Assembly: GCF_000613445.1 (NCBI RefSeq)
Contig: NZ_BAIZ01000009.1
Span: 1 to 64,000, forward strand
Reading direction: 5' to 3'
Length of the DNA: 64,000 bases
Source of the DNA: Hoylesella shahii DSM 15611 = JCM 12083
Lineage (GTDB): Bacteria > Bacteroidota > Bacteroidia > Bacteroidales > Bacteroidaceae
Numbering within the stretch: the stretch's first letter is position 1; every line of letters starts with the position of its first letter. The notes under the pieces were generated by a model that did no database searches, was not told the DNA's origin, and saw only the letters and a program-made list of their open reading frames with translations. Made by a program: the position numbers and the translations under genes. Below, piece by piece: positions 1 through 64,000 of the stretch.

Positions 1-538
1 TATAAATAGCAAAAAGGAGGGCGAAAAATTTGAGATCTCGCATCCGAAAAACGTCGAGAAAAGGGGTAAAACCATGCTATTGGGCATGTTTTATACGCTA
101 AAATGGTGAACATAAAAAGCGTTATTTGTAAAATAAAACAAACGATTTAACAGTTTTGTTTAGCTATAAAGAGGGGGCTGTTTTATGCTAGTTGCAGCGT
201 TTAGCATTAGCAGGCGTGCAACGATGTTTGCAGTGTGCCACTCCGCAAACAAGGGGTGAGCAGTTTTTTTTGCTTTATCAACAACTATTATGCACTTTCA
301 AAGCACTGGATACCGAATTTTCTATGTAATTTTGTTGCACGCAAGTGATGCATTGAGCAAACTTTAGTAATGGTGCGAGCCGTGAAAACAACGAAAACAA
401 GGACTTTGCCAACAAGGCTTGCCAATAGCTTTGCACAAAAAAGCGAGCAAGCTTGTGGGTTGTGACCACCAAGCATAAACAAGAAACCTATTTTTTTAAA
501 CCCCAAAACCACTAATAACATCCTAAAAGAGCATTAAA
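1..538. other. Non-coding left end with one dispersed repeat copy
   Basis: I see no convincing gene here; the short open frames have no recognisable protein features. The stretch is AT-rich. Positions 67-139 match a second stretch at 28191-28262 (separate entry). Positions 226-250 form a small hairpin, GTTTGC/GCAAAC. The next gene begins at about 539. Confidence 0.6.
67..139. repeat. Dispersed intergenic repeat, copy 1
   Basis: This copy begins TAAAACCATGCT and ends GTAAAATAA. The same two ends occur 61 bases apart at 28191-28262. Both copies carry a small ATGC/GCAT hairpin near the start and a CGCTA-type core. A shorter similarity (CGAAAAATT...ATCT) is found upstream of both, at about 23 and 28081, with different spacing. 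Function unknown. Confidence 0.45.
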
Positions 539-1896
539 ATGGTGAATAAAGAATTGAACAAAATAAAAGTAGACCGCGCAAAAAGTGGTTTGCTAAGGTT
601 CCTAATGCCGAAAACATCGACTTAGAAACGCAAATACAGATTTGCAACAAGGTGGCTTGGCGCGTTGGTGTTTTGGCGTTCTCGCTCATTGCGCTAGAGT
701 TTGTTTTGCTTGCTATTTTCAATGATGGCGCGTTGCTCTACCAATTGACCGACGAAATTAACGAATTGGCTCAGCATACAAGAACGAGAGCAGAGCGAAG
801 AGGCACTGCATTGTTGGTCGTGTTATGGCTTAGTCCGCTATTTGTGCTGCCTGTTGTGGTGACTTTTAAGATGCGAAATAAATGGATATTGGCCGAGGCC
901 AACAAGTATTTGGCTCTTAACCCGCAGAAAAAGGCTAGCATGAACATAGACAACGGTAAAACACAAGTGGCTGGTTCGAGTTCAGAAAATGAGCATTACG
1001 CAGGGTGGAGAATGCAACTTGAGAACGAAAAAGCCCGTAGTTTTGGTAAGGATGATTTGCAACAGATGTTGAAGCTGGTGAATACGAAAGGGCGTTTTGA
1101 ATGCTGCCTAATGCCGCAAACGCCCGTGCCCATGCATCAGAGACGCGCTTGCAGCTTGATAAAAGTATGCCCCGACACCGGGAAACGCACTTTTAGACTA
1201 GAGATAAACGTGATGGATGTGGCGCAAAACAAGGTTGCTGTGACTTTTGGGAAAGCCGCTTTCAGCTACGAAGCAACGTTGGCACTGCTCACAGAGCTGG
1301 TGGAAGAGGGGCGCATGCCTTGTCTTTTTGATTGGGAAGTGCTTGAAGACCATCGTATTGGCAACCCTCAAGGCGTTGATGCATATCGGGCAATGCTGAG
1401 GCTAATGCCCAATAGCGGACAGCTAATGGCTGCTATGAACAGCTGTTTGAACTCGCCACAACAGTATTTTAATAACCATCAAGACCGTTACGACGAAAGA
1501 GGCTTCGAGGAAGAGGAAGACGAAAACACCATTATATGGTTTGCAATGGTGGACGAGATGATTGAGGGACAAACGGCGGTGGAACTGGATTGGAAAACAG
1601 ATAGAGAAGAGTTTGCGGAACAAATGCAAGAACTGGTGAGCGAAACAAACCTGGAGTTGAAGGTAGAATGGCTGGACGAAGCAGGCGAAGTGCCTGCTTG
1701 GTGCAGAACGCTAGACGAGAAATGGGCCGAACACGACTATTGTGTGGGATGTATTGACATAAACAGCGATAGCTATGTGCTCTTTGTGTCGCAACGTGAT
1801 AACTTGGAAATGCTGGAAGCTTTGTCTTTAAAAGTAGACCAACGCATAATGAGGCATGCCGATTGTAGGGTCAAGGCCATCCCAAAGGCTATGTAA
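539..1896 (+). CDS. Two-helix membrane protein resembling DUF6630 (frameshift near the start)
   Basis: The uninterrupted frame runs from 550 to the stop at 1896, and GTG 652 is the first ordinary start in it. The ATG at 539 lies in another frame. Adding one A to the run at 560-563 joins that ATG to the main frame and gives a natural basic N-terminus, for a product of about 452 residues, so I prefer 539. Two hydrophobic helices follow (bases about 655-715 and 805-870), then a soluble part of about 330 residues. The last third has an acidic stretch and a pattern like the DUF6630 family (IIWFAMVDEM, AVELDWK, CVGCIDIN). This assignment is from memory and tentative. Function unknown. Its stop overlaps the stop of the convergent MATE gene by 8 bp. 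Confidence 0.6.
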
Positions 1897-3241
1897 GGGT
1901 TAATCTTTTTTTGCTCCATACGGCCAAAACGACAAGTGTTAGCGCCTCTGAAAGGGGTACGGCAAGCCACAAACCTTTAACACCAATGATGTGGGGGAGT
2001 GCAATGAAAATGGGAATAACCAACACAAAACCGCGAAGAAACATAAAAGCAATGGCCTCGGTGGCACGCTCTACGCTCTGGTAAAAACCAATAATAACCA
2101 CGTTGAGCGAGAAAAACACAAAGCTGGTGGCAAACAGCGGGAAACCTTCGACACAAATATCGAAGGCACGTGTGCCAGAAGTGAGAAACATTGAAATAAG
2201 TGGACGGAAGGCCAACATGCCCAAAAGGCTGATGGCCACACCGCTGATGGCCGTGAGCACAAGCGATAAACGAAGCGTGCTACGCACACGTTGGTGAGCC
2301 GCCTGACCATGATTGTAGCTGATAATGGGCAACTGCGACTGGGCAATGGAGTTGCCAAACATAAATACCAAAGGGAAAAGATAACAGGCCACACTGAAAG
2401 CAGCAACGCCATCTTCGCGAAGAAACGACATAAACATAAAGTTGCCCACTATCATGAGTACAGAAATGGCCATTTCGGCAATGAAAGTGGGGAAGCCAAG
2501 TTTCATCATATACCCTAGGTTTCGCATGGTTAGGCGAAGACTGGTGCGGGAGAACTTTGGCTTATATAGGCGTAGGGTGTTGGGGAAATATAGCAGATAG
2601 GCCAGGGCCATTATGGCGCCAACTGCTTCGGAAATGGTTGTGGCCGAGGCTGCTCCCATCAAACCAAGGTTTAAAGGGAAAACAAATAGCCAATCGAGAA
2701 AGATGTTAAGCACGGAGGGAATAACGCTTGTGTACATGGCATATTTGGGCGAACCATCTAAACGAATGATGAAACCGCCTACGTGTACCAACACCGTGAG
2801 GGCTGGAATAGGACTGATATAGGTGAGATATTCAACAACGAGGGGTTCGAGCATTTGCGAACCACCAAAGAGATAACACAATTGTGGGGCAAAAACGGCA
2901 ATGAGCACGCCCACTAAGGCCATCACAACGAAGGGCACAGTGAGGGCTTGGGTGGCATTGATGTTGGCTGCCTTGTTGTTGCCGCGCGATAGATGAACGG
3001 CTGCCACCACACTTACACCGGTGGCAAACATGAGCGATACGCCTAGGCCAATGAGGAAAATGGGAGCGGCAATGTTTACAGCTGCCAAAGCATTGCTTCC
3101 AATGCCCTGCCCAACAAATATGCCGTCGGCAAGGGTGAGCATGGCATTGAACACCAAACCGAGAAGCGTGGGAATGAAAAGCTTAATAAATAGGCGGGGT
3201 ATATGCATCCTACCAAAGTCGATGTGGTCTCTGTTATCCAT
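1889..3241 (-). CDS. MATE family multidrug/sodium antiporter
   Basis: The product is an inner-membrane exporter of about 450 residues with the twelve-helix pattern of MATE proteins (NorM/MepA type), exchanging Na+ or H+ for cationic or aromatic compounds. Supporting segments are LFIPTLLGLVFNAMLTLADGI and GVSLMFATGVSV near the N-terminus, repeated in the second half as LGFPTFIAEMAISVLMIVGN. The frame is open up to 3328, but those extra 29 residues are not MATE-like, so I choose the ATG at 3241. A strong Bacteroidetes promoter lies at 3417-3448, implying a leader of about 165 bases, and a palindrome sits inside that promoter. Substrate cannot be read from the sequence. Confidence 0.9.
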   Translation of the reverse strand: MDNRDHIDFGRMHIPRLFIKLFIPTLLGLVFNAMLTLADGIFVGQGIGSNALAAVNIAAPIFLIGLGVSLMFATGVSVVAAVHLSRGNNKAANINATQALTVPFVVMALVGVLIAVFAPQLCYLFGGSQMLEPLVVEYLTYISPIPALTVLVHVGGFIIRLDGSPKYAMYTSVIPSVLNIFLDWLFVFPLNLGLMGAASATTISEAVGAIMALAYLLYFPNTLRLYKPKFSRTSLRLTMRNLGYMMKLGFPTFIAEMAISVLMIVGNFMFMSFLREDGVAAFSVACYLFPLVFMFGNSIAQSQLPIISYNHGQAAHQRVRSTLRLSLVLTAISGVAISLLGMLAFRPLISMFLTSGTRAFDICVEGFPLFATSFVFFSLNVVIIGFYQSVERATEAIAFMFLRGFVLVIPIFIALPHIIGVKGLWLAVPLSEALTLVVLAVWSKKRLTLT

Positions 3242-3416
3242 GTTGTTGGGGTGTGAGGGGGTGATGATGGGGCTTATTGCCTGAAACACTAATGATGCAA
3301 ATAGCCCGAAGGGGAAGAAACAGTGCACGGTAATGCTGGGCGTGCAGAGAGGCCATTGAACGAAAACCCTGCTCCATTAGCGATATGTGGTTGGCAAGAA
3401 GGCCCCAAAGTGAGTG

Positions 3417-3448
3417 CAAAGTTAGTGTTTTTCGGCGAAAAACACAAA
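3417..3448 (-). promoter_or_regulatory. MATE promoter with palindromic operator candidate in the spacer
   Basis: On the minus strand, TTTG (complement of 3445-3448) and TAACTTTG (complement of 3417-3424) are 20 bases apart, a full match to the Bacteroidetes consensus. The spacer is almost entirely a near-perfect palindrome, GTGTTTTTCG-g-CGAAAAACAC (3425-3445). A repressor bound there would block the polymerase. The operator role is inference. Confidence 0.65.
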
Positions 3449-3875
3449 AAGGAAACCGAACACTCTTAGTCGTCTCGACAAGAAGTGCCCGGTTGTTAGT
3501 TTCCTCTTTTTTGTACCTAATATGCTATTAAACTATGCAAATAAATAAACTTCCATATGGGCAAACCCGCATTGCACGGATGCTAGGCGAGCGATTGCCT
3601 CGCTATGGTATGGCGCCACCTTACCAGCTCTGGAGGTAGGTTATGGGATTGCCCCCACTAGGCTATAACTCTTGCGCCATTTCAAGGCCTTTGACGCGCC
3701 ATGATACATGAGTTGTCTTAGACCTTTCTCTGTTGTATAATTATCTCTCTCTTTATCTTTTGAGGCAACTTCACAATTGCCTTTTTACAACTTGACTTTT
3801 TAAACAATCTCTAATCCTGAAAAACTTTTGCCTTTAAAAGTAACTTTACCTATTGTTCATATACTATACCATGAA
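3449..3875. other. Intergenic region with a GC-richer structured segment (possible RNA)
   Basis: No gene is seen. Between about 3555 and 3660 the sequence is clearly more GC-rich than its flanks and can fold: GGGCAA (3560-3565) pairs with TTGCCC (3649-3654), enclosing GCGAG/CTCGC around 3587-3603 and CCTTACC/GGTAGG with one bulge around 3618-3640. This resembles a small structured RNA, but I match it to no known family and cannot fix its strand. It may be chance pairing. Confidence 0.25.
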
Positions 3876-4708
3876 TTATTTATCAGTGGGAATGTTGAAA
3901 AACATTGGCTCAGACACGGGGATGTTGTTTCCCGACACGGCAGCCACACGAAAGATGGCTTTGCCAGGTTTGAGCTTTTTGCTGGCTTTTACCAGTGCAG
4001 TGTAGCGTATTGCTTTACCTGGTTCGAGCTGTTCAACATGTATTGTGGGCGAGATGCCCAAGTGTTTGTTGCCAGTTTCTTCGATAATGATGGGTTGAAC
4101 ATCGCGTAAGGTTCGGTTGGAGTTGTTCCAAATTTCGAAGATAACCTTGCAAAGTTCGTCGCGATTGATGGTGCGGTCTTGATTGGCATCAACAAATCGG
4201 GCGTTTTTTATTTCGAGGGGTAGGGCGCCATTTGTGGTAAATGGTTGCTGCACCATGTCGTTATTAGTAGATGGTTGCTGTGCACTATAATTGCCATTGT
4301 AGTCGTTTCCTTTGAAATCGAAAATCCTATCATCGGCCCCATTGTTGTAGTTGATTACGCCATCTTGTACGGCTGGCTGGTAATACTGCCCTTGCTCGTT
4401 ATAGTAATCGTAGTTGTATTGGCTTCGTTCTCTGCGTTCGCGCTCAATGCGTTTGCGTCTTTTTTCTATGCCTTTTATCACTTTCTTGTCGCTTGCTCAC
4501 CAATAGTGGCGCCAACAACGCCTCCAACTCCCATACCAACAATCTGTCCGATGTCCGAACCGCGTGGTCCGCCGGTGATTCCGCCAATGGCGCTTCCTAA
4601 AATCGAACCTAAAGTGGCGCCTGTGTATGCACCCGTGCTGGCGTAAGAACCGCATCCAACGAGTATCGCTATCGCGGTTATGGCTGTTATAAGTTTTATT
4701 TTAACCAT
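3876..4708 (-). CDS. Glycine-zipper lipoprotein with long C-terminal domain (frameshifted)
   Basis: The first 76 codons (4708-4478) encode a lipoprotein signal with lipobox Cys (LVGCGS) and a glycine-zipper membrane segment of repeated GxxxG steps (GSILGSAIGGI, GMGVGGVVGATIG). The stop at 4478-4480 follows QATRK. The overlapping second frame (4481-3876) carries a basic coiled stretch, a Tyr/Gln/Asn-rich linker and a beta-rich C-terminal domain. One extra A in the AAA just before the stop joins them as RKVIKGIEKRRKR, giving about 277 residues, and I recall Bacteroidales homologs with this whole layout. The protein probably sits in the cell envelope; function unknown. Two separate genes remain possible. 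A TAACTTTG element at 4795-4802 (minus) may be its promoter. Confidence 0.65.
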
Positions 4709-5035
4709 CGCCTTGTTGTTGTAGAGTTAAAAACTTGCGATGAGGTGGTTGGCATATGTGCCTATTTTCAACGCATTTGACTTTCTTTCGGATGCAAAGT
4801 TAGTAAGATTGCACGACCTGGAAAGGGGGAATTTCCCCAAAGAAGGATAGGGATTACCCTAAACAAAGTGTGGGGTTGGAGGGAAAGGAGATATTAAAAG
4901 GTGGGCGGATAGAAGGGTATTGGTTGTATGTTGTTGTAAAACAGCGTTTTAAGAGGTGTCTGTAGGGGTAAGGAAGTTTGGGTGAGACGTGCGTTGTTAC
5001 GGCCCGTTTATAGTGTAGAAATTAAATCGTGCCTA
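4709..5035. other. Intergenic region with probable lipoprotein promoter
   Basis: Non-coding. A -7 element TAACTTTG (complement of 4795-4802) lies about 87 bases upstream of the lipoprotein ATG; the matching -33 is weak (TTTC). Nothing else recognised. Confidence 0.4.
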
Positions 5036-5071
5036 ACAAAAATCCCCCATCTCGCATCGACGAGATGGGGG
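5036..5071 (-). terminator. Rho-independent terminator of the susCD block
   Basis: An 11-bp perfect stem, CCCCCATCTCG/CGAGATGGGGG (5044-5054 and 5061-5071) with a 6-base loop, is followed on the minus strand by ATTTTTGTT. It lies 21 bases past the stop of the susD-like gene. Confidence 0.9.
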
Positions 5072-5092
5072 AATGGATGATGATCACTTTAA

Positions 5093-6922
5093 TTATTTTT
5101 CCCAACCGGGGTTTTGCTTGATGGCATAACCAGCGTTACGATAGAGCGTAAGTTGGTCGATGGGGATGGGATAGAGATAATCTCTTTCTTTATAAGTGCG
5201 CATAAAGCCTTCTTTAACGATGGGTTTGATGTATCCTTCATTTTCGTCGGCCACATACTTACCCGTTGGGTCGAGTTGCACAAGGTTCATTTTGCCAAGC
5301 TTTTCAAGCGTTAGAGCATTCTCGGGTTTTGCGGGTGGGTAGGTTCGGTTGTACCAAGCCACGTAGGCACTCTTATTAATATAAGCGCCCATGTTGAGTT
5401 TGGGGTTCAGAACCATGTCTGCATAGTTGAGCTTTTTCCAACGGCGAAGGTCGTTAAAGCGAAGTCCTTCGTACACTAACTCGGTGCGACGCTCGCGACG
5501 TATTTCCCAAAGAATGGGCGAAACATCAGCATCGCGTTGGCTGTCTTTCACCTCGCCAGCTGCAACGTGTAGTGCATCGCCAACCAATTGCACAGTAGGC
5601 ATGTTGGTGCTGGGACGTTTACGCAGAGCGTTGATGGTGCGATCGAAGTCGGATTGGGTAAGGGTGTACTTGCCCAGCGAGGCCAATTCGGCAGCAGCTT
5701 CGATGTAGTTCATCATCACTTCGTTGAGTTTCATCACAGGTGCATCGGTAATGTTGGTGTAGCTTTTACCGCCAGCAAGGTTGAGAAGCGAGGGGTTGAC
5801 AAAGCGATTAGCGAAATAACCCGATGTTGCATATACGGCAGCGACTGAAGGAAGACGAAGAGCCGTGGTGTCGATGGTGGCATAAAGGCGTGGGTCGCGT
5901 TTGGTTATTTCCTTCTTAAAGTCTTTGTCGCCCAGGTACATGGTGTTACCACCATCTTGATTGATGGGCAAACCGTTTTGTGTGAGGTAGCTTTCGATGA
6001 GCGATCTCGACGGACTAGACTTCTCGGGTTCGGTATTCATGAAGGTCATCAAGCTGTGTGTAACCACTCCAGCCACATACGAACGGTAGAGAATAACCTC
6101 AGGATTGCCAGCTAGGTCTACCGATGTGGTGAGGTCTTTGTAGTTGTTGCACAACTTATAGCGACCAGATTTCAGTACGTAGTCGGCAGCATCTTTAGCA
6201 GCTTGCAGATATTTAGCAGCCGCTTCAGCGTTTTGTGGGTTGTGATATTTTTGCCATGTGCCTTCAAAGAGGAAGATACGCGAGGCGTAAGCATAAACAA
6301 GGTCGCGCGTAATATTCAATCCTTGTTCGCCATCGCTTATGCGAACATTTTCCATTGCGTACTTCATGTCAGACAATACGCTGTCCATCACTTCCAAGCG
6401 AGGGCTGAATGCGCGGTAAAGCATATCTTTATCTTTAGGATCGATTGGCTCTTGATAATAAGGAACATCACCAAAATTAGAAACAAGTTTCGCATATTCC
6501 ACAGCGCGGAGGAAGCGGTTAACGCCAATCCAATGACGTTTAGCCTCGTCGAGTATAGTAGAACGCGAAAGTTTGCTAAGATAAGTATTTAGTGTTCTTA
6601 CATTTTCGAAGTTCCATTGCGTTGCTGCAGTGGTAGCGGTAGGCACGTTCTTGGTGAAGAAAGTAGCCACTTCTTGGGCATTATCGTCGTTCCAGTCGGC
6701 TATATCAGTTTCGGCAAACCAGTCAGAACGTCCCCATCCTGAGTTGAAACCTTTGAAGAAAGAGGGGTAAACGTTGTACATGGAGTACTTAATAACGTCT
6801 TCCGAGTTCCATGTCTCCTCATTATCTCCTCGTAGGCGGTCGAACGGTTCGCGTGTAAGGAAGTCGTTGCACGATACCAAAGGTAGGGTCAATAGTGCGA
6901 GACCCAATATCTTATGTTTCAT
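5093..6922 (-). CDS. SusD/RagB-family outer-membrane lipoprotein (pair 1)
   Basis: This is a 609-residue SusD-like surface lipoprotein that captures glycan or other oligomers and hands them to its SusC partner. It starts MKHKILGLALLTLPLVSCNDF, with lipobox Cys 18, and shows family hallmarks: WNSEDVIKYSMYNVYP near the N-terminus, LRAVEYAKLVSNFGDVPYY, and the C-terminal ILWEIRRERRTELVYEGLRFNDLRRW and YLYPIP motifs. It begins 20 bp after the stop of the SusC-like gene 6943-10224 and is followed by a strong terminator. The ligand cannot be inferred because no glycoside hydrolase or regulator adjoins. Confidence 0.95.
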   Translation of the reverse strand: MKHKILGLALLTLPLVSCNDFLTREPFDRLRGDNEETWNSEDVIKYSMYNVYPSFFKGFNSGWGRSDWFAETDIADWNDDNAQEVATFFTKNVPTATTAATQWNFENVRTLNTYLSKLSRSTILDEAKRHWIGVNRFLRAVEYAKLVSNFGDVPYYQEPIDPKDKDMLYRAFSPRLEVMDSVLSDMKYAMENVRISDGEQGLNITRDLVYAYASRIFLFEGTWQKYHNPQNAEAAAKYLQAAKDAADYVLKSGRYKLCNNYKDLTTSVDLAGNPEVILYRSYVAGVVTHSLMTFMNTEPEKSSPSRSLIESYLTQNGLPINQDGGNTMYLGDKDFKKEITKRDPRLYATIDTTALRLPSVAAVYATSGYFANRFVNPSLLNLAGGKSYTNITDAPVMKLNEVMMNYIEAAAELASLGKYTLTQSDFDRTINALRKRPSTNMPTVQLVGDALHVAAGEVKDSQRDADVSPILWEIRRERRTELVYEGLRFNDLRRWKKLNYADMVLNPKLNMGAYINKSAYVAWYNRTYPPAKPENALTLEKLGKMNLVQLDPTGKYVADENEGYIKPIVKEGFMRTYKERDYLYPIPIDQLTLYRNAGYAIKQNPGWEK

Positions 6923-6942
6923 TTTTTATTTTGTTAAAGGGT

Positions 6943-9900
6943 TTAGAATGTGGCTTGGAGGCCGAATGAGATGGTACGTGTGAAGGGATAAGAGCGTCCG
7001 AACGACCAAGCTGCATTAGCTGCGCCACGCTTGTACTCTGTTGTTTCAGGGTCGATGGGCAAGTGCAGGTTGTCGATTTCAAATAGATTTTCGGCGCTTA
7101 CATACACACGGAAAGATTGCAACATGATTTTCTTCACGATGTCTTGTGGCAAGGTGTAGCCCAAGGTGATGTTCTTGCAACGCAAGTAAGCCATGTTGGC
7201 AAGGAAACGAGTTTGTTTCAGATAGTTCTGGTTGTTTTGTTTCCAGCTCATATCTGTGGGACGGGGATAGAAAGCGCCAGTGTTTGTAGGAGTCCAATAG
7301 TCGGTTTGGTGTGCATAGGCTGCATCCATGTAGCCAGAACCACCAGAGGGGATGCCCACAGCACCGCCAACCCAGAAGTCGCGCTTGCCTACACCTTGGA
7401 AGAATACGTTGAAATCGAAGCCTTTATAGGTTGCTCCGAGTGAGAAACTGTATTCGTAGTTGGGGAGATAGTTACCAATTACCTTTTGGTCGCCAGGGTT
7501 TTCCACTGTGTTGTTGCCGTAAGTAATTTCGCCATCACCGTTAAGGTCTTTGTATTTCACGTCTCCAGGACCGAATTTAAAGTCATCGTTCTCGTATTTA
7601 TTTTGTTTAGCGATGCCTGCTTTTAGCTTACCGGTGTTGTCAAAGTCGTCTGCTTGGAAGAGTCTGTCGGTTTCGTAACCCCAGATTTCGCCGAGTCTTT
7701 TACCCTCATAGTTTCCGTTGATGCTACGAGTTTGACTGTTAAATTTGGTGATTACTTCTTTTACATGAGAGAAAGAAGCCGAAGCCGAGAGTCCTAAACC
7801 ATTTTCGAATTGGTGTTGATAGTTGATACCAAGTTCGAAACCAGTACCAGTAAGCTCGCCAAAGTTAATCTTTGGAACAACAGCACCAAAGGTTGCGGGG
7901 AGTTGTTCGCCTGCGGTGTGCATACCCGAAGTAACGCGACGATACCAGTCGAAGGTTACATTGAGGTCGTTGTTGAAGAAGCTAGCATCGAAACCAAGGT
8001 CGAGTGTAGACACGCGTTCCCATGTTAGGGCGTCCGAATTAACAGTGGGTGAGTTAAGTGTGGCAACGTTTTTTCCATCGATTACCCAACCCGAGTTTTG
8101 TGGAGCATGATAGAGAGGTAAGAATAGGCAGCAACATCTTGGTTACCGATGGTACCCCACGAACCACGAAGCTTCAAATTGGTGAGTGCAGGCTTAGCCC
8201 AGTCCATGAATTTTTCTTCACTTGCGCGCCATCCAGCAGAGAAAGAGGGGAAGAAAGCCCACTTCTTGCCTACAGGGAAGCGAGAAGAACCATCGTAACG
8301 CAGGTTGAATTCGAAGAGATAGCGTTGCAGGTAGTCGTAATTGATACGTCCGAAGACACCCGCTGCAGCGAAATCGTTGTGGTAGCTATAGAGGCTATTG
8401 AACGAGAATTGGTTTCCATAGGCCAAAGCAATCTCTGGATATTTCTCGTTATAAAGCTTTTGACGCTCTGAATAGTGCGAGAAGGCTTCGCGTGTTTCGG
8501 CGTCGAAACCAGCCATCAACTTGAAGTTGTGTTGCTTTTCGATGTCGAACATATAGGTGGCATAACCCTTGAAGATGTTTTGAAGGGTGTATTGGCTAGA
8601 CTGTTCGGCCATGTTGTGCGCCAAACCATAGATGTTTGTGAAGTTTGAGAACGGCGCTGTGGCGAACATATCGTAAGCGTAGATAGTACCACCATTTATC
8701 TTACGCATGTCGTTGGTAAACGAGAATGTGTAGTCGAAGTTCACCGAGAGGTTCTTCATTGGTGTTATCTCTGTACCCAAGTTGGCGCGAACATAGGTTG
8801 TTGTGGTGTTCTCGCGGTTGCCATGTTGGATATCGGTAACGGCCGAACGGAAGGGTTTGCTTGATAAGTGGTGTAAGGATACCAGCGAGGCCAACGCAAA
8901 AGGTAGAACCAAGCATCGTATTGACCCGACGTGAAGCGATAAGGCTCATCGTTCTTGGTGCGAGTGAAGAGTACGTTTGTGCGCACTTTCCACCAGTCGG
9001 TAACGTTAGTGGTGATGTTGCTATGCAGTGTATAGCGGTCGTATTTATCAGAATTATACTTCATCACACCGCTTTGTGTGAGATAACTTAGGCTGATGTT
9101 GTAAGTAGTTTTCTTGCTTCCGCCTGTTACCGACAAGTTATGGTTCTGCTGTGGCGTCCATTTGCGGGTGAATTCTTTAATGGGATCGAACGAGCGATAG
9201 AAGTAAGTGCTACCGCCAACGATTTCAAAGTCGCGGCCTTGTTGCATCTCTCCTAGTTCTTCTTGCGACATGCCACCGTACTTGTTTTCCCATTCTTCGA
9301 GCTTGCCAATGAGTGCTTCGTCGATGGTATAGCCAATATTAGCCTTTTTAGACAGGCCTTTGCTCTTCATAATTTCGAAGATAAAGCGGGCATTGTCTGA
9401 GGCTTTCATCTGCTCGGCCATCTTTGTTGGTGTGCTCCAAGCAAAGTTGTTAGAGTAGCTTACGTTAATTTTATCGTTGTTTGAACCCTGTTTGGTGGTG
9501 ATAAGGATAACACCCCATGCAGCTCGCGTACCGTAGATAGAGGCCGAAGCGGCGTCTTTAAGTACCGAAATGGTTTCGATGTCGTCGGGGTTTACCAAAT
9601 TAAGGTTGGGTACTTCCACGTTGTCTACGAGGATGAGTGGAGATGTACCGCCTTCAGCACTAAGCGAACCCACCGAGCCACGTAGTTTTACGGCGCTTTG
9701 TGTGCCAACACCACCCACGCGATTGGTGATGGTTAGACCAGGTGTGATACCTTGTAGAGCCTTTGCTACGTCGGTGATTGGACGGCTAGCGATGGCCTCT
9801 TTCACGTTTACGTTCGACACAGCGCCCGTGAGGTTCACTTTCTTTTGTGTGCCATAGCCCACAACAACCACTTCGCCTAGTTGACTGGCGTTCTCTGTAA

Positions 9901-10224
9901 GTGTGATGCGCATGTCGGCTTTAGCTGTCACTTGCATGGCGTTATAGCCCACGTAAGTGATGGTAAGTTTGTCTCCAGGACGAGCGTTGATGGTGAAGTG
10001 TCCGTTAATGTCGGTCACTGCTCCCACGCCTTTGCCTTCAATGGCTACAGAAGCGCCGTGATAGGCTCGCCATTGGCGTCGGTAACGATACCCGAAAGGG
10101 TAGTTTGCTGTTGCACGGCGTTAGTGGCGCGTGGCGTTTGGGTGGCTGCAGCGTGTGCCTGTTGTAGGGCGAAGGTGCCTGACAGGGCTGCGAAAGCCGC
10201 GCTTAGATAATAGATTCTTCGCAT
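6943..10224 (-). CDS. SusC/RagA-family TonB-dependent transporter (pair 1, three frameshifts)
   Basis: This is an outer-membrane beta-barrel importer of about 1094 residues once repaired. From ATG 10224 it has a signal peptide, a carboxypeptidase-regulatory-like domain (SGIVTDANGEPIT), the TonB-box-like region GEVVVVGYGTQKK, the plug (PLILVDNVEV, ISVLKDAASASIYGTRAA) and a barrel ending SFGLQATF. Three sites each lack one base: about 10056 (ITGAS broken), about 8860 (before KPFRSAVTD) and about 8112 (before APQNSGW). The reading frame continues cleanly on the far side of each. This could be a decaying gene, but the same single-base losses hit housekeeping genes elsewhere, so sequence error is more likely. 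The partner SusD starts 20 bp downstream. Confidence 0.85.
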
Positions 10225-10659
10225 TTTTAATAAATGATTTGTTGGTTATAGGCATGTTTTAATTGTTAGCTCACCTGGGCATTGCTGCCTTATTTGGTAT
10301 GCTCTGCGCTTTCTTTTCTTGATTATTGGTGGCGTCTTTTATTGCTTTCGTTTGTACACGGCCAAGATGCACCTTTTGAAAGCAAGTTCAATCAGCTTGG
10401 CAAAATCAGTCTGTTTGGGCACAGTTTACTCTTATAGCCTGCCTTTTTTCTGCTTTTTTGTTTTTGTATGTTGTTAATTAGTGATTTACTTTTACTCATG
10501 AGCAGGCAGGGTGCTTGCCTTTTTGGGGGCGAGTCCCTGCCTGTTCTCATTTAGTTTGTAGTGTTAGTGGCGGTTTGGGGTTTTATTCCCGCCTGTTGTT
10601 CGTTGCTTTTAGCCATGTGCGACTGGCTTTTTGCCAAGTCGTTGCCTTTTTGTTCCCTA
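10225..10659. other. Spacer between the two susCD pairs with several hairpins
   Basis: No gene. On the minus strand it follows the susD of pair 2 and precedes the susC of pair 1. It holds at least three inverted repeats: GACTTGGC/GCCAGTC (about 10621-10642), GGCGG/CCGCC (about 10570-10594), and the larger one at 10498-10550. They could end transcription of pair 2, stabilise its message, or attenuate pair 1. No clean T-run follows any of them. Confidence 0.45.
10498..10550 (-). repeat. Long inverted repeat between susD2 and susC1
   Basis: The arms are ATGAG-c-AGGCAGGG (10498-10511) and CCCTGCCT-gtt-CTCAT (10535-10550), with a loop of about 23 bases. It is strong enough to fold in RNA. No U-tract follows, so it is not a classic terminator. 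Confidence 0.5.
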
Positions 10660-12350
10660 TTACCAGCCTGGGTTTTGGGTTAGATTGCTGAGTGTTATCT
10701 GGCCCGTTGGTATGGGGTAGAAGTAGTATTTCTTATCGAAACGGCGTACTTGGTTGAGTGTGTTCGAACCAATCATATATCCATTGCTGTTTACATCCAC
10801 TTCGGGGTTGGGCACATTGCTAATGTTAGCGCCAAGATAAACGTTAGGATGTTGTTCCGAGTCGATGAGATGCAGTTGATGCCAGCGTATCAAATCCCAG
10901 TAACGAGTCCAGTTATCGAACATCAATTCACATCTGCGTGCGCGTCTTATTTCCCACAACAGGTTGCTAACGCCCATGTTATTGGCGGGGTCGGCAGCAG
11001 GTGCGAGTTGTATTCCTGGCAATCCGGCACGTATTTGCAGCTTGTTAATGCTGTTATCAAGGTCGGTTTGCGTGATTGTTCCTAGTTCGGCTTTAGCTTC
11101 GGCATAGTCTAAGTACACCACAGATAGCCAGAAAATGGGGCAATCGGTGTATTGACGGTTATTGTTATTGCGTTCGTCGATGGTTAGTTCAGTGGTGTTG
11201 TCGTATTTAGAAACAGCATAACCAGTGGTTGAAGTAAAGGCATGAGTTCCTGCACGTTGATAAGCATGACCTTTAAAAGCCAGCACGGGGTCGATGGTTT
11301 CAGCCAATCGTTTGTCGCGAACGGCCAGTTGTGCCTCTATTCCATATTGGTTATTGGCGTTTAAAGTGGCAGCATCGTTGGTTGCCAAGCTTGTTGTAGC
11401 CTTTGGTTTGCCATCGAGAAAGAGGTAAGCATCGAATGCATCTTTGGTCATACCGTTTGTTCCACTCGTGTTCATTGTGTAATTAATGGTGGAGTGGGTT
11501 AGCTTACCTTTCGAGTAAGGCTTGTAGAAAATCATCTCAGGGTTTTTACTCAAGTCCGTTGAGTTGTAGTTGCCTTTATAGCTAGCGTTAAGATGATAAT
11601 CTTTAGTCATTAGTTTAGTGCAGGCATCGGCACATTCGTTCAAGAAGCGTTGTGCTCTTGTAAGGTCGGGACCTTTGCCAGCGTTGTCTGCTACTGTTCT
11701 ATATTTACAGTATGTGCCTTCGTATAAAGCCACGTCGGCTTTCATAGCCAAAGCCATATCGGCCGTAAATCTCTGCTTGTTTGTTTGCGTAATGTGTTCG
11801 GCCGCGTAGTTAAGGTCGTTCAGTACGCTATCCATCACCACGTCGCGATTTATTCTTGGACCGTATAGAATTTCCTCATCAGCGGTGTTTACCACAGTGT
11901 TGATAAAGGGCACATCACCATATTGGCGCACCAGCTGGTAGTAAGTCCAGGCTCTATTAAGCTTAGCGATGCCCTCATAGGTAGCTTTTGCGTCATAGCT
12001 TAGCGAAGATTTAGCCAGACCGGTGAGCACATAGTTGGCATGTCTCACGGTTTCGTAAGCAGATTTCCAGTCGGCCGACGAAGCAACAACATTGGTAAAA
12101 GTCCAGTTATTGTCGGTAAAGTCAACTTGGTCGTCGCTTAATGCCTTGAAATAAAACCATCCGTACGAACTTCCGTTGCCATAACTAGGTAGTTGTTTAA
12201 GAATGTATTGCACTGGTTATCCAGGTTATCTGTGTTGCTCCAATAAGCAGGAGTATTGGTGAAAGTATCGTCTGGGTGAATATCTAAGAAGCTATTGCAA
12301 CTAGTAAGCGCACCCATCATCATGATACTGCATATCAATATCTTTTTCAT
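10660..12350 (-). CDS. SusD/RagB-family outer-membrane lipoprotein (pair 2, one frameshift)
   Basis: About 563 residues after repair. It starts MKKILICSIMMMGALTSCNSF (lipobox Cys 18), then LDIHPDDTFTNTPAYW, typical of SusD. At about 12186 the frame breaks between NTFLNNYL and SYGNGSSYGWFYFKAL; one missing base explains it. Downstream are the family signatures YYQLVRQYGDVPF, LWEIRRARRCELMFDNWTRYWDLIRW and YFYPIPTGQI. It begins 29 bp after its SusC partner's stop, so the two are co-transcribed. It should act as the lid lipoprotein on the SusC barrel; ligand unknown. Confidence 0.9.
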
Positions 12351-12379
12351 ATATATAATGCTTTAGATGATTTCTTGTT

Positions 12380-15300
12380 TTACAATGTTACTTGCATGCC
12401 GAATGAGAACGTGCGTGTTATAGGAGCGGTACGTCCCCAGCCTCCATAAGCAAGGCCTGCGCCTGTACTTATTTCAGGGTCTACTGGCAAATCGTTGCCT
12501 TTATGCAGCAAGAACAGGTTGCTTGCGCTAAAGTATATGCGCGCCTTTTGTATGTAGGCCTTGCGTGTTAGTTCGGCAGGAAGGGTGTAGCCCAGTGTCA
12601 CGTTCTTCAATCTTAGATAAGACATATCGGTGAGATAGCGTGATTGTGGGTAATAGTTGTTTGTGCCGTTGTCTATTCCCGAGATGGTTCCTTTGGGGTC
12701 GTTGCCAGGGAAAAGTCGTGGGTACTTATTGTTTTGGTTTATTTCGTAGCCCGTAATGGTTTTGTAGTCGGCCGTAAAGTTCACCTTGTTATAGCTTGTT
12801 TGGTGTGCATATAGTGCAAGGTCGGCATCGCGCATCAAGGGGAAATTCATTGAAGAAACGGTCCAAGAGTCGCGTTTGCCCACGCCTTGGAAGAACAGGT
12901 CGAGGTCGATGCCCTTCCATGTACCACCAAGGTGGAAGCTATATTCGTAGCGTGGCAAAAAGTTTCCAATCACTTTCAGGTCGCCATGGTTGTTGGCTGT
13001 TCCTTTACCGCCATCAATAACACCGCTACCGTCAACGTCTTTGTACTTCACGTCGCCTGGCCCGTAGTGGAATGAGCCTTGCTCCAACCCCTTTTGGCTA
13101 GCAATACCTGCGGCATAGTTCCATGTTCCGTCGGGATTTTTACCGGTGAAATCGCTCTCTTCAAAATATCTATCGGTTTCAAAACCCCAGATGTCGCCAT
13201 AGGTTTTGCCCGAATAGTTGGTGTTAAGTAGCATTGAGGGGTTGTCCCACTTCGTTACTTTGGTGCGCGAGTCGCTGAGGTTGAAGTTGGCGTAAACGTT
13301 AAAATCGCCAAAGCGGTGGTGCCAATCAACGGTAAATTCCCAACCACGGGTGCGCAATGTGCCTGCATTTGATACGGGTGCATCGGCTCCGAGCACTTGC
13401 GGGAGTACCTTAGAAGGTGCGAGCATATCGCGGTTTTCGCGTTGATACCAGTCAAAGCCCACCATCAATTCGTTGTTTAAGAAACCCAAGTCGATACCGA
13501 TGTCGGTGGTGCGTATGCGTTCCCAAGTCAAACTGCTTGCAACGAGGTTAGGCATATTATACATGGTGAGCAAGTTAGCGTTTTCTTTGTTGTTGTCAAC
13601 CCAATACACCTTTTTCTCTTCCAGTTGGGTTATCAATTCTTCGAACATGTATTCGCCCACGGCTTCATTACCAATTTCGCCAAATGAGGCACGCAATTTA
13701 CCGTTGCTTACCACGTCTTTTAAGTTTTTGAAGTAGGGTTCTTCGCTAAAACGATAGCCTAGCGACACCGAAGGGAAGAAAGCCCAGTGGGCATTGTGTG
13801 GAAATCTAGAAGAACCATCGTAGCGACCGTTAATCTCCAAAAGGTAGATATCGTTGTAATCGTAGTTAACACGTCCGAAGAAACCTGCCGAAGCGCGACG
13901 GTTATGCTTAGAGCCTAGGCTCTGTCCATCTTGTCGAGCCAGGTTTAATTCGGGCTGCGCTTGGTCTAAAAGCACGTTTCTCTGCCCCAAAAGATACGAA
14001 TATTCTAGCTTTTCGGCATTGAAACCAGCCATTATTTTGAGGTTATGTTTTTGGGCAAACGATTTCTCGTAGTCCATATAAGCATTGAGTGTCCAAGTGT
14101 TTTCCTTCGAGTTGTCTTTCCACGTAGACGTTAAGTCTTTGCTAAGAATGTATGAAGGACTGGCGCTACCCCAGTCAATGCCATAAACCGAGAACTTGCT
14201 TGAGTTGCTGTTTAGGTTCTGGATTGAGTAAGTGAAATCGGCGTTGAACGTCAAACCTTCGACGATATTGGCTTTAAGGAAGGTGTTCATGCGAAGAAAG
14301 TCGGTAGCTGTTTGGCCCATGGCAGCCTGCTTTAGATGTGCGATGATACGAGGGTCGTATCCGTCGATGGTACCCGATGGCAAGAAGAACGACCCCCAGC
14401 GCCATAGGTATTGGTACACATTAGAGGCGGTTTCGGGGTAAGTGTAGTCGCGACGCGTATAGTTAAAGCGTGCGCCCACCTTCAGCCAGTCGTACAGACT
14501 TGTGGTTACGTTCACCGTTGCATTATATTTATTCAGTTTGTCGGGGCGCATCTTCATGATACCCTCTTTGTAGTCGTAGCCAAAAGAGAGATAGTAGGCA
14601 CTCTTACCCGATGAGCCTTGAATAGACAAGATGTGGCTTTGCGAGGGTGAAGCGTTGTTGTAAAAAATCTTATTTACATCCCAGTCGGCATAGTAATAAG
14701 GCTTAGTGCCAATCATGGTGTAGTCGCCCACATTGTTGTCGTCAACATATTTGCGCATTTCGCCGTAGTTAATTTTGCCACCATTTTGTTGTTTCCACTT
14801 CTCGGCGTAGGGCAAAAGCTTGTCGAAATACATACCAAATAGTTCCACTTCGTATTTGCCAGAGTTGGCTCTTCCTTCCAATGCGGCCTTCAACTGTGTG
14901 GGAACGTCTGGGTAATCGGGTATAAATGTAGCCTGATCCCAGGCAAAGTTGTTGCTATAAGTAATGGTGGTGCGTTCTGTTGGGCGCGCTCCCTTGGTTT
15001 GGATAAGTATAACACCAAAGGCAGCTCTTGTTCCATAAATGGAAGTTGAAGCTGCATCTTTCAGCACCGACACGCTTTCGATGTCTTGCGGATTAAGGAA
15101 CGAAATATCGTCCATGGGTACACCATCAACCACAATGAGCGGGTTGCTTTTAGCATCGTTGCTCAATGTGCCTACGCCGCGTATGCGCATGGTGGGCTTA
15201 GCGTTGATGTCGCCATTGCTGCTAAGTACCGATAAGCCTGGTACAGCACCCTGTAATGCTTTTGCTACATCCTGTTGCGGACGGCCGGCCATTGTTTTTG

Positions 15301-15724
15301 TGAGGTCAACAGTGGTTACAGCGCCCGTTAGATTGGCTTTTTTCTGCGAGCCATATCCCACAACCACCACTTCAGAAAGTTGTCCAGCGTCTTCTTGCAA
15401 TTCCACCTTCATTGACTCGGATGCCGCGATGTTCACGGTTTTGTAGCCCACATAAGAGATGCTCAACTTAGCGCCAGGGCGCACGTTAAGAGTAAATCGC
15501 CCGTTGATGTCGGACACGGCGCCTACAGCTTTGCCCACCACGGTGATAGTTGCACCTGTGATTGGTTCGCCTTGGGTGTCGGTAATCACACCTGTGATGG
15601 TGTTCTGCTCTTGCAGTTCGGTCATTGTGGTCGCTCCATTGGAGTTTTCTGCCATGGCCGTCATCATGTTAGACGGGGCAGAAAGTGCAGCCAGCGTTGC
15701 AAGTAAACAATAAGTTTTTTTCAT
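12380..15724 (-). CDS. SusC/RagA-family TonB-dependent transporter (pair 2)
   Basis: An intact frame of 1114 residues. Order: signal peptide to about residue 25, carboxypeptidase-regulatory-like domain (ITGVITDTQGEPITGATI, about 42-120), SEVVVVGYGSQKKANL, plug (NPLIVVDGVPM, VSVLKDAASTSIYGTRAAFG), then a large barrel ending FSFGMQVTL. It imports oligomers across the outer membrane using TonB energy, paired with the SusD just downstream. It is similar to the pair 1 transporter, so the two pairs probably arose by duplication or serve related ligands. A TAAATTTG element (complement of 15898-15905) may be the -7 of a promoter, but I find no good -33. Confidence 0.95.
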   Translation of the reverse strand: MKKTYCLLATLAALSAPSNMMTAMAENSNGATTMTELQEQNTITGVITDTQGEPITGATITVVGKAVGAVSDINGRFTLNVRPGAKLSISYVGYKTVNIAASESMKVELQEDAGQLSEVVVVGYGSQKKANLTGAVTTVDLTKTMAGRPQQDVAKALQGAVPGLSVLSSNGDINAKPTMRIRGVGTLSNDAKSNPLIVVDGVPMDDISFLNPQDIESVSVLKDAASTSIYGTRAAFGVILIQTKGARPTERTTITYSNNFAWDQATFIPDYPDVPTQLKAALEGRANSGKYEVELFGMYFDKLLPYAEKWKQQNGGKINYGEMRKYVDDNNVGDYTMIGTKPYYYADWDVNKIFYNNASPSQSHILSIQGSSGKSAYYLSFGYDYKEGIMKMRPDKLNKYNATVNVTTSLYDWLKVGARFNYTRRDYTYPETASNVYQYLWRWGSFFLPSGTIDGYDPRIIAHLKQAAMGQTATDFLRMNTFLKANIVEGLTFNADFTYSIQNLNSNSSKFSVYGIDWGSASPSYILSKDLTSTWKDNSKENTWTLNAYMDYEKSFAQKHNLKIMAGFNAEKLEYSYLLGQRNVLLDQAQPELNLARQDGQSLGSKHNRRASAGFFGRVNYDYNDIYLLEINGRYDGSSRFPHNAHWAFFPSVSLGYRFSEEPYFKNLKDVVSNGKLRASFGEIGNEAVGEYMFEELITQLEEKKVYWVDNNKENANLLTMYNMPNLVASSLTWERIRTTDIGIDLGFLNNELMVGFDWYQRENRDMLAPSKVLPQVLGADAPVSNAGTLRTRGWEFTVDWHHRFGDFNVYANFNLSDSRTKVTKWDNPSMLLNTNYSGKTYGDIWGFETDRYFEESDFTGKNPDGTWNYAAGIASQKGLEQGSFHYGPGDVKYKDVDGSGVIDGGKGTANNHGDLKVIGNFLPRYEYSFHLGGTWKGIDLDLFFQGVGKRDSWTVSSMNFPLMRDADLALYAHQTSYNKVNFTADYKTITGYEINQNNKYPRLFPGNDPKGTISGIDNGTNNYYPQSRYLTDMSYLRLKNVTLGYTLPAELTRKAYIQKARIYFSASNLFLLHKGNDLPVDPEISTGAGLAYGGWGRTAPITRTFSFGMQVTL

Positions 15725-17368
15725 AAGGACATTATTAGGTGGCTCCTTTGTAAAACCTTTTGGCGTTGTAATCTCTTGTGTGAGAGTGTTTTACGCTATT
15801 GGTAAGGCTCGCTTTAGTTGCCATTGTTAACTTAAATTGTTTAGAGTCTACAGCCATTTATCATCTTTTTTGGCCGCGACATTATTTTAGGTTTACGCAA
15901 ATTTACGAGTTTTTAATATACATAGACGTATTTTTGTGTTAAAAATAATTTATATCACAAGATTTAAGAGTTTAGCAATAAAAGGTTAATTGTTGTTTGT
16001 TTGCCATTTTTACACTATGTTTACGGGTTTAGTGTTTTGCAGAGTGTAAAAAGATGAGATTTTAAACAAAGTTTAGAATACGCTTATTAAATGTTTATTA
16101 GTGTGTCGGCTTAATGTTTGGCGTTGGTTTTTGCGATGCGTTTAGTGAAGCGTTTTATTTTTTCGGGTGGGTTGTTTCGTTAGCAAGTACAGCACATGCG
16201 TATATGTTTAAACGCCGTTTTAGTGCCTGACGAGCTGTTTACAGGTGCTATAAGCTGTTTAATGGCGCACTATCCAACGTTTTTTGGCCATGCTGAGTGG
16301 CTAGTTGCTGCATTTAATCTCCACGTAAATTCATGGGCGAAGAGTTATCCGCGAGCGTGTTTCTGGGCGTTTAATGGTTAAAAAGGGTGGGGCTTGATTT
16401 GTTAATGTGGTACGCAAACTTTACAAAATACACTCTTCTGTACAACCCTTTCTAGACGAAAAGGCTCGCTAAAACCTATATAAAACGCCCCAAAGACATA
16501 AAATTCACGACGTCAAACAATCAGTTTTTATCTCGTTTTGGGGCATTTACTATGCTTTTGCACTTTTTTTTGAGGAAAATTTGTGCTAAATGTGTGTCGC
16601 TCCGACAAGAAAATCGACGCTAAAAAGCACGAAAATGCAGTGCTATCTCTTGCAAAACGCAATGCTATCTCCTACAAAACGCAGTGCTATCTCCTGCAAA
16701 ACGCAGTGCTAACTCCTACAAAACGCAATTAAAATTGCTGTAAAAAGCGGCTTTAACTTGCGGTGGGAATTGGTAATAGCTTGATATATAGGTTGTTATT
16801 GTGTTTTTGATAAATTCCGACAGTCCACTTTTGGTTGAGCGCTTAATTACGCCTTTTTCTTCTATTTTTTGTTCAAAATAGGATGATTTGTGCGTTATTT
16901 GCTATAATTGTTTATAAATCAACGTGTTATAAACTTTCGAAATACGCGCGAAAATTCGGCCGATGCTCGGATTTTTCACACCGAAGGCACTCATAATGTT
17001 AAATTACGGTGGAAATATTTTACAATTTACGTGCAGCTTTGTTTTTCGCCCTTTGCTAGGATTACCTATTCTTATCAGCCCGTTATTGTTTAAGTTTCTT
17101 TAGTTTGCAGTTGAAAGACCTTGCCAGGTGTGCGATTATAGGTTTTGTGTTTGGTTTTATGTCCAATTTAATCGGTAGGGTTGTTTATTACAATCAAGGG
17201 ATGTGAGGAGGCAAAAGAGGAAAGGACGGTGCTAAGTGTTTGTGTTTGCCGCTGTTGTGTGTTGTTAATGGCAGAGCGTGGTGCTTAAACGGTAAGAAAG
17301 ATGCCCGCAAGTAAAGCCCTTTTGTGCGATTTTGCTTAGTGCTGAGCGAGCCTTTACTATGCAGGAAA
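15725..17368. other. 1.6-kb non-coding spacer
   Basis: No gene is supported; the few open frames are short and without motifs. It holds a possible susC promoter element at 15898-15905 (minus), an inverted repeat GCCCCAAA/TTTGGGGC (16487-16494 and 16537-16544) and the 22-bp tandem repeats at 16637-16724. The rest is AT-rich. An unusually large gap for this genome section. Confidence 0.6.
16637..16724. repeat. 22-bp tandem repeat, four units (locus A)
   Basis: Four exact-length units follow one another: GCAGTGCTATCTCTTGCAAAAC and three variants differing at one to three positions. The same 22-bp period and the core GCAAAACGCAGTGC recur at 27859-27968. There is no spacer between units, so this is not CRISPR. 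Confidence 0.85.
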
Positions 17369-17416
17369 AAAGAAAGCCCCATCTCCAGCGCTTAATGCTC
17401 TTGCTGGAGATGAGGC
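17369..17416 (-). terminator. Terminator after the small membrane protein
   Basis: Stem GCCTCATCTCCAGC/GCTGGAGATGGGGC on the minus strand (17403-17416 with 17376-17389), with one mismatch, followed by TTTCTTTTTT. It closes the 20167-17451 operon. Confidence 0.85.
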
Positions 17417-17450
17417 TTATTGTATATAGGAGTTAAACTCTAAGATGGGT

Positions 17451-17714
17451 TTAGTCTTCCATTCTTTGGGCCACTTTACCACTATTTGCATCAATTTTCT
17501 TTTTCGAACCGCCCGTGATGAACGGCACGAGAATGAGGCAGACGATGATAAGGAAGTCTACAATACCAACGGTGAGAATGATATTGGTGAGCGTTTGAGT
17601 AGTCATGTTCCAGCCTTCGGGTAGGGTTATGCCCCAAATCTTCATGATGGCGAAGAGAACAATGAGCACGATGAGCAAGACAACGCTGAGTGTTATGAAT
17701 TTGATATATTTCAT
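17451..17714 (-). CDS. Small two-helix membrane protein, unknown function
   Basis: 87 residues with two hydrophobic helices (about residues 5-28 and 41-67), a short loop between them and a charged C-terminal tail (GGSKKKIDANSGKVAQRMED). I recognise no family. It is the last gene of a minus-strand operon, 72 bp after the SPFH protein, with a strong terminator 35 bp beyond its stop. The partnership suggests a membrane anchor or accessory for the SPFH protein; this is inference. Confidence 0.7.
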   Translation of the reverse strand: MKYIKFITLSVVLLIVLIVLFAIMKIWGITLPEGWNMTTQTLTNIILTVGIVDFLIIVCLILVPFITGGSKKKIDANSGKVAQRMED

Positions 17715-17786
17715 TGTCTATATTGTTATTGAGTTGATAATTATTTAAAGCGAGCGTCTCAGGAGTTTGTTGAGACCTTTGAGCGA

Positions 17787-18794
17787 TTAAATCTCGTTGA
17801 GTAGTTCGCGTTTTTTAGCCTCGTAGTCGGCCTCGCTAATTACATTTTCGTCTCTAAGCAGTCGCAGGCGAGTCAGTCGGCGTGTGAGTTCGTCGGTGGG
17901 GTTGGATCGTTCGTTAATGATTTGGGCTGCAGCGCCCATTTGTTTACCCATTTCCAGTCCCACGCCCATCTGCACTCCAGTGCCAGCCATTCCTCCTTCG
18001 TTGCGTGCAGCGTCTCGCAGTGCGCGCAGTTTTTCAAGTTCGGCATAGGTAAGTCCGCCCTCTTTAGCAGCTTGCGAGTCGGCAGTAACGTCGGCAATTC
18101 GTCCGATACGTTCTTGCGTTTGCTCGTCGAACACCGTACCATCAACACGGAAGTCGGTTAGTGTGAAGCCCAGCTGTTCGGTATCTTGGTTGAGTAGGCT
18201 CGTCATTTGTAGTCCAATCTCGGTGAGATGTCCATCAATTTCGTTGTAGGCATATCCCAGTTTGTGAATGGAACTAATAATGTTTTGCGAAAGTCGGCCC
18301 AGCAGGAGTTCTCTAATTTCGTCGTTGCTAACCTCAGCTTTAGCACCAACGATGTTGATAAAGAAGTGTTCGATGTTGCTAATTTGGTAAGAGAAAGTTC
18401 CGTTAGCGCCCATTTCTACGGGCAGTTTATATTGTGGGTCGATAAACTTCACGGGCGAGGCTGTGCCCCAGTGTTGGTTGGTTACTTGAGCCTTGCGGAA
18501 GAAGAATATTTGCAATTTGTGTTCGCTTTCGAAGTTTTGGCGCAAGTTTACCAATGTGGTGAAGAAGGGGTGGTTGTCTGTTTTGAGGTTAAAGGTGCCA
18601 TCGTCGGTAAGAACGTCGGCCACTTTACCTTCGTAAACCAGCACGGCGCCTTGTCCTGGAGCCACAATTAGCTTGCTGGCGTTTTTTATCTCGTCGGTTT
18701 TAGATGGATATTTGTACCAGAGAAGGTGTTGCTTGTCGGCGTTCCATTGAATAACTGCCGACAATTGATTGCGAAAAATATTGGTTATGCCCAT
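17787..18794 (-). CDS. SPFH-domain protein with C-terminal SHOCT domain
   Basis: 335 residues. The first 270 or so match the SPFH group often annotated as virion core protein or YdjI-like (IQWNADKQHLLWYKYP, LIVAPGQGAVLVYEGKV, FFRKAQ, IRELLLGRLSQNIISSI). A glycine/methionine-rich linker follows, and the last 35 residues look like a SHOCT oligomerisation domain (LRLLRDENVISEADYEAKKRELL). SPFH proteins form ring-like membrane assemblies; the role of this subfamily is not established. Some relatives carry a zinc ribbon at the C-terminus. Here a zinc ribbon sits instead on the upstream gene product, ending 51 bp before this start. Confidence 0.85.
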   Translation of the reverse strand: MGITNIFRNQLSAVIQWNADKQHLLWYKYPSKTDEIKNASKLIVAPGQGAVLVYEGKVADVLTDDGTFNLKTDNHPFFTTLVNLRQNFESEHKLQIFFFRKAQVTNQHWGTASPVKFIDPQYKLPVEMGANGTFSYQISNIEHFFINIVGAKAEVSNDEIRELLLGRLSQNIISSIHKLGYAYNEIDGHLTEIGLQMTSLLNQDTEQLGFTLTDFRVDGTVFDEQTQERIGRIADVTADSQAAKEGGLTYAELEKLRALRDAARNEGGMAGTGVQMGVGLEMGKQMGAAAQIINERSNPTDELTRRLTRLRLLRDENVISEADYEAKKRELLNEI

Positions 18795-18845
18795 GATGTA
18801 TGTTTATATAAATATGAGTAACGTGAATGAGTTATTGATAGCGGT

Positions 18846-20167
18846 TTAGAACTCTCTTGTTGCTACGGTTTTTCCATTAAGTCCCAATAGCCACACTTTG
18901 TTATATCCGCATATGATAAAGCCTTGTGGTGAGTGTACCACATGTCCCTGTAAGGAGTAAAAATGATAATTTTCGGGCTCTTTCACCGACCACAAAGGTT
19001 TGGCTGTTGTGGCGTCAAGGAGTTGGTAAACATATTCGGCATCTTCAGATGCTGTGGATTTAAAGCGTATAAACACATGCGAATCGTTCGACCAGAGTAC
19101 GCTTGCAGAGAAGTAAGTTGCGTCGGGTGTGAAGTTTTCGTATTTAATAAGTCGTGCTCTTTCTTTGTCGAAAGTGCTGATGAAGGCCTTTACCGACCCT
19201 TCATTTCCTACGAATATACCCCATTTACGTCCAAAATCTCTGCACCAACCGAAGGACCAGCTATCAGATTTGGGGTATCCCACTTGCGTGTAATGCGAGT
19301 ATTTTATCAGTTGGATCTCTTGTTCGGGATAGTCGGTAGTGGTTCGTGAGAAATCGAAATCGGTTTTTACAACGGGGTTGGGCAGTGGTTTCTCGCAGGC
19401 TTCGAACAATTCCCGCTGTGTGTACACCTTATTAATAATAGGCAGGTAAAAGCGTTCTTTAGCCGTGTTGGTCATTATTTTGAAGCCATCCGAGTCGCCA
19501 CTGGATAAGAATTTGATGTTTGCAAATCCCGATTCCAGTTCAGGCACGTTTTTATAGTTTGTCATCTCTTTGAGGTCGAGCGTGCTTTTATCGATGGTGT
19601 ACCAGGTGCTATTGTTGAGAATGATGTTAACCGAGCCATCGTCGAAGGTTCTTCCCTCTACCTCTTTAAGTTTTTCTATAGGCAGTTGGGTTGTTTTGAT
19701 GGGTTCGTCCTTTTTCAAATCGTAGATGCGAATTTGGTTTTCGGTTATTTTTTTCGCGTAATCGCCTCTTGAGTATACGCCAAAAACAGCCACAACGGCG
19801 CGACCATCCTTTGTAACAAAGGGTACGAGTTTTTTAAAACTGAAGCTTTCTTCTATTTTAGGCTCATTATTCGCGGTGGAGTTAAAAGTAATAGGGTCGT
19901 CAGAGGATAAGAAGCTGAAGCAAGTAGAAATGACAAAGGGTATAATCATAAAGCCCAATATCGCCCCAATAATGGCAGATGCTTAGCGTTGAGGCCGTTA
20001 AGCAGGTTGTTTTCTGGGGCAATGTATCGGTGGTTGATGTTGATATCGTCGCTATCAAGGAAAAACTCTGTAGAGCATGCTTCACATTGGTAATAATCGG
20101 GACGCGTTTCTTTCACCTTTGTGCTTCCGCAATGCGGGCATTTTATAACTTTTATATGTTTACTCAT
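18846..20167 (-). CDS. Zinc-ribbon, membrane-anchored protein (one frameshift)
   Basis: About 440 residues once repaired. The N-terminus has a four-cysteine zinc ribbon (CPHCGS and CEACST). A hydrophobic helix follows, legible only if one T/A is restored at about 19984, giving ASAIIGAILGFMIIPFV. The remaining 350 residues contain repeated beta-strand-like segments (KPLWSVKEPENYHF, HVVHSPQGFIICGYNKVWLLG) suggesting a propeller-type fold, but I cannot name a family. It leads the operon with the SPFH-SHOCT protein. Function unknown. Without the repair it would be a 73-residue zinc-ribbon peptide plus a 370-residue membrane protein. Confidence 0.65.
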
Positions 20168-20629
20168 GTTGGTTGTCCAATTCTCAAGAGATGTGTAAAT
20201 GTTGGTTTTCTAATTAATTTTAGTTCGTTCTGAATAGTCTTTCGACTACAAAATATTGCTTTACGTGTTCATGTTTTTAATCATACGTATCGCCCTTCGG
20301 TGCGTGTTGTAGCCCTCGTTACAGTTTGTTGGGTGGGCGTTGCCTTAATGTTTGGGCATCAACGTGCAGGTTAAGTGCTGCATTTACCGAAGTGGAATTT
20401 CAGAAACAGTTTTATTTTGGGTTGTCTTAACTGTTTTTTTAGAACATTCTTAATGTTGATGTTGGTTCTTAAACCGGTTTGCTTTTAAACATTCAAGGCA
20501 CTCTAGCCCTTTAAGGCAGAGTGCGCTCGAATATTTTTGGGTGAATGCGGGCGCTTTGCGTGCATGTGTTAGTCAAGTTGAGGAGGTTGACTTACAGGCA
20601 TTGCAACGTCCATGATTCAAGGCCGTGGT
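20168..20629. other. Intergenic, nothing recognised
   Basis: Between the sucD stop and the start of the zinc-ribbon gene. AT-rich, no gene, no strong hairpin, no clean promoter pair seen. Confidence 0.5.
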
Positions 20630-21507
20630 TTATCGCCTAGCGTCGAGTTGCTTTTTCAGCAGCTCAGGGATTTCGCTTGTTTCTCTAGCCACGGGAATAC
20701 CAGCAGCTTCGAAGGCGGCAACCTTTTCTTTAGCCGTGCCGCTACTACTAGAGATGATGGCTCCAGCGTGTCCCATTTGTTTGCCTTTAGGTGCTTCGCG
20801 CCCCGATATGAAAGCGGCAACGGGTTTAGTTACGTGAGCTTGATGTATTCGGCAGCTCTTTCTTCAGCGTCTCCGCCAATCTCGCCAATGATGGCAATGC
20901 TATCCGTTTCGGGGTCGTTTTGGAACATTTCGAGTAAGTCTTGGAAGTAAAGTCCCACGATGGGGTCTCCGCCAACGCCCACAGCAGTGCTTTGTCCCAT
21001 GCCCTTTTGGGTGAGGTTGTACACCACTTCGTAGGTTAGAGTGCCACTTCGGCTGATAACTCCAGTTCCACCTTTCTTAAAGATGTTAGTAGGCATGATG
21101 CCCACCATGCTTTCTTCGGGCGAAATAAGTCCGGGACAGTTGGGTCCGATAAGCTTAGCGCCCTTTTGTTGGATGTAGTTATAAGCCTGCACCACGTCGA
21201 GTGTGGGCACGCCTTCAGTGATACAGATGATGAGTTGAATGCCAGCATCGGCGGCTTCCATCATTGCGTCTTTGGCGAAAGCTGCGGGAACGAAGATTAC
21301 TGACGTGTTGGCTTGAGTGGCTTCGACGGCATCTTTCACGGTGTTGAACACGGGGATGCCATTAACTTCCTGTCCGGCTTTGCCTGGAGAAGTGCCACCA
21401 ACAACGTTAGTTCCATACGCTTTCATCTTGGTGGCATGAAAACCACCATCTCGGCCCGTGATACCTTGCACGATGAGCCTTGTATTTTTGTTGATTAGAA
21501 TACTCAT
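20630..21507 (-). CDS. sucD: Succinyl-CoA synthetase alpha subunit (one frameshift)
   Basis: 292 residues after repair, the usual length. SucD holds the CoA site and the phosphohistidine and makes or uses succinyl-CoA with SucC. N-terminal [34 protein letters not shown] and GEIGGDAEE are all present. At about 20840 one G is missing in the codon after YIK. The restored frame reads [20 protein letters not shown] followed by the catalytic MGHAGA and ends [10 protein letters not shown]. The catalytic His therefore lies beyond the break, so an unrepaired product would be dead. It starts 93 bp after sucC. In this kind of anaerobe it feeds succinate/propionate metabolism. Confidence 0.93.
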
Positions 21508-21600
21508 TTTAGGATGTTTTTAGATTGTGAATGTATTGTTCACTACTGGTTAAATAACTTGCGAATGCAATGTTCGGTCTTTCCTTAAGTGCGTTTGCGT

Positions 21601-22737
21601 TTAATATCTAGCAGCAGCAACGGCTTTTTTACCAGCTTCGGCCATTGTTTCGGCTACGATGAAGTTGGTGCCTTTAAGCAATTCGCGTCCTTCTTTCTCG
21701 TTTGTGCCGGTAAGACGAATAACGATGGGCATATCGGTTTTCAGTTCTTTGAAAGCCTCGATAAGTCCCGTAGCCACGTCGTCGCAGCGAGTAATACCAC
21801 CGAAGATATTGATAAGCACCACGCGCACATGTTTGTCGGCCATCAGAAGTTTCATTGCTTCAACAATCTTTTGTGGGTTAGAGCTACCGCCGATGTCAAG
21901 GAAGTTGGCAGGATTACCACCATAAAGTTTAATCATGTCCATGGTAGCCATGGCCAATCCAGCACCATTCACCATGCATCCAATTTCACCACCGAGGTTA
22001 ACATAGCTAAAACCTTTGTCTTTAGCCTCTTGTTCTTTCTTCTCATCTGGTGTAGGTTCGAACATTTCGAAGATGTCTGGGTGGCGGTAAAGGGCGTTGT
22101 TGTCGAAGGTCATCTTGGCGTCGATGGCCTTTAGTTGTCCTTCTTTGGTTAGCACTAGCGGGTTGATTTCGGCCAGCGATGCATCTTTTTCAACGAACAG
22201 CTTATACAATTTTTGGAACAAAGGCACAGCTTGTTTCACCTGAGCCATGTCGTCGAAGAGTTTAAAAGCTGCTTCGCGCGCTTTGAAGTCGGTTAGTCCA
22301 ACGGATGGGTCGATAGCAATCTTGAAGATTTTCTCTGGCGTTTCTTTAGCCACAGCCTCGATATCCATACCTCCTTCGCGGCTCAACATGAGTATAGCAC
22401 CCTTCGATTTGCGGTCGATAACGATGCTTACATAATACTCAGCGGCGATGTTTACGGCCTCTCCCACCAATATACGGTCTACGGTAAAGCCTTTAATGTC
22501 CATCCCAAGGATGTTAGTGGCATGCTCTAGCACTTCGGCTTCGTTGCTAGCAAGCTTCACTCCGCCGGCCTTTCCGCGGCCACCGGTGTGCACTTGCGCT
22601 TTTACCACACATCGTTCTGTGCCAAGTTTCTTGAAAGCTTCTACTGCCTCTTGGGGCGTTTTGCATAGAATGCTGTTGTCTACTGGCACGCCATAACTTG
22701 CAAAAATACCTTTTGCTTGATATTCATGAACTTTCAT
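21601..22737 (-). CDS. sucC: Succinyl-CoA synthetase beta subunit
   Basis: 378 residues from ATG 22737 (MKVHEYQAKGIFASYGVPV). The open frame extends further upstream, but those residues are not family-like. An ATP-grasp fold binds the nucleotide; visible signatures are VVKAQVHTGGRGKAGGV, IVIDRKSKGAILMLSREGG, AEINPLV, GAGLAMATMD and the C-terminal NIFGGITRCDDVA. Together with sucD it couples succinyl-CoA cleavage to nucleotide synthesis. A -7 like element TAAATTTG (complement of 22776-22783) lies about 40 bp upstream; the -33 is poor. Confidence 0.96.
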   Translation of the reverse strand: MKVHEYQAKGIFASYGVPVDNSILCKTPQEAVEAFKKLGTERCVVKAQVHTGGRGKAGGVKLASNEAEVLEHATNILGMDIKGFTVDRILVGEAVNIAAEYYVSIVIDRKSKGAILMLSREGGMDIEAVAKETPEKIFKIAIDPSVGLTDFKAREAAFKLFDDMAQVKQAVPLFQKLYKLFVEKDASLAEINPLVLTKEGQLKAIDAKMTFDNNALYRHPDIFEMFEPTPDEKKEQEAKDKGFSYVNLGGEIGCMVNGAGLAMATMDMIKLYGGNPANFLDIGGSSNPQKIVEAMKLLMADKHVRVVLINIFGGITRCDDVATGLIEAFKELKTDMPIVIRLTGTNEKEGRELLKGTNFIVAETMAEAGKKAVAAARY

Positions 22738-23018
22738 AGTTTGATAATTAATTATTTGAGAATGAGTTCTAAGTGCAAATTTAGTTTTTTTTGTTAATCC
22801 ACAGCGTTGTTTACTGGGGTATTTTGTTGAATAATGATTTTTTAACAAACCTGCTTTTCGTATGCCTTTTGACAAAGTTTTGTTGTTTTTGCCCTTGTGC
22901 CTGTCTGCTTTTTCGCTTCGTAGGCATGTAGCTTACAAGTTGAAAGGCTATAGTTCGTTGTGGTGAACAAGTTGAAAGTTACTTCTTGTTCGTTTCTTTC
23001 GTGTTGCAGGTTGTTGTT

Positions 23019-24785
23019 TTAGTTCAGCATGAGTGTCATTTCTGCCTGTTCGTTGCCAAAGATAAAGTCGGCCAACTGTTCGATGCGCAGCCTTGTGGCG
23101 TTAGCATCTGGTTCGTCGGTTTTCTTCACTTTTCCGTTTGCCAAGATATAATAGGCATTGTTCATGGGTATGTCGTGGTCGTCTTCCACACGTATAACGG
23201 TGTTTGTTTCGGGATGTTGTTGCAGGTAAAGTTTGAGTGCTCGTTTGGCATTCACCACGCGAATCATCCCTCGAACATTGTTTTCTGGACGTTGATACTT
23301 GTCGCCCATCAGTCGGATGTCTTCTTTAGCCACGTCGAAAGCGTCGGCGTCGTGTAGCACGATGCACGATTTGGCTCTTTGCCAGCGGTCGAATGTAGCA
23401 AAATTCATGCTTTCTATGCCTTCTGGAGGCGGTGTACAAGTTATTTGTTGAGCGTATCCGCACTTAGCATACCAATCAAAGAGCCATTCTTCGGCAGGTA
23501 TGAGCGAGGCAAAAACGGTGTCCTTATAATATAAATCGAAGTGCGCTTGTCGCATCAAGTTATCGGCAACGCCCTGCTGTCGATAGTCGGGATGGGTGCT
23601 CACACCACTTATATAGGCTGTTTTTACTTCCGTTCCGTGATACAATAAGTTATAGGGGAGCGTCTGCAGAGCGGCCACCACGTGGTTGTCTATTTGGCAA
23701 ACGATATTGAATTTGGGTTTGAACACGCGCGTGAAGTAGAGGTTAACAAACTCATCGGTGTCTTCGAACACCAATTTCCACAGCGATTTCGTTTCTTCTT
23801 TAATTCGGTTTACGTCTTCAAACAATGCCAACGGGTGTTGTTCCATCACGCTGTTTTTCTCTAAAAGGATGTCGGGCTTGTACGATTCTTTCGCTCTTCG
23901 CAGTCCTTCGTCGCCCATGTCTTCTTCTCTATTGATGTAATAGTATTGTTCGGGCAGATGTTTCACAAACTCTTGGTTGATGATGGTGAATGCGCCCTCG
24001 TAGTTTACGTCGGCCTTTTCAACACAAACGTCGAACGTGTTTTGGTTGATAGGGCAGCCAAAGGTGAAAGCCACTAGGTTGTTGTTCACCCAAATCGTTC
24101 CACCAACAAGTCCCAATCTATCCCATCTATTAAATGCACGAGTCATCGAGCGCAACTCTTCCGAGAGTCCTTCGTCAAGGTCGTCCTCGTCGTTATCGTC
24201 TTTCGACACGTTTCTCCATTGTTTTTCGAGTGCCAAACATTGGGGGATAAGGTCGGGTGTAAGTTCCTTATACACATAATTGGGGTAAAGGTTCTTAAAC
24301 TTATTGATGTGGTTGCGTTTGCTTTGCAGCTTCTTTCCCGAGAGATTAATCAGCTTTTCGCGCGTGTAGATATAGTCGGCGAAATCTCTGTTAGGCTTTA
24401 TTTCAAATGTGTTGGGAAAGCGAAGTTCAATCAAGTCGCGCATATAATTGCACACGCCCATGAGCAAAAAGGGATGTCCCATGGCAATAGAGTCATCGCG
24501 TATAGCTTTAATCACGTTGATAGAACATTCGTCGCAGGGTTTCACCTTATAGGTCCCGTCTTCTTGCAGCTGCGGTTTAGCCACGGGCATCATGTAAGCA
24601 AGGTGGCGATTATAGTGAAATCTAAACACCAAATAGTCGTCTACGATGGCAAATTGTGTGTTGTATAAGAATCTCCAACTGATGAGGTTGGCAAACGATA
24701 GGTCGCAATTTTGCCGTTCACCCCATAGCGTATAGCTTTGAATGAGCTGTTTGTCGGCTGTTGCGAGGTCTTTAAATTTTATCAT
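23019..24785 (-). CDS. DUF2156-type acyltransferase fused to a GNAT acetyltransferase
   Basis: About 588 residues from ATG 24785 (MIKFKDLATADKQLIQ); an alternative start at 24851 adds 22 residues of doubtful value. Residues about 1-290 match the DUF2156 domain related to the C-terminal part of phosphatidylglycerol lysyltransferases (FANLISWRFLYNTQFAIVDD, LSGKKLQSKRNHINKF, INREEDMGDEGLRRAKESYKP). Residues about 315-450 are a GNAT domain of the Eis type with the acetyl-CoA loop region SGVSTHPDYRQQGVADNLM. The substrate is unknown; transfer onto lipid, peptide or small molecule is possible. A well-formed promoter at 24913-24943 drives it, divergent from pta. Confidence 0.8.
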   Translation of the reverse strand: MIKFKDLATADKQLIQSYTLWGERQNCDLSFANLISWRFLYNTQFAIVDDYLVFRFHYNRHLAYMMPVAKPQLQEDGTYKVKPCDECSINVIKAIRDDSIAMGHPFLLMGVCNYMRDLIELRFPNTFEIKPNRDFADYIYTREKLINLSGKKLQSKRNHINKFKNLYPNYVYKELTPDLIPQCLALEKQWRNVSKDDNDEDDLDEGLSEELRSMTRAFNRWDRLGLVGGTIWVNNNLVAFTFGCPINQNTFDVCVEKADVNYEGAFTIINQEFVKHLPEQYYYINREEDMGDEGLRRAKESYKPDILLEKNSVMEQHPLALFEDVNRIKEETKSLWKLVFEDTDEFVNLYFTRVFKPKFNIVCQIDNHVVAALQTLPYNLLYHGTEVKTAYISGVSTHPDYRQQGVADNLMRQAHFDLYYKDTVFASLIPAEEWLFDWYAKCGYAQQITCTPPPEGIESMNFATFDRWQRAKSCIVLHDADAFDVAKEDIRLMGDKYQRPENNVRGMIRVVNAKRALKLYLQQHPETNTVIRVEDDHDIPMNNAYYILANGKVKKTDEPDANATRLRIEQLADFIFGNEQAEMTLMLN

Positions 24786-24912
24786 AACGCTGGTTGGTTG
24801 CTGGTGTTGAATTTGTTTAGGGCAATCTATTGAAATAGTTTTGCGGGACATGTTACGACTCTTTTCTGGTCACGAATATCTATTACCGAACCTATTCGGC
24901 TGCCCCACGATA

Positions 24913-24943
24913 CAAAATTATTAATTTTTATTTGTCGGACAAA
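24913..24943 (-). promoter_or_regulatory. Promoter of the DUF2156-GNAT gene
   Basis: Minus-strand TTTG (complement of 24940-24943), 19 bases, TAATTTTG (complement of 24913-24920): a full consensus match. Predicted start near 24906. On the plus strand, TACTTTTG at 24965-24972 is a good -7 for pta but lacks a clear -33. Confidence 0.7.
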
Positions 24944-25035
24944 GGCTATCCCATATATTTTTGTTACTTTTGCATTGTTCATATAGCAAAACAACGTAAT
25001 AAAAAATAACTACATTAACTATAAGGAAAATAAAA

Positions 25036-26073
25036 ATGGACCTATTAGACCAAATTATAGCGCGTGCTAAAAGCGACAAGCAGCGCATCGTTTTGCCCGA
25101 AGCTAGCGAAGAACGCACGCTTAGAGCAGCCGACAGAGCTTTAGCCGACGAAATCGCCGACATCATTCTCATTGGCAACCCATCCGAAATTCATAAGCTG
25201 GCAGAGGCTCGTGGACTGGTAAACATCAGCAAAGCCACCATCATCGACCCGCTTGACAATCCCGATAGCGAAGAACTGGCCGAGTTGTTGGCACAACTTC
25301 GTAAGAAGAAAGGTATGACTATTGCACAGGCTCGCGAGCTAGTGAAGAACAATTTGTACCTTGGTTGCATGCTTATTAAAACCGAAAAGGCCGACGGACA
25401 GATATCTGGCGCACTCAGCACCACTGGTGATACGCTGCGCCCTGCATTGCAAATCATTAAATGCGAACCGGGTGTTACCTGCATTAGTGGCGCTATGCTG
25501 CTGGTTAGCACACAGAAAGAGTATGGTGAAAATGGTGTTCTCGTAATGGGCGACGTGGCTGTTACGCCTATGCCCGATGCCAGTCAGCTTGCCCAAATCG
25601 CTGTTTGCACCGCTGCAACAGCTCGTTGTGTGGCTGGATTTAAAGACCCACGTGTGGCCATGCTGAGCTTCTCTACCAAGGGAAGTGCTAGCCATGAGTT
25701 GGTGGATAAGGTGGTTGAGGCTACCCGATTGGCCAAGGCTATGGCCCCCGACCTGCGTATCGACGGCGAATTGCAGGCCGATGCCGCACTGGTTCCATCC
25801 GTTGGACAGAAGAAAGCGCCTGGAAGTGCCATCGCAGGTAATGCCAATGTGCTGGTGGTGCCCAACCTCGAAGTGGGAAACATTAGCTACAAGCTGGTGC
25901 AACGCCTAGGAAACGCCCAGGCCATTGGCCCGATTTTGCAGGGCATAGCACGCCCTGTTAACGATTTGAGTCGCGGTTGCTCGGTAGACGACATTTATTA
26001 CATGGTGGCCATTACTGCTTGTCAGGCACAAAACGCCAAGGCCAAAGCTTGCGCGCTCAATGCCGATAAATAA
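25036..26073 (+). CDS. pta: Phosphate acetyltransferase
   Basis: 345 residues, the length of the short Pta class without the N-terminal regulatory domain. It interconverts acetyl-CoA and acetyl phosphate. Recognisable stretches are KQRIVLPEASEERTLRAADR near the N-terminus, GALSTTGDTLRPALQIIK, SFSTKGSASHELVDKV, DGELQADAALVP and KAPGSAIAGNANVLVVPNLEVGN. It starts after AAGGAAAATAAAA and is followed 19 bp later by ackA, forming the usual acetate-producing, ATP-yielding operon. A -7 element TACTTTTG lies at 24965-24972. Confidence 0.97.
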   Translation: MDLLDQIIARAKSDKQRIVLPEASEERTLRAADRALADEIADIILIGNPSEIHKLAEARGLVNISKATIIDPLDNPDSEELAELLAQLRKKKGMTIAQARELVKNNLYLGCMLIKTEKADGQISGALSTTGDTLRPALQIIKCEPGVTCISGAMLLVSTQKEYGENGVLVMGDVAVTPMPDASQLAQIAVCTAATARCVAGFKDPRVAMLSFSTKGSASHELVDKVVEATRLAKAMAPDLRIDGELQADAALVPSVGQKKAPGSAIAGNANVLVVPNLEVGNISYKLVQRLGNAQAIGPILQGIARPVNDLSRGCSVDDIYYMVAITACQAQNAKAKACALNADK

Positions 26074-26092
26074 ATAACAACGATATATAACA

Positions 26093-27294
26093 ATGAAAAT
26101 CTTGGTTTTAAACTGTGGAAGCTCGTCCATTAAGTACAAGCTCTACAACATGGACGATAAGTCGGTTCTGGCTCAAGGAGGCGTTGAACGCATCGGTCTA
26201 GACGAGGCTTTTTTGAAACTAACACTGCCAAACGGCGAGAAAAAAGTGATTATGCACGACATGCCCGACCACAAGGAGGGTGTGAACTTCGTGTTCCAAA
26301 TGCTGCTCGATAAAGAGATTGGCGCCATTAGCGACCTCAAGGAGATTGACGCCGTGGGTCATCGCATCGTGCAAGGTGGCGACAAGTATAACGATAGCTG
26401 TATCGTTACGCCCGAAGTGGAAAAGGGTATTGAAGAACTTTGCGACCTTGCCCCTGTGCACAACGCTGGCCATCTTCGTGGTATCAGAGCCGTAGATGCC
26501 TTATGCCCACCACGCCTCAAGTGGTTGTGTTTGATAATGCCTTCCATAGCACCATGCCCGAACATGCTTTCCTCTATGCTGTTCCTTATAAGTTCTACGA
26601 GAACTACCATGTTCGCCGCTACGGTTTCCATGGCACAAGCCACCGTTATGTATCGCAACGCGTGTGCGATTACCTGGGTCGCGACATCAAAACCCAACGC
26701 ATCATCACTTGCCACATTGGCAATGGCGCCAGCATGGCTGCCGTTAAATTTGGTAAATGCATTGACACCTCAATGGGTCTTACACCACTCGAAGGACTTA
26801 TGATGGGCTCGCGTTCGGGCGATATCGACCCCTCGGCTGTTACTTACCTGATGGATAAAACGGGAATGAAGCCACAAGAAATGGCCGAATACCTCAATAA
26901 GCAGAGTGGTGTGCTGGGTATCACGGGAATCTCTTCGGATATGCGCGAAATTGAATCGGCTGCAGCCGAGGGCAATAAGCGTGCACAACTGGCGCTCGAC
27001 ATGTACAACTATCGCATTAAGAAATACATTGGCGCCTACGCTGCTGCAATGGGTGGTGTAGACATCATCGTTTGGACGGCTGGTGTTGGCGAAAACCAAA
27101 CGGGAACGCGCCTCGATGCTTGCAGCGATTTAGAGTTCTTGGGTATCAAGATGGATGCCGAAGCCAATAAAGTGCGTGGCAAAGAGGCTATTATCTCTAC
27201 GCCCGACTCGAAGGTTACGGTGTGCGTTATCCCCACAGACGAAGAACTGGTTATCGCAAGCGATACACAAAAGCTTGTGAGCAAACTTGGATAA
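26093..27294 (+). CDS. ackA: Acetate kinase (one frameshift)
   Basis: 400 residues once one base is restored, the expected length. It makes ATP and acetate from acetyl phosphate. It starts MKILVLNCGSSSIKYKLYN (phosphate-binding motif). The frame breaks at about 26500 inside VDALMPTTPQVVVFDNAFH, where a C is missing. Downstream are RRYGFHGTSHRYVS, IITCHIGNGASMAAV, GLTPLEGLMMGSRSGDIDP and VWTAGVGENQ, all in the second frame. Both halves are highly conserved, so the break is almost certainly a sequence error. A strong terminator follows. Confidence 0.95.
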
Positions 27295-27365
27295 ATGCCT
27301 CGCTAGCGCCTTAACGCTACTGATACTATTGGCCATGCTAGGATGCTAGCCACCCAATACCCTTT

Positions 27366-27402
27366 AAGCGACCAATTGAGCCATGCGCCCAATTGGTCGC
27401 TT
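27366..27402 (+). terminator. Terminator of pta-ackA
   Basis: 13-bp perfect stem AAGCGACCAATTG/CAATTGGTCGCTT (27366-27378 and 27390-27402) followed by TCTTTTCT, 71 bases past the ackA stop. Confidence 0.9.
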
Positions 27403-27858
27403 TCTTTTCTACCTATTATTAGGTATTGTCTTATTGTTTATCTATTGTTAACTTTGCAGCCTTATTCTGGATAGTTGTATTTCATAACATCGCATTCCAG
27501 CTTTTCAAACAAACGTACATTCAGCAACTGAACCCTTCATCCCAATCAGTACTGCGTGTTTCTCGTGTTACTTGGTTGCAGTGGCTTTATTCCTTCTCAT
27601 CTTGCCTAATGAAGGATGAAAGCTGAGAGGTGAACTTTAAATGTAAAATATTCGGTGCAAAATTTAACACTGTGAGTGGCTTTTTTGCGCGCCAATCGTC
27701 GCGCGGTCGCAAATATTCAATTCTCGCGAGAGTTTGTTGAGGCGAAACAAAGATGTGGGAGGCAAATACCGACAAAAGGATTATTAGCAGGAAAAGTTGC
27801 TGTTTACACCAAAAAATAGATAGTTTAAAACAAAAATTAGACTAAAATACAGCAAAAC

Positions 27859-27968
27859 GCCGTGCAATATGCAGCAAAATACCTTGCGTTTTGCTGCTAA
27901 ACGCAGTGCGTTTTGCTGCTAAATGCAAGGCTAAATGGTGCAAAACGCAGAGCTAAATGGTGCAAAAC
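27859..27968. repeat. 22-bp tandem repeat, five units (locus B)
   Basis: Five contiguous 22-base units; the last two are GCAAGGCTAAATGGTGCAAAAC and GCAGAGCTAAATGGTGCAAAAC, the earlier ones more divergent. Same period and same AAAACGCAGTGC-type junction as locus A (16637-16724). Confidence 0.8.
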
Positions 27969-28190
27969 GTGTTTTTTTACAGCGCCTAAATCTTTACAAT
28001 CGAGAGTAGAATGGTACCTAATTTTGGTGAAAATATCGCCAAAAGTCTACTTTTTGCATGCTAAAACTGGTTTTTGGGACGACGAAAAATTGTGATCTTG
28101 GCACCAAATAGAAAGGCAAAAAGGTGCAAATTGATACTTTGACACTCAAAAAGGCTGTAAAATAAAATGTGCAAGACTGAAATAAAGGCC

Positions 28191-28262
28191 TAAAACCATG
28201 CTTTAGAGCATCTGTTTTCGCTAGAAGGGGTCGGAATTGGAGGGGTGTTTTGTAAAATAATA
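28191..28262. repeat. Dispersed intergenic repeat, copy 2
   Basis: Counterpart of 67-139: starts TAAAACCATGCT and ends TGTAAAATAA at identical spacing. Interior about 55-60 percent alike by eye. Confidence 0.4.
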
Positions 28263-28601
28263 GTACTGGTTTTAACAATGTAAGGTGGGCAAATGGTTTC
28301 AAAAAACAAGCTTCACGCCCTGTTAATGCGCGCGCACATGCGTTGCACACACAGAATTAACCACTCTGTAACAAGCATATTTCTCGCCCCAACGCCCTAA
28401 AGAGAAGGTGTGTTTGGGGCTGTTAACACGCAACAGATTGTCGAAGCATATTGTGGCGTTGTGCAATTTTTTATACATAAAAGTATGGCGAGGTGGAAAT
28501 AAAACAGTAACTTTGTGCAACAAAACCTAAAGATAATTATTTAACGATGACAAAGCGCATGCCTTGGGCATTGCAATAAACCTTTATAAGACACGGAAGA
28601 A

Positions 28602-29468
28602 ATGATGACATTAATTGTTGTGAGTGGCTCGAGACATACCGACTGGGTATTTGTTGAAGATGGAAACATCGTGGAAAAGGCTCGTACTGAGGGATTAAAT
28701 CCTTATTTCCAAACCCGAAAGGAAATAAGCCGAAGCGTTAGACTGGGCTTGCCCGAGGAGTATTTTCATCGTAAGCTGCAAAAAATATATTATTATGGTG
28801 CAGGATGTAGCAACGAATCCAAAAAGAAAGTGGTGAGCACGTCTATCATCTCGCAATTTAAAACCCCAACTTTCGTTGAAAGCGATTTGCTGGCGGCTGC
28901 TCGTGGCATGTGTCAAGATAAGCCGGGCATTGCCTGTATTCTTGATACGGGTAGCAACTCGTGTTTTTATAATGGTGAGGAAATTGTTAAAAACGTGCGA
29001 CCTGGTGGTTTTATTCTTGGCGACGAGGGTAGTGGTTCGAACATGGGAAAGTTGTTTCTCTCGGATGTTCTTAAACGTTTGGCACCAGAAGAATTGGTGG
29101 TTGATTTTCTATATCGAAACAACACCACGCCATCCGAAATGATGGAGAAGGTGTATAACGAGCCTCTGCCACATTATTATTTGGCTACGGTGAGCAATTT
29201 CTTGGCCGAAAGGTCAAACCATGAGTATGTGCGCGAACTGGTTGCAGACAGCTTCCGTAACTTTATCAAACGCAATTTGATACAATACGATTTTCAATCG
29301 CAGCCCGTTTACTTCATGGGTAAGATTGCAACAACGTGGGAACGACTGCTACTCACCGTGTGTTCGGAATTTAATTTCCAGCCTGCACGCATCGAAACCG
29401 ATATTATTCCAGGACTGGTTAACTATCACAACCTGCGCCATCGACAAGGAAGCGACGTGCGCGGATAA
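28602..29468 (+). CDS. BadF/BadG-type sugar kinase paralog with altered ATP-site motifs
   Basis: 288 residues with the ASKHA fold of the BadF/N-acetylglucosamine-kinase family. The adenosine-side motif GGFILGDEGSGSNMGKL is intact. However, the first phosphate motif reads VSGSRHTDW, where the paralog at 42644 has DSGSTKTDW, so the usual metal-binding Asp is Val. The second phosphate motif reads LDTGSNSC instead of the paralog's LGTGSNSC. It may be a weak kinase, have a changed substrate, or act as a sugar-sensing protein. It stands alone, without other wall-salvage genes. A promoter-like TATG-N20-TAACTTTG lies at 28484-28515. ATG 28602 and 28605 are both possible starts. Confidence 0.85.
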   Translation: MMTLIVVSGSRHTDWVFVEDGNIVEKARTEGLNPYFQTRKEISRSVRLGLPEEYFHRKLQKIYYYGAGCSNESKKKVVSTSIISQFKTPTFVESDLLAAARGMCQDKPGIACILDTGSNSCFYNGEEIVKNVRPGGFILGDEGSGSNMGKLFLSDVLKRLAPEELVVDFLYRNNTTPSEMMEKVYNEPLPHYYLATVSNFLAERSNHEYVRELVADSFRNFIKRNLIQYDFQSQPVYFMGKIATTWERLLLTVCSEFNFQPARIETDIIPGLVNYHNLRHRQGSDVRG

Positions 29469-29727
29469 TGTTTGCGAAGCGCTCTTGTTTGCCCAATGAG
29501 GCAGCAAGGGCGCTTCGAGGTTTTATAAGGTGCATTTGTGGGCGTTGGTTTTGGGGCAAATTTCATCGTGTGAACATCTACTTTTGCACGCCAAAAACAC
29601 GATGTTACAAGCCAATTGGTGAAATAGGGGAGAGGTTAAAAGGATGACCTTGAAGGCTTAACATGTATTAAATAGGCAGATGGATAAGACAACAAAATAT
29701 AAAATGTAATATATTTATGGATAAATG

Positions 29728-29759
29728 CTTGCAACGTAAATAATAAAGAATTAACTTTG
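29728..29759 (+). promoter_or_regulatory. Promoter for a short transcript
   Basis: CTTG at 29728-29731, 20 bases, TAACTTTG at 29752-29759: near-consensus Bacteroidetes promoter. No open reading frame follows before the terminator at 29805-29827. Confidence 0.5.
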
Positions 29760-29765
29760 TAATGT

Positions 29766-29828
29766 GTTTTTCATAGTATTAGATTTAAGGTTAACAAAAG
29801 GTTGGGGCTCAGCGGAGCCCTTTTTTTA
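29766..29828 (+). ncRNA. Candidate small RNA of about 60 nt
   Basis: The stretch between a promoter (29728-29759) and a terminator contains no gene. The predicted RNA would start near 29766, have an unstructured A/U-rich 5' part with GATTTAAGGTTAACAAAAGG, and end in GGGCTC-agcg-GAGCCC plus seven T. I have the impression of similar sequence in other Bacteroidales but cannot verify it. Function unknown. Confidence 0.4.
29805..29827 (+). terminator. Rho-independent terminator
   Basis: GGGCTC (29805-29810), AGCG loop, GAGCCC (29815-29820), then TTTTTTT. It is 336 bases past the kinase paralog's stop, so it more likely ends the short transcript starting near 29766. Confidence 0.75.
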
Positions 29829-30236
29829 TGCCTTAAATTTAGGGCTAAGTGCTGTTTTTTCATCTGTTTATCGCTGCATTTGACTTATTTTTCGCATAGG
29901 TTGAGGGCTAATCCATCAGTTTGTGAAGTAATATTGCACGATATTTGTGTTTGTGTCGCGATTTTTTATTAACTTTGCAGTCAAGCCCCCAGCATAGAAT
30001 ACTGTGCTAAAAATGCGTTTAGAGAAGCGCGGAGAGTGTTATAATATGGTGGTTAAGGGCAAATGTGAGTAGTGAGCCAATCGTGGCGCGCAACAAAGTG
30101 TAAGCGTGGCAGTTTCTTAACGAATTGAAACACGCTCGTGGCAGTTTCAACAGGCCGCAACAACGATTATCTAAGTGCGCAGATGTAAGGCCACACAAAT
30201 TCGATAACAAGAAATACGCAATTTTATTATTACGAA
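29829..30236. other. Leader region of the sugar permease
   Basis: No gene. TAACTTTG at 29970-29977 with TTTG at 29944-29947 (22-base spacer, slightly long) could start a leader of about 250 bases. Within it, CGTGGCAGTTTC occurs twice, 32 bp apart (30105-30116 and 30137-30148), with TTGAAAC between them forming an inverted partner to the second copy. This may be a regulator site. Confidence 0.4.
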
Positions 30237-31442
30237 ATGAACAAGCAACAGCCGTCGCTCACCGAGCGTAAGTATCTTTTACCCTTTGTGCTTATCACCA
30301 CCCTGTTTTTTCTATGGGGCTTTGCTAGAGCCATACTTGATGTTTTGAACAAGCATTTTCAAAACGAACTCAATATATCGATAGCCCAATCGGCCTTTAT
30401 CCAGGTAACAACCTACTTGGGTTATTTCATCATGGCCATCCCCGCGGGGTTGTTTATCAATCGTTTTGGCTACCGTCGAGGGGTGGTATTTGGTCTGTTG
30501 CTCTTTGCGTTGGGGGCATTTCTCTTTGTTCCAGGTGCCTATCATAGCACGTTCGAGGTGTTTTTAGCGGCTTTATTTGTTCTTGGTTGCGGACTAACGT
30601 TTCTCGAAACGGCCGCCAATCCCTATGTCACCGAATTGGGTTCTGAACAAACGGCCACCAGTAGACTCAATCTCTCGCAATCGTTTAACGGCATGGGAAG
30701 CATCTTTGCCACCTTTAGTGTGGGGCTGTTTCTCTTTCGAGGCGACAGCGAAGGGGGCAATGTGGCCGTGCCTTACGTGGTGCTGGGCATTGTGGTGCTT
30801 ATTATTGCGCTGGTGTTTTCGCGTGTGCAATTGCCCGAAATACATCCCTCAGTCGGCGAAGAGCAGGAAGGTGGCGGGCTGCATAACCTTTTTTTGCTCT
30901 TTAAGAAACCCATGTTTGTGTTGGGTTTGGCCGCTCTTTTGGCTTACGAAGTGGCCGAAATATCCATTAATAGCTATTTCATCAACTTTGTAACTGGGCA
31001 AGGATGGATGACAGATAAAGTGGCTTCGATGGTGTTGACCGCTGCATTGGCCTTTTTTATGATAGGACGGTTTGGCGGAAGTTGGGTGATGCGCCGTGTT
31101 AGTGCTCAGCGTGTGTTGCTGGTTTGTGCAGTGGGCTGCGTGGTAAGTATGTGCATGGTGTTGCTCAATGCGGGCTCGTTGTCGTTGATAGGGTTGCTAG
31201 TCAACTATTTTTTCGAAGCCATTATGTTTCCCACCATCTTTTCTTTAGCCCTTAAAGATTTGGGCGTTCTCACCAAAAGTGCTTCATCAGTACTGATGAT
31301 GACACCCGTGGGTGGATGCGGTTTTTTGCTGATGGGTCTTATTGCCGATGGTGGCAACCCCGTGCTTCCCTTTGTTTTGCCTCTTGCAGGCTTTGCGGTG
31401 GTGCTAGCATATGCGTGGAAAGTGAATAGGGCAAGGAGATAG
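30237..31442 (+). CDS. MFS sugar permease, FucP/GluP family
   Basis: 401 residues with twelve predicted helices. It matches the FHS family of proton-linked permeases (L-fucose, glucose/galactose): LITTLFFLWGFARAILDVLNKHF, YLGYFIMAIPAGLFINRFGYRRG, and FLETAANPYVTELG. In fucose permeases the first motif carries residues for substrate and proton; here it reads GFARAILDVLN, slightly unlike the usual GFVTALNDVLN, so the sugar is uncertain. It stands alone with its own long leader; a terminator lies at 31601-31628. The BadF-type kinase is the nearest upstream gene, but the small-RNA terminator separates them. Confidence 0.88.
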   Translation: MNKQQPSLTERKYLLPFVLITTLFFLWGFARAILDVLNKHFQNELNISIAQSAFIQVTTYLGYFIMAIPAGLFINRFGYRRGVVFGLLLFALGAFLFVPGAYHSTFEVFLAALFVLGCGLTFLETAANPYVTELGSEQTATSRLNLSQSFNGMGSIFATFSVGLFLFRGDSEGGNVAVPYVVLGIVVLIIALVFSRVQLPEIHPSVGEEQEGGGLHNLFLLFKKPMFVLGLAALLAYEVAEISINSYFINFVTGQGWMTDKVASMVLTAALAFFMIGRFGGSWVMRRVSAQRVLLVCAVGCVVSMCMVLLNAGSLSLIGLLVNYFFEAIMFPTIFSLALKDLGVLTKSASSVLMMTPVGGCGFLLMGLIADGGNPVLPFVLPLAGFAVVLAYAWKVNRARR

Positions 31443-31600
31443 GTGATTGCTACTTCAAGGGAGAAAAGTTTAGCAATGGCTTCGAAGAATTCAAGTTTAG
31501 CAATGGCCACTTGAGTGTATAAGGTCTCGATGATTTTAAGCATACCAAGGCTATTTAGGCTATCTATGAGCAAGTTATAATCCCTAAAAGAACATAATAT

Positions 31601-31636
31601 AATCCCACTTATGCCTATAAGTGGGATTTTTTTTGT
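31601..31636 (+). terminator. Terminator after the sugar permease
   Basis: 12-bp perfect stem AATCCCACTTAT/ATAAGTGGGATT (31601-31612 and 31617-31628), 4-base loop, followed by a T-run. Confidence 0.85.
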
Positions 31637-31720
31637 AACTTTACCACACTATTCACCAACAACCCGGTAGTATGCCACAATAAAGGCAGCCGGCAAAACA
31701 CAAAAACAATCGTTCAAAGC

Positions 31721-33552
31721 ATGATCACTACATTAGTAATCCTCGCAATTTCGGTAACTATGTTTATAATTGGCCGCGTCCGCTCTGATGTGGTGGCAGT
31801 TTGTGCCATGGCTGCACTGCTTATTTTTGGCATCCTAACCCCAGCCGAAGCCCTTGCAGGCTTCTCTTCTACCGTTGTTATCATGATGGTGGGCCTGTTT
31901 GTGGTGGGCGGAGCCATATTCCAAACAGGCTTGGCCAAGGCAGCTAGTCATCGAATAATGGCGCTTGCAGGTGGAAACGACACGTTTATGTTTTTGTTAG
32001 TGATGTTTGCAACGGCCATCATTGGTGCCTTTGTGAGCAACACAGGTACAATTGCGCTGATGATGCCTGTGGTGGTTAGCGTGGCTACACAAAAGGGAAT
32101 GCACCCCGGGCGAATGCTTATGCCACTGGCTTTTGCTAGCAGTATGGGCGGTATGCTCACACTTATTGGTACACCCCCTAACCTTGTGATACAAGAAGCA
32201 TTGACACAGGCTGGCGAAACGCCACTTACCTTCTTCTCGTTTACTCCCGTGGGACTTATTATCGTGGTGATTGGCGTGCTGTTGATGTTACCCCTGTCGC
32301 GCATGTTCTTGGGAAAACGCAAACAAAAAGATGGCGATGCAGCCAATAAAGGTAAAACATTAGACCAGTTAGTGGAGGAATATAACCTCCAACATCAACT
32401 TAGAAGATACCACATCACACCGCAATCGCCTATCACAGGACAAACCCTGGCCGAACTAGACCTGCGCAACCGATTTGGCGTTAGCGTGATGGAGATAAGG
32501 CGAAAGGCTGCACGAAGTGGCCGATTTATTCGTAACGTGAAGCAAAGCATGCCCATGCCCGACAGTATGATGCAGGCTGAAGACATCATTTACATATCAG
32601 GAGACAACGAACAGATGGACCGCTTTGCCAAGGATATGAAGCTGGAACAGCTGGACGACACCGGAATTGACTTCTACGACTTGGGTATTGCCGAACTGGT
32701 GCTTATGCCAACCTCGCAACTTAATGGCGCAAGACTAAAAACTTCGGGACTAAGAGAACACTATAACGTGAATGTTCTGGGTATTAGACGTAGTCATAAC
32801 TACATCCTCAACGACCTCTCCGAAGAAAAATTGCATGCAGGAGACGTGTTGTTGGTGCAGGGCTCGTGGACCAATATCGGACAATTGGCAGGCGAAAACG
32901 AAGACTGGGTGGTGCTGGGACAGCCCAAAGAACAGGCTCAAAAGGTGATTCTTACTAATAAAGCTCCCATCGCTGGCGCTATCATGGTGTTGATGGTGGC
33001 CATGATGATGTTCGACTTCATACCCATTGCACCCGTTACGGCCGTTATCATTGCAGGACTTTTAATGGTGCTAACGGGGTGTTTTAGAAACGTGGAAGCA
33101 GCTTATAAAACCATCAATTGGGAAAGTGTAGTACTCATTGCAGCATGATGCCCATGTCTACCGCCCTTGAGAAAACAGGTGTGTCGGCGCAAATATCACA
33201 CACTTTGGTAAACTCGCTGGGAAGCATGAGCCCACTTGTGCTGCTCGCAGGTATATATATCACCACTTCGGTGATGACAATGTTTATCAGTAACACCGCA
33301 ACAGCCGTGCTAATGGCCCCCATAGCCCTGTCGGCCGCAAAGGAAATACACGCCAGTCCCTACGCATTCCTCTTTGCAGTGACCATCGCTGCCAGTATGT
33401 GTTTTATGTCGCCGTTCTCCACTCCGCCTAACGCACTGGTGATGAGAGCCGGACAATACACCTTTATGGACTATGTTAAGGTGGGCTTCCCCTTACAATT
33501 GGTCATCGGCGTGGTGATGGTTTTCCTACTCCCCATCATCTTCCCGGTATAA
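31721..33552 (+). CDS. SLC13/DASS-type anion carrier with two TrkA-C domains (one frameshift)
   Basis: 610 residues after repair. Architecture: N-terminal helices with the SNTGTIALMMPV and LTLIGTPPNLVI signatures, a soluble insert (about residues 205-400) holding two TrkA-C (RCK-C) modules, then the second helical half. At about 33143 one G is missing in VVLIAG|MMPMSTALEKTG. The restored half contains the paired SNTATAVLMAPIAL and FSTPPNALVM motifs. This family carries dicarboxylates or sulfate with sodium; TrkA-C containing members are often sulfate or unknown. Substrate not determinable here. It is a single gene between two terminators. Confidence 0.9.
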
Positions 33553-33667
33553 TAAAACTAACGTATGCAAATGTAAAGTAAAGCTGACAAAAAGTAAGTC
33601 AATAACTGATAAATGTCAAGTAATGTTGCATTTCGAAGGCGCAAGACAATAAAAACACAAACAACTC

Positions 33668-33698
33668 TTTGTGTTGACAAATTAAAACATTAAATTTG
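33668..33698 (+). promoter_or_regulatory. Promoter of fba
   Basis: TTTG (33668-33671), 19 bases, TAAATTTG (33691-33698): complete consensus match. Predicted start near 33705, leader about 45 bases. Confidence 0.8.
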
Positions 33699-33749
33699 CA
33701 TGTGTTTAAAAGAGTATCAGGAAATCCAACTTTATAATATAATAAAATT

Positions 33750-34759
33750 ATGGTAGATTACAAATCACTAGGCCTAGTAAACACTCGCGAGATGTTTAAA
33801 AAGGCTATCAATGGCGGATATGCAATTCCGGCATTCAACTTTAACAACATGGAACAGCTGCAAGCCATCATTAAGGCTGCTGCCGACCTCAAATCACCCG
33901 TAATCTTACAGGTATCGAAGGGCGCACGCAACTATGCTAACCCCACCCTTCTGCGTTATATGTCACAGGGCGCTGTTGAATACGCAAAAGAACTCGGTGT
34001 AAAACACCCCGAAATCGTTATCCACCTCGACCACGGAGATAGCTTCGAAACTTGCAAAAGCTGTATCGATGCTGGCTTCTCTTCTGTAATGATCGACGGT
34101 TCGTCACTTCCTTACGACGAAAACGTGGCTCTTACCAAGAAGGTTGTTGAGTATGCACACCAATTCGACGTAACTGTTGAAGGCGAACTCGGTGTTCTGG
34201 CTGGCGTTGAAGACGATGTTGTGGCTGCCGAATCGCACTACACCAAACCCGAAGAGGTTATCGACTTCGTTACGAAGACTGGCGTTGACTCGCTGGCTAT
34301 CTCTATCGGTACTTCGCATGGTGCATATAAGTTCACTCCCGAACAATGCACACGCGACCCCAAAACTGGCCGTCTTGTTCCTCCTCCCTTGGCTTTCGAC
34401 GTGCTCGATGCATCATGGAGAAACTCCCCGGATTCCCAATCGTACTCCACGGCTCGTCTTCAGTACCCCAAGAGTATGTTGATATGATTAACAAATACGG
34501 TGGCAAGTTGCCCGATGCTGTAGGTATCCCCGAAGAACAACTGCGTAAAGCATCGAAGAGCGCTGTTTGCAAGATCAACATCGACTCTGACTCGCGCTTG
34601 GCTTTCACCGCTGCCGTTCGTAAGGTATTTGCTGAACACCCCGCTGAATTCGACCCCCGCAAATACTGCGGACCTGCTCGCGACCTCATGACCGAACTCT
34701 ACAAGCACAAAATTAAGGAAGTTTTGGGTTCAGATAACAAGCTGGCTCAACTCGACTAA
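33750..34759 (+). CDS. fba: Class II fructose-1,6-bisphosphate aldolase (one frameshift)
   Basis: 336 residues once repaired. The zinc aldolase of glycolysis/gluconeogenesis splits fructose-1,6-bisphosphate. Seen: AIPAFNFNNMEQLQAII, HLDHGDSFETC (zinc-binding His and catalytic Asp region), SVMIDGSSLPYDEN, TVEGELGVLAGVED, SIGTSHGAYKF, then after the break IVLHGSSSVPQEYV and CKINIDSDSR. The frame breaks at about 34411 in VLDA|IMEKLPGFP, one base missing. Loss of this enzyme would be severe, so I read the break as sequence error. Strong promoter upstream, terminator downstream; single-gene unit. Confidence 0.95.
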
Positions 34760-34779
34760 TTTTTTAATAAGTCTTTTGA

Positions 34780-34815
34780 GGATGTGCTTCCGCAGTGGGA
34801 GCACATCCTTATTCT
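34780..34815 (+). terminator. Terminator of fba
   Basis: Stem GGATGTGCT/AGCACATCC (34780-34788 and 34800-34808) followed by TTATTCTTTT. Confidence 0.85.
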
Positions 34816-35106
34816 TTTATATAAACCAAACAATGCTGTGCCATTTGCTGCTAACAGCATTGCTGCTGATGGAAAACAGGTTGCTAACATCTACACGCGC
34901 CACCTTTATAATAAGGATAGGCGCTTATTTTTTTGCTTAAACGCCAACCTGAAGCCATACATCACAAACTCATCTCGTAAATATCAACTTTAATGGCCAA
35001 CTTATCTGCTTCCAAAAAAATAACTTATTGAACAAACAATTATTCTCCTAAAAAACGATGTGAATACAAAAATATTCTTTATTTTTGCAAAAAATACCAT
35101 GGAGAT
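34816..35106. other. Intergenic with promoter element for the thioredoxin-fold gene
   Basis: TATTTTTG at 35080-35087 is a full -7 match only 20 bases before the ATG at 35107; the -33 is not clear. The rest is featureless. Confidence 0.45.
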
Positions 35107-36234
35107 ATGGAGAGAATAATCATTACCCTGTTATGCACACTCAGCGTTTTTAACTCTATTGCCCAATCAAAGAAGGGATTTGTAATCACAAGTGACATAC
35201 CCGACCTGCCCGATGGCATTGAGGTGGAACTCGAAACTGCTGAAGGTTCAAACTACGATGAAGTGGCTAGAACCACTGTTAAGGATGGAAAATTCGAACT
35301 CGTGGGAAAACTTACGCATCCCACGCTCTGCACGTTGTCTACCAACAACTACAAGTTGTTGCTGGCAATGGAGTCGAAAGAGGAACCTACGTTTACTTTT
35401 ACACCCATCTTTGTGAGCAACACCGAGATGGTTGTTAAGGCTGATAAGTATAAATATCTTGCATCTAACTTGCCACTAAGTAGCCATCTAAAGGTTACAG
35501 GCGGAAGGGCGCAAGCTGATTTCAATGACTTTAACCAGCGAAAAAACGACTCGCTCACCTGGATGAAGAAGCATCCGCAATCGCCTTTGGCCATAAAAAT
35601 GGCCACCGAAATGGTGCAGAACAATCGCTCGCTTACTAAACGCCAGATACAAGACATGACGGCCACCATATTTGCGTGTCCTGAAGATTATCAAAGGGTA
35701 GTGGCTTATAGACGAGCTGTGACTATCGCTGAGGCTATGGCCGTGGGAGAGAAGCTGCAAGACGTGTCGATGTACACCGAAAAAAACAAAGGTACATCGC
35801 TGCTTGAGGCCATTCCTGCTGGCAAAGTGGCGTTCGTGGGCTTCTGGACTACCTGGCGAAAGACTAATCAAAAGCTCATTCCCGAACTTAAAAGGATGAT
35901 TGCCAAACACCCTGAAGTGTCGTTTCTCAATGTGGCCGATGATAAAGAAGATTATCTTTGGCAAAAATTCTTGGAGCGCGAACAACTATCGTGGCCTCAA
36001 TATCGACTCACAAAACGGGGGTTGAAGCACTTCACCGAGGCTTATGGCCAAGATGCAACGCCCTTCTTTGTGATGCTTGCACCCGACGGAACTATCGTTA
36101 GGGTGAGCAGCTACTTAGCCGATATGCATAAGTTGATGGATAAAACTGCTTCGCGAATGACCCGATTGTACGAACAGAAGCAGAAAAAGGCTGCTGAACA
36201 AAATCCTGAACGCAAATCCAAGAAAGGTAAATAA
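35107..36234 (+). CDS. Secreted DUF4369/thioredoxin-fold protein without catalytic cysteines
   Basis: 375 residues. Signal peptide to about residue 20 (IAQ cleavage), a DUF4369-like N-terminal beta domain (about 22-130), a helical middle and a thioredoxin-fold C-terminal domain (about 230-350). Bacteroidetes periplasmic TlpA-like proteins normally have FWATWCxPC; here it reads GFWTTWRKTNQK, with Arg 251 and Asn 254 in place of both cysteines. The cis-Pro segment ATPFFVM is kept. It therefore cannot do thiol-disulfide exchange at this site and may be a binding or chaperone protein. The C-terminus is very basic (KKAAEQNPERKSKKGK). A perfect 12-bp hairpin follows. Confidence 0.8.
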   Translation: MERIIITLLCTLSVFNSIAQSKKGFVITSDIPDLPDGIEVELETAEGSNYDEVARTTVKDGKFELVGKLTHPTLCTLSTNNYKLLLAMESKEEPTFTFTPIFVSNTEMVVKADKYKYLASNLPLSSHLKVTGGRAQADFNDFNQRKNDSLTWMKKHPQSPLAIKMATEMVQNNRSLTKRQIQDMTATIFACPEDYQRVVAYRRAVTIAEAMAVGEKLQDVSMYTEKNKGTSLLEAIPAGKVAFVGFWTTWRKTNQKLIPELKRMIAKHPEVSFLNVADDKEDYLWQKFLEREQLSWPQYRLTKRGLKHFTEAYGQDATPFFVMLAPDGTIVRVSSYLADMHKLMDKTASRMTRLYEQKQKKAAEQNPERKSKKGK

Positions 36235-36294
36235 ATTGCTTTGTGGCCTCACTCATGATGCGTTGACGCGTGGGAAAGGCAGTTTAAAATTATA

Positions 36295-36323
36295 CCCAAT
36301 GGTAAAAAAGGTTTACCATTGGG
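36295..36323 (+). terminator. Perfect hairpin after the thioredoxin-fold gene
   Basis: CCCAATGGTAAA/TTTACCATTGGG (36295-36306 and 36312-36323), 5-base loop. There is no clear T-run after it, so it may stabilise or weakly terminate the transcript. Imperfect repeats of a GCCTATTGGG-type motif fill 36320-36420. Confidence 0.55.
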
Positions 36324-36554
36324 CTATCATTGTTTGCTTGCTAGCCTATGTTTTTTGCCTATTGGGGCTGTCATTCTTTGCCTGTTGGCCTTTGCTTATG
36401 TGCCTATTGGGCTATGACGGTTTGCAAGTTGCATAATGATAATCTGCCACAAGTGCAAGAATCACTTGCTTAAGGGCAATTTGTATTTGCTGAACACGCC
36501 GTATGTTAACCATAGACGTGTAGGCCATATTGTCTTTTTAATTCAGTTTCACCC
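36324..36554. other. Intergenic between convergent genes
   Basis: Low-complexity repeats of ATTGGGCTAT...TTTGC up to about 36430, then nothing recognised. Confidence 0.4.
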
Positions 36555-38776
36555 TTATCTGTCTGTAGGTTTCTCACTCATTTCGAAGCTAATATTAGCC
36601 CCAGCGGTAAGCGTTTGGTGGGTTAACCAATGGCTTTTGTGGGGTGTTGCGTTAACCGTTAGGCCCTTAATATATCGCCATTGCGGATTGTTACTGGTGA
36701 TAACTGTGGTTTTGCCATTCTCTAGGTGCAATTTCACCTTCGCAAAGAGAGGCGAACCGATGGCGTATTCGTTGCTAGCAGGGCACACTGGATAGAAGCC
36801 CATAGCCGAGAAAACATACCATGCCGAGGTTTGGCCATTGTCTTCGTCGCCACAATAGCCGTCGGGTTGGGCGCTATAAAGTCTATCCATCACCTCGCGA
36901 ACCCAATATTGTGTCTTCCAAGCTGCGCCACTCCAATTATAAAGGTAGGGCATGTGCTGTATTGGTTGGTTGCCATGAGCGTAATTACCCATGTTCATAA
37001 TCTGCATTTCGCGTATCTCGTGTATCACTTGTCCGTAATAACTATCGTCGAACACTGGCGGAAGGGCAAAAACAGAGTCGAGCATGGCTGTGAAAACCTT
37101 ATTACCACCCATTAAAGCAATGAGAGCGTTGGGGTTATGAAACACCGACACGTGTAATGCCAGCCGTTTCCCTCGGTAAACACATCGCCCCACTTCAGCG
37201 GATTGTAGGGCGTTTGCCACTCACCGTTTTTCTTTCGTCCGCGCATCAGGTTAAATTCTTTACTGAAAAGGTTGCGATAGTTTTCTGCTCGACGTTCGTA
37301 CACTGCCCATTCTTTCTTGGGTTTGCCCAGTGCTTTGCCCAATTGAGCAATACACCAGTCGTCGTAAGCATACTCTAAGGTGCGCGCTGCACTCTCGTTA
37401 ATACCCACATCGCAAGGCACATAGCCCAATTTGTTGTAATATTGGTGACCTAAACGACCTGTAGAAGCCACCTGCGGGTGCACTGCTTTGGTGCCATTCT
37501 TAACAGCTTGCCAAAGTGTTTCGATGTCGTAACCGCGTATTCCTTTGATGTAAGCATCGGCAACCACCGAGGCAGAGTTGTTTCCCACCATGCAATTGCG
37601 ATGGCCTGGGCTTGCCCATTCGGGTAAAAAACCGCTCTCCTTGTAGGCATTAACCAGTCCTTCCTGCATCTCGCGCGCCATAGAAGGGTATATCAAGTTA
37701 ACCAGTGGGAACAAACTGCGGAACGTATCCCAAAACCCCGTGTCGGTAAACATTGTTCCTGGAAGCACCTTGCCGTTGTAGGGACTGTAATGAAGGGTAT
37801 CGCCTTTGGCCGAAATTTCGTAGAATTTGCGGGGGAAAAGCGTTGAGCGATACAGACAGGAATAGAAAGTGCGAAGGTTATCCACGTTGTTGTCTTCCAC
37901 GCTGATGCGTCCCAACACCTCGTTCCATCGTTGTCGGCCCTTTTGTAGCAGTGTTTCTAACGAGTGGTTGCCCAATTCGTTGAGGTTTTGCATGGCTTGC
38001 GCCTCGCTAATAAACGAAGATGCCACACGTGCATGCACCTGTTCGCCACGCTTACAACTAAAGGTGACGATGGCGCCAGCGTGGTTGGCCTGCACTTCTT
38101 GTTTGCCAGTGGGCAGCAAGTTGTTGTCATCGGCCAAACGCACTGCTGCAAAATCGCGGTCGAATACCACCACAAAATAGTTTTTAAAGTTATCGGGCAC
38201 GCCGCCACTGTTTTTTGTGGTGTAACCCACGATGGTGCGTTTGTCGGGCATTACCTTTACATACGAACCCTTGTCGAAAGCATCTACGATGACGTTTGCC
38301 GAGTCGGTCTTTGGGAATGTGAAGCGCAGCAGGCACGCACGCTCGGTAGGAGCAAGCTCGGCCGTAATGTCGTAATCGGCCAAGTACACCTTATAATGAT
38401 AGGGTTTGGCCGTTTCTGCCTTGTGCGAGAACCACGAGGCGCGCTCTTCCTCGTCAAAGACGGGTTTACCCGTTGTGGGCATGAGGGCGAATTGGCCGTA
38501 ATCGTTTATCCACGGACTGGGTTGGTGCGTTTGTTTCAGTCCTCTTATCTTGTTGGCCTGATAGCCATACGTCCACCCATCGCCCATTTTTCCTGTTTGG
38601 GGTGTCCAAAAGTTCATGCCCCAAGGCATTGCAATGGCGGGATAGGTGTTGCCTGTAGACAGTTGATAAGTGGACTGTGTGCCCACCAATGTGCTAACAT
38701 AATCAACGGGTTGGGTTTGAGCCATGCCCGCATTGGCAGCCCAAAAGGCAAGAATGATGAAACAAAACTTCTTCAT
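36555..38776 (-). CDS. GH92 alpha-mannosidase (one frameshift)
   Basis: 740 residues from ATG 38776 (signal peptide MKKFCFIILAFWAANAGMAQ). GH92 enzymes are calcium-dependent exo-alpha-mannosidases acting on host or yeast mannans, typically periplasmic or surface-exposed in Bacteroidetes. Family features: YVSTLVGTQSTYQLSTGNTYP, WGMNFWTP, TMFTDTGFWDTFRSLFPL, SGFLPEWASPGHRNCMVGNNSA, and after the break GYCGDEDNGQTSAWYVFSAMGFYPVCP. At about 37151 one base is missing (GNGWHYT|VSVFHNPNAL). The C-terminus ISFEMSEKPTDR is complete. It follows the serine hydrolase-SGNH gene with a strong hairpin between, so expression may be separate from the MurNAc cluster. Confidence 0.93.
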
Positions 38777-38791
38777 TGTGCTAAAAATGAT

Positions 38792-38842
38792 AATGCGTTG
38801 TAAACAGTTGGGCGCAAGAAGTCCCATTGTTTACAACGCATT
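38792..38842 (-). terminator. 15-bp perfect inverted repeat between the hydrolase fusion and GH92
   Basis: Arms AATGCGTTGTAAACA (38792-38806) and TGTTTACAACGCATT (38828-38842), 21-base loop. On the minus strand it follows the hydrolase stop by 50 bases and is trailed by ATCATTTTTAG, so termination is plausible. It also ends only 15 bases before the GH92 ATG, so it may instead act as an attenuator or operator. Confidence 0.6.
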
Positions 38843-38892
38843 TTTTGTTTAGATATTATATGCAGTGTGCCCGGATTAGGGAAATTACACTT

Positions 38893-40746
38893 TTATAGAT
38901 GCGGTTTGAGTTGCTTAACCCACACGTCGTAGCCAGCTTTGTTAAGGTGAAGACCGTCGGTAGTTAGGTCGGCTCGCATGATATTGGTACCAGGTTCGGC
39001 GAAATGTGGGAAGAGGTTGATGAAGGTTAATCCCCTTTCGCGTGCCAGCATCTCAAGGCGAGCATTGATTTGTGGAATCATATCGGTTTTGCCTTGCAGG
39101 CGTTTCCATCGTCCAGTGCTTTCGCGTATAGGCAAAAGGCTCTGCAGCACCAGTTTTGTTTTAGGCGATTGAGTGCGTATATGGTCAACCAGCAGGCGTA
39201 TGCTGTTCACGATACTATCAACAGAGAGGTCGTGACTAACATCGTTTACGCCGATGAGCAAGAATATTTTTGAGGGCTTATAGGGTGTAATCTGAAACAG
39301 GCGATCATCAACACCCATAACCACATCGCCACTAATACCACGGTTGCGCACGTTGGGTTTACCCAGTTTCTCGGCCCAGTTGCGTCCACCTTCGGTAAGA
39401 CTGTTGCCCAGCATCACAATATCGGTGGGGCGTATGGGCTCTTCGGCTGCAAAAACACGCATTCTGGCGTAATAGTTGGGTGGGTAAGGAGCTGTCTCAT
39501 TGGTGATGCTTGCAGCCACAGCGTTGGCCACTTGCGCGCGTAGACGTATCACATTAGAAGCGTCTACGGGGTGAACGCTGTTGCAAAGCAAAATAATAGA
39601 GACGTCGTTTACGGGGTCGATAACGATTGAAGTGCCCGTGTAACCCGTGTGTCCATAGGCCTCGTTGCTCAACAAGTCGCCTTTGTTAGAGGCATAAGCC
39701 GAATTAACGTCCCAGCCATAGGCACGCCCAAAGCTGTTAAAATGGGTGGGAACAGCACGCATGGCCTTTACCGTAAGCGGACTAAGGATGCGTTTACCGC
39801 CCCATTCGCCACCATTTTGCAGCATGGCACACAGTGTGGCCACATCTTCGGCCGAAGAGAACAAACCTGCATTGCCTGATACTCCACCGTTTAAAGAACA
39901 GGCAAGGGGGTCGTGCACCTGACCCAGTTTCACCATTCCATTGGCCAAACGCTCGGTAGGAGCAATAGGTGTGAGGTCTGCTTTTTCGCCATTCACTAGC
40001 CAACGTGCTTGTGCGGTGTTCGTAAGTTTGCCGTTTTTGTCGGCCGTGCAGGGCAAAAAATCGGTGTGTTTCATACCCAGAGGTATGAAAATATTGTTGG
40101 CGGCGAAGGTGCGGAGCGATTCTCCCGTGATGCGTTCAACAATGTTTTGTAGGGTGATATAGTTCAGACAGCTGTATTGCATGTCTGAGCGTGGCCTAAA
40201 ATTGCGCTTCACATGGGCAATGTGTGCCATCAGTTTGGCGGGGTTAGGCTTGCCGTTAGGTTCGGCCAACGAGCTTACTGGGGCGTAAGCAGGTAGTCCC
40301 GAGGTGTGTGTAAACAAGTCTTCTACACGTATCGTAACACTGTCTTTACCTTCGCCGTGCCAGTTTTCGAAACCTGGAATATAGGTGCTAACAGGGTCGG
40401 AGAGTCTGAGTAGTCCGCGTTCCACCAGCAACATGGCGGCAATAGCCGTAGCCATGGGTTTGGTACACGAAGCCATATCGAACACCGTTTGCGTGGTCAT
40501 GGGCAGCGTGTTGGGGTAAGTTTGTCTGTTGCCGTAGGCTTTAAGGTAGGCAATTTTGCCATGTCTCACCACGGCAAGCACAGCACCAGGAGTTCGATGG
40601 TCGCGAATGGCGCGCATAATCACCTCATCGGCAATGCTCAGTCGTGCCGAACTCATGCCCACTTCTTCGGGCGAAGCCGTGGGAACATTGTTAGCCGAGG
40701 CGTTAAGTGAGAAGGCACAGAGCACCATAAACAATAGTCTGAACAT
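38893..40746 (-). CDS. Serine beta-lactamase-like hydrolase fused to an SGNH hydrolase
   Basis: 617 residues. Signal peptide to about residue 18. Residues about 25-400 form a class C beta-lactamase/DD-peptidase-like domain with S93-x-x-K96 (MASCTKP), the second-motif region YSCLNYIT and a VEDLFTHTSGLP segment. Residues about 425-617 are an SGNH/GDSL domain: block I VMLGNSLTEGG, block III LLIGVND, and the catalytic DGLHLNKAGY near the end. The pair suggests cleavage of stem-peptide or ester bonds plus removal of acyl groups from wall fragments; this is inference from domain types. It starts 21 bp after murQ, as part of the MurNAc salvage cluster. Confidence 0.88.
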   Translation of the reverse strand: MFRLLFMVLCAFSLNASANNVPTASPEEVGMSSARLSIADEVIMRAIRDHRTPGAVLAVVRHGKIAYLKAYGNRQTYPNTLPMTTQTVFDMASCTKPMATAIAAMLLVERGLLRLSDPVSTYIPGFENWHGEGKDSVTIRVEDLFTHTSGLPAYAPVSSLAEPNGKPNPAKLMAHIAHVKRNFRPRSDMQYSCLNYITLQNIVERITGESLRTFAANNIFIPLGMKHTDFLPCTADKNGKLTNTAQARWLVNGEKADLTPIAPTERLANGMVKLGQVHDPLACSLNGGVSGNAGLFSSAEDVATLCAMLQNGGEWGGKRILSPLTVKAMRAVPTHFNSFGRAYGWDVNSAYASNKGDLLSNEAYGHTGYTGTSIVIDPVNDVSIILLCNSVHPVDASNVIRLRAQVANAVAASITNETAPYPPNYYARMRVFAAEEPIRPTDIVMLGNSLTEGGRNWAEKLGKPNVRNRGISGDVVMGVDDRLFQITPYKPSKIFLLIGVNDVSHDLSVDSIVNSIRLLVDHIRTQSPKTKLVLQSLLPIRESTGRWKRLQGKTDMIPQINARLEMLARERGLTFINLFPHFAEPGTNIMRADLTTDGLHLNKAGYDVWVKQLKPHL

Positions 40747-40767
40747 GGTTTGTATGCTTTAAGGGGT

Positions 40768-41589
40768 TTATTGTGTTGGGCGTTTGTATTCTTCCAAGGC
40801 CTTTTCTACCGAGCCATGGAGCAAAAGCAAGTTTTTAGCTTTGCCATATTCAAGGCCGAGCATCTCAACAAGCATGCGTGTACCGCGGTCAACAAGTTTT
40901 TTGTTGCTTAGTTGCATGTTCACCATCTTGTTGCCTTTAACACGTCCAAGCTGTATCATCACGGCAGTAGAAATCATGTTAAGAATCATTTTTTGTCCTG
41001 TTCCCGATTTCATTCTCGAGCTTCCAGTAACGTATTCGGGGCCAACAATCATTTCGATGGCCACATCGCTTTCGGCAGCCATGGGCGAATTGGGGTTGCT
41101 TGTGATGCAGGCCGTGAGTATGCCGTGTTCTCTTGCATTGCGAAGAGCGCCCACCACATAGGGTGTAGTGCCCGAAGCAGCGATGCCAATAACGGTGTCT
41201 TTCTCGTTAATGTTCAGTTCGGTAAGTTCTTCCCATCCATGTTCTTCATCGTCTTCTGCGTTCTCCACAGCGTTGCGCAATGCGGTGTCGCCGCCAGCAA
41301 TGAGTCCAAGAACCAGTGTTTTGGGTACACCAAAGGTGGGTGGTAGCTCGCTAGCGTCTAGCACTCCCAGGCGTCCGCTGGTGCCAGCACCCATATAGAA
41401 GATGCGTCCGCCACGTTTCATGCGGGGCACAATGAGTTCTACAAGTTTTGCTACTTGTGGAATAGTTTTCTCAACAGCCTCTGCCACCTTGCGGTCTTCG
41501 GTGTTTATCTCTCTTAAAAGTTGTTCGGCCGTCTTTGTTTCGAGGTTGTTGTAGAGCGACGGCTGCTCGGTTATCTTTGTGAATGACAT
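40768..41589 (-). CDS. murQ: N-acetylmuramic acid 6-phosphate etherase
   Basis: 273 residues with the SIS fold. MurQ removes the D-lactyl ether from MurNAc-6-phosphate, giving GlcNAc-6-phosphate and lactate in the cytoplasm. Seen: GGRIFYMGAGTSGRLGVLDA, SELPPTFG with Glu 81 (counterpart of the acid/base Glu in E. coli MurQ), AENAEDDEEHG-type segment with Glu 112, ASGTTPYVVGAL, and the C-terminal LHGSVEKALEEY helix. It lies between the murK-like kinase and the hydrolase fusion. Confidence 0.96.
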   Translation of the reverse strand: MSFTKITEQPSLYNNLETKTAEQLLREINTEDRKVAEAVEKTIPQVAKLVELIVPRMKRGGRIFYMGAGTSGRLGVLDASELPPTFGVPKTLVLGLIAGGDTALRNAVENAEDDEEHGWEELTELNINEKDTVIGIAASGTTPYVVGALRNAREHGILTACITSNPNSPMAAESDVAIEMIVGPEYVTGSSRMKSGTGQKMILNMISTAVMIQLGRVKGNKMVNMQLSNKKLVDRGTRMLVEMLGLEYGKAKNLLLLHGSVEKALEEYKRPTQ

Positions 41590-41805
41590 AGTGATGATGA
41601 ATATAAAGCCTTATCCTCGCCCCATCCCACAGGAGTGGGGAGCTGAATGTTGTGAGATGGCTTTGTTTACTATATTTATTTACTTGTGCTAGTTTTGCTT
41701 ATGAGGTTTTTGGCCTGCTATATGGCCACTGCATACTTTTCTTTGTTTTTTATTTCAGTGGTATATGGCTTGCTTCTCTCTTTGGAGAGGGGTTGTGGGC
41801 TGTGG

Positions 41806-42644
41806 TTATGAATGATAGGCAACCAGTCCTTCCATCGGACTTTTCATTATTTGGCCGATTGAAACGCCCAACTCGTTGGCAGCTTCGGTAATTTCGTTGC
41901 AGTAATAATGGGCTACAGAGCCTATGCAGTTCATAGCAAGCGTGTTGTATTGGTATTGCATCACGTTACGACGGATAAACGATTTGAAGGCTTTTACCAA
42001 CAATTGGTGCACGGCAGGATGTTCGCGATGGCGCGAAAGGAAAGGACTAAAGCTGGCCAAGAACCTACTGGGGAAGGGTTGACGGTACACGCGGTCGATG
42101 ATGTCGGCCTGCGAGGTATTGTGTTCGTCAAAGAAAGCCTGCTTAAGGTCGGCAGGAAGTTGGTTTTTTAGTAGGTCGCTCACCAGTCTTTTGCCCAGGT
42201 TGGCCCCACTTCCTTCATCTCCAAGGATGAAACCCAAGGCAGGAACGTTGAACGAAATGGCATCGCCATCATAGTAACACGAGTTAGAACCTGTGCCCAA
42301 GATGCAGGCAATGCCGGGCTTACGGCCACAAAGGGCGCGGGCTGCAGCAAGGAGGTCGGAGTTTACCTCAATGGCAGTAGCTGGGGGAAGCAGCGTTCAA
42401 GACTAGCGTTCACCAATGGCGACTTCTCGGGTGTGCATCCTGCGCCATAGAAATACACTGCTGCGGGTTGCTCGTTGGGTAGGTTGGGCAAGAGGTTCTG
42501 TCGTATTTCTTCCTCCATTTGCTCTTGTGTTTGGAAGAAGGGGTTCATTCCTTTGGTCTCTAGTCGGGCCTGTTGTTGCCCATCTTTCACCAAACACCAG
42601 TCTGTTTTGGTTGAACCACTGTCGGCGATGAGTATATATTGCAT
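41806..42644 (-). CDS. murK: BadF-type kinase, probable MurNAc/GlcNAc kinase (one frameshift)
   Basis: 279 residues once repaired. ASKHA fold with DSGSTKTDWCLV (phosphate 1), LGTGSNSCYYDG (phosphate 2) and GFILGDEGSGANLGKRL (adenosine). At about 42385 one C/G is missing in a run of five; the restored frame reads FPPATAIEVNSDLLAAARAL. In Tannerella forsythia a kinase of this family beside murQ phosphorylates MurNAc (from memory), so MurK is the likely role; GlcNAc may also be a substrate. murQ follows 216 bp later. The leader has 39-40 bp imperfect repeats directly before the ATG. Confidence 0.85.
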
Positions 42645-42651
42645 ATTTTTA

Positions 42652-42748
42652 TAGTTTATAAGTTGGTGAGTTTATGTGTTGGTAAGTTTTTTAGTTTACG
42701 AGTTGGTAAGTCTATGCGTTGGTAATTTTTTAGTTTACGAGTTGCTTG
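42652..42748. repeat. 39-40 bp imperfect tandem repeats in the murK leader
   Basis: Two units (42652-42691 and 42692-42730) plus a partial third, each beginning TAGTTTA and containing GTTGGTAAGT-type motifs. They start 8 bases upstream of the kinase ATG. Confidence 0.6.
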
Positions 42749-42942
42749 TTTACCGAGTTGATGATTTTTTGCGTTTGCGAGAGGTGTGTTTGGTGCACTT
42801 ATTGCAAGGAAGAGGAGAGATTTTAGGCATTCGTTGCCCGTTTTCCCTAGCAATTTATCTGCAACAAAGCCATTTTGTGGCGCTACAAGGTTGCTTGTAC
42901 GACGCATGAGCGCATGTTATAACCTCTTTGCATCTCAATTTA

Positions 42943-44142
42943 TCACAACTTAATATATATTTTTCTCTTGTATAGTTGATAACCAATAACCCAGTTAAGG
43001 GCGATGAAGAGAAGCGAGTATACAAGCGAGCCGCCATATTGTCCGAAGATGGGCGAGAGCATTTGCGTGTAGATATAGCCTATCACATTCATTTGCTTGT
43101 CGCCAACGGGGAAGGTGAATGCCCCAAACACAATGGCAAAGAAGTCGCTTACCACGAAAAGGAAGAGGGGGTTAACCCCGAACACTTCAAAAAACACGCT
43201 CCACTTCTTTTTACCTTTAACATCTATAACCCAAGTGAGCAAGGCTAGGAGCATGGAAGCTAGTCCGCAGGTTACCAGTACATAGGTGGGCGACCACACT
43301 TTTTTGTTGATGGGGCAGCCATAGCTTAGCAGGTATCCAACAAAGAGTAGCGAAGTGCCTACCACAAAGAGCGGCACAACCTTGGTAAGGGTGATATGGG
43401 TAGGTGTGTCTAGGTGCTCAACGTTTGCATCGCTCTTGCGAAATAGCAGTCCACCAATGAGGAAACCCAGCAGCGTGTGGGCAATGGCGGGCAGCGTGCT
43501 TAGCAATCCCTCGGGGTCGATGCCGTTGTCTAGGTACATGTGCTTAGTGGTAAGCACGGCGCGGTCTACTATCGAGAGGATATTTGTTTCGTCGTATGCA
43601 AAACCGTTGCCCCACATCAGCAGACCAAAATAGCCCAGGAGCAATGCGCCAGCAATGTAAGGCAAGTGCTTATGGCGCACGGTAATGGCTAACAAAGCCG
43701 TTGCGCCGTAGCAAACAGCTAGGCGGGCGAGCACGCCAGTGAGACGAATAGTATCAAACGACCATATTGTGTACCATAGCTGTGCGAAAAAGTCGGCACC
43801 TGATAGCGGATTATTTAAGCGGTGACAGAACTTGGAAAACCAGCCAATAGCCAACCCCACAAGATAGATAAGCACCATGCGTTTGAGTATTTTCATAACG
43901 GTGGCGCGGTTACAGGTGAAGTCGAACTTGCGCATGGCGATGTAGATACACATGCCCATCACGCACATAAAGAAGGGGTAGACAAGGTCGGTGGGTGTTA
44001 GTCCGTTCCATTCGGCATGCTCTAGGGGAGCATACATGTAACTCCAACTGCCAGGATTGTTCACGGTAATCATTCCCGCGATGGTTATTCCACGCAAAAT
44101 GTCGATGGATAAAATCCTGCTAGCGGTTTTATTTCGTTCCAT
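42943..44142 (-). CDS. HGSNAT/DUF5009-type membrane protein, MurT-like
   Basis: 399 residues with about ten hydrophobic helices. It begins with the family signature LSIDILRGITIAGMITVNNPGS followed by LTPTDLVYPFFMCVMG. The family is named for human heparan-alpha-glucosaminide N-acetyltransferase, but a member next to murQ and murK in Tannerella forsythia was described as the MurNAc transporter MurT (from memory). The position here, 19 bp after namZ and upstream of the kinase, fits a carrier delivering MurNAc for phosphorylation. An acetyltransferase role is the alternative. Confidence 0.82.
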   Translation of the reverse strand: MERNKTASRILSIDILRGITIAGMITVNNPGSWSYMYAPLEHAEWNGLTPTDLVYPFFMCVMGMCIYIAMRKFDFTCNRATVMKILKRMVLIYLVGLAIGWFSKFCHRLNNPLSGADFFAQLWYTIWSFDTIRLTGVLARLAVCYGATALLAITVRHKHLPYIAGALLLGYFGLLMWGNGFAYDETNILSIVDRAVLTTKHMYLDNGIDPEGLLSTLPAIAHTLLGFLIGGLLFRKSDANVEHLDTPTHITLTKVVPLFVVGTSLLFVGYLLSYGCPINKKVWSPTYVLVTCGLASMLLALLTWVIDVKGKKKWSVFFEVFGVNPLFLFVVSDFFAIVFGAFTFPVGDKQMNVIGYIYTQMLSPIFGQYGGSLVYSLLFIALNWVIGYQLYKRKIYIKL

Positions 44143-44160
44143 AGGTTGGGTATTGGGGGA

Positions 44161-45411
44161 TTATTTATAGAGATAATATTTTTTAGAGCGTGCGCGAAAT
44201 TGTGCCACGTCCTTATCCCAGAAGGGTTTAACGTCGGCCCAGCGGTTGTTTAACGCCATCTTAGTGCGCACCTGTTTAGAGCCAGAAACCTTGTCGAACA
44301 TGTCGAATCGTTTGGTGTCGGCATGTTGCAGAACAGCATGTTGGGGATATAGTCGGGCCACCTCTTCCATGAATACAAACTGCATAGGTGTTAGTTCCAC
44401 GCTTTGAAAGTTGGTGATGTGTATTTGCACGCCTTGCAACAGTTCGCCTTTGCCCACGCTATAGAAGGGCTTAAGGAAGATGGGGCGGAACGTCACGCCA
44501 GGCATTTTGTGGGCGTTCATGGCATCAGCAAGTTGCACGGCATCTATCCAAGGCGCTGCAAACATTTGGAAAGGGATGGTGTAGCCCACGCCAATAGATA
44601 GATAACCCAGTTCGCCCAGAATGCCACTGGTGGGGTAGTAGTAAGCGGTTACAGCTTGGGGAATATGTGGCGACGAGGCAATCCATTGCAGACCGGTGTC
44701 GGCATAGCCCATTGAGCGTTTCCAGTTTTTCATCTTCACCACGGTGAGCTTGCACTTAACGCCCCCGGTGAGCATACCCTCATCGTTGAGCATGCGTGCT
44801 AGTTCGCCGCAAGTTAGTCCGTATATATAAGGAATTTTAAACTGACTGACGAACGAGATGCAATCATCATCGGTGATGTTGCCCTCTATTTTCAGCCCGC
44901 CCAAAGGGTTGGGACGGTCTAAAACCACAAATTCTTTATTGTTTTCGGCGGCAGCCTCCATGGCCAAGCCCATCGTACTAATGAAAGTAAACGAGCGGCA
45001 ACCGATGTCTTGAATGTCGTAAACCAGCACATCAACGTCTTTTAGCATCTCAGGTGTTGGCTTTCGGGTTTTCCCATAGAGCGAAAACACGGGCAATCCC
45101 GTCTTTGCATCGCGTGCCGTTTCCACCTTATCGCCAGCGTGGATGTCGCCACGCACGCCGTGTTCGGGACCATATAGTGCCACGAGGTTCACGCCAGGGG
45201 CCGCTTTTAGCACGTCGACGGTAGATACTAGTTGAGCGTTCACACCCGTGGGGTTGGTAATAAGGCCCACGCGTTTGCCCTGCAAGCATTTAAATTGTTG
45301 CTGTGTAAGCACGTCGATACCCGTGAGCACAGTTTTCTTAGCCCACAAAGAAGAGGGCGTAAGAAGTGCAAAGAGAGTTAGGGCAAGCCCTATGAGGAAA
45401 TTATTTTTCAT
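44161..45411 (-). CDS. namZ: DUF1343 / GH171 exo-beta-N-acetylmuramidase (NamZ), copy 1
   Basis: 416 residues with a cleaved signal peptide (LLTPSSLWA, about residue 24). NamZ enzymes release MurNAc from the non-reducing ends of wall fragments. Family marks: VGLITNPTGV, YGPEHGVRGD (81-88), VYDIQDIGCRSFTFISTM, VLDRPNPLGG, and the second-domain TGLQWIASSPHIPQ and LSIGVGYTIPFQMFAAPW. The start overlaps the ampG stop by 11 bp, which suggests coupled translation; the MurT-like gene follows 19 bp later. A second copy lies at 53363-54529. Confidence 0.94.
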   Translation of the reverse strand: MKNNFLIGLALTLFALLTPSSLWAKKTVLTGIDVLTQQQFKCLQGKRVGLITNPTGVNAQLVSTVDVLKAAPGVNLVALYGPEHGVRGDIHAGDKVETARDAKTGLPVFSLYGKTRKPTPEMLKDVDVLVYDIQDIGCRSFTFISTMGLAMEAAAENNKEFVVLDRPNPLGGLKIEGNITDDDCISFVSQFKIPYIYGLTCGELARMLNDEGMLTGGVKCKLTVVKMKNWKRSMGYADTGLQWIASSPHIPQAVTAYYYPTSGILGELGYLSIGVGYTIPFQMFAAPWIDAVQLADAMNAHKMPGVTFRPIFLKPFYSVGKGELLQGVQIHITNFQSVELTPMQFVFMEEVARLYPQHAVLQHADTKRFDMFDKVSGSKQVRTKMALNNRWADVKPFWDKDVAQFRARSKKYYLYK

Positions 45412-46765
45412 CTTTAGAAATTCGTTTACGTCCGTATTCGGGGTCTACTTTAATTGTAAACGTAACGCCAACGGTGGCAATGCAGCAGGCAATGACCATC
45501 CAGAAGAAGTGTTCGTAGCCCAAAAGCTCTTGTAAATATCCAGCCACCATGCCTGGAATCATCATGCTAGCCGCCATGAACGCGGTGCAAATGGCATAGT
45601 GAGCGGTTTTAAATTCGCCTTCGGCAAAATACATCATGTAGAGCATATAGGCCGTAAAGCCGAAGCCATAGCCAAATTGTTCGATGGCCACGCACACACT
45701 AATCACCACCAAGTTGCTTGGCATGGCCATACTTAGATACACAAAGGTGAAGCAAGGCAGAGTCATGCAGGCAGCCATTGGCCAGAGACTTTTTTTCAAT
45801 CCCCAGCGCGAAGCAGCCATACCGCCGATGATGCCACCCACGGTAAGGAAGATAACGCCGATGGTGCCGTAAACAAAACCTACGTTCTCGGTGCTTAATT
45901 CCAGTCCGCCTTTTGCTCGAGTGTCGAGCAAGAAGGGGTTAACCATCTTGAGCAAGAAGGCTTCGGGTAAGCGATAGAGCAGCATAAAGACGATGGCGAG
46001 CAGCACCCCAGGTTTTTTAAAGTAAAGATTGAAAGTACGTGCAAATTCGTTAACAATCTCTTCGGTGGTGGTTTTCTTCTTCGTTTCGTTGCTTACAAGT
46101 TTCTCGGTTTCTTTTTCAGCATCGGCTTTTGCTCGTGGAACAAAGAATGTGTGATAAATGGTTATGCCGCTAAACATCACGGCCGTGATGGCCATGGTAA
46201 TGGTCCAGGCCCATGGAATGTTGCCAGTTCGGGTTTCTAGCACGCCTGCTACGTAAACCAACACGCCTTGTCCGAAGATAGAAGAAAGGCGATAGAAGGT
46301 GCTTCGGATGCCCACAAAGAACGATTGTTGTTGCTGATTGAGGGCAAGCATGTAAAAGCCATCGGCTGCAATGTCGTGTGTGGCCGAGGCAAAGGCTGTT
46401 ATCACGAAGAGAATTAGCGTGAACGAGAACAGACTAACCGGCGTTGCCGTGGCCGAAATCATTTCGGGAGAAGGGTGGGGGATGGAGAATGTGAGCAGGA
46501 TGAAGGCAATGCTCATCACAATCTGCATCATTATAATCCACCAACGCTTGGTGCGAAGGATGTCGACAAAGGGGCTCCACAGAGGTTTAATAACCCAAGG
46601 GAAGTAAATAAGACTGGTAAAGAGGGCCATTTCGCCATTGGGAACACCCATGCGGGTGAATAAAATCACCGAGATGTTGTTCACAATGAAGTAGGGGATA
46701 CCCTCTGCAAAGTAGAGCGTGGGTATCCATAGCCATGGATTAGCGTTCTTTATTACATTCTTCAT
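45401..46765 (-). CDS. ampG: AmpG-type muropeptide/MFS permease
   Basis: 454 residues from ATG 46765 (MKNVIKNANPWLWIPTLYF); the frame is open to 46876, but the longer N-terminus is not family-like. Twelve to fourteen helices. AmpG signatures: LYFAEGIPYFIVNNISVILF, SLIYFPWVIKPLWSPFVD and ATHDIAADGFYM. AmpG imports GlcNAc-anhydroMurNAc or related muropeptides in other bacteria. The gene overlaps namZ, placing it in the salvage operon. A charged cytoplasmic loop (KADAEKETEKLVSNETKKK) divides the two halves. Confidence 0.92.
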   Translation of the reverse strand: MKNVIKNANPWLWIPTLYFAEGIPYFIVNNISVILFTRMGVPNGEMALFTSLIYFPWVIKPLWSPFVDILRTKRWWIIMMQIVMSIAFILLTFSIPHPSPEMISATATPVSLFSFTLILFVITAFASATHDIAADGFYMLALNQQQQSFFVGIRSTFYRLSSIFGQGVLVYVAGVLETRTGNIPWAWTITMAITAVMFSGITIYHTFFVPRAKADAEKETEKLVSNETKKKTTTEEIVNEFARTFNLYFKKPGVLLAIVFMLLYRLPEAFLLKMVNPFLLDTRAKGGLELSTENVGFVYGTIGVIFLTVGGIIGGMAASRWGLKKSLWPMAACMTLPCFTFVYLSMAMPSNLVVISVCVAIEQFGYGFGFTAYMLYMMYFAEGEFKTAHYAICTAFMAASMMIPGMVAGYLQELLGYEHFFWMVIACCIATVGVTFTIKVDPEYGRKRISKDEK

Positions 46766-47068
46766 TTTGCTGATATTGCTTCGTGATGTTGCTTTCGCTT
46801 CATCGTTTATTATTGGCATTGCTTCGTGTGGCAGCCTTTTGTTGCTTTTTTGTGTGGCTTTCGAAGCATTGCTCACTATTGTTTCCGCTAGCGCCGGCCT
46901 TGTTTTTGGCGCATGTTTGTGATAGTTGTTAGTGCTAGTGCACTTAGTTTTGTGTCTGAAAGGTTTTACCTTGCCATCCGTCCTGCCCTCTTTCGCAAGA
47001 CGGCAGGCGGATTAGCGCAAGGCTCTTTTCCTGTCATTCTTTTTATCTTAGTACCTATTATAATCGTT
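46766..47068. other. Spacer between GT2 and ampG
   Basis: No gene. T-rich on the plus strand. A stem CCG-t-CCTGCC/GGCAGGCGG (46978-47010) could end the GT2 message, but no U-tract follows. Confidence 0.4.
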
Positions 47069-48481
47069 TTAGGCTTGTTTGTTGGCTGCAATACGTGCTT
47101 CCAACTCCCAAGTTCTTATTCTGTCTTTGTACAGGTTGTTGGCGTTTACCTTCTCGATGCTCAATGCTGCATCCGAGTTTCCACCCCAACGGCGACAGAG
47201 ATAGAGCACATCGTAGATACGACCAATTTGATATTGGCGCGAGATGTTCAGGCCCATGGCGTAGTCTTCGCCATAGCTGGTGTTGGGCAATCCAATGGCG
47301 CGCAGCACGGGTGTGTAGAAAGCGCGGGGCGCACCCAGTCCGTTAATGCGCAAAGCATTGTTACGACCGTTGTCGGGTGTCCATTCCTTGTGGTCGATTA
47401 CGCCTGGTGGAAGTTCGTTAAGGTCGAAGTCGGTCATCATATACGAGCCAATCACCATGGCGCATTTTTGTTCGTAGAAGGCGTTAACGATGGTTTGCAG
47501 CGTGTGTTCGTCTTTATAAAGGTCGTCGCTATCGAGTTGAACAGCGAACTTTCCGCAACGTGCATCGTTTACACCATAGTTCCAGCAGCCGCCAATACCA
47601 AGGTCGTTGCGCTCGGGAACGAGGTGTACCACGCGTTCGTCGGCCTTGAATGCATCGATGGCTTCGGTGGTTCCGTCGGTGCTATGATTGTCAATGATGA
47701 TGATATTAAACTTAAACGAGGTTTGTTGTTTCAGCACCGACTCGATGGCAGCACTGATTGTAGCCGCTCTGTTGCGCACGGGGATAATCACCGAAGCCTC
47801 AACTTCGAAGTCGCCTTGGTTGAAATCGATATCCTTGAAGTTGGGTTCAAGGTAGCCACCAATCTCTTTGAGGTGTTGTGTGCAAGCCTTTTCCATCTCA
47901 ATTTGTCGGTCGCGGTTGCGTGGGTCAACATAGTCGAACTGCTTTTCGCCACTCTTTCTGTTGTCTTCTTCCACTTCGCTGTACAAGTATTCGTTGGCGT
48001 GCACCAGTGCATAGAGCTGACTAAGCTTCAAACGTAGGTCGTAAAGTCCGGCGTGTAGATAGCTTTCGGTCATGCGGCTAACACTTTCTTTCAGCGCTTT
48101 GGCATTGAAGAAGAGCACCGAACCAAAATCGAAATCATCTCTCAACGAACCCTTTTGGTAGTCGATTACGGGTGCTTTAACCTGCTCGTCGCCTTTCACC
48201 TGGAAGTGGTCGGCATAAACCATACCAGCTTCAGTGTCTTGTGCAATCTGCAAAAGGCGTTCTAAGGCCAGATAACCCAGTTCTAGCGTGGTGGTTTTGG
48301 TGTAAACTAGTGCATAGTCGGTATTGGTTTCGGCTGCTATTTTGCGAATGGTTTCCGACTTAAACACGGGTTGCTCTAGGCAAACCACCTTATCTACCAA
48401 CTGCGATTGGCGCAAGGCCGTAAGCGTTTTGTCAGCTTGGGCCTCGTCGATATAAGGTACGAAACAAGTTATTTTCTTCAT
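47069..48481 (-). CDS. Family 2 glycosyltransferase with unusual N-terminal domain
   Basis: 470 residues. The first 225 residues resemble a second, degenerate GT-A-like domain ([38 protein letters not shown]). From about residue 230 a GT2 domain is clear: [39 protein letters not shown], the metal-binding [12 protein letters not shown] and later SYGEDYAM. No transmembrane helix, so cytoplasmic. It sits inside the MurNAc salvage cluster, an unexpected place for a sugar-adding enzyme. Acceptor and donor unknown. Three 8-bp repeats begin 6 bases before its ATG. Confidence 0.85.
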
Positions 48482-48486
48482 ATCGT

Positions 48487-48659
48487 TATGAGTTTATGAG
48501 TTTATGAGTTCTATTGTGGAGTCAGGGAGTTACGGAATGGTGGAGTTAAGTGGGGGTGAAGCTAAGTAGTGAGGGAGTTTTGGATCTAAGGAGTTAAGGA
48601 GTTGTGACCTTAAGGAGTTAAGGATTTGTGACGTTAAGGAGTTACAGAGTTTGGAGTTT
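48487..48659. repeat. 8-bp and 24-bp tandem repeats in the GT2 leader
   Basis: TATGAGTT three times (48487-48510) immediately upstream of the GT2 start, then three 24-bp units beginning AAGGAGTTA (48588-48611, 48612-48635, 48636-48659). Confidence 0.7.
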
Positions 48660-48685
48660 AACCAAATACAGATGTGATGTTAGTC

Positions 48686-48809
48686 ACCTTTTCACTTTTC
48701 CACTTTTCCCCTTTTCCCTTTTTCAGGCCTTTCCCTCTTTTTCTCCTTCTCCCTTTTCACGGTTTTTTCCCTTTTTCACCTTTTTCTTCTTTTCACTTTT
48801 TCACTTCTC
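48686..48809. repeat. Polypyrimidine tract between amidase and GT2
   Basis: About 120 bases almost wholly C and T on the plus strand (CTTTTCAC, TTTCCC motifs), so the minus-strand transcript is purine-rich. It runs into the last codons of the amidase gene (stop at 48793). Confidence 0.65.
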
Positions 48810-51535
48810 CAGTAAACGAAGTGATGTGTCGGGTCTTGTTCGAGCTTTGAGTTTGGCTGATTTTCACCTCGTCGTGAGGTTGTCGCATAAAGAAGTCGAT
48901 GATGGTTTTCATCAGTTTCTCGCGACTAAATGCCTGCGTTATGCTCTCGAAAGGAAATCCCATCACAAATGTTTTGTAGCTACCTTGCGAGGCAATGGCA
49001 GCACTGAGGTTGTTTTCGGGATAGCGCATCACGGTAAATCCAGTTGAATCGGCCGGCTCGATGGCATCAGGCGACTCCACTATATATTGTTCAGCGTTTA
49101 GTGCATTGGCGTAATTCATCTCGCCCACACCCAGTTGTAGAGGCGAACGCACCATGCGAACGTTGCCAGTAAGTGCAGCACGCGAGTTGCGCCATTTGTA
49201 TTTGAGCACCTCGGTTGCAAAACGTTGGTCGCTTTCCAACGACTTTGTTAAGGGGTTGCACCATAGGTCGCTAGCTACGTAAGCACCCGAAACAAAGAGG
49301 TGAACGCCCCGTTGGGCATATTGGGCAAGTGCGTTTTGCACCTTCGAGTCGAAGGTTTTAAACATCAGTGGGTGTACATCTCCGCGGCCCATCTTGGTTT
49401 GGCATTGCTTACCCAGAATGTAATCAATGAAGGCATAATCGTCTTTAGCCTTGTCAAGACATTCGTTGGCGCACGATTCAAAGCTCAATCCTGCCTTTAA
49501 GATGGCTTCGCCGTGCAAGGCAGGATAGTCGAAAGTGTTACCCGCGATAACCTTAGTCTCTTCGTTACCATAGCTGTCGCCAAATCCGCCCGAGTCATCG
49601 TCAAGCCAAGGCAAGGTTCGGTTAAACTCTTTTTGGCTTCCTATGTAGCTAATATCTTGCACATAAGGTACACCATGGTCGATGTTATCAAGAAAACCCG
49701 CATATAAGGTGTCGGCAGGAGCAGGCGCAACGAAGTCGGCTGGCGCACAAATACGGTCGAACCCATTCACCACCAGTGCCTTCTTGTCCATGCTAGCCGA
49801 GCATCTAGCCACGGCCATTGTTTCCGAAGGAAAACTCTTTCCACCCTTGTTTACAGCCTCTACACGGAAGCTACACACCACATCGGCGGGAATACGAGCC
49901 ACATAGCGGTTGCGTTTTACCACCTTACCATTGTCGAATGCGCCGTTACCCAGACGAGTATAAACAATATATCGGTCGGGCATTGCCGATGGTTCGAGAG
50001 TGTCGGGCACTGCGTTCCAGGTTAATTCCACTTGGTCTCTGCCCTTAAGCGAAGCCGCAAAATGGTTGACAGGCAAGGGTGCAACCACGGGTGTGATGCC
50101 TCTTTGTGCACAGGTAAAGCGCAATATACCCTTGTAAATGGCCCTGCTAACGGTGAAACGAAAACGTGGGTCGAGTCCGTAACGCATGTCGGCAAAGTTT
50201 GATGCGACAGCAATTCGAGCAACATTGCCGGAACTCGTGGTGTGCGCGCTTCGAAGTAAGAGGCGTCTCTGCTGCCTCGGCTGTTCCATTGCGGTTCGTG
50301 CAGTGCGCGAATATCGTTAAGTATGCTGTTTTGCACACTCTCTGTGAGGTCTTTGCAGAGGTATCTTGACGCGCCATTGGCAAACACGCTGTCGTAAGAT
50401 TGGGTGTAATAGATGCCCAAAGTGCCGATGGTGCGATTGTCTTTAGTGGTGCCGGCATCGCTATGAAAGGCGAATGAAAGGTCGATGGGCACGTTTAAAC
50501 CCTGCCCACTGGGATAACTATCCGACCCGCCTGCTAGCCAGTTCACCCACATACCACGACTTTTATAATCGTCGGTGTAATCGTTTTGGCCCTTCGATTC
50601 CGAGTAAACGCTGTCTGGTACGCCAGCCCATTGCATCCAATAGCGTGCTGCTTCGGTGAAGCGGGGATAGCCACTCACGTCGGGTCTACCGATGTTTCCC
50701 ATACCACCGCCAAACTTTACGCCATCGGCCGTTACAATTTCGCCCACCTTTCCGGTGTTGTTGGTTAGCGTAACACGATGTTGTTGGCCAGCCTTTTCGT
50801 TGAAAACAAACTTGCCAAGGTAAATCCAAGTGCCGCCACCCATCTGTTGGTTTACGCAGAAATGGCTTTCTCCGCTTGATGGTGCACAGTGTAATGAGCA
50901 GTTGTGGTGCTTCCTGGCACTGTTTTATACGATACATAGACGGCATATTCGCCTGTTTTGGGCACGTTGGGTGTCCATTCGGCTGTGCTTTCTTGTCCTT
51001 TTTTTATAGATTGCACACTGCGAAACGTGCCATCTCCAAAGGGATTTTGAAAGGCCATGTATACCTTTTGTCGATGGGCAAAGCCTGCTCCTTGGCCCTG
51101 TTGCCATGTTTGTTGGCCATTGTGTTCTTTGTAAATGGCTTTGCTGTATTGGGTGTTGGCATCGTTATCCACCACCACCTCGTTGGTGTTCCAGTCGCGT
51201 TCGCGTGGCAAGATAACGTTTGCGCCTGCGTTTTCGAGCATGGGTGTGAGGTAGGGTAGCACGTAACTCATGGTGTAAAGGTCTTCCACGGTTTGCAATA
51301 GTCGTGCGCGTTGCCACTCCCAGCGGTCTTGTGTGCGTTCGTAATATCTGCCGTGGCTGTGCCAAAGGGCAATATGTCTGCCCGCAAGTCCTTGTGTGGG
51401 TGTAGTTGGAGCCGACAAGTTGGTTACCAGTGGTTGTTCGCAACGAGGTGCGAAGGTGGTTGGTGCTGCCTGTTGAGCCCTTGTGGCAAGGGCAGTGAGG
51501 CACATTGCTGCTATGATGATGTTGCGTCTAGCCAT
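48793..51535 (-). CDS. N-acetylmuramoyl-L-alanine amidase with golvesin/Xly-type domain (two frameshifts)
   Basis: 914 residues once repaired, from ATG 51535 (MARRNIIIAAMCLTALATRAQQ, signal peptide). An Amidase_3-like zinc site is split around an inserted beta domain: early IALWHSHGRYYE, later DLSFAFHSDAGTT and MLLELLSHQNFADMRYGLDPRF. The insert (VQSIKKGQESTAEWTPNVPKTG to GGGTWIYLGKFVF) is the golvesin C-terminal-like, xanthan-lyase-associated binding module. A fibronectin-like part and a C-terminal alpha/beta part follow. One base is missing at about 50876 (HHQ|SGESHFCVNQQ) and another at about 50199 (SHQ|NFADM). It would cut the MurNAc-L-Ala amide. It starts 5 bp after the sodium symporter stop. 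Confidence 0.85.
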
Positions 51536-51540
51536 TTGTT

Positions 51541-52998
51541 TTATACGTTTTGGGGTTTTTCGCCGCGTTTGATAAGCAGGCAAAGACCTGCAAAGGTGAA
51601 CAGAGCATTGAGTATGAGCAATTCGTAACTAAAGTGATAGCCGTTGAACCACGCCTCCGAATGGCGGTCCATCACCCAGCATAGCAAGGGCGAAGCTAAG
51701 GCCACGATGGGTATCCAGCGGTCGCGCACGGGTTTCTTTATCAGTATGCCAAAGGCAAAAAGACCAAGAATAGGACCGTAAGTGTAGCTGGCCAGGGTGT
51801 AAACGGCGTCTACCACACTGGTGTTGTTCAGCATGTTAAACACGATAATAGACAATCCCATCACCACTGCCATGCCCAAATGCACGCGTTTGCGCATCTT
51901 TGTCACTTCTTCTTCGCTGCGTTGGCCCGCTCCCAATATGTCTACGGTGAACGAAGTGGTGAGCGCGGTGAGCGCAGAGCCAGCTGCATTGTAGGCCGAA
52001 GCCGATAAACCCACAATGAACAATATACCCACGATTCCCGGAAGCAATGTGCCAGTGGCGATTGTGGGGAACAATTTGTCGCCCGTTGCCTCTATGCCAT
52101 GGCGCGCTGCCTCTTCATAGAGCAGCACTCCCAACATAAGGAAGGCGGCAACAACAACAAATTGCAACAAAATGCTTATCACCATGTTCTTTTGCGACTC
52201 GCGACTGTTGCGGCAACTCAAGTTGCGTTGCATCATATCTTGGTCTAAACCAGTCATCGCAATGGTGGTAAAGATTCCTGCAAAGAACTGTTTGAAGAAA
52301 TATTGCTTGTGGTTTACATCGTCGAAGAAGAACATACGGCTCATGTCGCTTTCTTTGATATGGCTGATTACGCCTCCAAACGACAGCTGAAGGTCGCTTG
52401 CAATGAACCAGATGCACAAAGCTACCGACACGATGAGGCAGGTTGTCTTGATGAGATCGGCCCAGATAACCGATTTAACACCGCCTTTGTGCGTGTAAAA
52501 CCACACGCATCCCACCGACAAGGCTACGTTTATCCAGAATGGAATGCCCAGCGGACCGAAGGCCAAAAGCTGCAAGGTGAAGCAAACCAAGAACAAACGA
52601 ACGGCTGCACCTAACATCTTGGAGATGAAAAAGAACCATGCACCAGTGTGATAGGCTTGTTGTCCAAAACGATTGCGCAGGTATTCGTAAACCGATGTGA
52701 GCTGCAAACGATAGAATAGGGGTGTGAGAACAAAGGCCACAATAAGCTGTCCGGCAATAAATCCGAGCACCAATTGCAGATAGCCAAAGCCGCTTTGTGC
52801 CACCATTCCAGGCACCGACACATAGGTTACGCCCGAGATGCTGGCCCCAATCATGGCAAAGGCCACCATGTACCACTTACTTTGGCGACTGCCTGTGAAG
52901 AAAGCGGCATTGTCCACATTGCGTCGGGCAAGAGCCGATACAAGGAACAGCACAACGAAGTAGGCCATAACGGTGGCGAGAATTGCTAATGGGGTCAT
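51541..52998 (-). CDS. Sodium:solute symporter (SSS family)
   Basis: 485 residues with about thirteen hydrophobic helices. SSS features: FTGSRQSKWYMVAFAMIGASISGVTYVSVPGM near the N-terminus, VYEYLRNRFG and the central GLDQDMMQRNLSCRN motif. Members import sugars, sialic acid, amino acids or nucleosides with sodium. In this position, 5 bp before the amidase and between two salvage blocks, it probably imports a wall-derived sugar or peptide; the specific solute cannot be read from sequence. Confidence 0.93.
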   Translation of the reverse strand: MTPLAILATVMAYFVVLFLVSALARRNVDNAAFFTGSRQSKWYMVAFAMIGASISGVTYVSVPGMVAQSGFGYLQLVLGFIAGQLIVAFVLTPLFYRLQLTSVYEYLRNRFGQQAYHTGAWFFFISKMLGAAVRLFLVCFTLQLLAFGPLGIPFWINVALSVGCVWFYTHKGGVKSVIWADLIKTTCLIVSVALCIWFIASDLQLSFGGVISHIKESDMSRMFFFDDVNHKQYFFKQFFAGIFTTIAMTGLDQDMMQRNLSCRNSRESQKNMVISILLQFVVVAAFLMLGVLLYEEAARHGIEATGDKLFPTIATGTLLPGIVGILFIVGLSASAYNAAGSALTALTTSFTVDILGAGQRSEEEVTKMRKRVHLGMAVVMGLSIIVFNMLNNTSVVDAVYTLASYTYGPILGLFAFGILIKKPVRDRWIPIVALASPLLCWVMDRHSEAWFNGYHFSYELLILNALFTFAGLCLLIKRGEKPQNV

Positions 52999-53362
52999 GT
53001 TGGTTTAATTAATAGTCAGCTCTCTGCTGCCTCTTTAAGGGGTTGTTGTTTCTCACCACCAACCCCTCTCTCGGTTGTGAGAGGGGTGGCGGTGTGCCTT
53101 TCGGCTTGCTATGAGACTGAGTTGGTTTTTGTTTTAAATCTTTTGCCCTCCATTTAGGGCTATTGTTTATTGATATCTTGTTTCTTAAAGCTTGAGATGA
53201 TGCTGTTGGACTAGCTTTGTCACCACGTAAGAAGGACTCAAGGCACTGGCTGTATAGCTTCGGTTAAAGGCGAGCAGAGATTAAGAGAGGCATAAATACA
53301 CTTTGCCTAATATGCTCTTCTCGACTTGAAGCGAGGGTGTGCGCCTGGCCATCTTCTAATAT
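52999..53362. other. Spacer between the second namZ and the symporter
   Basis: No gene. A hairpin CCCCTCTC/GAGAGGGG (about 53066-53091) on either strand, without a T-run. No promoter recognised. Confidence 0.4.
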
Positions 53363-54529
53363 TTACTCCTTATATAGAAGGTATTTCTTCCTACTCTCTT
53401 TAAATTTCTCCAGTTCGGGTTGCCACACGGCGCGAATTTCTTCGTTAGAACGCCCCTCGATAATCATCTTTTGCACATAGTCTACGCCCACCAGCTTGGT
53501 GAAGAATGGCGTAAAGAAGTGTTCGCCTATGTTGAGATTGCGATAGGCATTGATGATATACGAGAGATCGAAGCCACGTTTGATAATCTCATCATGGGGC
53601 ATTTTGCTCAAGTCTACACCATAACAACGCTGGTTAAGCTGTGGCGGGTTCTTCGCTCCATCAACACTTCGCGGTGTGAAACTGTGCGCATAGCCCACCA
53701 TCTTCGGGTGTCCGTATTGCTGAAAGGGCAAATCGGTGCCACGACCTAGGCTTACATCGGTGCCTTCGAACAGGCAAACAGCGGATAGAGATATATCGAC
53801 TGCATGTTAGGCAGGTTAGGAGACGGAGCAATGGGTAGTTCCCAAAGGTGGAATGGGTGTAGTTGTTGCAGGTAACGACGCTCAAACGGCATTTTGCGGC
53901 GCCATCTAGCCAGCCTTCTCCATTAATCATACCAGCCATCTCGCCCAGAGTGAGACCGTGAACCACGGGTATGGGCAACGCACCAACACCCGATTTGTGT
54001 TTCATGTCGAGCAGCGGACCGTCTACGTAGCTACCGTTAGGGTTGGGACGGTCTAATATCAACATCCTGGTTTTGGTCTTAACGCATGCGTTCATCAACT
54101 GAAGCATGGATATATAATAGGTGTAGAAGCGCAGTCCCACGTCTTGAATGTCTACCACAAGCACATCCGTCTTCTTCAAAACATCGGTATTGGGCTTGCC
54201 ATCTTTGCCATTGTAGAGCGAAAAAATGCGCACACCCGTTTTCTTGTCAACATCGTTTTGTACATGTTCACCAGCATCGGCCCTACCTCTAAATCCGTGT
54301 TCAGGACCGAAAACGCCCACCACGTTCACTTTATTCTCAATCAGAAGGTCGAGAATATGCTTGCCATTTACCACAGCAGTGTGGTTAGCAAAAAGTGCCA
54401 CCCGAAGCTTTTTCAGTTCGGGTAGATAGCTTCTGTGCGCTCGTCGCCACATATAACCTGCGTGTTCTGCGCCTTAACGCCGATGGCGACAAGGCAAACT
54501 AACACTAATAACGTAACAATTTTTTTCAT
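53363..54529 (-). CDS. DUF1343 / GH171 NamZ-type exo-N-acetylmuramidase, copy 2 (three frameshifts)
   Basis: 389 residues once repaired, from ATG 54529 (MKKIVTLLVLVCLVAIGVKAQ, signal peptide). Core: YLPELKKLRVALFANHT, VFGPEHGFRGRADAGEHV, VDIQDVGLRFYTYYISML and ILDRPNPNGSYVDGP. One base is missing at each of about 54430 (ERTEA|YLPEL), 53848 (THST|LWELPIAPSPNLPNM) and 53782 (YLYPS|VCLFEGTDVSLGRGTD). The restored C-terminal half follows the family. It has diverged clearly from copy 1, as expected for a different substrate or location. A TAACTTTG -7 element (complement of 54559-54566) lies 30 bases upstream, so it may lead the whole salvage region. Confidence 0.88.
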
Positions 54530-55082
54530 GTCAAGGCGGTTTCTAGTTGCTAACAACGCAAAGTTAGTGTATTTTTTAGAATTAGAAACACCAAATTAGG
54601 AATTTTTAGATTTCTTATTGATGTTTTGCAAAATCGCGACTAGTTGTGTTCTTATGTTTAAAAAGCGAAACCTTTGCTTTTATTGCCTTAATGAGGGCAA
54701 TGCGCATTATGCTTGGTAGTACAGACAAACAGAGCCTCTCAGGTAGTTTTTGAGACTAAAATATTTTACAAATAGTGTCTTATTGGATGGCTGTCGACAA
54801 TGCTTTGCGGGGTTAAAGACGCTGTTTAGCCTCTATGCTGATGCTTTTAGCTTTTGCTTCGTAGCGAAGGGTGTGCTGCTTTTTGCTTTCTATTCATAAG
54901 TCTCCTTTCTTCTAGACGTCTGGTTTGGAGTTTAGGGCATTTAACTTTGCCATCGCTTTTGGGTTTTCTGTTGTAAACTTTAGTCGTATAGATCGGATTT
55001 TATGGGCTATACGCCAACGTTATTAGACCTTAGTTGTGCCTTGTAAAAGCTTTCGAGCCATGTTTAAACCAGCTAATACGCC
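54530..55082. other. Non-coding spacer
   Basis: Apart from the TAACTTTG element at 54559-54566 (minus), with only a weak -33, I see no gene, terminator or repeat. Confidence 0.5.
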
Positions 55083-56894
55083 TTAGTGGTTTAGAATTTT
55101 CTTTAATAAGAACGTGGCATTCTGGTTTTTGGCCACGCCTGGCGTGATGCGATAGGAGTAAGTTACGTCGTTACCCAATTCTATTTCAAAGCAATAGTTG
55201 GCAAAACGTGTTGGCGCTTCGTCTTCCAACTTAGAAAGTTCAAGGTCGTGGGTGGCCACTATGCCACTGGCAGGTAGCTTCGCCATGGTTTGCAGAAACA
55301 ATCGCGAACCATTAAGCTTGTCGAGAGAGTTTGTTCCCTTCAATATCTCATCGAGAATAATAAAGGTATTGGGGTTGTTGTGACAATAGTTGATAAGCTG
55401 TTCTAGTCGAATAAGTTCGGCATTGAAGTACGAAATGCCTTGAGTAAGATCGTCGGTGGTGCGCATGCTGCTGAAAAGCCAAAAGCAAGAGATACGCATC
55501 TCGCTGGCGAAAACGGGCAAACCCACCATGGCCAGTACATAGTTAACTCCCACACATCTTAAGAATGTGCTCTTGCCTGCCATGTTAGCACCTGTAACAA
55601 TGTGGTATTGGCCTTGCTCGATGTGCAGGTTGTTGCCCACTGCTTTGGTACTTAAGAAGGGGTGGCGCAGGTTGGAGGCATGATAAAGGATGTGAGGTGT
55701 GTCTTCAATTTGTGGTTCAACGGCCTCGGGGTGGTTGTATTTGAAAGTGGCCAACGACACAAGGGCGTCCATGGCACTAAGATTTTCTACCCAAAGCGAA
55801 AAGTGTTGCAGGTTGCTATCCTGCCATTTCAGAAACTTACGCACAAGGAAGAAATCGCTAAGAAATAGGGCATTTGCAAACATTAGTCCTAAAACATTGC
55901 TTCGACGGTCAAGACTTCCAATGATTTGTTCTAGTTGTTTGAAGGCTTGTAAAGCCCCTTCCATCTCGGTTTTTATCTGTTTGTTTTGCGCTGCTTGCAG
56001 CTCTTCGGCTGTGATAAGACTAATCAATTGCACGCAAGCCGTTAGCTCTGTATGTAGCAGATTGGCCGTTTTGCTCACCGCCCTAAGCGAGTTTGAGCAT
56101 AGCAACATGGCTGCGAAGAAGTTGATGATGGCCCACCAAATGGGGATGTTGGCGCTCAAAGGGGTGAAGATAGCGAGCAAGGCAGTGACCCAAAAGCCAA
56201 CGATGGATGCGCAGGCTAAGCACAGTGAGAGAGGCGAGAGGGCAAAACGGGGTATGCTTATGGCCGATGCGTTGGCCATGGCTTGCGTGAGTTGGGCGCT
56301 GTTGATGCTGTTTGCTTGTCCCTTGCCTTGGGCAATAAAATGCATTCGCCACGTGTATTTATCGACTAGTTCGTTAATGGCTTCGCGTTTGCTTTCTACT
56401 TGTGCCTTAGCTTCTGCTGTAGCCCCTGGCAAAGCGGTTAAAGCCTGTGCCAGCGCATTGCTTCCGCCTGATGAAACGGTGCGGTTAAGTCGATGAAAAA
56501 GCGATGAAGGCCCGAAGATATCTAGGTCGAGGGCGAAGGGATGATGGGCATCGGCATGGTGCGAACCATCGTCGAAGGGACTGAAATCGCCCTCTAGAAA
56601 TCGCGCCTCGTCTTCGTAGGCTTGGCAAAGCTTACCAATGGCCGTGATGGCCGATTCGTTTCGCACATCCATTCGCCTAATTAGCACGTATATTACTAAG
56701 CAAGCGAGGGCTATCCATAATGTCCAAGTGGCATTGTGCAAGGTGGTGGCGAGGGTTAGAAATGTTAACATCGCCAAAAACGATGCTATTTCGCCTGCCA
56801 CAAAATAGCGGTTCTTGTGTTTTAAGCTTGCGAGTTGTGTGGATAGTTCGGCTGCTTGCCTTAAATAGGCTGCTTTGAGCGAGGCTGATTTCAT
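55083..56894 (-). CDS. Membrane-anchored MutS-family ATPase
   Basis: 603 residues. Two hydrophobic hairpins (about residues 33-70 and 218-275) would anchor it in the inner membrane. The C-terminal 200 residues are the MutS ATPase domain: Walker A TGANMAGKSTF, SSMRTTDDLTQGISYFNAEL, Walker B FIILDEILKGTNSLDK, and ATHDLEL. The mismatch-recognition domains of true MutS are absent, so a role in mismatch repair is doubtful. Such short MutS homologs are common in Bacteroidetes and uncharacterised as far as I know. Single gene with about 110 bp upstream to the SMI1/KNR4 gene. Confidence 0.9.
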   Translation of the reverse strand: MKSASLKAAYLRQAAELSTQLASLKHKNRYFVAGEIASFLAMLTFLTLATTLHNATWTLWIALACLVIYVLIRRMDVRNESAITAIGKLCQAYEDEARFLEGDFSPFDDGSHHADAHHPFALDLDIFGPSSLFHRLNRTVSSGGSNALAQALTALPGATAEAKAQVESKREAINELVDKYTWRMHFIAQGKGQANSINSAQLTQAMANASAISIPRFALSPLSLCLACASIVGFWVTALLAIFTPLSANIPIWWAIINFFAAMLLCSNSLRAVSKTANLLHTELTACVQLISLITAEELQAAQNKQIKTEMEGALQAFKQLEQIIGSLDRRSNVLGLMFANALFLSDFFLVRKFLKWQDSNLQHFSLWVENLSAMDALVSLATFKYNHPEAVEPQIEDTPHILYHASNLRHPFLSTKAVGNNLHIEQGQYHIVTGANMAGKSTFLRCVGVNYVLAMVGLPVFASEMRISCFWLFSSMRTTDDLTQGISYFNAELIRLEQLINYCHNNPNTFIILDEILKGTNSLDKLNGSRLFLQTMAKLPASGIVATHDLELSKLEDEAPTRFANYCFEIELGNDVTYSYRITPGVAKNQNATFLLKKILNH

Positions 56895-57002
56895 GTGCGA
56901 AAGGTTTTTAGAACTTGTTAGGGATTAGGATTTTCTTGGTTTTCTGGGCTTGCTATGGTTTATAGGGCATCTCATTATTCTAGCGTTTTTAGTTGCTAGT
57001 TA

Positions 57003-57557
57003 TCATTCTTCCATCCAATAATCCACGTCGGGGTTAATTTCGCGTGCCACTTCGCCCTCTCTTCGTTCGTCATAATCGAGCAATCCAAAGCGATCCACCG
57101 AATACACCTTGCGTTCGTAGTTGGCAACTAACGTTTGTAAGAAATTGGTGGCATTAAGACTCACGGCATCAATAAAAGCAAACTCGTCTAGAAAGGTGAT
57201 GGCCACCTCGTCTGTGGTGCGGTTGATGGCGTAATAACCATTCTCATCGTCGCGCAACAGCGGCAACCAGTCGGCGCCATGCACCTTTTTAAGGGCTTCG
57301 TAAGCTGCAGACCAGTCGTTAACGTGAATTAAACGAAAACCCGGAATAAAGTCGATGAAGTCTTCGCGTTTGCATTGTCGTGGCGTACCCGCCACCTTAT
57401 TATATATATAAGCAAGTAATGGAGGGAGTGGCGAGCCAGCAACAAACTCCAATTGTTGCGTGGCGTTGGGCTCAGGAAGTCCTAAACTCTCGGTATAGCC
57501 CTTGCGTTTGTTTTCAGAAAGAGCCAAAAAACGGTCGAAAAGCTGTTGTATGTCCAT
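57003..57557 (-). CDS. SMI1/KNR4 (SUKH)-like protein
   Basis: 184 residues, soluble. The order LPPLLAYIYNKVAGTP, FIPGFRLIHVNDW and WLPLLRDDENGYYAIN resembles the SMI1/KNR4 fold. The acidic tail is DVDYWMEE. SUKH proteins include immunity proteins against toxins but also unrelated housekeeping members. No toxin gene is nearby, so I do not claim immunity. It lies 55 bp after the M23 peptidase stop and may be co-transcribed. Confidence 0.65.
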   Translation of the reverse strand: MDIQQLFDRFLALSENKRKGYTESLGLPEPNATQQLEFVAGSPLPPLLAYIYNKVAGTPRQCKREDFIDFIPGFRLIHVNDWSAAYEALKKVHGADWLPLLRDDENGYYAINRTTDEVAITFLDEFAFIDAVSLNATNFLQTLVANYERKVYSVDRFGLLDYDERREGEVAREINPDVDYWMEE

Positions 57558-57612
57558 CTTCTTTTGCGGTTTGTTGATTGTTTGTTAATGAGGGGTTGTG
57601 GCCCTCGTGTTG

Positions 57613-58854
57613 TTATTTAGATTTGTCGGTGCGCACAACGCCATTGGAATATACCAGCGAATGTTGGCGTAACGACTTAGAATTGTGGTCGAAAACCAAT
57701 GCGGGGTCGATGCGTCGACCTTTAAAAAACACTTCGAAATGCAAGTGCTCGGTGGTAGCTCTGCCTGTTCTTCCCGTCAACCCGATAATGTCGCCAGCCT
57801 TAACAGCCTGCCCCACCTTCACCAAGTTGTGCGACTGATGGCTGTAAAGCGTTTCCAAACCATTGTCGTGACGAATAACGATGCAGTTGCCATAACCAAA
57901 ATAAGGCCCCGAACGTGTTACAATGCCACTGAAGGCAGCGAGAATGTTATCGTTGGCGCGTGTTTTAATATCTACACCCGAGTGTCTTCGCTTGCCGCCA
58001 TAAGGACTAATTACATGACTACCAGGCAAGGGATAAGCCCATTCGCGTGGCAAGAAGTCGGCAAGAGAAAGTTGGTTGCCTGTGTTGCTTTTACCCGTTT
58101 TTTGCGTTTTAAGCAAGGTTTTCTCGTTCTCTTTTTTCTCTTCGGCCAAGGCTTTCTCCTCTTCTTTCACACGTTTGGCCTCCTCCTTCTTGATTTTATC
58201 TTCCTCTTTGCGAAGCTTTTTCTCATCAGTCTGAGCCTTCTTTTCGGCTAAAAGTTTCTCTTCCAAATCTTTTTCGGTGGCTTGTCTCACCAACACGCGT
58301 TCGCCTTTCTTCTCCAGTCGCAACACCGTTTTATGCAATTTATGGTTGCTGGCGTCTATGATGGTAAGCGGATTGATGCGACCGCCGTTCACCATGGTGA
58401 GAAAAGACAATCTTCCCTTACCCTTATGCGTACCCACAATGGCAATGCTTTGTCCGGCTTCCACTGTTTGGTTGGGCTTCACTAGGTTTTGAGCGTTGTG
58501 CGCATACATCGTTTCCAATCCGTTATCGTGGCGTATCACTATCACGTTTCCCCACTGCTTATTTTTGCGTGCCAGCCTTACGCGTCCTGGAAACATAGCC
58601 TTTACTGCGTCTCCTTTCTTGGTTGTAATCTCTAATACATCGCTCCCAATGACTTTCGACTTCCCCACAGGCAGCGGGAAAGAGAAGTTTTTATGCCCCA
58701 CGGCATTGAGATCGATAAAGAGAACATTGCTCTTGTCAAATAAACCAGGCGTAGCGATGCTTATCTGTTGTGTCTCGGCAGGCGTGAATTTGTCATCTGA
58801 GGGTTTGCCAGCAGTGAAAAGCAGAAAGAGAAGAAATGCTGTAAGTTGTTTCAT
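57613..58854 (-). CDS. M23 peptidase with two LytM domains, the first degenerate
   Basis: 413 residues with a signal peptide. A first LytM-like domain (about 50-165) keeps the fold (VIVIRHDNGLETMYAHN, VEAGQSIAIVG) but has GKGRLSFLTM where active enzymes have the HLHFE motif. A highly charged coiled coil follows (about 195-250, Lys/Glu-rich). The C-terminal LytM domain (about 275-395) has the zinc and catalytic residues: RRHSGVDIK and TTEHLHFEVF. It would cut peptide cross-links or activate amidases in the periplasm, as EnvC/NlpD-like proteins do. It starts 72 bp after pgeF. Confidence 0.9.
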   Translation of the reverse strand: MKQLTAFLLFLLFTAGKPSDDKFTPAETQQISIATPGLFDKSNVLFIDLNAVGHKNFSFPLPVGKSKVIGSDVLEITTKKGDAVKAMFPGRVRLARKNKQWGNVIVIRHDNGLETMYAHNAQNLVKPNQTVEAGQSIAIVGTHKGKGRLSFLTMVNGGRINPLTIIDASNHKLHKTVLRLEKKGERVLVRQATEKDLEEKLLAEKKAQTDEKKLRKEEDKIKKEEAKRVKEEEKALAEEKKENEKTLLKTQKTGKSNTGNQLSLADFLPREWAYPLPGSHVISPYGGKRRHSGVDIKTRANDNILAAFSGIVTRSGPYFGYGNCIVIRHDNGLETLYSHQSHNLVKVGQAVKAGDIIGLTGRTGRATTEHLHFEVFFKGRRIDPALVFDHNSKSLRQHSLVYSNGVVRTDKSK

Positions 58855-58926
58855 TTGTATAATGCTAGATACGAACAGGTGTTGGCACGAATGCCATATT
58901 TAACCGAATGCATGGTTAAGCCCTGT

Positions 58927-59700
58927 TCAGCTGATGGTAACACCCGTAAATATGCGGCCAGAGTTGATGCCTAGCCTTCGGGCTGAAAAGAAATCGTTGC
59001 AGCGGTCGTATGTACAGATGTCCGTTGCATGTATGTTCTCGGCTTTCACACCTGCCTCTTGCAGTTGCATTTGGTTGCAAAGGGGCAGGTTGATATGCCA
59101 TTTTTCTTGCCGTTGCGCAATCTCTTGCATAGGGAAAGCGGCATTGGCAAAGGCCTCGTACACCTCGTTGCCCACTTCAAAGTTGTGCAACGAAATGCCA
59201 GGCCCAATGATGGCGCGCAGTGATTGTGGGTTGGTGCCAAAAGCTGTGCGCATCTGTGCGATGGTGTTTTGTGCGATGCGTTTCACCGTTCCGCGCCATC
59301 CTGCATGGATAGCGGCTGTTGCACGGTGTTCGGCATCGTAGAGAATAATAGGAATGCAATCGGCTGTAGACACGCCAATACACACCCCCGGCACGTTGGT
59401 GATGAGTGCATCAACCCCCTCGAGCACCATTTGGCGCACCATTTGTGGCATGGAGAGCAGCTCACTGGCCACCAGTCGCACTGTGGTTTCGTGGGTTTGA
59501 TGTGGCAACACCAAGTTGTTGGGTGCAATATCGAGCATGTGGCACAGCGCGTTCACGTTCTGTGCCACATGTTCGGGATTGTCTCCACAATAGGGATTGA
59601 TGTTGAAATGAGCGTAAGCGTCTTGACTTTGGCCAGCAGCACGCATGGTGCTGAAGGCGTGAACCTCGTTGCCTAGCTCATATTCCAATAGTTTAGGCAT
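58927..59700 (-). CDS. pgeF: PgeF/YfiH-type peptidoglycan editing / purine nucleosidase protein
   Basis: 257 residues from ATG 59700 ([11 protein letters not shown]); the longer open frame upstream overlaps obgE and is not used. Family residues: [26 protein letters not shown] (metal-binding Cys) and [14 protein letters not shown] (metal-binding His). The bacterial family has been assigned both purine nucleoside phosphorylase/adenosine deaminase activity and removal of L-Ser from UDP-MurNAc (PgeF). The start overlaps the obgE stop by 8 bp, indicating coupling. Confidence 0.9.
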
Positions 59701-60858
59701 CTTCGTCCTCCTCGTATTCGAAGTCGTTGAGGTCTTCAATCTCGGCGTCGATGTATTCCACATCGATATCTTCTCCCTCATCAGCCAGTTCTTGAGCAAA
59801 GCTTCTAATGTCTTTATCGCGGTGAACCAGGCTGTCTTCGGCCATGATGCTTTGCAGTTTGTTGCTTTCGCTGTTCAGTTCTCGCCATAGGATATCCTTC
59901 AGTTCGGCCAGTCCTTGTCCTGTAACCGATGAGATAAACACCACAGGGAGGTCGGTGGGTAGTGTCTCGCGAAGCATCTCTATGAGTTCTTCGTCAAGCA
60001 AGTCGCATTTGGTAACAGCCAATACGCGATGCTTATCGTTAAGTTCGGGATTAAAGTTGTTTAGCTCGTTGAGCAACACTTCGTATTCTGTTTTGATGTC
60101 GTCTGTATCTCCAGGCACCATAAAAAGCAGCAACGAGTTGCGTTCGATGTGTCGCAGAAAGCGCAAGCCAAGACCTTTGCCCTCGCTAGCGCCCTCGATA
60201 ATACCAGGGATGTCGGCCATAACAAACGACTTATGGTCGTGATAGGCCACAATGCCGAGCGATGGTTCGAGGGTGGTGAAAGGATAATTGGCAATTTTGG
60301 GTCGAGCCGAAGAGAGCGAAGAGAGAAGCGTTGATTTACCCGCGTTGGGGAAACCCACCAGTCCCACGTCGGCAAGGAGCTTTAGTTCGAGTATTATGGT
60401 CATCTCTTCCATTGGCTCGCCAGGCTGCGCATAACGAGGCGTTTGGTTGGTGGCAGTGCGGAATTGGAAGTTACCCAGTCCGCCTCTGCCACCTTTAAGT
60501 AGCATAACCACTTGTCCGTCGTGCATCACGTCGCAGACATATTTACCTGTTTCGGCATTATACACCACCGTACCGCAGGGCACATCGATGTACATATCCT
60601 TGCCATCAGTGCCGTGGCATTTGTCTCTTCCGCCGTTTCCGCCATGTTCGGCGAACACATGTCGTTGAAACTTCAAGTGCAACAGCGTCCAATAGTTGTG
60701 GTTTCCGCGTAGGTAGATGTTACCCCCACGTCCGCCGTCGCCACCATCGGGCCCGCCGTTAGGTTGTACTTAACATGTCGGAGATGCATAGACCCCCTTC
60801 CGCCCTTACCCGAGCGGCAGTAAATTTTTACGTAGTCTACGAAGTTTGATTCGGGCAT
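59693..60858 (-). CDS. obgE: Obg-family GTPase (one frameshift)
   Basis: 388 residues once repaired, from ATG 60858 ([20 protein letters not shown]). A glycine-rich Obg domain comes first, then the G domain: [14 protein letters not shown] (G1), [16 protein letters not shown] (G3) and TKCDLLDEE (G4). The acidic tail is rich in Glu and Asp. At about 60762 one C/G is missing; restored it reads [18 protein letters not shown]. ObgE works in ribosome assembly and is essential in most bacteria, so the break is very likely a sequence error. It starts 7 bp after adk. Confidence 0.95.
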
Positions 60859-60865
60859 GAGCAGT

Positions 60866-61438
60866 TTAGATGTTATCAATCACGTTGCACACGTCGGCAA
60901 AAATGCGGTCGAGTTCTCCCAAACCGTCGATGTGATTGTGAATGTTTTCTTTTTTATACCATTCGATGAGCGGAGTCGTTTGACTGTGGTATACGCCCAA
61001 TCGTTTTTTAATTGTTTCCTCGTTGTCGTCTGTGCGTCCGCTTTGTTGTCCGCGAAGCACCAGGCGTTTCATCAGTTCTTCTTCGGGTACATCCAGTTCA
61101 ATCATGGCAGCCACCTTGTGTCCGCGTTCATCGAGCATGGTTTTCAATGCTTCTGCTTGAGGGATGGTGCGTGGAAATCCGTCGAAAATAACACCCTTAT
61201 GTTCTTTTCCAAACTTGTCGTACACGCTAGCGAGGATGTCAATCATCAACTCGTCGGGTATCAATTGGCCATTGTCGATGTATTCCTTAGCGGTTTTTCC
61301 CAGTTCTGTTCCGTTCTTAATCTCGTTGCGAAGCACGTCGCCAGTAGAGATATGTTCGAAACCATATTTGGCGATCATCTTGTCGCTTTGTGTGCCTTTG
61401 CCCGAACCGGGAGCACCGAAGATAACGATATTCTTCAT
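60866..61438 (-). CDS. adk: Adenylate kinase
   Basis: 190 residues. It equilibrates ATP+AMP with 2 ADP. P-loop [10 protein letters not shown] (8-17), [24 protein letters not shown] and [19 protein letters not shown] are all in place. It is the short form without a zinc-type lid. It lies upstream of obgE by 7 bp and 146 bp after hpt. Confidence 0.97.
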
Positions 61439-61584
61439 TTTTAAGTTGTGTTTATAATGAAATTAAATAATTTTCTGATAGGATTTTCACCCTTTGTTAT
61501 GCCACACGTCTTTCTCCTTTCCCCTGAGGCTGGGGCAAGGGATTGTGCTGTTTTGCAACGATGAGGCAAAGGGGTGAACCTTTC

Positions 61585-62124
61585 TTACTCTTCCACCACG
61601 GTGTAGATGTCTCGCAGGTTGCGTCCTTGCTGGTTATAGTCTAGCCCATAACCCACGATAAAGTCGTTGGGGATTTCGATGGCTGCATATTCCACGTTGA
61701 GCGGAACAGTAAGTCTGTCTGGCTTCATTAGTAAAGTGCAGATATGAATCGACTTGGGCGAACGTGTGCCTATAGATTCTACCATGCGTTTGATTGTCAA
61801 TCCCGACTCAACGATGTCTTCAACGATGATAACCGTGCGTCCAGCTAGGTCTTCGTTGATGCCAATCACCTCTTTGATTGTACCCGTTGATGTGGTGCCT
61901 TGGTACGACGCCAGTTTTACAAATGATATTTCGCAGGGTATGGTGAGCATGCGCATGAGGTCGGCAGCGAACATGAACGAACCGTTAAGCACAGCCAAGA
62001 GTAGCGGATTCTTATCGGCCATGTCGTTGTTTATCCTGTCTGCAACGGCTTTTACGCGTTCTTGAATTTGGGCTTCCGTGATGGAGGTCTCGAAAACCTT
62101 ATCTAACAATTTTATTCGAGCCAT
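61585..62124 (-). CDS. hpt: Hypoxanthine phosphoribosyltransferase
   Basis: 179 residues. It salvages hypoxanthine/guanine with PRPP. The PRPP motif VIIVEDIVESGLT and the N-terminal substrate loop LNGSFMFAADLMR are present, and the C-terminal FIVGYGLDYNQQGRNL segment is diagnostic for HPRT. It heads the run hpt-adk-obgE-pgeF. A full -7 TATTTTTG (complement of 62145-62152) lies 21 bases before the ATG; the -33 is not clear. Confidence 0.96.
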   Translation of the reverse strand: MARIKLLDKVFETSITEAQIQERVKAVADRINNDMADKNPLLLAVLNGSFMFAADLMRMLTIPCEISFVKLASYQGTTSTGTIKEVIGINEDLAGRTVIIVEDIVESGLTIKRMVESIGTRSPKSIHICTLLMKPDRLTVPLNVEYAAIEIPNDFIVGYGLDYNQQGRNLRDIYTVVEE

Positions 62125-62152
62125 ATTTTTTTGCTATTAAGCTGCAAAAATA

Positions 62153-62482
62153 CGAAAAAAAACTGGAATATAGGGGTTTAGATACAGATATTTAGTTTTT
62201 AATGGGTGCAAGTGTAGGTGTTGCAGATTGGAGCTTGCTTCGCACCTAATCGCTTTTCTTTGGTTTCTTTCTTTTGGATAAAGCAAATAAATGCGAATTA
62301 CTGGCCACGATAATTTGTTTATCCCCAATCTCGGTCGTTAGAGCCTAAACAGATTTTGTTTTATTGTCGGCAGATTGTATACGCCAGTTCGGGATAAGAA
62401 AGTGCCCTAAAAAGTTGGTAACCTCACTATTGTTTTGTAACTCTATAGTTGTAAATCAATAACTTACAAAACATATATAGCG
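62153..62482. other. Intergenic left flank of the IS982 remnant
   Basis: No gene. CCTAAAAAGTTGGTAACC begins at about 62405 and recurs as CCTAAAAAGTTGTAAACC at about 62758, on the other side of the transposase remnant. Confidence 0.45.
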
Positions 62483-62762
62483 ATGATTGCCACAGACAAA
62501 GTTACTGAAATATTCTGTGTATTGGATGAGTCCTGCAAGAATTCTTTGAGAACCTCTTCAACCAAGGCATCCATCTCGTTCATGGGCTCAAATCAAACAT
62601 GAAAAACAAGCTTATGCCCTTGTGGGACAAAATGATGCTGCGTAAGCGATATATAATAGAATGCATCAACAACTGCTCAAGAACAAGGCCAACCTAGTCC
62701 ATTCACGCCATGTCACTGTGCAGTTTGAACAAAAAGATAAATACAACGATGTTAAGGCCTAA
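62483..62762 (+). pseudogene. IS982-family transposase remnant
   Basis: The first 18 or so codons read [19 protein letters not shown], the N-terminus of IS982 transposases. The sequence then jumps, in a shifted frame, to the C-terminal third: [38 protein letters not shown], and after another shift [13 protein letters not shown]. About 190 central codons with the catalytic residues are gone, and the natural C-terminus is lost. The element is dead. Family assignment is from memory of IS982 proteins in Bacteroidetes. Confidence 0.75.
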
Positions 62763-62977
62763 AAAGTTGTAAACCAAGTGCTTTTTCTTGCTCCTTCCCT
62801 AAATTTGAACAATTCTTAACGATACCATAAACAGATAAAGTGGTTAATTTCGAGTGTTTTTTATATTTACAATAAAGTCTCACTACATTTGTATTTTTTG
62901 TTTCTTTCATAGTTTGTTACCCATGAAAGGACGAAAACTACTAACGTAGCGAGGGCTATAAGTTACGTTGAATCACT

Positions 62978-63415
62978 TCATACCCGTTCTAATCTACCTC
63001 GAGTATATGTGTAAGAAACGATAAGGATGCCAATTGTTGTGTATACAACAAAGGGTGACATTAATAACAAACCACCAGAGCATATAGTAACATAAAGTAA
63101 AAGGGCTGTAATCCCCACAGAAACGACAACGAGATAGTTCCGTAACAATTGCTTATTTCGTTCTGTTTTCGAGATTGAACCTACATGATTAATTTTGTAT
63201 GGATCCTTTATGTACCAACGAAGGATTGCGTAAACTAAGCAGGAAACCAAAGGAAAAACAAGAATGAATTGCTGCTCCCCGTGATGAGTAACATGCCCAA
63301 GAAAGTCCCAATGCAAAATAATCGACGAATTGTGTAATGCAATGAATATTGCCAAACCAACATTTGCAATTAGGAATAGAATGGCAATGATGTTTAGGGT
63401 CTTTGTAATCTTCAT
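62978..63415 (-). CDS. DUF1648-like four-helix membrane protein
   Basis: 145 residues with about four hydrophobic helices (near 8-28, 50-66, 92-110 and 115-135). The stretch SSIILHWDFLGHVTHHGEQQ recalls the DUF1648 motif in which IPIHWN-like sequence is followed by a helix. Function unknown. It lies in AT-rich DNA beside the IS remnant, and its codon choice looks more A/T-ended than the genes before it, so acquisition is possible. Confidence 0.6.
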   Translation of the reverse strand: MKITKTLNIIAILFLIANVGLAIFIALHNSSIILHWDFLGHVTHHGEQQFILVFPLVSCLVYAILRWYIKDPYKINHVGSISKTERNKQLLRNYLVVVSVGITALLLYVTICSGGLLLMSPFVVYTTIGILIVSYTYTRGRLERV

Positions 63416-64000
63416 AACTTTAAGTTTTAGTCCAGTTTAAAAAGAACAAGTTGATTTATAGAATACACCAAGTTATTTAGTGAGCGAAATAGATACGTTT
63501 AAATGATTAAATTGAGATTCTAAAGTTTTCTTGTGCTTAAATAGTCGGAGATGTTTAGAAATAAACTTATTGGATAAATGAGAAATTTTCCTAAAGTGTA
63601 GAACCTTTCTGTAAACTCATCAGTATAATGTTCCTTAAAGTGTTCTTGTAAACTTTTTTATAAACTTCAGGGAAGTTTTCTTCAACCACATTGTAGCCTT
63701 GTTTAAGAATAGCTCCGCTTAATTTAACAGATATTATATAATCTATTCTTTAAATTATTACATGCAGCAGTACACTTAAATGTGGTTAAAAGTGTAAGTG
63801 TTACTGGTGGTTGGATTGTTATTTTACTCATGTTTAAAATACTTTTGTTCATTCCACTTCACTTAGGCCAGAGTTGTTGGTTCGGTGACGTGGATTTATA
63901 TATAATATTCAAAACTTTCTAAAAGCAAATATCGTCCTTTTTGAATTAAGTTGTTCTTTTTGGATGTGATTTTTATATTTGTTTAACAGCGACTTGTGTC
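63416..64000. other. AT-rich right end, no gene recognised
   Basis: Visibly richer in A and T than the rest of the window. No open frame with protein features, no RNA gene and no terminator recognised. Confidence 0.5.

Follow-up and report, generated by a model that had tools for sequence, protein, structure and literature searches.

The window is a 64,000-nucleotide stretch of Hoylesella shahii DNA, and the locus described here lies on its minus strand. In the order of transcription, the ORF list gives a zinc-ribbon ORF (19946–20167, 73 residues, ribbon motif CPHC...CEAC), an ORF of 370 residues (18846–19958), the gene of an SPFH/Band_7_1 protein (17787–18794, 335 residues) and that of an 87-residue membrane protein with two hydrophobic helices (17451–17714), followed by a terminator-like hairpin and T-rich run (17366–17418). 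The first two ORFs overlap in different frames, and gaps of 51 and 72 bases follow the 370-residue ORF and the SPFH gene, respectively. The hairpin itself (17374–17418, directly 3′ of the last gene, with the T-rich run at 17366–17373) has 18 pairs, 16 of them in the outer stem, and folds at −29.9 kcal/mol (z −5.31; none of 200 shuffles was equally good). A separate terminator scan missed it because its loop is longer than that scan permits. A sigma-70 scan for an operon promoter yielded 6 sites against a shuffle mean of 8.1, which is no better than shuffles, and a motif scan of the 330 bases upstream of the operon found no TAnnTTTG promoter box. As far as sequence can tell, the gene arrangement and the hairpin are the layout of a single operon. 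In H. loescheii as in the window, a sucD-like and a susC-like gene (both named by eye) flank the locus.

The first-pass annotation had called a three-gene operon made up of a zinc-ribbon membrane protein, an SPFH-SHOCT protein and a small membrane protein. Its coordinates and gene types hold, with the qualification that the zinc-ribbon membrane protein occupies two frames in the window; most of that gene, moreover, encodes a probable beta-propeller that the annotation did not contain. In H. loescheii (G178 = L040), both window pieces (73 and 370 residues) correspond to one protein, 436 residues long, and the family profile matches these consecutively, with the ribbon ORF at positions 1–59 and the 370-residue ORF at positions 65–417. 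The intact relative comprises a zinc ribbon, one membrane helix and the probable beta-propeller, while in the window a frameshift separates the N-terminal piece, which bears the ribbon, from the C-terminal piece, which holds the rest of the membrane helix and the probable propeller domain. Of the 35 H. loescheii genes of at least 120 residues that have a window match with no less than 50% identity, 12 are broken up over two or more frames. Because these other genes are split too, the frameshift in the ribbon/propeller gene is very probably a sequence error of the assembly. The same count implies many indel errors, so that ORF-based readings of the window need care. Split genes elsewhere in the window include a sucD-like gene (20633–21507) and a susD-like gene (10663–12350; names by eye), and in the P. 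conceptionensis draft it is the SPFH gene that is split over two frames (L041:8001–9004).

Measured against H. loescheii, dN/dS is 0.11 for the ribbon piece, 0.10 for the SPFH gene, 0.21 for the small protein and about 0.2 for the downstream propeller piece, figures that are rough because synonymous sites are near saturation; the sucD-like control gives 0.03. By these estimates, every piece of the operon is under purifying selection.

The best Pfam match of the ribbon piece is Zn_ribbon_5 (E 4.8e-6, 26.7 bits against a cut-off of 29.3), its NCBIfam match to MJ0042_CXXC lies above that family's cut-off, and the four ribbon cysteines are at least 90% conserved in alignment A5. AlphaFold modelled the H. 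loescheii orthologue, at a mean pLDDT of 81.3, with the ribbon, a helix at residues 55–83 and an all-beta domain. VIA-align aligns this last domain with beta-propellers, at best with a Z of 10.1 and an rmsd of 6.2 over 263 residues; 81 of 981 chains reach a Z of at least 8, and the named proteins in these rows are largely propellers. Foldseek matches of the propeller model were weak (best E 1.6e-4, TM-scores of 0.14–0.28 on the query). In searches by sequence, the profile of the zinc-ribbon (ZnR)–propeller protein returned ribbon-type matches only among solved structures, and NCBIfam gave the propeller sub-threshold matches only, to the PA2928 family at E 0.05 (0.014 for the Alloprevotella homologue). 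Taking the model as a guide, a beta-propeller fold is probable for the C-terminal domain. The protein has one hydrophobic peak, and lysines plus arginines summed over 14 sequences number 33 before it versus 21 after it (1 before the helix and 2 after it in the H. loescheii protein itself). This modest bias mildly favours an orientation with the ribbon inside and the propeller in the periplasm. In several Prevotella, the ZnR-propeller gene is tandemly duplicated (L046, L050, L051, G253, G274).

The type of the second protein was called correctly at first pass: it matches Band_7_1 (PF13421) at 134.3 bits against a cut-off of 24 (E 5.9e-39). Its model has a mean pLDDT of 71.3 and a fold that matches stomatin, prohibitin, HflK/C and flotillin, and its profile found no match by sequence among solved structures. 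The SHOCT domain that had been placed on this protein is better described as a SHOCT-like tail (residues 306–332, about 17799–17879). The match to SHOCT (PF09851) is C-terminal and near full-length, yet scores 22.3 bits (E 1.1e-4), below the cut-off of 27; the model predicts helices in this region at residues 302–315 and 321–334, with a pLDDT of about 60–70. In a more distant homologue (L026), the SHOCT match reaches 38 bits. SHOCT is most commonly associated with band 7 domains of the Band_7_1 type, and the role of such tails is left open in the available portion of the source (PMC3581485). The window SPFH protein contains no cysteine and therefore carries no zinc ribbon. It has no predicted transmembrane (TM) helix, and since a hydrophobic peak is missing from 18 of 18 SPFH homologues, the protein would need an anchor. 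As far as the accessible text of a 2009 survey goes, only 2 of 12 SPFH subfamilies seem soluble, and no member is documented in the smaller subfamilies, the two soluble ones included (PMC2636767).

The 87-residue protein has hydrophobic peaks at residues 6–24 and 45–63, and its NCBIfam matches are sub-threshold only (glyco_rpt_poly, E 0.007; AmaP, E 0.032). Its homologues are found at the corresponding position in H. loescheii, P. conceptionensis and three Sphingobacterium loci; the C-terminal GKVAQR of the window protein recurs in the H. loescheii and S. puteale proteins and is absent from the other two Sphingobacterium proteins. This window-type protein occurs in 5 of 31 SPFH loci and, in a single-sequence search, in 2 of 251 family genomes. 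The small protein of the Prevotella type is 111–112 residues long and has three or four hydrophobic peaks where tested. A kinship between the 87-residue window protein and the 112-residue Prevotella protein found no support (hhalign probability 0.8%, window row excluded).

How firmly the genes are linked can be judged from the 31 loci, which were found among the named genomes by the SPFH sequence alone. At 12 of the 13 Bacteroidota loci the ZnR-propeller gene is adjacent or one gene away, and at the 13th (L057) the SPFH gene lies at a contig end; the profiles used were partly built from the same 31 loci, so counts over these loci show adjacency and not independent detection. The gene order of the window, with the two-helix protein, recurs in five loci, namely those of H. 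loescheii, P. conceptionensis and three Sphingobacterium. Seven Prevotella/Alloprevotella loci are reordered, with the SPFH gene followed by a small membrane protein and one or two ZnR-propeller genes; a MORN-like gene comes next in five of the seven, and the other two stop at a contig end. The product that follows the last ZnR-propeller gene at L045, L046, L048, L049 and L051 is a probably secreted MORN_2-like protein, whose MORN_2 Pfam match is sub-threshold in Alloprevotella; several MORN_2-like proteins have C-termini that resemble one another in the pattern LKVxKDGxIE.

Within a 200-genome sample of the genus, the ZnR-propeller profile A1 matched at E <1e-100 in 8 genomes and the SPFH profile in 35. 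All 8 ZnR-propeller genomes carry the SPFH gene on the same contig and strand, 84–357 bases away. The linkage is one-way: a full ZnR-propeller match is missing from 27 of the 35 genomes that are SPFH-positive, and in four of these 27 (G260, G263, G403, G425) the SPFH score is strong. Short matches to profile A1, which are mostly ribbon-only and are the sole matches in 28 of 36 genomes, were not counted as ZnR-propeller proteins. A single-protein search with the window propeller retrieved 3 of 251 family genomes and 5 of 200 genus genomes, fewer than profile A1 found. By this comparison of genomes, the SPFH and ribbon/propeller genes stay together in Prevotellaceae and Sphingobacteriaceae. The expectation of the first-pass annotation that all three genes would co-occur thus holds for these two, but the third is less constant and is replaced by another small protein in Prevotella.

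At 17 of 17 Chlorobiaceae loci (L052–L056, L058–L069), a Gly-rich Tim44-domain protein of the L054 type directly follows the SPFH gene (Tim44 E 2.9e-20 in L054); Pfam detects a C-terminal zinc ribbon of this protein in L054 alone, with a score under the cut-off, and inspection by eye shows one in a few others. No partner was assigned to the SPFH gene at the single Gracilibacteria locus (L070), where frames are broken. Of eight Band_7_1 loci in the family that are more distant (L019–L026), seven have a neighbour with a pair of CxxC motifs, adjacent or one gene away; the neighbour in L026 shows a single CxxC, and its second half is related (all by eye). By Pfam, the ribbon neighbours of L019, L022, L023 and L024 include one above a zinc-ribbon cut-off, with the others below. 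The tails of the distant SPFH proteins are GYF_2 in L022, L023 and L024 (Pfam) and in four more (by eye), and SHOCT in L026 (Pfam). L027–L030 are part of alignment A1 but were left out of the structure predictions.

Since linkage of the ribbon/propeller and SPFH genes is kept in relatives, it is fair to infer, as the first-pass annotation suggested, that the three products form one membrane complex. The reading that we prefer, and to which we give an even chance of being right, is that this complex is a PspA-free cousin of YdjGHI, with an anchored SPFH scaffold and a periplasmic propeller as its sensor. Judging from its fold, the cytoplasmic SPFH protein, which has no membrane helix, would assemble beneath the inner membrane into a ring or cage. 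Genetic linkage and the precedent of YdjG and YdjH suggest that the zinc-ribbon protein anchors it, with the ribbon in the cytoplasm, the single helix across the membrane and the propeller in the periplasm; on the same grounds, the small two-helix protein may be a second anchor. The propeller could sense or bind an envelope component, and the SPFH ring might then alter local membrane organisation or assembly. We infer both the formation of the complex and its role in stress, and the stress-related purpose that had been suggested for the set is drawn from analogy; the searches turned up no stress data. Counting against the scaffold reading, two of the four parts of a Bacillus-type scaffold (PspA and TPM) are missing, linkage of the SPFH and propeller genes runs one way only, the charge bias around the helix is modest, and the window and Prevotella types differ in the small protein and have opposite gene orders.

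More tentatively, and with somewhat less than even confidence, we propose a PspA-independent trans-envelope device in Bacteroidota, in which a periplasmic propeller is wired through a helix and a cytoplasmic ribbon to an SPFH cage, and in which the membrane partner can be swapped: a ribbon-propeller protein in Bacteroidota, a Tim44-type protein in Chlorobiaceae and the NTF2-like YdjG in Bacillus. If this is true, one SPFH core would be fitted with different outer or membrane-biogenesis domains, and the ribbon and the SHOCT tail would be exchangeable docking parts. The set is small and conserved and has one clear transmembrane partner, which makes it a testable unit for the anchoring and control of soluble-type SPFH proteins.

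The main rival of the scaffold reading is a role in the biogenesis or quality control of membrane proteins, which we consider unlikely though worth serious attention. Here the SPFH cage would enclose a patch of membrane while its partner aids insertion, folding or FtsH-type turnover, and stress sensing would play no part. The constant Tim44-domain partner at the 17 Chlorobiaceae loci points in this direction, as do the HflK/C proteins of the FtsH complex among the fold neighbours of the SPFH protein, and YidD stands beside the SPFH gene at the distant Band_7_1 locus L024 (42.5 bits against a cut-off of 27), with a YidD-like ORF in L026 recognised by eye only. However, the window-type operon is without a protease or insertase gene, the genome from which the window comes has YidD only once, on a contig other than that of the operon, and one YidD rather than two is also what most of the 35 genomes of the genus with an SPFH match show. 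Two YidD matches each, together with an SPFH match, were seen in G246, G363 and G413; more than one YidD and no SPFH match were seen in G384, G400, G401 and G423. At L024:2254–5109 and L026:4132–7063, a Band_7_1 protein with a GYF_2 or SHOCT tail, YidD and a ribbon-bearing protein are found together.

That the set is an anti-phage or mobile-element module, in line with the phage-related purpose floated at first pass, is highly unlikely. Its distribution is patchy, distant Band_7_1 relatives occur in phage and plasmid records, and the ribbon piece alone weakly matches PDC-S64 of PADLOC at E 1.2e-4; but the intact H. loescheii protein matches PDC-S64 only at E 0.013, and the window and H. loescheii share the flanking sucD-like and susC-like genes. 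The phage matches come from 7 of 50,697 records, all at 22–27% identity, and one scan of viral_contigs confirmed no relative. Distant SPFH matches occur in 20 of 72,556 plasmid records, all below 60% identity and those listed at 23–35%. Against PADLOC-DB, the ribbon piece gave eight weak matches, and the SPFH protein, the propeller piece and the small protein gave none at E up to 1; in PHROGs all matches were weak, the ribbon piece reaching E 4.6e-4 at best and the SPFH tail E 0.005, while the small protein matched a holin family at E 0.035. The suggestion of a phage-related role is thus not upheld.

The two frames seen in the window might mean that ribbon and propeller are made here as two distinct proteins, through a genuine or programmed frameshift, but this is hardly credible, as the gene runs unbroken in a single frame in H. 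loescheii, Sphingobacterium and Prevotella, splits of this kind affect so many of the matched H. loescheii genes, and the downstream piece retains its low dN/dS. A programmed frameshift was rejected on the strength of the single frame in relatives together with the 12 of 35 matched genes that are split in the window. The chance is very small that the genes are unrelated neighbours, kept together by accident or shared ancestry alone: surrounding genes are also syntenic in the window clade, but linkage of the SPFH and ribbon/propeller genes extends to Sphingobacterium and, in another order, to Prevotella and Alloprevotella.

At the level of fold, the window protein has SPFH architecture in common with the membrane cages of QmcA-YbbJ, HflK-HflC and stomatin. 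The SPFH proteins QmcA, HflK/HflC and stomatin carry a membrane anchor of their own, and their partners are of the NfeD type or FtsH. In the window operon there is no NfeD-type or FtsH gene.

A second point of comparison is offered by Band-7/flotillin operons, which, in the available portion of the source, include PspA, CesT/Tir and an AAA+ ATPase with beta-propeller repeats (PMC11237479). Like the window set, these operons, as described there, combine a Band-7 protein with a small multi-TM protein and a protein that bears a propeller. They differ in that the propeller is fused to the AAA+ ATPase, a TM segment is present in the Band-7 protein itself and the partner is of the YqiJ/YuaF type, whereas in the window set a zinc ribbon and a single TM helix precede the propeller. 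An archaeal SPFH protein with a coiled coil and a zinc ribbon is described in the accessible part of another paper (PMC10936438), and SPFH-SHOCT proteins pair Band_7_1 with SHOCT, much as the window protein pairs it with a SHOCT-like tail, with no zinc-ribbon propeller partner described in the portion of the source available (PMC3581485). SPFH-SHOCT proteins, Band-7/ribbon proteins and Band-7 operons with propeller ATPases are, on the available text of these sources, already in print (PMC3581485; PMC10936438; PMC11237479). Among the literature matches listed, no accessible text describes, for Bacteroidota without PspA, a soluble SPFH protein that has a zinc-ribbon/TM/propeller partner.

The closest known system to the window set is pspA-ydjGHI of B. 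subtilis, a species in which PF13421 also finds matches. In the accessible parts of the papers on this system, the Band-7 protein YdjI depends on the membrane proteins YdjG and YdjH to get to the membrane and PspA in turn depends on YdjI, both YdjI and PspA being delocalised when ydjG or ydjH is deleted (PMC8581546), and YdjG consists of two zinc ribbons, a YpeB/NTF2-like domain and a TM segment (PMC11237479). As far as these sources go, the window set resembles ydjGHI in its soluble Band-7 SPFH protein and two membrane proteins, one of them with a ribbon or ribbons and a TM segment (PMC8581546; PMC11237479; PMC9239133), and Band-7 genes adjoin pspA in phyla that include Bacteroidota (PMC9239133). 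Unlike pspA-ydjGHI, the window set has neither PspA nor a TPM/YdjH domain. PspA (PF04012) was found in none of 12 genomes, 11 of which carry the SPFH/propeller pair (control matches in 9 of 14), and TPM (PF04536, YdjH-type) was absent from 10 of 11 genomes, G000 included (control matches in 8 of 14), the sole match, in G015, lying on a different contig from the operon. Because PspA is missing in all 12 genomes and TPM in 10 of 11, we do not file the set in the PspA module; by analogy, it may work like the anchoring half of that module. The extra domain differs as well, being propeller-like in the window and, in the available description of YdjG, YpeB/NTF2-like (PMC11237479). Finally, the first-pass annotation was right that some relatives carry the ribbon on the SPFH protein itself: YdjI does so in the portions of both sources available (PMC8581546; PMC11237479), whereas the cysteine-free window SPFH protein ends in a SHOCT-like tail and leaves the ribbon to its neighbour. 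This exchange of a zinc ribbon in B. subtilis YdjI for a SHOCT-like tail in the window protein is a lead on the role of the SHOCT tail.
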